The notes under the pieces are model-generated. The model was not told the origin of the DNA. It saw only the letters and a list, made by a program, of their open reading frames with translations, and did not search any database. Of a DNA stretch of 33,122 nucleotides, positions 1 to 33,122 are shown piece after piece (position 1 is the stretch's first letter; every line of letters begins with the position of its first letter). The stretch comes from a virus, in the IMG/VR virus record IMGVR_UViG_3300014819_000034, positions 1 through 33,122 of that record; one strand, given 5' to 3'. Made by a program: the position numbers and the translations under genes.

Positions 1-22
1 TATTAGACATAAAATATAATAT

Positions 23-30
23 TACTTATC
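23..30 (-). promoter_or_regulatory. late-promoter-like element GATAAGTA
   Basis: GATAAGTA on the minus strand lies just past the sheath stop codon. The gene it would serve starts left of the window; by T4-like gene order that could be the tail tube gene. It is one of many identical or near-identical elements in front of genes here. Confidence 0.5.
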
Positions 31-32
31 AA

Positions 33-302
33 TTAAGAGGTAATTTCATTGAAATCTGAACCAGAACGTGTAGCCACAAAATCAGCTAATATAAATTCTG
101 CAGTGCGTACTGGTTGAATATAAATTGCTATCTTCAATGTATTGTCATCAACAACGTCTGGCGTGTTATTACGTTCATCGCAAATAATACGGAAGTCATA
201 TAAACCATCACTATTCTTGGCCTGATTAAATAATGGCAATAAAGAATTTACCAAACGCAAACGAGTTGTATAAGTATTGCCTTCAAATACATAGTACCTC
301 AA
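33..302 (-). CDS. tail sheath protein, C-terminal domain (separated from the rest by an in-frame TGA)
   Basis: These 89 codons encode the conserved C-terminal domain of T4 gp18-type sheath proteins (CDERNNTPDVVDDN and PVRTAEFILADFVATR are visible). The frame is identical to that of the upstream sheath ORF; only TGA (306-308) and CTC (303-305) intervene. The first codon here is TTG, a weak start, so this is most likely not a separate gene but the end of the sheath, reached by readthrough or present because of a mutation or base-call error. It ends in TAA. In contractile sheaths the C-terminal domain helps link neighbouring subunits, so its loss should be severe. Confidence 0.85.
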   Translation of the reverse strand: MRYYVFEGNTYTTRLRLVNSLLPLFNQAKNSDGLYDFRIICDERNNTPDVVDDNTLKIAIYIQPVRTAEFILADFVATRSGSDFNEITS

Positions 303-305
303 GAG

Positions 306-2459
306 TCACTGTACCACTTTTTCTAAGGTTAAGAACAATCTACGCACATTAATTCTATCAAACGCAGATGGCTTATTAAAGAGGGTCTTTTGTCCGAAAA
401 TAACATATCCATCTCCTGGAAAGTAAGCTACTGGATTGATATTAATTTTGTACAACAAGTCTCGATGTTTTTGTGTAGGATTAATAGCAATATCTGTTAT
501 ACCCGTTAAAGTGCCTCTAGCAAATCCAGCCGGGGCACTCCAAGGATAATTGGTTGCTGAAGACAACGCAATATCTGCTGCTACAAATCCAGACATAGGA
601 ATCCATACATAATTGTTAGAATCAGTACCAGAGACTTTTGCCCAATTACCATAGGTTGCTCCATAGCTAGTCACAATGTTTCCGTATAGATTTTTAAGAG
701 CCCAAAAAATGTCTGTAGAAAAATTATAGCCAGCTTTTTTAGTTGCTTTGACATTTGGACCATCTGGCCCATTTAAGAAAATGTAACGCAACGGATCTGC
801 AATAAACATATGGTCTTTACGGGTTTTTTCTGCAAAGGTAGCCATCTGAGATACAATTGACACATAATCATCTTTTAACACACTACTAAAAGTTGTAATA
901 TCTTGATTAAATAACGCAGTCAATTCTGTTGATGGAACTGGTTGAGTTGTATCAAAATATAAACCACTATAACCAGAATTTATAGTTTGGTAAATTCTTT
1001 CTCTACTTCTTGCTCCGGCGTAAATAGTGCCAAGACCCGCTTCTGCGAAAAGATCTAATTCTGTATCTAGATCATCTAATCGGTTTAATACTCTTCTTAA
1101 TTTGTCCGGAACATTACCAAGTTCTTGTCCTACGTCTTGGCTCTGAACAAAAGTTCCAACTGCGTATATGTTTTTAGCTTCAGGGTTTAGTCTGACAGTT
1201 TTTACTACATTACCAGAACCATCTAACCAATTATTACTATTAGTAATCCACGGATTGACTATCATCTTAATGTCTGAAGATTCTAGATTAGTTATCTTTT
1301 CTAGGGAGAAAGAAACTGGAGCCCCTCCCTTTTGATTGTTTTGTGTTCTTCCAGAATATAAAGAACCCGTGTGTCCTTCTTGAATTATGTAATCCAACTT
1401 AATAGTATCTTGTCCGTAAGTGGAAGTTCTTATTTTAAACAACATTAAGGTCAAACTATCATTGTAAGTTGATGAACCAAAATCTGACAAAAGAGGAAAT
1501 TGTTCAATAGCTTGAGAAATACTAGTTCCACCTTCTGTAGAAGTGCTGGATAACTTGAAACTTAAACGAGAAGCTGGTATATTGGTCCAGGTCTGTATTG
1601 CACTAGTCCCACTTGTGACTGTCTTTGCACCGGTCAAGGAGTCAAAATTGGTGGCTGGGTTATTATTTGAATTGTCTGCCAGCCCGACATAATAACCTTC
1701 ATATTTGTCATTAATAGTTGTTTTTGAAGAATTTACAATAACAATACCGGCATTTTTTAAATAATTTGCATTGCTTCCAGAGGTTGAAGAATACTTACTA
1801 CTCCAATTTACATCATTAGTAACTAAAGAATGATATTCTTCTTCATTCAATAAGATAGAAATTGGCTGACCGATTATAAAATTATTAGCCAGTTCATAAG
1901 GCAATGCTTTTGTAGATGCTGTCTCTATATAACTAGTTAAAATGTTAACTGTAGGAGTTTCTATGGTAGCAGATAAATTTGAATAACCATTGGTATAAAC
2001 TGAAGACATTGTGGTAACATCCGTAGACAATGTTATAGTTGTTACGCCTTTGAAGAAATAGTGGGAACCAGCCAAATTTTCTGTAGACATCAATGGGGTT
2101 ACAGTAGAAACTTGTGTTGTATAAGTAGCTATAACCGGATAAACCAAAGCTGCATGGGTATTAGCAAAACCAGCTCCCATTCCTGAGCCGTAAGCCATTC
2201 TGGTCACTGCTAAATTAGCTGGAGATTGAGTTAAAATTTGTTTAGCTGTGTGATACAAATAACGCTCGGCTTCATTCGTGGGTAATCCAAAGGTAGATTC
2301 AAAATCAGAAACAGAAGTAATGTTGATCACTTCGTCTGTATGCCCTTGAGGAGCAAATCCAGTAATAAATACTGTGGTACCCGCTTGAGCTCTTGTGGTT
2401 AAGGATTGATCAACCTCAGAAATTTGGACGCCTGGTGATGCTATGTATCTAGTAGACAT
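306..2459 (-). CDS. contractile tail sheath protein (gp18-like), main part up to an in-frame TGA
   Basis: This is the major sheath subunit that contracts around the tail tube. The N-terminus STRYIASPGVQISEVD and the motif GDGYVIFGQKTL..PSAFDRINVRRLFLTLEK are hallmarks of the family. I chose the ATG at 2457-2459, which begins MSTRY and is preceded by a late-promoter-like element; an upstream in-frame extension lacks similarity to the family. The frame stops at TGA 306-308 after 717 residues, then continues for about 90 residues of typical sheath C-terminal domain. Counting the TGA as one residue gives about 808 residues, longer than T4 gp18 (659); the extra length is a variable, Ser/Thr-rich middle region. 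Alignment by eye with marine T4-like sheaths shows the TGA replaces exactly one residue, with no indel. Confidence 0.95.
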   Translation of the reverse strand: MSTRYIASPGVQISEVDQSLTTRAQAGTTVFITGFAPQGHTDEVINITSVSDFESTFGLPTNEAERYLYHTAKQILTQSPANLAVTRMAYGSGMGAGFANTHAALVYPVIATYTTQVSTVTPLMSTENLAGSHYFFKGVTTITLSTDVTTMSSVYTNGYSNLSATIETPTVNILTSYIETASTKALPYELANNFIIGQPISILLNEEEYHSLVTNDVNWSSKYSSTSGSNANYLKNAGIVIVNSSKTTINDKYEGYYVGLADNSNNNPATNFDSLTGAKTVTSGTSAIQTWTNIPASRLSFKLSSTSTEGGTSISQAIEQFPLLSDFGSSTYNDSLTLMLFKIRTSTYGQDTIKLDYIIQEGHTGSLYSGRTQNNQKGGAPVSFSLEKITNLESSDIKMIVNPWITNSNNWLDGSGNVVKTVRLNPEAKNIYAVGTFVQSQDVGQELGNVPDKLRRVLNRLDDLDTELDLFAEAGLGTIYAGARSRERIYQTINSGYSGLYFDTTQPVPSTELTALFNQDITTFSSVLKDDYVSIVSQMATFAEKTRKDHMFIADPLRYIFLNGPDGPNVKATKKAGYNFSTDIFWALKNLYGNIVTSYGATYGNWAKVSGTDSNNYVWIPMSGFVAADIALSSATNYPWSAPAGFARGTLTGITDIAINPTQKHRDLLYKININPVAYFPGDGYVIFGQKTLFNKPSAFDRINVRRLFLTLEKVVQ

Positions 2460-2476
2460 AATAAATAATATAGAGT

Positions 2477-2484
2477 TACTTATC
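2477..2484 (-). promoter_or_regulatory. late-promoter-like element of the sheath gene
   Basis: GATAAGTA on the minus strand, 17 nt upstream of the chosen sheath ATG. It resembles the T4 late promoter TATAAATA and recurs before many genes in the window. Confidence 0.55.
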
Positions 2485-2527
2485 CATTTTAAAGTCTCAA
2501 AAACCAATTTGAATAAGCAAACCTTTT

Positions 2528-2535
2528 GATAAATA
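2528..2535 (+). promoter_or_regulatory. late-promoter-like element GATAAATA
   Basis: GATAAATA lies 5 nt upstream of the ATG at 2541. If used like a T4 late promoter, transcription would begin at or next to the start codon. Confidence 0.5.
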
Positions 2536-2540
2536 TCTTT

Positions 2541-2870
2541 ATGAGTAAATTTAATAGTATCTTTCAAAAGACTTTCAGCAACATTTCTGAAGCGGCTCCA
2601 ACTCCCGGCACTTCTAATTCTGCTCTCCCGAGTATAACTTCTTTATTTGCTGCCAAAAACACAGATCAGTTGTGGAAGACTAATTTTTTGAAGGCTATAA
2701 ATGCTACAATTACAAATTCCAACCCAGGACAACTTCCAACATCTCTGACAGATGCAGAAAAGAAAACCTTACTAGATTTAGATGCTCATTATAATTCTGC
2801 TCAAACAACCACTACCCCAGCAACAACTTCAACAACAACCCCTGCACCTAGTAATAAACCTGTAGTTTAG
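2541..2870 (+). CDS. hypothetical protein with Thr/Pro-rich tail
   Basis: This 109-residue protein is not one I recognise. The start ATG at 2541 follows a GATAAATA element; a TTG five codons upstream is less likely. The N-terminus MSKFNSIFQKTFSNISEAA resembles the short capsid-targeting peptides of T4 internal head proteins. The last 25 residues are mostly Thr, Pro, Ala and Ser (TTTTPATTSTTTPAPS), a flexible tail. It is divergent from the sheath gene and is followed by phoH. The stop is TAG. Confidence 0.7.
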   Translation: MSKFNSIFQKTFSNISEAAPTPGTSNSALPSITSLFAAKNTDQLWKTNFLKAINATITNSNPGQLPTSLTDAEKKTLLDLDAHYNSAQTTTTPATTSTTTPAPSNKPVV

Positions 2871-2915
2871 GTTGTTGAATTTTTTTGACATCTTGGTTGT
2901 AAATATAAACAACAT

Positions 2916-3713
2916 ATGGGAAACAAACCCCGTTCTAAGAGCCGGCTTTTGGATGACTCTATTAAAACAGAAAAACCAAAAGATAATTCACCTCACGTCT
3001 TCCAGCGAGATAAAGTAAATTTTGATTTTACCATCAGAGAATTACCATGGACAGATAAACAAAAAGAACTTATACAAATTCTTTTAAATAAAAATACAAA
3101 ATGTGTTTTTATAGAAGGCCCTGCTGGAGTTTCAAAAACTTCAACAGCAGTATATGCTGGGTTACAATTATTAAAAAACAAAAAAGCCTCTGATATTATT
3201 TTTGTTAGAAGTGCGGTAGAAAGTGCTGATAGTAAAATTGGATATCTTCCAGGAACCATTGATGAAAAATTTGAAGCTTATATGGCTCCATTCGTAGAAA
3301 AGATGGAAGAGTTCTTAGAAAACAACACCATTAAAAGATTACATACCGATAAAAGAGTTAGTGCTATGCCAGTAAACTATATAAGAGGATTGCATTGGCC
3401 AGCTAAAGTAATCATCGTAGATGAATGTCAAAATATTACTTTTCGTGAATTAGTAACCACTATTACCCGATTGGGGGAATTTTCCAAAATTATTTTTCTA
3501 GGAGATCCAAATCAATCAGATTTGCCACACGGCAAAATGGGTGGATTTAGTAAGATGTGTAAGCTTTTTTCAGACCAAGAAAGTGCTGATCACGGAGTAT
3601 ATCATTTTAAATTTGATAAAGAAGATATTGTGCGTTCTGAATTTGTAAAATTCGTAGTAGGAAAAATAGAGGATGGTTCACCCCATTCTCATGAAATGTT
3701 TCCCAGTAATTGA
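2916..3713 (+). CDS. phoH: PhoH-like P-loop ATPase
   Basis: A 265-residue PhoH family protein, a cytoplasmic P-loop NTPase very common in marine and other T4-like phages; its precise role is unsettled (RNA metabolism and the phosphate-starvation response have been proposed). Walker A is GPAGVSKT at residues 68-75 and Walker B is VIIVDE at 165-170; FLGDPNQSDLP further on is also typical of the family. The roughly 40-residue N-terminal part is charged and probably disordered. The gene ends TGA immediately followed by an in-frame TAA, and this stop overlaps the GATAAATA element of the next gene. There is no visible Shine-Dalgarno sequence. Confidence 0.95.
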   Translation: MGNKPRSKSRLLDDSIKTEKPKDNSPHVFQRDKVNFDFTIRELPWTDKQKELIQILLNKNTKCVFIEGPAGVSKTSTAVYAGLQLLKNKKASDIIFVRSAVESADSKIGYLPGTIDEKFEAYMAPFVEKMEEFLENNTIKRLHTDKRVSAMPVNYIRGLHWPAKVIIVDECQNITFRELVTTITRLGEFSKIIFLGDPNQSDLPHGKMGGFSKMCKLFSDQESADHGVYHFKFDKEDIVRSEFVKFVVGKIEDGSPHSHEMFPSN

Positions 3714-3719
3714 TAAATA
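3712..3719 (+). promoter_or_regulatory. late-promoter-like element overlapping the phoH stop
   Basis: GATAAATA overlaps the phoH stop codon and lies 4 nt upstream of the ATG at 3724, so the zinc-ribbon gene may have its own leaderless or nearly leaderless transcript. Confidence 0.45.
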
Positions 3720-3723
3720 TAAC

Positions 3724-3918
3724 ATGAGTGACTCAAATAACAAACCAGAATACCAGACCCTAGCTAATCGCCCAGTTGCTTGCACTTACTGCGGAAACCA
3801 TGTTCAGGGTAGACTGATGGAACAGTATGATCCTCGTTCTAAACAATCCAATAAAATAATTCGTTGGAATTGTGGACGATGTGGAAATACTGTCCGTATT
3901 GGAAAACCACAAGAGTAA
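3724..3918 (+). CDS. small zinc-ribbon protein
   Basis: A 64-residue protein with two Cys pairs, CTYC (residues about 20-23) and CGRC (about 51-54), typical of a zinc ribbon. The start is the ATG at 3724 right after the GATAAATA element; a longer reading frame inside phoH is unlikely to be used. It sits between phoH and another small gene and ends 1 nt before the next ATG, suggesting coupled translation. Nucleic-acid binding is plausible from the fold, but the function is not known. Confidence 0.8.
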   Translation: MSDSNNKPEYQTLANRPVACTYCGNHVQGRLMEQYDPRSKQSNKIIRWNCGRCGNTVRIGKPQE

Positions 3919-3919
3919 T

Positions 3920-4393
3920 ATGACAGATATGGATAAATTATTCCAAGAAGCACTTGGAGGACTTTGGAACAATCCAACATATGGTGGCTATAGTGATCCA
4001 CCAAGAAAGGACTTTGCACCAGTCAGTAATGCTTCGGGATATGATTTTCCATACCAGAAAAATACTCCTCCTATTTTTCCACCGACAGCACCAGGTCCAG
4101 AGAATCCTATTAATATGCCGTGGCCTTTACAAACAGTTACGGCAGATTTGACAGATAGTTTTACCTATTTGTTGGCAGCTGGTAATAAAATAGAAAATTG
4201 TTTAAAATTAAATAAAAAAGTTTCTTCTAAACAAAAGAAAAAATTAAACAAACTTCTTAGTTATACTGGACAAATTTTAGGAGCTATTCAAAATTTAGAC
4301 AAACAGCTTACTCTTTCTATGGATATGTCTAAAGAATTACCAGTGTCCAATCCCCACCAAGAAAGAGATCTGAATAAGGGTGAGTTTCCCTAG
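3920..4393 (+). CDS. hypothetical phage protein
   Basis: A 157-residue protein I do not recognise. The first half is rich in Pro, Gly, Asn and Tyr (for example FPPTAPGPENPINMPWP), and the second half is Lys-rich and likely helical (LKLNKKVSSKQKKKLNKLL). The N-terminus MTDMDKLFQEALGGLW has a capsid-targeting-like look (F-x-E-A). ATG 3929 is an alternative start. The frame ends in TAG and overlaps the leader of the next gene. Only AAGAG, 5-9 nt before the ATG, could act as a weak ribosome-binding site. Confidence 0.75.
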   Translation: MTDMDKLFQEALGGLWNNPTYGGYSDPPRKDFAPVSNASGYDFPYQKNTPPIFPPTAPGPENPINMPWPLQTVTADLTDSFTYLLAAGNKIENCLKLNKKVSSKQKKKLNKLLSYTGQILGAIQNLDKQLTLSMDMSKELPVSNPHQERDLNKGEFP

Positions 4394-4415
4394 AACTAAT
4401 GATAAATTAGTTTTA

Positions 4416-4868
4416 ATGAAATTATTCAAATATTTTTTATCCTATAAAGACTTCTTTAAGTCTACCACTATAGTATTAACTAATTCTGGTTTGGTAGGTC
4501 TTGCCTTCACACTCTTAGACAAACCATTTTGGCCGGCTTTTATCTTAGCCACTTGCACCCAATATCTCGCATTTGGAGTTTTGGTTTCTATTGTATCACA
4601 ATATCTTCAATCCAAGGTGAGATTGGCAGAATTAGATAGTCTAGAGCCATTATCTACCATCCTACAATGTGCTTCTTGTACCACTCCAAACGTAACCACC
4701 TTTGTACCAGATCAACAGGAGCGAGTAGAATTTGTATGTGATAAATGTGAGGGTAAGAATGTTGTTTCTATTAATTTTACAGTTGCTAGAGTAACAGAAT
4801 TCATTGAACCTATTCAGGTATCGCAGAATATTGGCAACATGATTCCTACTCAACAATTTAAAAACTAA
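4416..4868 (+). CDS. membrane protein with C-terminal zinc ribbon
   Basis: A 150-residue protein. Two hydrophobic segments lie at about residues 19-36 and 41-62 (IVLTNSGLVGLAFTLL; WPAFILATCTQYLAFGVLVSIV), followed by a soluble part with two CxxC pairs (CASC and CDKC) about 30 residues apart that could bind zinc. I chose the ATG at 4416 (MKLFKYFLSYK) rather than a GTG at 4380 that overlaps the preceding gene. The stop TAA lies 2 nt before the next ATG, so the two genes are probably cotranscribed. The function is unknown. Confidence 0.8.
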   Translation: MKLFKYFLSYKDFFKSTTIVLTNSGLVGLAFTLLDKPFWPAFILATCTQYLAFGVLVSIVSQYLQSKVRLAELDSLEPLSTILQCASCTTPNVTTFVPDQQERVEFVCDKCEGKNVVSINFTVARVTEFIEPIQVSQNIGNMIPTQQFKN

Positions 4869-4870
4869 TA

Positions 4871-5179
4871 ATGAAAACTAAAACACAACCCACAGAAGAA
4901 CTTCAATCCCCTCTAGCCTGGTGGGGTAAAACCCAAGAAAAATCTTTAACACTAGCTAAGTGGATGGCTTTTTATGAAGCAGTTAACATCATAGCAGACA
5001 AAGCAGAAGAAAGAAATATACCCTTTGAAGAGGTTAAACTTTGTCCCCTAGATATCAGAGATTATATTAATTCTACACAAGACATCTTTCTTCGCAAACT
5101 TCTAGAAGAAGATTATAAAATTCAAATTTATCACTCCGAAGAAAGTACTACAGATTTTTTAAAGGTTGATATTGTTTAA
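4871..5179 (+). CDS. hypothetical protein
   Basis: A 102-residue acidic, probably helical protein with no motif I recognise. It starts 2 nt after the previous stop. Its TAA at 5177-5179 overlaps the TAA of the convergent neck-like gene (5176-5178), so the two transcription units meet with no spacer and no terminator hairpin. Confidence 0.75.
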   Translation: MKTKTQPTEELQSPLAWWGKTQEKSLTLAKWMAFYEAVNIIADKAEERNIPFEEVKLCPLDIRDYINSTQDIFLRKLLEEDYKIQIYHSEESTTDFLKVDIV

Positions 5180-6096
5180 TAATGACCGTATACAGACGGG
5201 TTGCTATTAGGATTATCTGTAATATAACTAAAATTTTCATTAGCAGCCTGTTCTATTACATCATTATCATCAAGAACATTTGCTCCTTGACCAGCACCCG
5301 GACTATGTGGTTCTTGGCTAAATTGATACCTCTTAGCTGCTAAAAACCAAACATAATGTCCTCCCAAAGCATTTTGTTTGAATTCATCTATGCTTTCTGT
5401 TAACTCATAAACAGTAGTACCTCGCTTTGGAAAGTGAATACGATCAGAACCAAATTCCGTAAGAGCAATTAAATCTCCAGCCTTAGGTTCTTTCGTTTGA
5501 AGATTTAAAGCTGATATGGATATATTAAGTGAATTGACTGCATCAGTACTTAAAGTAAAGAATGCACTAGAACTTAAACCATCAAACGTAATAGAGCTTA
5601 ATGTTAAAGAACTTAAAGAAGGGCTTCCGAGGGCATTAACAGCATCAGTACTCAAAGAGGTTGTACTTAAGAAAGCAAACGCGGTTGCACTTAATTTAGA
5701 AGAACTTAAACAAATAAAGGAAGTAGCAGTCAATGCAGAAAAAGCAGCTGCTTTAACTACATCTGCACTTAAATTGTGGAAAGATAAAGAACTTAAAGCA
5801 TTCTCAAATAAGGTCGGATGAATTACAGCCGTAACATCCCCTTCTGCAATAATACCCATCCTAGATAAAAGTATAGAATCATTAGAAAGAGCCAATGCTA
5901 ATATCATCGGAACTCCAGGAGCAAAACCCGCATCTGGACTTTCTCCATATAAAGGATTGCTAGAAGATAATTGGGTCAGATTGCTATAATAAACTATTTC
6001 TTGACCCCCTATACTGATTTGTTCTTTCCACCAATTAGAGAAATTCTGTCTCTCATTGGCATTGATCTTTTTATTTAAAAATCGTAAAGAGTCCAT
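5176..6096 (-). CDS. neck / head-tail connector-like structural protein with a Ser/Leu-rich insert
   Basis: A 306-residue protein. The beginning (YYSNL...NPLYGESPDAGFAP...NDSILLSRMGIIAEGDVTAVIH) and the end (PKAGDLIALTEFG...YELTESIDEF...GHYVWFLAAKRYQFSQEP) follow the pattern of T4 gp14-like neck proteins: a small virion protein joining head and tail. Between them, about residues 95-200, sits a low-complexity stretch rich in Leu, Ser, Ala and Thr with a rough 5-10 residue rhythm (NLSADVVKAAAFSALT, LSTDAVNALG, LSTDAVNSLN) that is not usual for the family. It starts at the ATG at 6096. The gp14 assignment rests on motif pattern only. Confidence 0.6.
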   Translation of the reverse strand: MDSLRFLNKKINANERQNFSNWWKEQISIGGQEIVYYSNLTQLSSSNPLYGESPDAGFAPGVPMILALALSNDSILLSRMGIIAEGDVTAVIHPTLFENALSSLSFHNLSADVVKAAAFSALTATSFICLSSSKLSATAFAFLSTTSLSTDAVNALGSPSLSSLTLSSITFDGLSSSAFFTLSTDAVNSLNISISALNLQTKEPKAGDLIALTEFGSDRIHFPKRGTTVYELTESIDEFKQNALGGHYVWFLAAKRYQFSQEPHSPGAGQGANVLDDNDVIEQAANENFSYITDNPNSNPSVYGHY

Positions 6097-6099
6097 ATT

Positions 6100-6507
6100 T
6101 TATTTTTTAAAAAGAGTCCAGGTTTGATTTTCTGGAAAATATTTAATACAAATTTTAGATCCAGTTAGTTTACATTTTATACCACCGATAGACTTGGTAT
6201 AAGGTTTGTCTTCTTCAAAATCATGTTTAATCTTATAAGCTTGAAATATTGGTCTTACCATAGACCATTTTAAATTTGGCATGACAGTTTTACCGGAATT
6301 AGCAAATTGACTGATTAATGGATGCTTAATTTTTTGATTTGTATTGGCTGCTACCAAATTCATTTTACCACTTTTACGATGATCCATCTTGGTAATTCTA
6401 GCAGTACTCTGGTGATGGGTTCTAGTGTTCTTGGTTGCTTTGGGACCACTATTAAAGGTTGCACCATTGTTACTCTTTTTAAAAAATGAAGAAAAATTAT
6501 CTTCCAT
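6100..6507 (-). CDS. hypothetical basic protein
   Basis: A 135-residue protein, strongly basic with many Lys, Asn, Thr and Gln in the first half and a more ordered second half (IGGIKCKLTGSKICIKYFPENQTWTLFKK). It ends 3 nt before the neck-like gene on the same strand, so they are probably cotranscribed. A CATAAGTA element lies 10 nt upstream of the ATG and follows a terminator hairpin, marking this as the start of a new transcription unit. I do not recognise its function. Confidence 0.75.
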   Translation of the reverse strand: MEDNFSSFFKKSNNGATFNSGPKATKNTRTHHQSTARITKMDHRKSGKMNLVAANTNQKIKHPLISQFANSGKTVMPNLKWSMVRPIFQAYKIKHDFEEDKPYTKSIGGIKCKLTGSKICIKYFPENQTWTLFKK

Positions 6508-6517
6508 AATATTATAG

Positions 6518-6525
6518 TACTTATG
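6518..6525 (-). promoter_or_regulatory. late-promoter-like element CATAAGTA
   Basis: CATAAGTA on the minus strand, 10 nt upstream of the ATG at 6507 and directly downstream of a factor-independent terminator: a terminator-promoter junction between two minus-strand units. Confidence 0.5.
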
Positions 6526-6531
6526 TAAAAA

Positions 6532-6564
6532 AAATCCGCCTTCATACAGTATGAAGGCGGATTT
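6532..6564 (-). terminator. factor-independent terminator
   Basis: A perfect inverted repeat: AAATCCGCCTTCATAC pairs with GTATGAAGGCGGATTT around a one-base centre (effective loop about 5 nt). On the minus strand it is followed by a run of eight T. It lies 25 nt past the stop of the acidic-protein gene. Confidence 0.9.
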
Positions 6565-6588
6565 AACTATTAATACTGAACTATCAAA

Positions 6589-7419
6589 TTATTGATCGAA
6601 CCAAGCTTTGCCTTTGGAAACTCCGTTAACATCATTCTTTTTGCCTTCTAAAGGTTTGGTGTTACCTTTGAAAGGTACATACTTGCCTTCTGGTTTTTTA
6701 CCATTTGGAGTTTGTGCTTTACCCTTTGAAACCGGAACTGCTCCCTTTACTGTACGGGATTTGGGATCTGATAAACCAGCACTTAATTTTTGAAGATCTA
6801 CTAAAGCATGGCCCAACTCTTCAGCATCAACTGAATCTTCTAGATTGGTTTCTCCATCTGTATCATCCCCAGTATCTGTATCTGTATCTGTATCATCATC
6901 GGAATCTGAATCATCCATTTCTGTTTCTTCTTCTACTTCTTCATGACCAGAAATTTTCTCTAAAGCTGCAACAGCTGCTCTTAAATGGGTTAGGAGTTCT
7001 GACATTGCATCCATTTCTCCTTCTCCTTCTCCATGTTCTTCGAACTCTCCCTCACCAGTTTCTGTATCTCCACTAAAATTCATTTCCAAATTTCCTTCTG
7101 GAGATTCTCCTCCACTAATTTCATTAGCTTCTTCTTCGTGTTCCCAGTTTTCATGAGACAACACTTGATTGAATAATTTGTCAAAAGGATTAACTGAATC
7201 ACCTAATGTAGTAGCCTTTGCAACTTTGGGCTTGGAGTCTGATGAAGCAGAATTTAAATGAGCTGCAGATTTTTCTGGAGTTTCTACTTCATCTGAATTA
7301 TTGAAAGGAGCTTTTTTATCTCCACCGTCAAAAAAAGGTCCAGTTTTTTTAGGTCCAGATACTGCATGAGAACCTTTATTTTCATTCAGGACATTGAGAT
7401 AGTCATTAATAATAGCCAT
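6589..7419 (-). CDS. highly acidic low-complexity protein, possible head core or internal protein
   Basis: A 276-residue protein with long acidic runs (EEVEEETEMDDSDSDDDTDTDTDTGDD region, about residues 160-195) and Lys/Gly-rich ends. The start is the ATG at 7417-7419 (MAIINDYLNVLNENKG); a longer frame would put the start upstream across the promoter-like element. The short amphipathic N-terminus and extreme charge resemble prohead core or packaged internal proteins of T4-like phages, but this is inference; I see no domain. It has its own GATAAGTA element and a strong terminator, so it is probably a one-gene unit. Confidence 0.75.
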   Translation of the reverse strand: MAIINDYLNVLNENKGSHAVSGPKKTGPFFDGGDKKAPFNNSDEVETPEKSAAHLNSASSDSKPKVAKATTLGDSVNPFDKLFNQVLSHENWEHEEEANEISGGESPEGNLEMNFSGDTETGEGEFEEHGEGEGEMDAMSELLTHLRAAVAALEKISGHEEVEEETEMDDSDSDDDTDTDTDTGDDTDGETNLEDSVDAEELGHALVDLQKLSAGLSDPKSRTVKGAVPVSKGKAQTPNGKKPEGKYVPFKGNTKPLEGKKNDVNGVSKGKAWFDQ

Positions 7420-7439
7420 ATATTTTTTAGTTGTAAGAT

Positions 7440-7447
7440 TACTTATC
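7440..7447 (-). promoter_or_regulatory. late-promoter-like element GATAAGTA
   Basis: GATAAGTA on the minus strand, 20 nt upstream of the start chosen for the acidic protein. Its position supports that start over the upstream in-frame one. Confidence 0.5.
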
Positions 7448-7469
7448 CAAGTGTTGGACAAAAACTAGG

Positions 7470-8267
7470 TCAATTTATTCCTATAGTATGGTTATTAATT
7501 ATGCTTTCAGCTTCTACTCTTAAGTCTATTGTAGGAATTAGTTCATAATTTGAACCACCAATCCAAACTATGTTACAGTTATTTATTTTTAATCCTGTAT
7601 TACGTTCTATTAGAAGAGAATAAAGATGTAATTGTAAACTATATTTTACTATGTGAGAGCTTTGCAAATGTTTCAATATTCCCAACATACTATCAGAAGA
7701 CTTTTTTTCTGTTAATAATTTATTAGTTTTATAATCAAAAATTACAAAACATTTTTCTTTAAAATTGTAAGAGAGATTATCTAGGGTACCACAAATGCGG
7801 GATGGTTTATCCCCCATGACATATTCTGATTTTACTAAGATATGATCTTCACTCCACCACTTATAGAATTCCAAGAAATTTTTAATATGACAAGCTACAT
7901 CATTGTAGAAGGTTTCTTCTGTTACATTCTCTGGATATCTTTTAATAAAGGTTTTTATATTTTCTTTGTTTAATAAAGTTCTCTTACGAAAGATATAATT
8001 TTCAATATAATTATGTACCATTGTACCCTTTTCACAAGCATACTCTCTTTTAAAATCCCAAAGATGCCTAACATCTTCTACCAAGACCCCTTGTCTTTTT
8101 GCAACAATATTAGCTAATTTATCTGCATCAAAATATGGTTCGTATTTTTTGATAATCCTTGAAACTGAAGTTCCTTCCTCATCTCCTATCTTATAAGAAT
8201 GTCCCTTATCAAAAAAGGTAACATCCTTGAAAGCTAATTCAAGGTCTACTATTGTTTGTAAATTCAT
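7470..8267 (-). CDS. PD-(D/E)XK nuclease, RecB-like exonuclease domain
   Basis: A 265-residue protein with the order of motifs seen in RecB-type PD-(D/E)XK exonucleases: GTMVHNYIE (G81, H85), E148, D163 in ICGTLDNL, FDYKT with D178 and K180, and the helix YSLQLHLYSLLIE. These would form the metal-binding active site that cuts DNA ends. The start is the ATG at 8267 (MNLQTIVDLE); an upstream in-frame start adds a hydrophobic extension that overlaps the divergent promoter region. It ends in TGA. A role in DNA recombination or host DNA breakdown is likely but unproven. Confidence 0.85.
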   Translation of the reverse strand: MNLQTIVDLELAFKDVTFFDKGHSYKIGDEEGTSVSRIIKKYEPYFDADKLANIVAKRQGVLVEDVRHLWDFKREYACEKGTMVHNYIENYIFRKRTLLNKENIKTFIKRYPENVTEETFYNDVACHIKNFLEFYKWWSEDHILVKSEYVMGDKPSRICGTLDNLSYNFKEKCFVIFDYKTNKLLTEKKSSDSMLGILKHLQSSHIVKYSLQLHLYSLLIERNTGLKINNCNIVWIGGSNYELIPTIDLRVEAESIINNHTIGIN

Positions 8268-8348
8268 TATAACATATAATATCTTCAAACAAAAAAACAA
8301 TCACTTTTTTTTCTTGATATTTTTTTAAAAATCGCAGATAATTGTTTT

Positions 8349-8678
8349 ATGAAAAAACTAGCTGAAAAATTTGTCAAAAAGGAATTTCGCCACACTCTTC
8401 TTAAACGTGAAGGGGATTTAGCCATATACAGGAGAAAACAGGTCGGTACAAATGCTACAGCACACTTTGAAGTGGTCATTATTACCAGACACGATGGAAT
8501 AACAATTAACGGAAATTTGATAGAGGCTGGAGAATTGTATCCCAGTTCTTCTCAGTGGGGCGATAGGGGTTGGACTTGTAATACACTAGAACAAGCAGAA
8601 AAAAGATTTTTAATTGTTCAAGATAAATTGAAAGAGCTGGCTAAGGTAGCTAGTGATAAAAAACAAAAATCCAAATAA
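8349..8678 (+). CDS. conserved hypothetical phage protein
   Basis: A 109-residue protein with a folded-looking core (LAIYRRKQ, HFEVVIITRHDG, GELYPSSSQWG..GWTC) and a Lys-rich tail. Small proteins containing the P-S-S-x-x-W-G signature recur in T4-like phages as proteins of unknown function. Its TAA is directly followed by the ATG of the next gene, so the two are probably translationally coupled. No Shine-Dalgarno sequence is visible. Confidence 0.8.
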   Translation: MKKLAEKFVKKEFRHTLLKREGDLAIYRRKQVGTNATAHFEVVIITRHDGITINGNLIEAGELYPSSSQWGDRGWTCNTLEQAEKRFLIVQDKLKELAKVASDKKQKSK

Positions 8679-9065
8679 ATGAAATTAAACAATGAAGAAG
8701 TACAAAAACTCTTTGTTGATTTGGTTGATTTGGTTGATTCTAAACCGGCAGAATTTTTTAATTTAAGAAAAATGCATAGTACTGTAGGTCTTTGTTACAT
8801 GACTGATATAGAATTGGATTATCGTAGAGATATTATCCCCACAACAATGCATGAACTAATACATTATCTACATCCAACCTGGAACGAAACTTCTGTGTTA
8901 TATGCAGAATCTCGTCTAATTAATACATGTACAACCCTCCAGGCCGCAACATTTCTTAAAAAAATAGCTGATAAAATATATCAATCCGAAACAAACAAAG
9001 AGCGTTTAAAAATTAAATTGCTAGACGCAAAAACAAATAGCAATATGAGTGATTTGAGAGTATAA
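8679..9065 (+). CDS. small zincin-like putative metalloprotease
   Basis: A 128-residue protein. HELIHYLHP (about residues 68-76) is an HExxH zinc-metalloprotease motif, and a downstream glutamate in YAESRL (about residue 87) could be the third zinc ligand. The size is near the minimum for an isolated zincin domain. It starts right after the preceding TAA and ends within the TATAAATA element of nrdA. The substrate is unknown. A degenerate, inactive fold is possible, but the core residues are intact. Confidence 0.7.
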   Translation: MKLNNEEVQKLFVDLVDLVDSKPAEFFNLRKMHSTVGLCYMTDIELDYRRDIIPTTMHELIHYLHPTWNETSVLYAESRLINTCTTLQAATFLKKIADKIYQSETNKERLKIKLLDAKTNSNMSDLRV

Positions 9066-9068
9066 ATA
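9061..9068 (+). promoter_or_regulatory. consensus T4-like late promoter TATAAATA before nrdA
   Basis: An exact TATAAATA 14 nt upstream of the nrdA ATG, overlapping the stop codon of the preceding gene. Confidence 0.55.
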
Positions 9069-9082
9069 GACAACAATCTTTT

Positions 9083-11344
9083 ATGAGTGAAAAAATTCTT
9101 CACGTTACAAAACGGGACGGAACACGGGTTCCATTTAATGTAGAAAACATAGACAAAGTAATAAAATGGGGATCCCAAAATATAACCGGAGTTAGTGTTT
9201 CGGACATAGCTATTAATACTAAATTAAATTTAGTGGATGGCATTACTACTAAGGAAATTCACAAGGTACTGATAGACGCTTCTATTAATTTGTTTAATGA
9301 AGAGAATCCCAATTATCAATGGGTTGCCTCTAGATTATTGAATTATCAAATACGTAAAGATGTATGGGGTGGAAAAAATCCTCCACGTCTTTATGATTTT
9401 ATTAAAAACAATACAGATAAAAATCTATATCATCCTGAAATTTTAGAAAAATATTCTAAAGCAGAGATAGACAAATTAGATGATAAAATTAATCACGACA
9501 GAGATTACAACTTTACCTATTCTGGATTAAAGCAATTGTGTGACAAATATCTCATTCAAAATAGAAAGAGCAAGGAAATATTTGAGACACCTCAATTTGC
9601 TTATATGCTTGCCGCTATGGTGAGTCATATTAATTATTCTCAAAATACCCGTTTAAATTATGTCAAAAGAGCATACGACAAATTCAGTAAATTTAAAATC
9701 AATTTACCTACCCCGCAAATGGCTGGCCTTAGAGGTCTTCTTAAACAATACGCGTCTTGTTGTCTCATTGATGTGGGTGACACTAAGGAATCTATTTTTA
9801 GTTCCAATACTGCTGCTGGTTTTGCTACTACTCAAAGATACGGAATCGGATTGAATTTTGGTCGTATTAGAGGAATTGGCACAGAGATCAAAGGAGGTAG
9901 TGTTATTCATACCGGAATTATTCCTTTTCTTAAAGTATTTGAAGCCACCGTCAAGTCTTGTCAACAAAATGGTATCAGAGGAGGAGGAGCTACGGTTAAC
10001 TTTCCAATCTGGCATTATGAAATTGAAGATATTCTCTCTTTAAAAAATAATGGTGGTACTGAAGATAATCGAGTTAGAAAAGTAGATTATGTAATTCAAT
10101 TTTCAAAATTGTTTTATGAGCGCTTCATGAAAAATGAAACTATAACATTATTTTCTCCACATGAAGTTTCAGAATTGACCGAATCTTTTGGTCTTCCGCA
10201 GTTTGATGAATTGTATATAAAATGTGAAGCAGATAAATCGATAAAGTATAAAAGGAAGGTCAAAGCTTCTGCTCTATTGTCTCAATTTACTAAAGAAAGA
10301 ACAGAGACTGGAAGATATTACGTGATGAATATGGATCATTGTAATGAACATGGATCTTTCTTAGAAAGAGTTTGCATGACCAATCTTTGTGCAGAAATTA
10401 CTCATCCTACCAAACCAATTCAACATATAGATGATCCCGAAGGGGAAATTGGTATTTGTGTTCTTTCAGCTATTAATGTGTTAGAAATTAAAGATGATCA
10501 AGATTTAATAGACACCTGCGATACAATTGTACGCATGCTAGATGAAATTATTGATTATCAAGAATACTTTACCAAAGCTGCAGAGAACTTTACAAAGAAA
10601 CGCAGAAGTCTTGGAATAGGCATCACAAATTTAGCTGCATTATTAGCTAAGAATAATCTCAAGTACATGGATGCAGAAGCTCCTAATTTTGTTGATACTT
10701 TGATGGAAAAGATACAATACCATTTAATTGCATCATCAGTAGAGTTAGCTAAGGAAAAGGGTCGGTGTGAAAAATTTAATACCACCAAATATTCACTAGG
10801 AGTTTTGCCAATTGATACCTATAAAAAGAAAGTAGATCAAGTAGTAACCCGCAAACCTTCTTTGGATTGGGATGAACTGAGACAACGAGTGTTAACTCAC
10901 GGCATGAGACATTCTACATTGACGGCTATGATGCCGTGTGAATCCAGTTCTGTTATTCAAAATTCCACCAATGGAATAGAACCTCCTCGTTCTTTGCTTA
11001 CCTATAAAGGTTCTAAAGCTAATTCGGTGCCTTTGTTAGTTCCCAATTATTCCACATATAAAAACAAGTATACATTACAATTTGATATGCCAGATAACAC
11101 TGGTTATATCAATATAGTAGCAGCAATTCAAAAATGGACAGATATGGCTATCTCAGCAAATCTGTATTACAATTATGATCATTATCCGAATAAGGCATTG
11201 CCAGATTCGGTAATTCTTAAAGAATTGTTATATGCTTATAGTATGGGTGTAAAAACTCTTTATTATAGTAACACTTATGATGGAGATAAACAATCTGCTA
11301 CAGACGAAGGAAGTGGTTGTGCTGGTGGAAGTTGCACAATCTAA
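9083..11344 (+). CDS. nrdA: class Ia ribonucleoside-diphosphate reductase, large subunit
   Basis: A 753-residue NrdA that reduces ribonucleoside diphosphates to deoxy forms for phage DNA synthesis. The N-terminal ATP-cone (about residues 5-95, KRDGTRVPFN) suggests allosteric on/off control. Catalytic residues by comparison with E. coli are C226 or C227 (YASCCLIDVGD), C436 in NLCAEI with the neighbouring N434 and E438, and C459 (GICVLSA). GIRGGGAT, NRVRKVDY and PCESSSVIQNSTNGIEPPRS are family signatures. The C-terminal GSGCAGGSCTI carries the swinging Cys pair. Full length for the family, with nrdB immediately downstream. Confidence 0.98.
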   Translation: MSEKILHVTKRDGTRVPFNVENIDKVIKWGSQNITGVSVSDIAINTKLNLVDGITTKEIHKVLIDASINLFNEENPNYQWVASRLLNYQIRKDVWGGKNPPRLYDFIKNNTDKNLYHPEILEKYSKAEIDKLDDKINHDRDYNFTYSGLKQLCDKYLIQNRKSKEIFETPQFAYMLAAMVSHINYSQNTRLNYVKRAYDKFSKFKINLPTPQMAGLRGLLKQYASCCLIDVGDTKESIFSSNTAAGFATTQRYGIGLNFGRIRGIGTEIKGGSVIHTGIIPFLKVFEATVKSCQQNGIRGGGATVNFPIWHYEIEDILSLKNNGGTEDNRVRKVDYVIQFSKLFYERFMKNETITLFSPHEVSELTESFGLPQFDELYIKCEADKSIKYKRKVKASALLSQFTKERTETGRYYVMNMDHCNEHGSFLERVCMTNLCAEITHPTKPIQHIDDPEGEIGICVLSAINVLEIKDDQDLIDTCDTIVRMLDEIIDYQEYFTKAAENFTKKRRSLGIGITNLAALLAKNNLKYMDAEAPNFVDTLMEKIQYHLIASSVELAKEKGRCEKFNTTKYSLGVLPIDTYKKKVDQVVTRKPSLDWDELRQRVLTHGMRHSTLTAMMPCESSSVIQNSTNGIEPPRSLLTYKGSKANSVPLLVPNYSTYKNKYTLQFDMPDNTGYINIVAAIQKWTDMAISANLYYNYDHYPNKALPDSVILKELLYAYSMGVKTLYYSNTYDGDKQSATDEGSGCAGGSCTI

Positions 11345-11383
11345 TTTGAAATTTTATAGTTATAAATTAAACTAAGTATAAAT

Positions 11384-12445
11384 ATGTCTACCGTCTTAAA
11401 CACCAAAAACATTGATACACGCCTACAACCATTGTTTCTCGGAGAACCCCTAGCCCTTCAACGATATGACCAGCTCAAGTATCCAAAATTATTTGAGCTC
11501 GCAGAAAGAATGGAAGAGTATTTTTGGAGAGCCAATGAAGTAAGTTTGGTTAAAGATCGTAATGACTATAATGATCTCACCGAATCAGAAAAATTTGTAT
11601 TTGATACAAATTTGAAATGGCAAACCATGACCGATTCTATGTTGAGTAGAAGTCTTCTTAAAATGGGAAGCTATGTTAGTAATCCAGAATTAGAAGCTTG
11701 TATGAATGTATGGGCATTTTTTGAATCCAATATTCATAGTCGCTCCTATTCTCATATTCTCAAAAACGTTTATACAGATGAATCTTTATTTTGGAATTCT
11801 ATTTTAGAAGATACAGAAGTAGTTCACAGAGCCAATGAGATTAAAAAAGAATATGATAATTTCTTTGGTGAACCTAAAAATATTAAAAATAAAATATTTG
11901 ATGCTTTATTAGCAACCCAAATTACAGAGGGTCTTTCTTTTTATACTTCTTTTGTATGCAGTTTCTTTTTTGCAGCAAGGGGCAAGATGGAAGGTAATGG
12001 AAAAATTATCAAATTTATTGCAAGAGATGAAAATCTTCATGTAGCAGTTTCTCAAAACATCTTACACTATCTTAAAACAGAACCTTCAGAAGGATTTCAA
12101 GACATTGTAAAAGAAAATACCCAAAAGATATATGATGTCTATGGTTTGGCAGTGGAACAAGAAAAACGGTGGGCAGATTATCTCTTTAGTCAAGGTGGAT
12201 TGATGGGATTAAATTCAGACATCCTCAAAGGCTATGTGGAATGGTTAGCCAATAATCGCCTAGCTTCTTTAGGTTATAATAAAATCTTTGATGTCAAAAA
12301 GAATCCTCTTGGAGCTTGGTATGATCAATTTATGAACTCAGAAAAGGTTCAAGTTGCTCCTCAAGAAACCGAGATCTCCTCTTATAAGATCGGAGCTAGA
12401 GACACTCAGGTTAATTTATCAGAATTTGAAGGAATGGAATTATGA
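11384..12445 (+). CDS. nrdB: class Ia ribonucleoside-diphosphate reductase, small subunit
   Basis: A 353-residue R2 subunit carrying the di-iron tyrosyl-radical cofactor. Ligands visible are D84 (TDSMLSRS), H118 and the radical Tyr122 (IHSRSYSHI), E182 (TEGLSFYTSF), E216 and H219 (RDENLH). The first-helix glutamate E114 is four residues before H118 (E-S-N-I-H), where the usual spacing is E-x-x-H; see findings. A TATAAATA element directly abuts the ATG, with another TATAAATT 16 nt further upstream. The stop TGA overlaps the next ATG (ATGA), so the genes are coupled. Confidence 0.97.
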   Translation: MSTVLNTKNIDTRLQPLFLGEPLALQRYDQLKYPKLFELAERMEEYFWRANEVSLVKDRNDYNDLTESEKFVFDTNLKWQTMTDSMLSRSLLKMGSYVSNPELEACMNVWAFFESNIHSRSYSHILKNVYTDESLFWNSILEDTEVVHRANEIKKEYDNFFGEPKNIKNKIFDALLATQITEGLSFYTSFVCSFFFAARGKMEGNGKIIKFIARDENLHVAVSQNILHYLKTEPSEGFQDIVKENTQKIYDVYGLAVEQEKRWADYLFSQGGLMGLNSDILKGYVEWLANNRLASLGYNKIFDVKKNPLGAWYDQFMNSEKVQVAPQETEISSYKIGARDTQVNLSEFEGMEL

Positions 12446-13164
12446 GGCCACAAATTCATTACAAATTAAATCCAGATTTGTGGGATGATGATGATGATGT
12501 ATTGAAACCAGAGATTCAAGAAAAGTTATTGGAAATAGCAGCAACTTTTTATGCCACTATTAAAATAGACCAAGAACCAGAAGACATTACATTAACCGGA
12601 TCTTCTGCAAATTACAACTATACTTCCTCTAGTGACATAGATTTGCATATTCTTGTACCGTTTAGTAAGGTTAAATGTGAAGAAGAATTGACCAGAGATT
12701 ATGTACTGGCTAAAAAATCTTTATGGAATAATGAACACGACATAAAGATTTTAGGCAGAGAGGTTGAAGTTTATATTCAGAATACAGAAGAAACACACAC
12801 TTCAACTGGGGTGTATAGTATTTTAGATAATAAATGGATTTTGCATCCGGTACTAATTGATGAAGAATCTATAAATGTAGATGAAGAATTATTCCACAAA
12901 AAATTTAAAGAATATCAGGATCTCATACTCCATAATATTAGCAAAAATACTAATTTAGAATTTTTGAATAAAATTAAAAAGAAAATTTCTCAAAACCGTA
13001 AGGAAGGTTTAATAAAAGACGGTGAGTTTGGTGTGGATAATTTAGTTTTTAAAAAACTAAGAAATGATGGACTTTTGGATAAATTATCTCAACACCTAAT
13101 CAACATACAAGACAAAAAACTTTCAGTGGAAAATTTTATTTCTTTTGTTTCAAAGAAAAAATAA
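12442..13164 (+). CDS. DNA polymerase beta-type nucleotidyltransferase
   Basis: A 240-residue protein with the nucleotidyltransferase signature TLTGSSANYNYTSSSDIDLHILVPF (about residues 51-75): G-S followed by S-D-I-D-L, the two aspartates that bind metal, and a likely third carboxylate in REVEVYIQ. The substrate is unknown. It starts by ATGA overlap with nrdB and has GAAGGA about 9 nt upstream, one of the few plausible Shine-Dalgarno sequences in the window. Its 3' end overlaps the convergent DUF1003 gene by 29 nt. Confidence 0.8.
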   Translation: MRPQIHYKLNPDLWDDDDDVLKPEIQEKLLEIAATFYATIKIDQEPEDITLTGSSANYNYTSSSDIDLHILVPFSKVKCEEELTRDYVLAKKSLWNNEHDIKILGREVEVYIQNTEETHTSTGVYSILDNKWILHPVLIDEESINVDEELFHKKFKEYQDLILHNISKNTNLEFLNKIKKKISQNRKEGLIKDGEFGVDNLVFKKLRNDGLLDKLSQHLINIQDKKLSVENFISFVSKKK

Positions 13165-13567
13165 GTTCTTCTATTTTTTCTAAACGCAAAAGTATTTCTT
13201 TATTTGTTCTAGAGGAATCTTTATGTAACAATTCTCGATGTTCTGCATCAGATTTTTCCCAAACTTTATCTCTATCGGCTTGCCTGGTTTGAGCTAATAA
13301 AATTAAAGGTGCAGCATAAGCCGCTTGAGTACTAAATGCTAAATTTAAAAGAATAAATGGATATGGATCAAAAGTTAAATTTTGAAAACAATTATAGGTA
13401 ATCCATATAACAACAAATATAGACTGTCCTATTAAAAATTTTGGTGTACCGAAAAATCTAGCAAATTTTTCAGCCATTGCACCAAAATGATCCAGACCAA
13501 AAGGATTGTGTTTAACATATCCTTCACTATCAAAATTATTTAATTCTTTTTTTTGATTGGTTTGCAT
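13136..13567 (-). CDS. DUF1003 family membrane protein
   Basis: A 143-residue protein matching the DUF1003 pattern: two hydrophobic segments (FLIGQSIFVVIWITYNCF, about residues 43-60; YPFILLNLAFSTQAAYAAPLILLAQ, about 68-92), the signature FDPYPFILLNL, then RQADRDK and a charged coiled-coil tail. The family occurs in bacteria and sporadically in phages; its role in the cytoplasmic membrane is unknown. A TATAAGTA element lies 7 nt before the ATG. The 3' end overlaps the convergent nucleotidyltransferase gene. Confidence 0.85.
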   Translation of the reverse strand: MQTNQKKELNNFDSEGYVKHNPFGLDHFGAMAEKFARFFGTPKFLIGQSIFVVIWITYNCFQNLTFDPYPFILLNLAFSTQAAYAAPLILLAQTRQADRDKVWEKSDAEHRELLHKDSSRTNKEILLRLEKIEELIFSLKQKK

Positions 13568-13574
13568 AGTTTTA

Positions 13575-13582
13575 TACTTATA
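13575..13582 (-). promoter_or_regulatory. late-promoter-like element TATAAGTA
   Basis: TATAAGTA on the minus strand, 7 nt upstream of the DUF1003 gene ATG. Confidence 0.5.
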
Positions 13583-13609
13583 AATTTATAATACAAGATA
13601 CAAAACTTA

Positions 13610-14644
13610 TTACAAAAATAAGAACAATAAAGAAGCTATAACAAAAAATATGATAAAATAAGTAACTGGTTTTTTCCAGATGCTTATAGTTTCTTCCGGA
13701 GCAGGAATCGGAGGCACAATTGGTTCCGGGGTCGGAATTGGCTCTGGAGTAGGTTTTGGAGGCACTATTGGTGCCGGAGTTGGGGTTGGAGGCACTATTG
13801 GCTCGGGCTCAGGAATTGGAGTCGGAGCCGGCGGTACTATTGGCTCTGGAGTTGGGTCGGGAGTATCTGTATCACAAGACTCCGTGGATCTAATGGTCCA
13901 AAAATCAAATGTATCATTGGACATAAAATAATTCATTGGAATATAACAAAATCCTTGATCACCCCAATCTTTACCCCAAGAATTTTGAACAATTATTGAT
14001 TCAGAACCGTCTAGATTTTTTAAATAACCTACAGCCATCATACAGTGGCCACCTAATAATTTTTCGGTATTTCTATTAGGTTCTGGTACACGACCACCAA
14101 AAAGTACAGAAATAGAATTAAAAGATTGATAAAGTTTAATACCAAAAATAAAGGGATATCCTTCATTTAAACAATTTAAAATAGCATTTTTATCTGTGCT
14201 GTCTATGCTAAGATATTGTAAGGTTTGATGTTTTTCAGCATTGTCCCAAACATCTTGAGGAGGGTTTTCTGCAAATTTAGAAATGTCATATGGCCATACT
14301 CTTTCCATAGCAACTCCATCCTTCACAGTAGATTTTAAAGCATCTCTTACACACGCTCCAGAATCTGTTGCTTCTTGGTTGGTAAGTTTTCTCGTAGAAT
14401 AGTATGTAAATAAAGGAGACGGGTTCCAGGAAACTAATTTATTTTTGTTGCGAACAAAATTAAACAATTCAGTAGATCCAAAAGCAGAACAAGATCCTAG
14501 ATTTCCTTGATCCTTTATATCCGAACAATTTGGTCTAAGATCTATAGAATCAAAATTTAAAGAGGCAGATGTTTTAACATATCTAAGATCTCTCGGATCT
14601 TCAGGTTGAGGAATACAGCCGTATTTAAAAATCTTCTCTTTCAT
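13610..14644 (-). CDS. papain-like (C1) cysteine protease with Pro-rich stalk and C-terminal membrane anchor
   Basis: A 344-residue protein. Catalytic residues of the papain fold are all visible: Q46 and C52 in KDQGNLGSCSAF, H200 in GGHCMMAVGY and N221 in VQNSWGKDWGDQGF. There is no propeptide of typical length and no obvious signal peptide. After about residue 255 comes a roughly 65-residue Pro/Thr/Glu repeat (PTPEPIVPPAPTPIPEPEP), then a single transmembrane segment (about 326-343, VTYFIIFFVIASLLFLFL). The protein looks like an active protease held on a stiff stalk from a membrane. The 3' end of the dCMP deaminase gene overlaps its start by 20 nt. Confidence 0.9.
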   Translation of the reverse strand: MKEKIFKYGCIPQPEDPRDLRYVKTSASLNFDSIDLRPNCSDIKDQGNLGSCSAFGSTELFNFVRNKNKLVSWNPSPLFTYYSTRKLTNQEATDSGACVRDALKSTVKDGVAMERVWPYDISKFAENPPQDVWDNAEKHQTLQYLSIDSTDKNAILNCLNEGYPFIFGIKLYQSFNSISVLFGGRVPEPNRNTEKLLGGHCMMAVGYLKNLDGSESIIVQNSWGKDWGDQGFCYIPMNYFMSNDTFDFWTIRSTESCDTDTPDPTPEPIVPPAPTPIPEPEPIVPPTPTPAPIVPPKPTPEPIPTPEPIVPPIPAPEETISIWKKPVTYFIIFFVIASLLFLFL

Positions 14645-15068
14645 AGTTAGATATATTTAGACATTCTATGTTGTAGAATTTAAAAATATCTAAAGCTGCC
14701 TGATCTCTATTATACAATTCTTTATAAACTACGGTTTTAATTCCATGAGCAGCTATTAAAGTAGCACAACTAGAACAAGGAAGTAACGTACAAGCGAGGA
14801 GTTTACATTTATTACGTTCAAACAACGATAAAAGATTAGCTTCAGCGTGAATCATGAAAGGTCTTCTTTTATCCCTATCTTTCCAAAAAGAAGAATCTAC
14901 GTTAATACCAGGAGCCAAACCATTATATGCAACTCCAATAACTCGGTTGCTATAGTCTAAAGCACAAGCCCCTACTTTACGCAAATCTTCAGATCTTAAA
15001 GAAGCCACCTCAGCGATGCGCAAAGCATATTCTTCCCAACTTATTCTTTTAGTAGAAATGTGTTCCAT
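14625..15068 (-). CDS. deoxycytidylate deaminase-like protein
   Basis: A 147-residue cytidine/dCMP deaminase family enzyme, which would convert dCMP to dUMP for dTTP supply. The zinc and catalytic site is clear: HAE at residues 74-76 and PCSSC with C98 and C101. The N-terminal part (SLRSEDLRKVGACALDYSNRVIGVAYNG) also follows the family. It overlaps the HNH gene upstream by 28 nt and the protease gene downstream by 20 nt. With nrdAB and the phosphoribosyltransferase it forms a nucleotide-metabolism set. Confidence 0.92.
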   Translation of the reverse strand: MEHISTKRISWEEYALRIAEVASLRSEDLRKVGACALDYSNRVIGVAYNGLAPGINVDSSFWKDRDKRRPFMIHAEANLLSLFERNKCKLLACTLLPCSSCATLIAAHGIKTVVYKELYNRDQAALDIFKFYNIECLNISNYEREDF

Positions 15069-15625
15069 TCTTCTATATTGTGATGATTTTTAATATATAC
15101 TATAGTAGGCATGGCTATTGGTTCTCGAGGTTGTTTGAGTAACCGTAAACCAGCTTCTTGGGGTGTTTTATCTCCTTTGAGAGAATTAATATCTTTGTGA
15201 GATAATACACAATTAGACCAAGAAGTTCTACCTCCTCTAGAACGAGGAAGCACATGATCTATATTACCTTCATTTGGCGTTAATTTTTTACCAGTATATT
15301 GACAAGTACCGTTATCCCGTTGCCAAATATTTTTCGCGGTGAGTCTAGGTCTCTTGTGTGGTACCTGATTATATTTGGCTAATATGATAATTTTGGGAAT
15401 TTTAATTTTGTCTGTTACTGTAGAAACATAATCATTTTCTCCAACTGGAAGTTCTAACCAATCCTGCCAAGACAGAGGGGTCATGTTATCTCCTTCAACA
15501 TGTAATCCAGTTGCAGCATCACAATACATCATGGATATAGCCTCTAGAGGATTTTTAACTCCTACAGCTTGCCAATTTTTGTTGAGAATCAATACAACTT
15601 CTTGTTCTAAATGTTTTCTGTCCAT
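15041..15625 (-). CDS. HNH endonuclease
   Basis: A 194-residue protein with a clear HNH/zinc module: IWQRDNGTCQYTGKKLTPNEGNIDHVLPRSRGGRTSWSNCVL region (about residues 104-146), containing the IDHVLPRSRGG motif, the downstream asparagine and two Cys positions. The N-terminal half (VLILNKNWQAVGVKNPLEAISMMYC) matches a widespread bacterial and phage HNH family whose role is unclear. It is not obviously a homing enzyme, since it lacks a repeated DNA-binding tail. It overlaps the dCMP deaminase gene. Confidence 0.9.
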   Translation of the reverse strand: MDRKHLEQEVVLILNKNWQAVGVKNPLEAISMMYCDAATGLHVEGDNMTPLSWQDWLELPVGENDYVSTVTDKIKIPKIIILAKYNQVPHKRPRLTAKNIWQRDNGTCQYTGKKLTPNEGNIDHVLPRSRGGRTSWSNCVLSHKDINSLKGDKTPQEAGLRLLKQPREPIAMPTIVYIKNHHNIEEWNTFLLKE

Positions 15626-15668
15626 AGTAATATGATACAGAAAGTTTAACGGAATATCAAATCAACTC

Positions 15669-15944
15669 TTAAGAATTTTTAACTTTACGAAAAGAAAAGT
15701 TTTTGGATTTAGGTTGTTTCTTACACCAAGCATAGCAGTCTTCTTTGGAACCACAAGAATAAACCACCTTGTTGGTTTCTAAATCAGTAATGTCCCAAGT
15801 TTCTCCTTCTCCGGTAGTTTGTCCTTGACGTCTTGTATATTTTGGAGAATAATTCCGGGGTTCTGGACCTAAATCCCAATTTCCAGAATTGATATCTGTT
15901 CCGGCTTCTGCTATAATTTGATTTGCAATTTCATTGAACTTCAT
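15669..15944 (-). CDS. hypothetical protein with capsid-targeting-like N-terminus
   Basis: A 91-residue protein starting MKFNEIANQIIAEAG, similar to the N-terminal targeting peptide of T4 internal proteins. The remainder is polar, with WDITDLETNKVVYSCGSKEDCYAWC, possibly a small beta domain with two Cys. A GGATAAATA element lies 5 nt upstream of the ATG and overlaps the stop of the phosphoribosyltransferase gene. The function is unknown. Confidence 0.75.
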   Translation of the reverse strand: MKFNEIANQIIAEAGTDINSGNWDLGPEPRNYSPKYTRRQGQTTGEGETWDITDLETNKVVYSCGSKEDCYAWCKKQPKSKNFSFRKVKNS

Positions 15945-15949
15945 AATTT

Positions 15950-15957
15950 TATTTATC
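15950..15957 (-). promoter_or_regulatory. late-promoter-like element GATAAATA
   Basis: GATAAATA on the minus strand overlaps the stop codon of the upstream phosphoribosyltransferase gene and lies 5 nt before the ATG at 15944. Confidence 0.5.
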
Positions 15958-16471
15958 CTTTCAACACTCCAATATAAGGCAAATTACGATATAATCCATT
16001 ATAATCCATGCCATATCCTATCACAAATTCATTATCAATATCAAAGGCTTTATAATCTGGAACAATATTAACGGATCTGTTTACTTGTTTATTGAGAAGT
16101 ACACAGGTTCTAACGGAGTGTGCTCCAGCTTGTTCCATTTCAGAAACCACTGTAGACAATGTTAATCCCGAATCTAAAATATCGTCTATGAGTAGAATGT
16201 CCTTATCTTTACAAAAATCGAGGTCTTTTACATTGTAACTAAGTTTTCCGGTGCTAGTTTTACCTTCATAACTAGTAACTTTAATAGAATAAAGATTGAC
16301 TGGAATCTTAATTTGCAATAAAAGATTGGCTGTAAAAACCAAACTGCCTTCTAATAAACAAACGACATTCAGATCTTTGTTTCTGTAATCATAAGAAATA
16401 GTAGTACCCAAACCCTTAATAACATTGCGAATGTCTGTTTGATTAATAAGGGTTTTAATATTTTTATCCAT
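15953..16471 (-). CDS. hypoxanthine/guanine phosphoribosyltransferase-like enzyme
   Basis: A 172-residue purine phosphoribosyltransferase. The PRPP-binding loop ILLIDDILDSGLTL (about residues 91-104) is intact. VCLLEGSLVFTANLL, the flexible-loop region TSYEGKTSTGK, and KAFDIDNEFVIGYGMDYNGLYRNLPYIGVL all match the HPRT family. It would salvage purine bases to nucleotides using PRPP. Full length for the family. It lies in the minus-strand nucleotide-metabolism group with dCMP deaminase. Confidence 0.93.
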   Translation of the reverse strand: MDKNIKTLINQTDIRNVIKGLGTTISYDYRNKDLNVVCLLEGSLVFTANLLLQIKIPVNLYSIKVTSYEGKTSTGKLSYNVKDLDFCKDKDILLIDDILDSGLTLSTVVSEMEQAGAHSVRTCVLLNKQVNRSVNIVPDYKAFDIDNEFVIGYGMDYNGLYRNLPYIGVLKG

Positions 16472-16501
16472 TCTTTATTATGAATTAGGATTATTAAAAA
16501 T

Positions 16502-16666
16502 CTATTGCATTCTTAAATCTTTTTTGCTTATTATAGTAGGAGCTGATTTTTTATCAGCTTTGACTTTATACAAATCTGCAGTAACTTCTATCACTAAAAC
16601 AATTTGACCAAATTTTAAAGTTGGGTGGTCTTTTATACAGACAACTCCTTGAGGATAGTTATTCAT
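16502..16666 (-). CDS. small hypothetical protein (54 residues)
   Basis: A compact ORF from the ATG at 16664-16666 to TAG at 16502-16504. The protein begins MNNYPQGVVCIKDHPTLKFG and continues with QIVLVIEVTADLYKVKA, a pattern of alternating beta-strand residues like a small SH3-type barrel. The ATG overlaps the stop of the upstream basic-protein gene (ATGAATAA), the arrangement used by other coupled pairs here, which supports it as real. The function is unknown. Confidence 0.6.
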   Translation of the reverse strand: MNNYPQGVVCIKDHPTLKFGQIVLVIEVTADLYKVKADKKSAPTIISKKDLRMQ

Positions 16667-16841
16667 TTAAAACAGATTCGATTAAATTGGAGAAATAATT
16701 AAATTTCTCATAAGTGTTAATGGCTATGGCAGCTCTTTGTTTTTGAGCCATTTTTTTAGAAAGTGGTTTTTTACTATAACATTTTCCAGAAGTTTTGCAA
16801 ACCTTATAACCCTTTCCTTTTTTTCTTATTTTGTATGGCAT
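16659..16841 (-). CDS. small, very basic phage protein
   Basis: A 60-residue protein starting at the ATG 16839-16841 with MPYKIRKKGKGYKVCKTSGKC. The motif PYKIRK..GYKVCK...KCYSKKPLSKKMAQKQRAAI is a recurring small domain in phage proteins, rich in Lys and with two Cys, likely nucleic-acid or virion associated. An upstream in-frame start would add a Tyr/Phe-rich extension reaching into the divergent promoter region and is unlikely. It overlaps the following 54-residue gene by 8 nt. Confidence 0.7.
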   Translation of the reverse strand: MPYKIRKKGKGYKVCKTSGKCYSKKPLSKKMAQKQRAAIAINTYEKFNYFSNLIESVLNE

Positions 16842-16901
16842 AGTTTTTGTTTCTATACTATATTTATAATAAAATAGACTAAATAGATACATTCTTATAG
16901 T

Positions 16902-19550
16902 ATGAATTTTAAAGAATTTTTTACCGAGGCTGGCAAAATCTTAACAAAACAAGGCATAGAATTGTCTCGTGTAAATAAACAAGACTTTTTAACAGCTAAA
17001 TCAATTCTGCAACCCATTCTTCAAAAAGCAGGTTTACATTCTTATTGGTCTGCTGGAGGCGCTGGTAGTTTTGACCCCGAACATCCATATGGCGGAGGAG
17101 GCAGAGAAGACTCTGGAGATATAGATATATTAATAGACCCCACTGAATTGGTTGAAAAGTTTCCAAAAGATATTAACGAATATCTAGGAGAACTCAAGCA
17201 ACAAGCCGGGCCTAAATACAAAAAACCTTCCGGAGACGAAAGTGAATTACGTTTAAAGGCCAGTAAATGGGAGTTGGCAAAATACATGTCTGAAAATGGT
17301 TATAAGACCGCCCCTGGTACTTTGACTTTGCAATATACAGTCAATGACAGAAGTCATTCTGTAGATTTAATTATGAGACCCAAATCAGCTTGGGAAATAC
17401 ATACACATGATTTTACTAAAGATTCTGCTATGAGGGGAGGAGATCTTTGGTTGAAGATTTATCCACTTTTAGCAAAACTAGCCAGTAAAACTATTTTTAT
17501 AGATCCTAAAACCAAAGAAGAAAAAGGCAATTTACAATTTAGTCCAGATAGAGGTTTAGTGGACCGAGATACTAATCAAGTAGTAGCAGATGATAAAAAC
17601 AAAATTGCCCAGATTTTATTAGGTTTAGATGCAACTGCTAGAGACTTAGCAAGTCTCACTGGTATTAAAAATAAATTAATAAACCAACCGGAAAAATGGA
17701 ATGCTATTAAAGAATTTTATCCCAATCCACAAGAAAGTTATTTCGCGGCTTCAAAAGTATTGTTGGAAGGCATCGAGCATCCGGAAGATAGTATTATCAA
17801 AGGAGGTGTTGCTGGAGCTGAAAAGACATTTAAAGAATTGGCTTCTTTAGTTAAGAATAGTGATACAGTTACTATTAAGTGGGATGGTTTTCCAGCTGTT
17901 ATTTTTGGTTGGAAGCAAAAACCAACAAAAACTAATCCAGAAGGCCAGTTTTTGTTTGTAGATAAACACATGTTTGATAAGATGGTTAAAGGTAAATTAG
18001 AATTTACTACCATAGAAGAATATGATAAATCAAGAGGAGCCACTAGACAAAGTCTTTGGGAGGCAGCTACAGTTATGGTACCGTCTCTAAGAAGATGTGT
18101 ACCCCAAAAAGAAGATGAGTATTTTTTCGGAGATTTAATGTGGTCCGGAATGCCTAAAACAGAAAGTGGATATTATTCCTTTGAACCTAATACTGTAAAA
18201 TACAGAGTTAAAATAGATTCTTCTATAGGTCATCGTATTTCCCGAAGTGTTGGTGGTATAGCTGTACACACTTTTGTGCCTGGAATGGGTGAGGAAGACA
18301 GGCCTCTAAGAGGTTTACAAGGCTTAAAACAAGATGAGGGAATAACATTTTTAGTTGGAGAGATTGAAGAAAAACCTAAAATAGCCTTATCTGAAAATAT
18401 ATTAAACTACACTAAAGGAGTTATACAACAACACAAGGCGGCAGTAGAAAGATTCCTGGAAGAGATAGCAGAAATGAAAGCTAAAAGTGTTATCTCAGCC
18501 ATGGGACCATTTATTACGTTTATGTTAAGTGAAAACAACTTAGCAGAAAATATAGTCCCAAGATTTTTAACATTTCTTAAAACCAAATTATCAGAAGGAG
18601 CTTCTTTAAAATTATTAGGAACCAATAAAGATGGTTGGCTGTATAAAGAAGGAGCGGCTGGGCTTCTAGGGGTGTGGTCTATATGGGCAGCTCTTACAGA
18701 TCTTAAAATTAATATTAAGAGGCAAATAGACTTGCAGCAATTTGGACTTCCTATCCAGGCTCGTATTGGAGAAGAAGATTCCCATGAAGGATATGTTTTT
18801 GGAGCTGGTAAAGATAAATTAAAGTTAATTGATCGCCTCGGTTTTAGCAGAGCCAACTTTGCAAAGAACGCCAACAATGAAGATGAGTTAGTAGCTAAGA
18901 GACAAATGACCCCAGCAGCATTTTGTTTTGGAAGAATGAATCCACCTACATTAGGCCATAGTGCTTTAATGAAGAAAACCATTCAAGAAGGTGGAAATAA
19001 TTCTTTTATATTTTTAAGTAATACTCAAAATTCTAAAAAAGATCCATTGAATCCAGAAACAAAAGCAGAATTTGTTAAGAAAATATATCCTGAGTATGCC
19101 TCTTATATGGTGGATGAAAAAGTTTTGAATCCCATTTACGCTGCAAATTATTTGTATAGAAAAGGATTTCGAAATATGATCTTTGTGGCTGGTTCTGATC
19201 GACTAGGTGACAATCCGGGAAGTCTTGAAAAAATATTAATTTCTTGGAATAGTGGACCAGTCCGTTCTAAAGACTTTAATACAGATCCGAAAGGTCGTGA
19301 ACAAGTTGCTTTGACTTTTGTAAGCAGCGGAGATCGAGATCCTGATGCCACAGAAGGTATAAGTGGTATCTCCGGTTCTTTAGCACGTAAAATGGCTTCA
19401 GAAAATAATGAACAAGGATTTCAACAAGCCACAGGAGTTTCTAATAATATAACTGTTGATGGAAAAACTTTATATCAAGCAACTAAAGAAGGAATGGGAT
19501 TGCCGTTGACGGAAGGTGTTGTATCTTTTAAAGAATTTTTTAAGGTATAA
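16902..19550 (+). CDS. large multidomain nucleotidyltransferase (pol-beta + ligase-like + cytidylyltransferase-like), putatively packaged
   Basis: An 882-residue protein with three apparent catalytic modules. (1) Pol-beta-type nucleotidyltransferase, residues about 45-160: GGAGS, GDIDILID (D73, D75) and VDLIM (D155). (2) Ligase/capping-type covalent nucleotidyltransferase: motif I TIKWDG (K326 to G329), HEGYVFG (628-634) and KLKLIDR (639-645) as motif IV and V candidates. (3) HIGH-type nucleotidyltransferase: CFGRMNPPTLGH (675-686) and GISGSLARK (822-830). Modules 2 and 3 together resemble large uncharacterised proteins of marine T4-like phages. The N-terminus MNFKEFFTEAGKI looks like a T4 capsid-targeting peptide and the C-terminus ends SFKEFFKV. 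Substrates are unknown; RNA or nucleotide-cofactor repair is one possibility. Confidence 0.85.
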   Translation: MNFKEFFTEAGKILTKQGIELSRVNKQDFLTAKSILQPILQKAGLHSYWSAGGAGSFDPEHPYGGGGREDSGDIDILIDPTELVEKFPKDINEYLGELKQQAGPKYKKPSGDESELRLKASKWELAKYMSENGYKTAPGTLTLQYTVNDRSHSVDLIMRPKSAWEIHTHDFTKDSAMRGGDLWLKIYPLLAKLASKTIFIDPKTKEEKGNLQFSPDRGLVDRDTNQVVADDKNKIAQILLGLDATARDLASLTGIKNKLINQPEKWNAIKEFYPNPQESYFAASKVLLEGIEHPEDSIIKGGVAGAEKTFKELASLVKNSDTVTIKWDGFPAVIFGWKQKPTKTNPEGQFLFVDKHMFDKMVKGKLEFTTIEEYDKSRGATRQSLWEAATVMVPSLRRCVPQKEDEYFFGDLMWSGMPKTESGYYSFEPNTVKYRVKIDSSIGHRISRSVGGIAVHTFVPGMGEEDRPLRGLQGLKQDEGITFLVGEIEEKPKIALSENILNYTKGVIQQHKAAVERFLEEIAEMKAKSVISAMGPFITFMLSENNLAENIVPRFLTFLKTKLSEGASLKLLGTNKDGWLYKEGAAGLLGVWSIWAALTDLKINIKRQIDLQQFGLPIQARIGEEDSHEGYVFGAGKDKLKLIDRLGFSRANFAKNANNEDELVAKRQMTPAAFCFGRMNPPTLGHSALMKKTIQEGGNNSFIFLSNTQNSKKDPLNPETKAEFVKKIYPEYASYMVDEKVLNPIYAANYLYRKGFRNMIFVAGSDRLGDNPGSLEKILISWNSGPVRSKDFNTDPKGREQVALTFVSSGDRDPDATEGISGISGSLARKMASENNEQGFQQATGVSNNITVDGKTLYQATKEGMGLPLTEGVVSFKEFFKV

Positions 19551-19877
19551 CTACATCTGATGGAAAAAAATGGCAGTAGCCATAAGTGGTTTTCCTTTCC
19601 GATTTTCAAAAAGAGGCTCTACCATATATCCCCCAGCTTCTTGAATATCAGCGATCATAGAAGTGCATTCATTTGCTAATTTAAAAATAGTATCTGGTTG
19701 TTTTGTAAGATAGCTACTATCTCCCCAAATGACTTCAACTTCTAAAAAATGTTCTGATACATAATAAGATCCCTTTATTCTGTCATAGATAATTGAAGAA
19801 GTTGCTCCAAAATTTTTCAAAAAATATTCTGTGTATTTTTCTATAATTTTAAATAAGACATGTTCAGTTATATCCAT
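19551..19877 (-). CDS. hypothetical protein
   Basis: A 108-residue protein, apparently a mixed alpha/beta fold (SYYVSEHFLEVEVIWGDSSY; GYMVEPLFENRKGKPLMATAIFF). I do not recognise it. Its TAG stop directly abuts the stop of the convergent 882-residue gene. It lies 3 nt downstream of the next minus-strand gene and probably belongs to the lysis-cassette transcript. Confidence 0.7.
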   Translation of the reverse strand: MDITEHVLFKIIEKYTEYFLKNFGATSSIIYDRIKGSYYVSEHFLEVEVIWGDSSYLTKQPDTIFKLANECTSMIADIQEAGGYMVEPLFENRKGKPLMATAIFFHQM

Positions 19878-19880
19878 ATC

Positions 19881-20078
19881 TTATTTTAATTTCTTTTCAA
19901 GTTCTATCAACTCTTTTATAGCATCTTCTACTGACAAAGATGTCACTAAACTTTTTTTTACAGGTTCTTCATATCCAACTCGTTTATCTTCATCTGAAAC
20001 TATATCAGACATTAAAGAAAAAACGTTATTGGATAAATTTTGAAAAAAAAGATCTCTTTCCTTTGTTACACCAAACAT
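19881..20078 (-). CDS. small hypothetical protein
   Basis: A 65-residue protein starting at the ATG 20076-20078 (MFGVTKERDLFFQN). A TTG start 15 nt upstream would overlap the endolysin stop and is less likely. It is charged and helical, ending VEDAIKELIELEKKLK. It lies just downstream of the endolysin gene on the same strand. The function is unknown. Confidence 0.65.
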   Translation of the reverse strand: MFGVTKERDLFFQNLSNNVFSLMSDIVSDEDKRVGYEEPVKKSLVTSLSVEDAIKELIELEKKLK

Positions 20079-20083
20079 AAAGA

Positions 20084-20695
20084 TTAAGCACAACTCTCAA
20101 TCAAATCTGCTTCAGCATCTCTCCGGCGCAATAAACCGTCTAACCCCTTGCCTTCCCATATGCGTTTCATCGATCTAAACTCTTGTGCTATTCTGGTATA
20201 ATTTTTAGAAGGAATTAACATTTTAATGACTCGCATTTCTCGGCGAGTATCTCCAGCTAAATTAGTGCCTCTATTAAAAACCAAAGACACAATAGCTCCA
20301 TAAGCATCTTCATGAAGATCTGTCAATCCAGGAAAAGTTCTTTCAGCAGCTTTCGAAAATTTAGTCCAAGTTAATTTATTAAAAATTTCCATTGCATGAT
20401 CCCAGGTAACCACTATGTTTGCTTTTCTTAAAATTAAAGTATACTCTTTGCCTCGAGCTCCAGTCTTTCCTGGGGCTTTTTGGATTAATTCAATTTGATC
20501 TTGTGGTAAAAAATTAAATAATTCTTCTAACTCTTTTGAAGTATAATAAGCAGTATCTATACCAATTCCTATAGTAGGTCCACTGGCTCCACCCGGCCAA
20601 GTAAATCTAGAAAGTTTTTTATTGTAATAAGATTGGCCTCCACCAACCTCATATTCTAGTAACAAATCTAAAGTGTTTTTGGATGGAGCATTCAT
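20084..20695 (-). CDS. endolysin, lysozyme-like (GH24/pesticin-type) muramidase
   Basis: A 203-residue protein with the lysozyme-fold pattern: catalytic Glu near the N-terminus (LLLEYEVGGG, E14 or E16), then GPTIGIGIDTAYYT (about residues 39-52) equivalent to the T4 lysozyme region with its active-site Thr, and later AIVSLVFNRGTNLAG, which corresponds to the conserved AL.s..fN.G segment. It would cleave peptidoglycan glycan strands. There is no signal peptide, so release through a holin is expected. Its ATG overlaps the TGA of the holin-like gene (ATGA). Confidence 0.88.
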   Translation of the reverse strand: MNAPSKNTLDLLLEYEVGGGQSYYNKKLSRFTWPGGASGPTIGIGIDTAYYTSKELEELFNFLPQDQIELIQKAPGKTGARGKEYTLILRKANIVVTWDHAMEIFNKLTWTKFSKAAERTFPGLTDLHEDAYGAIVSLVFNRGTNLAGDTRREMRVIKMLIPSKNYTRIAQEFRSMKRIWEGKGLDGLLRRRDAEADLIESCA

Positions 20696-21036
20696 ACCTT
20701 ATAATCATCCTCCTTTACATTATGTGTTAACTTCTCTTCTATTGTATGAATAGTTTGAGTAGATTCTGATTTAGTTTCCTGTTTAATATCTTGAGAAACA
20801 TTTTGAGATGTGGAACTAACCGAAAATAGCTTCATGGTTTCTGTTCCAGAGTAACCCAAGATGAATGCTCCGCTTAAAAAGGTTAGAAATGTCAGATAAC
20901 TATCTACTTTTTGTACATGTCCGGTGGCATCTAAAATTAAAACGATAAACATGCAGGCCATAAAAACAACTAACCACCGTTGTCTATTGCCTTCCATGAA
21001 TTTTTCTTTGCTGTGAAGATCTCTCTTTTTATCCAT
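20692..21036 (-). CDS. holin-like membrane protein
   Basis: A 114-residue protein with two predicted transmembrane segments (WLVVFMACMFIVLILDA, about residues 20-36; YLTFLTFLSGAFILGYSG, about 48-65), a basic N-terminus and a polar, charged C-terminal tail of about 45 residues. Overlap with the endolysin start (ATGA) and the adjacent spanin-like gene point to a holin or a related lysis regulator. Topology and position are the only evidence; it has no family motif that I recognise. Confidence 0.65.
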   Translation of the reverse strand: MDKKRDLHSKEKFMEGNRQRWLVVFMACMFIVLILDATGHVQKVDSYLTFLTFLSGAFILGYSGTETMKLFSVSSTSQNVSQDIKQETKSESTQTIHTIEEKLTHNVKEDDYKV

Positions 21037-21157
21037 ATTTTATAATTAGGGCAGTTAATACCCCTAATACAAAATAACATTTTCTCGGATGATATTGTTC
21101 AAGGTCACACAATACATCTAAAATATACAAAACAAAATCTGATAAAAAATGATACAT
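21029..21157 (-). CDS. small membrane protein in the lysis cassette (42 residues)
   Basis: A 42-residue ORF from ATG 21155-21157 to TAA 21029-21031. It begins MYHFLSDFVLYILDVL and ends CYFVLGVLTALIIKYG, giving a hydrophobic C-terminal segment long enough to span a membrane. It starts 3 nt after the spanin-like gene and its stop overlaps the holin-like start (ATGGATAA), exactly the packing seen in the rest of the cassette. It may be an antiholin or second holin; that is inference. Confidence 0.55.
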   Translation of the reverse strand: MYHFLSDFVLYILDVLCDLEQYHPRKCYFVLGVLTALIIKYG

Positions 21158-21160
21158 AAT

Positions 21161-21745
21161 TTAAAACGATATAGGAAGTATTTTTTTTACTTTAAAGAAA
21201 ATATAAAGACCTATTAAAAGAAATAATCCAGCTATAGTTATATTTCTTTTTAACAGAGTTAATTGTTTGTCTTTTAATTCTAAAACTAAATTATCATAAT
21301 CCTTTAATAATTGTGATTTGGCTTCTGTTTGGTCTCTTAATTGATCTTCTACTTCTTTTTTTTGATTTTTTAAATCAATTACCTCTTTTTGTACTTGAAC
21401 CACATTTTCTTTTATTTCTAAAAGTTTTTGATATTCAATTGAATCAACCACTATTACTTCCATTCCCTGCAAGTGTTTAGGAATAACTAAAATATTTTTA
21501 GATTTTTCAGTTGGATTTGATTTCGATTTTGATACAAGAGGCTGTATTTCTATCCTTTCTTTGGGAGGTACCACCAAAGTTATTACTGTTTTAGAATACT
21601 GGTCAGCCAAATCTATACGACCCTTGTCTATAGAATCGCTTGTAGCATATACAGCTCTAGATAATGGTTCGGAGTCTTTGGGAATATAACGAGTAGGAGC
21701 ACACGACATTAATATAAATGCCGTCAACAAAAAAATCCTCTTCAT
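21161..21745 (-). CDS. putative unimolecular spanin (lipoprotein with C-terminal transmembrane segment)
   Basis: A 194-residue protein. The N-terminal signal with lipobox FILMSC places a lipidated Cys at residue 15. The middle (about 100-160) is a strong coiled coil (EIKENVVQVQKEVIDLKNQ). The C-terminus has a transmembrane helix (about 169-187, ITIAGLFLLIGLYIFF) with a basic end. A lipoprotein end in the outer membrane joined to an inner-membrane anchor is the architecture of unimolecular spanins such as T1 gp11, which fuse the two membranes at lysis. Its place before holin-like and endolysin genes fits. This implies a Gram-negative host. A TGTAAGTA element lies 5 nt before the ATG. Confidence 0.7.
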   Translation of the reverse strand: MKRIFLLTAFILMSCAPTRYIPKDSEPLSRAVYATSDSIDKGRIDLADQYSKTVITLVVPPKERIEIQPLVSKSKSNPTEKSKNILVIPKHLQGMEVIVVDSIEYQKLLEIKENVVQVQKEVIDLKNQKKEVEDQLRDQTEAKSQLLKDYDNLVLELKDKQLTLLKRNITIAGLFLLIGLYIFFKVKKILPISF

Positions 21746-21750
21746 GCAAT

Positions 21751-21758
21751 TACTTACA
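21751..21758 (-). promoter_or_regulatory. late-promoter-like element TGTAAGTA of the lysis cassette
   Basis: TGTAAGTA on the minus strand, 5 nt upstream of the spanin-like gene; a weaker match than the others, but at the same distance. Confidence 0.4.
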
Positions 21759-21788
21759 CAAAGAGGATTCTAACTCTACTAGGAATGC

Positions 21789-21823
21789 TAACCCAAAAGA
21801 CGTTAGTATACCGAGTTGGGTTA
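21789..21823. repeat. inverted repeat between divergent genes
   Basis: TAACCCAA (21789-21796) and TTGGGTTA (21816-21823) form an 8-bp stem with a 19-nt loop between the spanin-like gene and the HNH endonuclease gene. No T-run follows, so it is not a typical terminator. It may mark the left border of the endonuclease insertion. Confidence 0.35.
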
Positions 21824-21848
21824 TTTAAATGGTTCAATGGTTTTTGAG

Positions 21849-21856
21849 CATAAATA
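21849..21856 (+). promoter_or_regulatory. late-promoter-like element CATAAATA
   Basis: CATAAATA lies 5 nt upstream of the ATG of the HNH endonuclease gene. Confidence 0.45.
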
Positions 21857-21861
21857 TTTAT

Positions 21862-22638
21862 ATGAAAATTAAAACTTCTAAATATTATTATAAAATATAT
21901 AAAAAATTTATAGAATCTCGGAAAAAAATAATAAGAGATGGTTATATAGAGTCTCATCATATAAAACCACGCTGCTTTGGCGGGGCTGATAAAGCAAATA
22001 ATCTTATAGCTCTAACTCCAAGAGAACATTTTTTTGCTCATTTACTTTTATATAAAGCATTTCCGACTAATAAAAAAATAATTTCAGCTTTAAGTGCCAT
22101 GGCTTATGGAAATAAAAGAAAATTAACCTCCAGGCAATATAATGCAATAAAAGAAGCCACTTCCAAAAAAATACCATCTCATCTAGAACTAATAAATTTA
22201 TATTTTAAACAAAATTTATCATATGCTAAAATAGCTAAAATTTATAATGTGTCAGATATGACAGTATGTAAATGGTTCAAACATTACAACATTACTCCCA
22301 AATCCTTAAACCAACTTAAACTAAAATCACCTAGTAAGAAAATGTTAATTGAAATTTGTTTAAAAAATAAAAATAATATCACTCTTGTAGCAAAGGAATT
22401 TAAAGTGAGTAGATCGACTGTTTATAAATGGTTGAAAGAAAATCAAATACCAATGATTCAAATTATAGGTAAAACAAAACCAATTCCATTAAAAACAGAA
22501 TTGGAAGAGCTTTATTTAAATAAAAATTTAAGTCTAAAAGACTTACATAAACATTATAAAGTGACTAAAAATTTAATAAGAAAATGGTTAAAAAATTTTA
22601 ATATAATCAAGCACAAACATTCTTGGAAAAATTTTTAA
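21862..22638 (+). CDS. HNH homing-type endonuclease with repeated helix-turn-helix modules
   Basis: A 258-residue protein. The N-terminal HNH nuclease is clear: YIESHHIKPRCFGG, then NNLIALTPREHFFAHLLL (about residues 27-65). The C-terminal half holds three helix-turn-helix units spaced about 50 residues apart: LSYAKIAKIYNVSDMTVCKWFKHY, ITLVAKEFKVSRSTVYKWLKEN and LSLKDLHKHYKVTKNLIRKWLKNF, which would bind a long DNA site. This is the layout of free-standing homing endonucleases in T4-like phages. It is markedly AT- and Lys-rich relative to neighbours, is alone on the plus strand between minus-strand genes, and its 3' end overlaps the next gene by 32 nt, consistent with recent insertion. Confidence 0.88.
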   Translation: MKIKTSKYYYKIYKKFIESRKKIIRDGYIESHHIKPRCFGGADKANNLIALTPREHFFAHLLLYKAFPTNKKIISALSAMAYGNKRKLTSRQYNAIKEATSKKIPSHLELINLYFKQNLSYAKIAKIYNVSDMTVCKWFKHYNITPKSLNQLKLKSPSKKMLIEICLKNKNNITLVAKEFKVSRSTVYKWLKENQIPMIQIIGKTKPIPLKTELEELYLNKNLSLKDLHKHYKVTKNLIRKWLKNFNIIKHKHSWKNF

Positions 22639-22864
22639 CAACACTTCGGGCTCCTTGAGCAACATAATATTTTTTATTTCTTTGCCAAGATTCATTCGTG
22701 TGAATTTCTATAAACCCGTTTGTTTTTTCTGTGTATACCATCACCCCACGAGGTTTGGATTTCTGCCCATTACCAGCTCGAGCACAGCAACTACATACTT
22801 TAGTGTCGGGCAAAATTTCTAAACGTTCAAATTCAATAGAAGATTGACAAGATAAGCAATTCAT
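22607..22864 (-). CDS. small zinc-finger protein
   Basis: An 85-residue protein with CLSC (residues 3-6) and CSCC (about 24-27), a likely zinc ribbon, followed by RGVMVYTEKTNGFIEIHTNES and NKKYYVAQGARSVVKNFSKNVCA. I do not recognise the family. Its last ten codons overlap the convergent HNH endonuclease gene, so the current C-terminus may have been reshaped by that insertion. It ends in TGA. Confidence 0.75.
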   Translation of the reverse strand: MNCLSCQSSIEFERLEILPDTKVCSCCARAGNGQKSKPRGVMVYTEKTNGFIEIHTNESWQRNKKYYVAQGARSVVKNFSKNVCA

Positions 22865-22878
22865 ATGGAACTATAGTA

Positions 22879-23397
22879 TTAAGAAATTGGGGGAAGATCA
22901 AGATCTTTACGATGAATAATATATCTTTTTCCTGAGGCCACGGTGGTTTCCATCTCTTTAATAATCCTAATAGCGTCCGCTTCCCTTCCGAGTTCTCGCA
23001 ATTCCTTAGCAAACTTCAAGGTTCGCTTGCGGCCAGTCAATTTGTATTTCTTTATTCGGCGATGATCTTCTCCGATCTTCCAACCATATTTTTCATAGAT
23101 CATTTCAGGAGTATATGGTTGTTCTTCTAGAGTCCATACCGCATGTCCTTCTTTATCATTATCATCCATCATGTAGTTGTTGCAGTAGACTTTTTGTCCT
23201 GTAACAACATTATACATATTAATGCGATACCTCCCAATGCCCAGGCGATTGTTACCGGTAGTTTGGAAGTGTGTCTTTTCTCTAAGAATGATGCGTTCTT
23301 GGGTTTCATTGTCGAATATATGTGATCCTGCTGGTGCTGAAATGGACATATCCTTGAAGATCTGTCCCTGATAGTTGGTCATTGCAATATAAGCCAT
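22879..23397 (-). CDS. hypothetical phage protein
   Basis: A 172-residue protein, start ATG 23395-23397. The N-terminal half appears beta-rich (GRYRINMYNVVTGQKVYCNNYMMDD) and the C-terminal half basic and helical (DHRRIKKYKLTGRKRTLKFAKELRELGREADAIRIIKEM). GC is slightly higher than in its neighbours. No motif allows a function. The start of the downstream gene lies 14 nt after its stop. Confidence 0.75.
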   Translation of the reverse strand: MAYIAMTNYQGQIFKDMSISAPAGSHIFDNETQERIILREKTHFQTTGNNRLGIGRYRINMYNVVTGQKVYCNNYMMDDNDKEGHAVWTLEEQPYTPEMIYEKYGWKIGEDHRRIKKYKLTGRKRTLKFAKELRELGREADAIRIIKEMETTVASGKRYIIHRKDLDLPPIS

Positions 23398-23434
23398 ATG
23401 CTTATTATTGTCTCAAAACTATTCCGGGAAAGCA

Positions 23435-24994
23435 CTATGTTTTGTATGTATATTTACAAGTGCTGGCATAAGTCGGATCTACTCCTGCATCTATCTGTAT
23501 GTCTGGTCTTTTACAAATATCCAAACCTTCCTGTATAGACATAGGAGCAGAAAACACAATAACTTCTCCGTTTGATTTATTTAGGAACATTAATTTATTA
23601 AATTTTTTCTCTTGAGCATAAGAAGCTAAATGCATTGCTCCTACTAAATTTAACAAAGCACCGGAAGAAAGATTTAAAATACTTTCAACTGTACGATTAC
23701 TAAAATGATTTAATAAATCTTCTTTAATAGAATATCCACAATCCAACAATTCTTCTGGGGAATAACTATTAGTTATAGAAATAAGATCAATTACATCTTC
23801 TTTGGTAATAGAGTTGATATCTAATTTCTTGAGAATGTCAAAAGTATTGGTTAATAAATATGCCAAATTTTTTTCTAATCCCGGCAATTCTAATTTTTCT
23901 GTATCCAAAGATTCTTCTTTACCTAGATGGCTATTTCCAATTTTTTTGAGTATATTAAAAATCATATAACCCAATTGAGAACTACCGGCTCGTGTGGCTA
24001 ATTTGGTTGCTTCTGCATTAACCATTGTAGTCCAATTTAAATTTGTTATGCCTTTATTTGATAATAGTGTCTCTAATGGTTTAAAAACTCGACTTTTAAA
24101 TCCTCTAGCCACCTGAGAATGAACTTCTTCTGTGTCAATTATTTGTTTGGCTTTATTCAAAAATTGTTGGATATCAGTTTCTTGGTTTAAAAGTTCTATT
24201 AATTTGGAAACCAAATTATTCTTTTCTCTTTCAAAAAATCCTGACTCAATATAAGAACTATTTTTTTCCTTAAGAAATTTATTTACATTAATAGAAGCTT
24301 GACTAGCATATTTAGACGCACCAGCACCCATTCTAGCACCAGAAGATTTAAGCTCTATTACTTCCCCATCTGCTTGAAGATCTCCAGATTTGCTTTTACC
24401 AGAACCCGCCACCTTTGCATTTGAAAATAATATAAAATATAATTCTCCCGGACCAACCGCCATAGAAGCAAATTTTGTAGCATCTGCTAGAATGCTCATT
24501 AAAAATGTCTTCAAACCTTGATCCACCAATATTCCACCACTATAACCAGCCAGAAATTCTTCCACTATAGTGATAGCATTATAAGTTTGTTTTTCTGTAA
24601 TATTAAAAAATCCATTTAATTGTTCTGCTAATATTAATAACTCTGTCGTATATTCATATCCAGAAGATTCAACTGCGGTTTTTATTACAGGTTTTAAAAA
24701 TTTGTGAAATGCGGTTGAGATACCAGCTTTATTGGAAAAAAGGTTCGGCAATATACTTTGATTCTGATCTGATTGAAATTTAGACAAAGATCTAATTTTA
24801 TTCAAATAATTTTTTGGAACCACAGTTACTTTATCAATACCTTCCGGAGCTGGTGGGATAACTGTAGAATCTCCAATGTCTTTAGAATATAAAGCCACGT
24901 TTTCATTTTCTACAACCATTCGATACATTTCTGATAATGTAGACTTTTTTGATTGTTGCTGTATTTGTTTCCAAAAATGATTAGTATAAGCCAT
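23435..24994 (-). CDS. large uncharacterised protein with a PD-(D/E)XK-like motif
   Basis: A 519-residue protein. Most of it is helical and unrecognised. Residues about 180-220 hold GPGELYFILF...GDLQADGEVIELKSS: E184, D205 and E214-x-K216 in the order of a PD-(D/E)XK nuclease core, flanked by Gly/Ser-rich loops. Similar GEL...GDL...IELK patterns occur in long proteins of T4-like marine phages of unknown role. An exact TATAAATA lies 6 nt before the ATG. The stop is TAG. It could be a DNA-cutting enzyme or a virion protein with a degenerate nuclease domain. Confidence 0.75.
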   Translation of the reverse strand: MAYTNHFWKQIQQQSKKSTLSEMYRMVVENENVALYSKDIGDSTVIPPAPEGIDKVTVVPKNYLNKIRSLSKFQSDQNQSILPNLFSNKAGISTAFHKFLKPVIKTAVESSGYEYTTELLILAEQLNGFFNITEKQTYNAITIVEEFLAGYSGGILVDQGLKTFLMSILADATKFASMAVGPGELYFILFSNAKVAGSGKSKSGDLQADGEVIELKSSGARMGAGASKYASQASINVNKFLKEKNSSYIESGFFEREKNNLVSKLIELLNQETDIQQFLNKAKQIIDTEEVHSQVARGFKSRVFKPLETLLSNKGITNLNWTTMVNAEATKLATRAGSSQLGYMIFNILKKIGNSHLGKEESLDTEKLELPGLEKNLAYLLTNTFDILKKLDINSITKEDVIDLISITNSYSPEELLDCGYSIKEDLLNHFSNRTVESILNLSSGALLNLVGAMHLASYAQEKKFNKLMFLNKSNGEVIVFSAPMSIQEGLDICKRPDIQIDAGVDPTYASTCKYTYKT

Positions 24995-25000
24995 ATTGTA

Positions 25001-25008
25001 TATTTATA
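25001..25008 (-). promoter_or_regulatory. consensus late promoter TATAAATA
   Basis: An exact TATAAATA on the minus strand, 6 nt upstream of the ATG of the 519-residue protein gene. Confidence 0.55.
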
Positions 25009-25033
25009 TTTAATTGACACTAAGTAAAGAGAT

Positions 25034-25465
25034 ATGAAAGATTTTGAAACTCTTTTTTTAGAAGCAACCTATCAACCAGACGATAAAACAGCTTCTTCTG
25101 ATATAAAGTCTTTAAAACAAAGTTTAGGGGTAATTGCAGAGGCTGTTAAAATAAAAGCCAAACAACCATTAGAACCAAAAGAATTTATTATCAAGCGTAA
25201 GAAGGGTGCTGCAGATATTCAGAAGAAAGCAGAAGCTAAGGGAGGAGCGGCTTTATTAACTGCAGTCCATTTTGCTGCTAAAGAAAAACCTTATGAATAT
25301 GCCTTGAAGGTTTGTGAAAAAGAAAATGCAGAAGCTCTTATTAAAGACAAGGCTTCTGATGTAATGAAAGAATTGAAAGATTGGTCTAACCTGACCCAAC
25401 AAAGGTTCCAGCATTTGATGGGTATGTTGGAAGCTTATGGAGAAGTATATCTCCAATTAAAATAA
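25034..25465 (+). CDS. hypothetical protein with capsid-targeting-like N-terminus
   Basis: A 143-residue, Lys- and Ala-rich helical protein. The N-terminus MKDFETLFLEATY fits the M-x-x-F-x-x-x-x-x-E-A pattern of T4 capsid-targeting peptides. No domain is recognised (DIQKKAEAKGGAALL, WSNLTQQRFQHLMGMLEAYGE are typical stretches). GTAAAGAGAT just before the ATG is at best a weak ribosome-binding site. It converges on the tmRNA-endonuclease locus, and its TAA is 3 nt from the distal tmRNA-end repeat. Confidence 0.75.
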   Translation: MKDFETLFLEATYQPDDKTASSDIKSLKQSLGVIAEAVKIKAKQPLEPKEFIIKRKKGAADIQKKAEAKGGAALLTAVHFAAKEKPYEYALKVCEKENAEALIKDKASDVMKELKDWSNLTQQRFQHLMGMLEAYGEVYLQLK

Positions 25466-25467
25466 AA

Positions 25468-25483
25468 TGGTGGAGGCGAGGGG
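25468..25483 (-). repeat. distal copy of the tmRNA 3' end (direct repeat with encoded CCA)
   Basis: On the minus strand this reads CCCCTCGCCTCCACCA: the 3' strand of the tmRNA T-stem, the 3' acceptor strand, the discriminator A and a full CCA. Fifteen bases are identical to the proximal copy at 26232-26246. It directly abuts the TGA of the endonuclease gene. The simplest reading is that this is the original tmRNA end, displaced when the endonuclease cassette inserted. Confidence 0.85.
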
Positions 25484-26209
25484 TCAATATCTGTTGCCTA
25501 TTTTAATTATAGGTTCTTGTTTCTCATACACTAACTTTTCAATTTGTTGAACATTTTTATAAGCTTCTTCATCAACTCGAATTAATCTATAATTATTGTT
25601 GATACACCATTGTTCAAGTAATCTGTCTTTCAATTGCTTTTTAGCTAACTGTCCGTGTATATCCTTAAAATGCCAGATTCCATCGTACTCAAAGCATACT
25701 TTGAGAACATCAGACCACATATCTCTGCTTAACGTTTCTTCATTGCTTAGTTTTAATCTTCCTCCACTCTTCCATTCATCAGCGGGATATTTTTCTTTAA
25801 ACCATTTAAGTATTGCTCTTTCCGCTTTAGAAGAAAATATTTGTATGGCTGCATGCAATTTGCCTTCTGCCCAATTTCTTTTTGTAGCAGCACTTTGTTT
25901 GCTTTTCCATTCCGGAGTTATATAAGTTCGTTCATAAGGGATTCGGGTATTATTATTAAATTTAGCAGCACAACTATTATTACAAAAAATATTAGTTCTA
26001 GAAAAGAATTCTTTTCTGCACGTTTTGCATGATTTTTTATTAGCGGTACATGTTTTTTTATGTTTATCAAAGCCACATTGAGCAATTTCTTTAAAACATG
26101 TAGGGCAGTTTTGTTTTTTGTATTTAATCTCTTTGTGGGCCCATCTTATGTGATTAGAATAAGATCTTCCTGATTCAAAAGTAATATTACATATTTCACA
26201 CTGTTTCAT
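25484..26209 (-). CDS. zinc-finger, Vsr/EDxHD-like homing endonuclease
   Basis: A 241-residue protein. The N-terminus has a C2H2 finger (C4, C7, H20, H25), a second Cys/His unit (C35, C38, H50, C54) and a third Cys cluster (C61, C64, C76, C80), for DNA contact. The C-terminal nuclease (about 125-225) has E130, D167 in MWSDVLK, FEYDGIWHF with D176 and H180, and D195, then the basic IRVDEE strand. This order matches Vsr-like EDxHD homing endonucleases such as I-Bth0305I. The gene lies between two direct copies of the tmRNA 3' end, with its own GATAAGTA element 7 nt upstream. It could have carried itself into the tmRNA gene, or move the tmRNA intron in trans. Confidence 0.82.
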   Translation of the reverse strand: MKQCEICNITFESGRSYSNHIRWAHKEIKYKKQNCPTCFKEIAQCGFDKHKKTCTANKKSCKTCRKEFFSRTNIFCNNSCAAKFNNNTRIPYERTYITPEWKSKQSAATKRNWAEGKLHAAIQIFSSKAERAILKWFKEKYPADEWKSGGRLKLSNEETLSRDMWSDVLKVCFEYDGIWHFKDIHGQLAKKQLKDRLLEQWCINNNYRLIRVDEEAYKNVQQIEKLVYEKQEPIIKIGNRY

Positions 26210-26216
26210 TAAATAT

Positions 26217-26224
26217 TACTTATC
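26217..26224 (-). promoter_or_regulatory. late-promoter-like element of the endonuclease gene
   Basis: GATAAGTA on the minus strand, 7 nt upstream of the endonuclease ATG and 7 nt downstream of the tmRNA 3' end. Confidence 0.5.
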
Positions 26225-26231
26225 TCAAAGA

Positions 26232-26246
26232 GGTGGAGGCGAGGGG
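26232..26246 (-). repeat. proximal copy of the tmRNA 3' end (direct repeat)
   Basis: On the minus strand this is CCCCTCGCCTCCACC, followed by T rather than A, so CCA is incomplete. It forms the functional 3' strand of the T-stem and acceptor stem. It is identical over 15 bp to 25469-25483, and the two copies bracket the endonuclease gene and its promoter. Confidence 0.85.
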
Positions 26247-26253
26247 ACTTGAA

Positions 26254-26458
26254 CCCATAATTTTCATTATGGTAAGGACTATATCTTCATCCTATAAGGA
26301 TGTTGGATGCTCTAGCCTGTACTCAGGTAGTCTCTGCACCTTCCTTATTTTTAAGGCTCGGCTCAGTATTGCCATGCTCCATTTCTGGAATTTAGGTTTC
26401 ACTGAATTCTTCCAATTTTCTCATTTCTTGTTACCAAGAAAGGCAACCTTTGATTGCA
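26254..26458 (-). mobile_element. group I intron in the T-loop of the tmRNA
   Basis: About 205 nt with the conserved core of bacterial tRNA-type (IC3-like) introns: P/P4 region GAATTCAGTGAAACCTAAAT, Q region GGCAATACTGAGCCGAGCC, P6a hairpin CCTTA/TAAGG, R region GGTGCAGAGACTA, and S region TATAGTCC closing P7 (GACTA/TAGTC). P1 forms between the exon AGGGGT and the guide GCCTTT, with a U-G pair at the splice site. P2 is a GTAA-capped stem, and the last hairpin CCATAAT-GAAA-ATTATGG precedes the terminal G. The exact junction is ambiguous by a base because GGGT occurs at both ends. The intron encodes no protein. Similar core sequences are known from cyanobacterial tRNA-Leu introns. Confidence 0.9.
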
Positions 26459-26879
26459 CCCCTGTCCTGAAAACTTAGACTTTAGCGTCTACAATCATAT
26501 TTTGTTAGCTCTTAAAGACCATAGGCTGCTAACTAGTTAAGGTCTACCTGTTGGACTGTAAGGGGCCCAACTCCTCTCGATTGTTTTTCCAGAGGTTCAC
26601 GATATTGCTCAAACCTATTGTGGTACTCCAGAAATTTTAATAGGATCCATTTCTGTTTGTTAGGCTGCGAGATCGTACATCTCTTCTTCTGCGAGGTAGT
26701 CCTCGAAGTTGTTGATGATGTGTGTTGCTTCAGCTAAGAGTGCTTCTGTATTATCAGTTGCATTTATTTGTTTTGTCCAGAGATTTTAACGAGGCCAACC
26801 AGACTTCCTCGGATTGCAACTAAAGTTTTCAGCGCTCAGTCGAAACTAATGCGCCCCCAAATGTAAAAGAACTATTCAC

Positions 26880-26907
26880 ATAATATGTGAAAACTAAATA
26901 AGATCAA
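26880..26907 (-). promoter_or_regulatory. possible sigma70-type promoter of the tmRNA
   Basis: TTGATC (26902-26907) and TATTAT (26880-26885) on the minus strand are 16 nt apart and lie about 20 nt before the mature tmRNA 5' end. No late-type element is close to the tmRNA, so early expression by host polymerase is possible. A palindrome TTCACATAATATGTGAA overlaps the -10. Confidence 0.4.
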
Positions 26908-26915
26908 CTCTTATT

Positions 26916-27152
26916 TTAAAGAAAAGGAACTGCTTTTAAAGAAAGCTTTTCTAAAAGTTTGAGATAAGCAGTTTCGTCTGTCCAGTTTTTAGCTTCATGT
27001 CCGTTATATTCTTCTGGACCCCACAATAATACAGAACGATGTAAACCACTTACTTTAGCGGAAATTCTTTGATCTCTAGCCGAGTCATTGATATGGGTAA
27101 TAGTTACTTCATCCAATTCTATAACAATTTCCGGTTGTACAATTATTCTCAT
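26916..27152 (-). CDS. small hypothetical protein
   Basis: A 78-residue protein. It begins with two beta-strand-like stretches (MRIIVQPEIVIELDEVTITHI) and contains VLLWGPEEYN and NWTDETAYLKLLEKL. I do not recognise it. A GATAAGTA element lies 5 nt upstream of the ATG, and the gene is just upstream of the tmRNA on the same strand. Confidence 0.65.
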   Translation of the reverse strand: MRIIVQPEIVIELDEVTITHINDSARDQRISAKVSGLHRSVLLWGPEEYNGHEAKNWTDETAYLKLLEKLSLKAVPFL

Positions 27153-27157
27153 AAAAT

Positions 27158-27165
27158 TACTTATC
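27158..27165 (-). promoter_or_regulatory. late-promoter-like element GATAAGTA
   Basis: GATAAGTA on the minus strand, 5 nt upstream of the ATG at 27152 and 13 nt after the stop of the glycosyltransferase gene. Confidence 0.5.
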
Positions 27166-27178
27166 TATATATTTATAC

Positions 27179-27805
27179 TTATAGATGTATTGCTAGTAAT
27201 TTAGGCAATTCCACCCACTTAAACAATTTACCCAAACGATCATAGGTATATCCATCATTACAATAACCAGCATTTCCTTGATGTTGTGTCCAACCACAAG
27301 CAACCATAGAAGGAACTCTTACCATTACTTGCAGAGTATCTATGTTTTGAAACACCGGAGGAGTGCCGTTTAAAATTTGAGGAGGTTTTCCGAGATGCCC
27401 GGGTAAAGGTCCTAGATGTAAAATTTTACATATAGAAAAATGAGCCTCTGAATTAGATTCTAAAATAGAAACATGAGACTCTATAAAGTCTGGAAATAAA
27501 AGATTATCATCATCTAAATGGACTACATACTTAATATCTGATTGAGTTTTAATGTATTGGTCTAATACATATTGTCTGACCCCGGCTCCGTAACTATTAG
27601 TATTATAAGGAACCTCGGTATATATTACATTATTCCATTTTGGACATTCTAAAAAATCTTCTCGAGGACCATCGTGGCATATATAATGTACTATGTTCTC
27701 CATTCCATAGGTTTGCCATTGCACCGATCTTATGCATCTATCTACTATATCTAAAGGTCTTTTATAGGTAGAAGTAATAATTGCGACTTTTGGTTTTAAA
27801 TTCAT
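27179..27805 (-). CDS. family 2-like glycosyltransferase
   Basis: A 208-residue GT-A fold protein. The N-terminus VAIITSTYKRPLDIVDRCIRSVQWQTY is the nucleotide-sugar binding start of GT2 enzymes, and VVHLDDDNLLFPDFIE (about residues 95-110) contains the DxD metal motif. The C-terminal part (GNAGYCNDGYTYDRLGKLFKWVELPKLLAIHL) resembles the acceptor side. It is shorter than many GT2 enzymes but appears complete. With the adjacent GT2 and the oxygenase-like gene it may decorate phage DNA, virion proteins or host surface glycans. Confidence 0.85.
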   Translation of the reverse strand: MNLKPKVAIITSTYKRPLDIVDRCIRSVQWQTYGMENIVHYICHDGPREDFLECPKWNNVIYTEVPYNTNSYGAGVRQYVLDQYIKTQSDIKYVVHLDDDNLLFPDFIESHVSILESNSEAHFSICKILHLGPLPGHLGKPPQILNGTPPVFQNIDTLQVMVRVPSMVACGWTQHQGNAGYCNDGYTYDRLGKLFKWVELPKLLAIHL

Positions 27806-27838
27806 AAAATCTTATTTAATTAAAATGGTAAATAAAAT

Positions 27839-28747
27839 ATGCACCAGACTTTAAATGAAAATTTTATAGGAACTATAGACAGTGTCAAAAAAGAAGGAAA
27901 GTTTTATCATGTTAAAGGTTGGGTAGTACCATTAATTTTTGCTGACTCTTGTGGGGTAAGTTGTGATGGTTTTATTAGCATCACTCCAGAAGAGAGACCA
28001 GACATTTATAAATTTTACAGAGAAGAACATATAAATTATTTAAGATGTGGATTTAATATAATTTTAGAACCCAAAACTGAGACTGTTAATATTTTAGTCA
28101 ACGGAGAGATCACTTTTACGATTCGAGTAGAAATTTTAGAATCAGTTTTAATATCTAATAATCTTTCTAGTCCAGAAATTATTGTAGTGGATAATTTTTA
28201 TAAAGATCCAGACAAAGTTAGAGATTATGCTTTGACTCAAAAATTTGTATCCAAGAAAGAATGTCTTAAAGGAGAAAGAACCTTAAAATCTTTTATACCT
28301 TCCTGGATTAAGGAAACCTTTGAAAGACATATAGGAAGACCTATTAAAGAGTTTACTGGTCCTTCTGGTATTTTCCAATATTTCACAGCGGAAGATCGTA
28401 TTGTACATCGTATAGACGAACAAGAATATGCTGCTGTAATATACCTCAGCCCAGGAGCTCCTTTAACTACCGGGTTTTCAAATTTTAAAAGCAAAATTAC
28501 TGGATTAACCCATTCCGCAATCCCTAAAGACACGCAGAGATTTGATTCTTCTGTTGCAGAAATTAATCAAAGATCTTTTAAAAATAACTTTTATGATAGA
28601 CATAATTTAGAATCTGTAGACTGTGTTGCAAATATCTATAATAGATTAGTTATTTATAACTCTAAAGCTCTGCATGCCTCTACGGGATATTTTGGTTCAG
28701 ATAAAGAAAATTCTCAATTAACTCATGTATTTTTCTTTAACTGTTAG
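27839..28747 (+). CDS. putative 2OG-Fe(II)-like oxygenase (DUF6445-like)
   Basis: A 302-residue protein. From about residue 112, IIVVDNFYKDPDKVRDYAL matches the opening of DUF6445/2-oxoglutarate oxygenase-like phage proteins. RIVHRIDEQEYAAVIYLSPGAPLTTGFSNF (about 181-210) gives a candidate H-x-D iron site, and NSKALHASTGYFG (about 273-285) the distal His. The first 100 residues form a separate small beta domain (GTIDSVKKEGKFYHVKGWVVP). It starts divergently from one glycosyltransferase and converges on another (its TAG overlaps that gene's TAA). The substrate is unknown; the iron site is inferred from spacing only. Confidence 0.65.
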   Translation: MHQTLNENFIGTIDSVKKEGKFYHVKGWVVPLIFADSCGVSCDGFISITPEERPDIYKFYREEHINYLRCGFNIILEPKTETVNILVNGEITFTIRVEILESVLISNNLSSPEIIVVDNFYKDPDKVRDYALTQKFVSKKECLKGERTLKSFIPSWIKETFERHIGRPIKEFTGPSGIFQYFTAEDRIVHRIDEQEYAAVIYLSPGAPLTTGFSNFKSKITGLTHSAIPKDTQRFDSSVAEINQRSFKNNFYDRHNLESVDCVANIYNRLVIYNSKALHASTGYFGSDKENSQLTHVFFFNC

Positions 28748-29922
28748 ATAAAACATTGCCCTGGCTGGCGCTGACCTTTGATAGCACACATATCTGCTCT
28801 TACATATGGAACTTTATTTTCCTCATGCCACTTACTTGGGTTATGAGTCTTTAAAATTACCTGTTGAAATCTTCCTTTATATTCTGGGATAAACTTTGAA
28901 AAGTTTTTATTGGTATAATAACGGAAACTCAATTCATTCCAAAAAGAGACGTGAAGTGGATCACAAAAAGCTCCACGACCATCTGTGGAAGGTACATCTA
29001 CCAACAACCAACCTCCTGGAGCCAATATATCATAACAACGATTCATAAAATGAATCACTTCTTTACCAGCTGGAATAGAGGCTATTACATCATTAGCCTC
29101 AATACAACCCACACTATTAGGAGCTGCTTTATAGAAATCAGGTGTAGGATATTTTACTGTAGGAAGATTTTCTCTCTTACACCATTCCTGCACCAATCTA
29201 CGAAGATATTTATCTGTATTATTATGTTGCTGTACCTGAACTGCTTGACAATTCTGAAGCCAAGAATTGGTTCCGTGAATGTAGTAAGTGTATAAAGGTT
29301 CTTCTAGAAAAATAAATTCACTACCAGCCAAATAAGTTTTAATTATCAAATCATGATCATCTCCAACAAATAATTTTTCATCATGACCCCCAGACAATTC
29401 ATAAGCTTTCCTAGACCAAACCCTCACGTGATCCGGTGCATAAAAAATTTGACACAAAGATCTAGCATCTGGAAGAAAAGATTTATTGATAGTTTCTTTT
29501 TCATATGCATAATGTTCCCATCCATACACATTGCTATATAAATGAGGTTTGCCATCATGTCTTACTACAGTTTTGTCTGAATAAAGAAATGAATTAGGTT
29601 TGTCTACCATAGCATCATGAATCTTCCTCAGGGACGTGGGTAACAATTCATCATCATGATCTAGTTCTATAAAAACATCTCCAGTTGCTGCAGAACAAGC
29701 AAATTTCTTAAGAGCTCCAATATTTTTCATATCATTGGAACATCTGACAATTTTGACCCAACTTTTATTTTTAATATCTTCTGGAACCTCTACATTATTA
29801 TTAGGAACAATAACCCATTCTACATCTAGTGTAGAATCTAATTCTATTTGTTTAATAATAGAATTGTACGGAAGATAAATCCATTGAATATTGTTGGTGG
29901 GTGTGAAAATTGAAAGTTTCAT
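28744..29922 (-). CDS. glycosyltransferase fused to the C-terminal half of a methyltransferase
   Basis: A 392-residue protein. Residues 1 to about 245 are a GT2 domain: SIFTPTNNIQWIYLPYNSI, the DxD region FIELDHDDELLP and GGHDEKLFVGDDHDLIIKTYL. Residues about 270-385 match the second half of SAM-dependent methyltransferases: DVIASIP, FMNRCYDILAPGGWLLVDVPSTDGRGAFCDPLHVSFWN and FRYYT. The first half of such methyltransferases, with the SAM-binding Gly-rich loop, is not seen, so the second domain may be inactive or use the GT domain as a scaffold. It ends by overlapping the convergent oxygenase-like gene. Confidence 0.85.
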   Translation of the reverse strand: MKLSIFTPTNNIQWIYLPYNSIIKQIELDSTLDVEWVIVPNNNVEVPEDIKNKSWVKIVRCSNDMKNIGALKKFACSAATGDVFIELDHDDELLPTSLRKIHDAMVDKPNSFLYSDKTVVRHDGKPHLYSNVYGWEHYAYEKETINKSFLPDARSLCQIFYAPDHVRVWSRKAYELSGGHDEKLFVGDDHDLIIKTYLAGSEFIFLEEPLYTYYIHGTNSWLQNCQAVQVQQHNNTDKYLRRLVQEWCKRENLPTVKYPTPDFYKAAPNSVGCIEANDVIASIPAGKEVIHFMNRCYDILAPGGWLLVDVPSTDGRGAFCDPLHVSFWNELSFRYYTNKNFSKFIPEYKGRFQQVILKTHNPSKWHEENKVPYVRADMCAIKGQRQPGQCFI

Positions 29923-29970
29923 GATTTTAATTATCCATGTAAATAAAAAAAACCCAACATTAAAACAAAA

Positions 29971-30000
29971 AAAGAGCCTCTATTTTAATAGAGGCTCTTT
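29971..30000 (-). terminator. factor-independent terminator
   Basis: AAAGAGCCTCTATT (29971-29984) and AATAGAGGCTCTTT (29987-30000) form a perfect 14-bp stem, effective loop about 4-6 nt. On the minus strand a T-rich run follows. It lies 21 nt past the collagen-like fibre gene and would end its transcript. Confidence 0.88.
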
Positions 30001-30020
30001 CTATTTAATTTAATTTTAGA

Positions 30021-31961
30021 TTAACCAAATATTAAAAACTTATAATCGCCAGGAGCTTCATTATTAAAAGTAAAGTCTAAACGATTTGAAGTAATAACTG
30101 TGGCTGCTACCAAGATAACATCTCCAGTGCTGACATTATAAACTACTGGTACAACATCTGTATTGAGATTATGATAAACACTTACAATTTCTGTAGCAGC
30201 ACCGGTGAGGGTGTTGGTCTCTACATATTTTACCAAACCAACAGGTCCTTGATTGCCTTGATCACCCTGGGCGCCTTGGAATCCTTGATTGCCTTGGTCC
30301 CCTTGGAAACCTTGATTGCCTTGGAAACCTTGATTGCCTTGATCTCCCTGATTACCCTGGAAACCTTGATTGCCTTGATCGCCTTGGAATCCTTGATTGC
30401 CTTGATCGCCTTGGAATCCTTGATTGCCTTGGTCCCCTTGGAAACCTTGATTGCCTTGATCACCCTGATCTCCTTGATCACCCTGATCTCCTTGGAATCC
30501 TTGGTTGCCTTGATCCCCCTGAGCGCCTTGGAATCCTTGATCACCTTGATTGCCTTGGAATCCCTGATTACCTTGATCTCCCTGATCACCTTGGAATCCT
30601 TGATTGCCTTGATCCCCTTGGAATCCTTGATTGCCTTGATCACCCTGATTGCCTTGATCTCCTTGGAAACCTTGATTGCCTTGGTCTCCTTGGAAACCTT
30701 GATTGCCTTGGTCTCCCTGGTCTCCCTGGAAACCTTGATTTCCCTGGTCGCCTTGGAATCCTTGATTTCCCTGGTCGCCTTGGAATCCTTGATTTCCCTG
30801 GTCGCCTTGGAATCCCTGATTACCTTGGTCGCCTTGGTCGCCTTGATTGCCTTGGAATCCTTGATCGCCTTGATTTCCCTGAAACCCCTGATTACCTTGA
30901 AATCCTTGATCGCCTTGATCGCCTTGGAAACCTTGATCGCCTTGGAAACCTTGATCACCTTGGAAACCTTGATCACCCTGAAAACCTTGATTGCCTTGAT
31001 CCCCTTGGAAGCCCTGGTTACCTTGATCCCCTTGGAAGCCCTGGTTACCTTGATCGCCTTGATCCCCTTGGAAACCTTGATTGCCTTGGTCTCCCTGGAA
31101 TCCTTGGTTACCTTGATCCCCTTGGAAGCCCTGATTACCTTGATCACCCTGATCACCTTGGAATCCTTGATTGCCTTGATCTCCTTGGTTACCTTGATCT
31201 CCTTGGAAACCTTGATTGCCTTGGTCACCTTGATCTCCTTGGAATCCCTGATCTCCTTGGTCTCCTTGGAATCCTTGATTGCCTTGGTCTCCTTGATTGC
31301 CTTGATTGCCTTGGAAACCTTGATCTCCCATTGCAACTAAAAGACTCCATCTTACATTGTCTCCAGCCGGAACGTGGTTAGTGTTTGCTACTTCACATAC
31401 ATAACTAGAACCTTGATATTCTGCTATAAATCCAGCTAAGTAATGTGTGGCACTATTCCAAGGTCCTTTGAATATTAAGGCCATGGAAGGACTAATATCT
31501 CCATGAATATGTCCAGAAGCAGATATGGCTCCTACCACCGTTAATTTTTCATTTGGAAGTTCTGTTCCGATACCCACATAACCGGGTCTACTGGTGTGTC
31601 CGTCTACGAATAAACTAACCAACCCATTATCATCATAAAATGCTGCAATAGGAGCATCTCCAGTTTGAGTTACTAATAAAGCTGGACCCGTTCCTAGGTT
31701 AGTAATTGACAAAGCACTTGTCTCTGTAACATTGGTTTGAAAAGAGGTAAAGTCTCCTAACGCAGATAAACTACCAGTAATAAGAACATTACCAACTACA
31801 TGAAGTTTTTCTGTTGGAGTGTTGATACCAATACCAACGTTCCCAGAGGCATAGATGTCAACTGAGCTTACACCCTGTGAGGCAGTGATATTAGTTGAGC
31901 TAACATCCTGTAGATTAAGATTTCCAGTATTTTGTAAATTAGATACGATTTGCAGAGCCAT
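30021..31961 (-). CDS. collagen-like phage fibre protein
   Basis: A 646-residue virion fibre candidate. Residues 1-211 form an N-terminal region with two copies of the phage-fibre motif VGIGT/INTPTEKLHVVG (GNVGIGINTPTEKLHV; GYVGIGTELPNEKLTV) and a small carbohydrate-binding-like segment (FKGPWNSATHYLAGFIAEYQGSSYVC). Residues 212-571 are 120 uninterrupted Gly-X-Gln triplets (X = Asp, Asn, Phe, rarely Ala). The last 75 residues are a compact C-terminal domain (YHNLNTDVVPVVYN...GDYKFLIFG) that could trimerise the stalk. A CATAAGTA element lies 7 nt before the ATG and a terminator follows the stop. Confidence 0.9.
   Translation of the reverse strand: MALQIVSNLQNTGNLNLQDVSSTNITASQGVSSVDIYASGNVGIGINTPTEKLHVVGNVLITGSLSALGDFTSFQTNVTETSALSITNLGTGPALLVTQTGDAPIAAFYDDNGLVSLFVDGHTSRPGYVGIGTELPNEKLTVVGAISASGHIHGDISPSMALIFKGPWNSATHYLAGFIAEYQGSSYVCEVANTNHVPAGDNVRWSLLVAMGDQGFQGNQGNQGDQGNQGFQGDQGDQGFQGDQGDQGNQGFQGDQGNQGDQGNQGFQGDQGDQGNQGFQGDQGNQGFQGDQGNQGFQGDQGDQGNQGFQGDQGNQGFQGDQGNQGFQGDQGFQGDQGFQGDQGFQGDQGDQGFQGNQGFQGNQGDQGFQGNQGDQGDQGNQGFQGDQGNQGFQGDQGNQGFQGDQGNQGFQGDQGDQGNQGFQGDQGNQGFQGDQGNQGDQGNQGFQGDQGNQGFQGDQGDQGNQGFQGNQGDQGFQGAQGDQGNQGFQGDQGDQGDQGDQGNQGFQGDQGNQGFQGDQGNQGFQGDQGNQGFQGNQGDQGNQGFQGNQGFQGDQGNQGFQGAQGDQGNQGPVGLVKYVETNTLTGAATEIVSVYHNLNTDVVPVVYNVSTGDVILVAATVITSNRLDFTFNNEAPGDYKFLIFG
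30246..31328 (-). repeat. 9-bp-periodic repeat encoding 120 Gly-X-Gln triplets
   Basis: The region is built from variants of GGNRAYCAAGG-type 9-nt units (GGTGATCAA, GGCAATCAA, GGATTCCAA). Because the period is a multiple of three, all frames on both strands stay open over long stretches. Such DNA is prone to length change by recombination or slippage. Confidence 0.9.
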
Positions 31962-31968
31962 ATGTGAA

Positions 31969-31976
31969 TACTTATG
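31969..31976 (-). promoter_or_regulatory. late-promoter-like element CATAAGTA
   Basis: CATAAGTA on the minus strand, 7 nt upstream of the fibre gene ATG. Confidence 0.5.
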
Positions 31977-32014
31977 CAGAAACTAGTCTCAATTTTATAA
32001 AAATTTTAATCTAA

Positions 32015-32200
32015 TTAGAGATTATAATCAAATCTATCAAACACCCATTTTTCTGTTTTATATATAATATTTTTAGATTCTTCTGATATTTCTCTATTAT
32101 ATTCCTGTTTATTAGCAGTGTCGTTAACAGTTTGATCTGTGTAAAGAACACTTCCGTTTACTAATGTTGCAACATCAGACCAATAGGAACTGTTTTGATA
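32015..32200 (-). pseudogene. remnant of a fibre-repeat module (copy 2)
   Basis: An open frame with no start codon, bounded by an in-frame TAA upstream. It encodes SSYWSDVATLVNGSVLYTDQ, then an unrelated-looking charged tail ending in TAA (32015-32017). The first part matches the module SYYSDDATLANGSILYEGQ of the fibre gene at the right edge. It looks like a duplicated and decayed gene end. Confidence 0.55.
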
Positions 32201-32214
32201 TTAATGATTAAGCA

Positions 32215-32388
32215 TTAACTCAATGACACTACACCATATCCGTCTGTGTTAACATAATAATCTCCCTCATAAAATGCAATATTGTTTGCAGTGGCATTTG
32301 TATGTTGACCTGTGTAAAGATGGCTACCATTAGATAATGTCTGATCATCAGACCAATAAGCGTCATGACTTTTTTGTTGGTATAATTG
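32215..32388 (-). pseudogene. remnant of a fibre-repeat module (copy 1)
   Basis: An open frame of 57 codons without ATG, GTG or TTG start near its beginning, after an in-frame TAG. It encodes DAYWSDDQTLSNGSHLYTGQ and then EGDYYVNTDGYGVVSLS followed by TAA. It aligns with YYSDDATLANGSILYEGQ and EGDYYVNTNGSGVVTLS of the right-edge fibre protein. It is probably a broken duplicate or the relic of an exchanged fibre tip. Confidence 0.55.
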
Positions 32389-32399
32389 CTATATATTAT

Positions 32400-32440
32400 T
32401 CAAGCGATTGACTGTTATTTAAATAGTGTCAATCGCTTGA
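32400..32440 (-). terminator. hairpin after the right-edge fibre gene
   Basis: TCAAGCGATTGAC (32400-32412) and GTCAATCGCTTGA (32428-32440) form a perfect 13-bp stem with a 15-nt loop, 16 nt past the fibre gene stop. The downstream T-run is poor, so it is either a weak terminator or an mRNA 3'-end stabiliser. Confidence 0.55.
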
Positions 32441-32456
32441 GTTGTATTATATGATG

Positions 32457-33122
32457 TTAACAATATCCTTGATATACTCCTTCAGCGTAGTAACTATTAT
32501 TGAAGCAGCCACGCGCAACTACAGCAACACCACTTGAGTAAGTGTAGTAGTTACTGTTGTCTTGAGCTTGTTGAGGTGTCATGCTATCAGTATAGTTAGT
32601 ATCAATTACACCACCACTATAGTAGCCATCACTATAAGCTCCATTACCATGATTGCCTGTACCATAATAAGTAGCAACACCACTTGAGTAAGTGTAGTAG
32701 TTACTGTTGTCTTGAGCTTGTGTTGGAGTTCCGGTATCACCAGCACCACTTATTGCACCATTACTATAATAACCATCACTATAATAACCACTTGCAGCTG
32801 TAGCAACACCACTTGAGTAAGTGTAGTAATTAGAGTCGTCTTGAGCTTGTTGAGGCGTAGAGTTTGAATAGCCGGTATTTATATTAATAGAATTATTATA
32901 GTATCCGTGACTATAGGCGCCGTTGTAAGTACTCAACGTCACTACACCGCTTCCGTTTGTATTGACGTAATAGTCTCCTTCAGTAAACTGAGTTATGCTG
33001 TTAGCAGTTGAGTTGTTGTGTTGACCTTCGTAGAGAATACTTCCATTTGCTAATGTTGCATCATCTGAATAGTAAGAACCGTGGGAATATGTATGGGTAA
33101 TAACATAAGTCAAATTTACTAC
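32457..33122 (-). CDS. repeat-containing fibre-like protein (5' end outside the window)
   Basis: The frame stays open to the window edge, so only the last 221 codons are seen; the TTG at 33113 need not be the start. The protein is rich in Tyr, Gly, Ser and Asn and contains three copies of a unit of roughly 50 residues, each with TPQQAQDxSNYYTYSSGVA followed by YYSDGYYSNG-type Tyr/Gly stretches. The start of the visible part carries SYYSDDATLANGSILYEGQ and EGDYYVNTNGSGVV, the module also found in the two decayed copies downstream. Composition and repeats suggest an adhesive tail fibre or tip. It ends CFNNSYYAEGVYQGYC. Confidence 0.75.
   Translation of the reverse strand, partial: VVNLTYVITHTYSHGSYYSDDATLANGSILYEGQHNNSTANSITQFTEGDYYVNTNGSGVVTLSTYNGAYSHGYYNNSININTGYSNSTPQQAQDDSNYYTYSSGVATAASGYYSDGYYSNGAISGAGDTGTPTQAQDNSNYYTYSSGVATYYGTGNHGNGAYSDGYYSGGVIDTNYTDSMTPQQAQDNSNYYTYSSGVAVVARGCFNNSYYAEGVYQGYC
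32524..32849 (-). repeat. three 47-bp tandem-spaced repeats in the fibre gene
   Basis: Copies at 32524-32570, 32674-32720 and 32803-32849 encode QAQDxSNYYTYSSGVA. The first two are identical at DNA level; the third differs mainly around the Ser/Asp codons. Spacing is 150 and 129 nt, both multiples of three. The identity of the first two suggests recent duplication or gene conversion. Confidence 0.85.

Follow-up and report, generated by a model that had tools for sequence, protein, structure and literature searches.

How a phage gene for tmRNA, the ribosome-rescue RNA, came to hold a group I intron in its T-loop and a homing endonuclease gene against its 3′ end is the question raised by this locus. 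The DNA analysed (the window) is an IMG/VR virus record of 33 kb from a contractile-tailed phage with tail sheath and ribonucleotide reductase genes. The first-pass annotation had placed it among T4-like phages; the likeness is confined to the tail sheath, the only window protein so matched, which has weak, distant similarity to T4-like and Flavobacterium phages. No near relative of the window was present in the phage collection, a plasmid DNA search gave no match, and the matches from distant phage searches were confined to the intron core, the tmRNA body being unmatched. Relatives were recovered from viral contigs using a 172-aa neighbouring gene as the query; a 519-aa neighbouring gene returned zero relatives. 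Elsewhere the window encodes an HNH/HTH homing endonuclease-like protein (21829–22638, plus strand; two conserved genes on either side, and a diverged homologue at the same place in contig L059) and a 646-aa collagen-like repeat protein with GNQGFQGDQ repeats (30021–31961, minus strand). The features of the locus are:

26453–26858, minus strand: tmRNA 5′ exon (RF00023; 86–89% identity to the intronless tmRNAs of L096, L097 and L103), with the acceptor 5′ strand, D-region, helix 2, pseudoknots, tag frame, T-stem 5′ strand (AGGGG, 26463–26459) and T-loop nucleotides 1–6 (TGCAAT)
26660–26761, minus strand: tag reading frame ATDNTEALLAEATHIINNFEDYLAEEEMYDLAA-stop, 33 aa, ending DLAA; same frame in four relatives
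26248–26452, minus strand: group I intron at T-loop position 7, 205 nt, no ORF, probable ends from RF00028 and covariation; omega-G at 26248
26443–26447, minus strand: internal guide sequence GUUGC, forming P1 with exon GCAAU, U-G at the splice site
26232–26247, minus strand: tmRNA 3′ exon, with T60, T-stem 3′ strand CCCCT, acceptor 3′ strand CGCCTCC and ACC
25484–26209, minus strand: free-standing homing endonuclease gene, 241 aa, beginning about 22 bp downstream of the tmRNA
25468–25483, minus strand: displaced native tmRNA 3′ end, CCCCTCGCCTCCACCA, directly behind the endonuclease stop codon; identical to the L097 3′ end plus flank

Scanning against Rfam (cmscan) gave matches above gathering for both RNA families, each along the full model: tmRNA (RF00023, model positions 1–374) at 26858–26231 on the minus strand, with 74 bits against a gathering threshold of 47 (E 3.5e-27), and Intron_gpI (RF00028) at 26467–26255 on the minus strand, with 91 bits against 50 (E 2.5e-22). 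The earlier proposal of a one-piece minus-strand tmRNA is thereby borne out, as the acceptor GGGGGCG/CGCCTCC with G3-U70 (alanine identity), the D-region TTTCGAC, the tag frame and the T-stem AGGGG/CCCCT are all present; so is that of a T-loop group I intron of about 205 nt, a segment whose removal is needed to close the T-arm. The gene is a standard one-piece tmRNA split by this intron. ARAGORN did not detect a tmRNA gene in the window, probably because the T-arm is split. The tag is identical to those of L096 and L097 at 32 of 33 residues, and its frame is also kept in L098 and L103; with the tag near-unchanged among near relatives and compensatory changes in the helices, the tmRNA is under constraint. 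Two features are unusual: the mature T-loop has G55 instead of U55, a change also found in L052, and the CCA of the working (proximal) 3′ end is incomplete (ACCT). A search of the 227-kb relative L096 found no SmpB, so host SmpB would be needed for trans-translation.

In order to find the introns of relatives, viral contigs were scanned with a pattern linking the intron P7 strand to the tmRNA acceptor end. This yielded seven more intron-form tmRNA contigs (L008, L015, which is cut, L016, its near-identical L040, L048, L052 and L055), whose introns have a core in common with that of the window and the 3′ end ...AAGTG^TCCCCT (^, splice site); with L090, L091 and L104, T-loop intron-form tmRNAs are present in ten other viral contigs. 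When the structure was aligned on six viral introns, including that of the window, 98.5% of cells were paired, compared with 30–37% in slid controls, and 22 pairs had changed on both sides, supporting the P3–P9 core with P7. P1 was 100% paired in the six sequences with two covarying pairs (UA to GC and GC to AU); position 55 pairs as U55-A in most introns and as G55-C in the window and L052, and P9.0 covaried between CAC/GUG and CUU/AAG.

The register AGGGGTGCAAT^...TTCAAG^TCCCCT puts a U at −1, where it pairs with G in P1 (GCAAU/GUUGC), lets the intron end in an omega-G and forms P9.0 (CUU/AAG); five viral homologues back it. The intron therefore probably spans 26452–26248, after loop nucleotide 6, giving a predicted mature loop of UGCAAUU. 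The first-pass junction, AGGGG^...^TTCAAGT, was probably off by 6 nt on this evidence: P1 and P9.0 covariation moves the splice sites and replaces its rebuilt loop UUCAAGU. That junction was rejected for a G at −1, where a −1U is expected, and for the homologous introns ending AAGTG^TCCCCT, which do not fit it; the seemingly perfect AGGGG-TTCAAGT-CCCCT is a mere product of the chance that TTCAAG forms the 3′ end of the intron.

The sequence downstream of the tmRNA bears on how the arrangement arose. In L097, where intron and endonuclease are both absent, the tmRNA ends AGGGG-TTCAACT-CCCCT-CGCCTCC-ACCA-TTTTATTTTAATTG, TTTTATTTTAATTG being the native downstream flank. In the window CCCCTCGCCTCCACCA continues into TTTTATTTTAATTGGAG. 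The match to the L097 tmRNA end plus flank identifies the sequence behind the endonuclease as the displaced native 3′ end, and by the same comparison the working 3′ end ahead of the endonuclease came with the insert. The zinc-finger/Vsr-like endonuclease is absent from the empty-site relatives L096, L097, L098 and L103. The adjoining endonuclease and the displaced end, both missed by the first-pass annotation, which had the tmRNA and the intron right, account for how the arrangement probably arose.

The endonuclease has an N-terminal C2H2-like zinc finger and a C-terminal Vsr-like nuclease domain of the EDxHD type. In an AlphaFold2 model the C-terminal domain had pLDDT mostly above 90, and the nuclease domain (residues ~110–240) matched Vsr (1cw0, Z 10.8; 1vsr, Z 10.2) and the catalytic domain of I-Bth0305I (3r3p, Z 8.3), although Foldseek E-values were modest (best 1.7e-3); the predicted fold is Vsr/I-Bth0305I-like. 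E130, D163, H180 and D195 are invariant across 21 family sequences, and dN and dS against the L059 homologue (0.30 and 1.64) indicate purifying selection. Searching solved structures by sequence returned nothing beyond zinc fingers, Pfam gave only weak zinc-finger matches below the cut-off, and NCBIfam contains no model for the protein.

In a closely related phage, L059, this position is taken by another, probable intron and a diverged endonuclease. Identity to the window is ~97% over the final 224 nt of the tmRNA body and in more distant genes, whereas the stretch running from the T-stem to the end of the endonuclease contains an unlike insert, with an endonuclease 60% identical to that of the window. 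Its working T-stem, AGCGG/CCGCT, is altered on both sides, and its displaced copy is still the ancestral CCCCT. The comparison indicates that the whole block was exchanged in one piece and that its left edge falls within the T-stem. The L059 insert gave no Rfam match at first and later 18.9 bits (E 0.0098) over a short stretch, below gathering; its 3′ half resembles the intron of a phage tRNA-Arg gene. On this score and this resemblance it is graded only a probable group I intron, and L059 an additional probable T-loop intron-form tmRNA.

The wider distribution of the endonuclease was examined using the endonuclease alone as the query, so that the search was not conditioned on tmRNA. This returned 5 and then 28 viral loci, two genome-bin loci and one 735-kb phage from the phage collection. 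A 1005-aa protein in L094 with only an EYDGIWH stretch in common was excluded. All 21 non-duplicate loci besides the window either adjoin a tmRNA gene (within ~200 bp) or sit inside a permuted one, and in each record the full-length endonuclease copy stands at the tmRNA locus. Rfam placed 16 of the 21 at tmRNA (E 6e-5 or better); for L059, L060, L062, L085 and L090, which gave a weak Rfam signal or none, the placement was made by reading termini and tags. The HNH homing endonuclease of the window had been intended as the control for tmRNA adjacency and returned zero loci; random placement within the same records served as the null in its place, and predicts ~0.35 tmRNA-adjacent cases in the 14 records of at least 29 kb (L090 and L091 both counted). 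The endonuclease is placed as follows:

After a standard tmRNA: window, L059, L062, L080, L081, L086, L089, L092, L093
Before the tmRNA: L069, and L072 (with duplicated 5′ end)
Upstream of a permuted tmRNA gene: L063, L065, L067, L068
Inside the intervening segment of a permuted tmRNA gene: L060
On the opposite strand: L061, L074, L085
After an intron-bearing tmRNA of another kind: L090/L091, L104

At intronless endonuclease-bearing loci the T-loop is often altered (L060 GGCAGAG, L062 GGCAGTA, L065 GGCGGAA, L085 AGCGAAA and L089 CTCGAAA, and also L061, L071 and L080); about ten intronless loci are normal. In these eight the near-invariant loop start (UUC) is changed, and acceptor, T-stem and tag look intact.

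Several loci have further peculiarities. In L072 (3727–4454) the endonuclease lies 5′ of the tmRNA, with the tmRNA 5′ end and upstream sequence duplicated on both its sides. In L090 (3631–3900) and L104 (2140–2400, from the 735-kb phage) a P1 of GGGUUU/GGACC puts the T-loop splice after loop nucleotide 3, leaving a 6-nt loop, and these introns possibly represent a fifth tmRNA intron subsite. L090 and L091 come from two similar 345-kb phages, and SmpB was found in just one of them (344,634 bp, E 7.6e-51). L092 (Lokiarchaeota MAG) and L093 (Patescibacteria MAG) are genome-bin contigs with a tmRNA and a family endonuclease; the Patescibacteria bin holds a second, higher-scoring tmRNA elsewhere, so both are probably phage contigs binned with hosts. 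The downstream endonuclease of L048 has the zinc finger in common with the family and a different nuclease domain. Inside the L048 tmRNA, in the pseudoknot 1 region (~5170–5750), a second insertion, reminiscent of an rRNA intervening sequence, carries an HNH/endonuclease VII-like gene of ~180 aa and has a 17-bp stem (GTGCTGGTATTCCCTTT...AAAGGGAGTATCAGCAC) at its borders.

These observations are best accounted for, and we think quite probably explained, by a composite mobile element resident in a phage tmRNA gene; it would home into tmRNA genes, bringing along a replacement 3′ end, and the intron would act as a shield as in collaborative homing. Four other explanations were weighed. The strongest, which we regard as unlikely, is that intron and endonuclease are independent passengers, the intron having spread by its own route (e.g. 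reverse splicing) and the endonuclease merely living beside tmRNA genes. Each is indeed common without the other: L008, L016 and L055 have intron-form tmRNAs and no zinc-finger/Vsr-like endonuclease, so the intron does not need the endonuclease, and L081 and L086 are examples of the reverse. However, at least three dissimilar introns (window, L059, and L090/L091 and L104) are found together with the endonuclease, and one exchanged block contains both elements in the window and in L059.

The intron could instead be longer and contain the endonuclease gene, in which case the 5′ exon would be joined to the distal 3′ end, from 25483 onwards, and the proximal copy would serve as an internal decoy or alternative site. 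The distal copy has a full CCA, the preceding stop-codon G would give the loop UGCAAUA, and some tmRNA introns carry endonuclease genes after P9 (PMC11915505). P9.0 (CUU/AAG), however, pairs at the proximal site only and covaries in relatives; the altered L059 T-stem AGCGG is matched by the proximal CCGCT and mismatched by the distal CCCCT; and homologous introns from endonuclease-less loci end at the proximal position. This arrangement is accordingly improbable.

That the tmRNA is a decaying pseudogene, wrecked by insertions, would fit G55 and the incomplete CCA, but is very improbable given a tag frame with one amino-acid change relative to L096/L097, an intact acceptor, helix 2 and T-stem, compensatory changes across relatives and an endonuclease under purifying selection. 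Least credible of all is a 3′-end repeat left as an att-like scar by a site-specific recombinase, since, although genomic islands often integrate in tmRNA genes (PMC11915505), the sole gene between the copies encodes a Vsr-like nuclease and there is no tyrosine or serine integrase.

A composite mobile element at this locus has partial parallels in known systems. The earlier remark that few bacterial tmRNA introns are described falls short: the study by Nawrocki, Petrov and Williams 2025 (PMC11915505) counts 883 unique bacterial T-loop introns at four subsites in 21 phyla, with endonuclease genes inside 4% of them, to which ten viral contigs are added here. Its position 7 introns resemble the window intron in host gene, loop subsite, −1U/omega-G rules and a short ORF-less intron; the window differs in its viral gene, its free-standing non-LAGLIDADG endonuclease outside the intron and its displaced native 3′ end. 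The tmRNA database of the same study includes 79 phage entries, some of which may be intron forms, and no case of a phage tmRNA T-loop intron was found in the searchable literature text. The tmRNA intron of Clostridium botulinum is reported to self-splice (PMC2729099). A 2014 review describes phage introns as known in protein genes only (PMC3984707). Introns in phage tRNA genes do exist in the phage collection. Among them are group I-like introns in L002 (Klebsiella phage Muenster, 2925–3236, unannotated) and L105 (Microcoleus phage, 214–499, annotated as a 286-nt tRNA-Arg).

In collaborative homing, F-CphI lies beside the intron-bearing psbA of cyanophage S-PM2 (PMC6083498). Here too a free-standing endonuclease adjoins an ORF-less intron, both at one site, and the intron would shield the donor gene; the window differs in its structural RNA target, its Vsr-like rather than EndoVII-like nuclease and the replacement gene end that is brought. 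Gene 3′ ends are replaced by mobile ORFs in fungal mitochondria (Allomyces/Glomus atp6, PMC3630166), where an endonuclease gene likewise brings a 3′ end of foreign origin to make the host gene complete, and the native end is left downstream; those are protein genes with LAGLIDADG/GIY-YIG enzymes, whereas the window has an RNA gene, an enzyme of the EDxHD type and an intron where the parts join. I-Bth0305I (PMC3943268), the founding member of the EDxHD homing endonucleases, resembles the present family in predicted nuclease fold (3r3p, above), and the invariant E, D, H and D of the family may correspond to its active-site residues, but it is classed with intron-encoded endonucleases. Members of the present family stand free, carry a zinc finger at the N-terminus and are linked to tmRNA genes. 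The open-access literature yielded no account of a free-standing endonuclease family dedicated to tmRNA, or of endonuclease-driven tmRNA 3′-end replacement, which is weak evidence of novelty.

For the composite element we infer the following course. Self-splicing of the precursor, through the standard group I reaction, would join UGCAAU to U60 and so close the T-arm; as the arm closes only by splicing, alanine charging and trans-translation (with host SmpB) would depend on it. The endonuclease would cut endonuclease-less tmRNA genes in or near the T-arm, and repair of the break would copy the donor T-arm, intron, 3′ end and endonuclease gene. The copied 3′ end would keep the rescue RNA whole, the old one being pushed downstream, and the donor gene would be protected by the intron splitting the target, as in collaborative homing. 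Altered T-loops may give the same protection to endonuclease-bearing genomes that have no intron. More broadly, it is moderately likely that the endonucleases form an unrecognised zinc-finger/Vsr-like homing family dedicated to phage tmRNA genes, whose targets include standard, permuted and intron-bearing forms; the gene end would be replaced by one that the endonuclease carries (in most cases the 3′ end, but the 5′ end in L072), and the new copy would be made immune by a group I intron or by recoding of the normally invariant T-loop.

Annotation tools miss tmRNAs of this intron-split kind, which calls for caution, and for testing, the locus supplies both a defined target and a naturally empty site. 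If the proposed reading is true, tmRNA would be a battleground between co-infecting phages, and the gene for a highly conserved RNA could be invaded repeatedly without loss of function where the invader brings a spare gene end. Collaborative homing and gene-end replacement would be extended to a structural RNA in phages, with a possible reason for the build-up of group I introns in the tmRNA T-loop.
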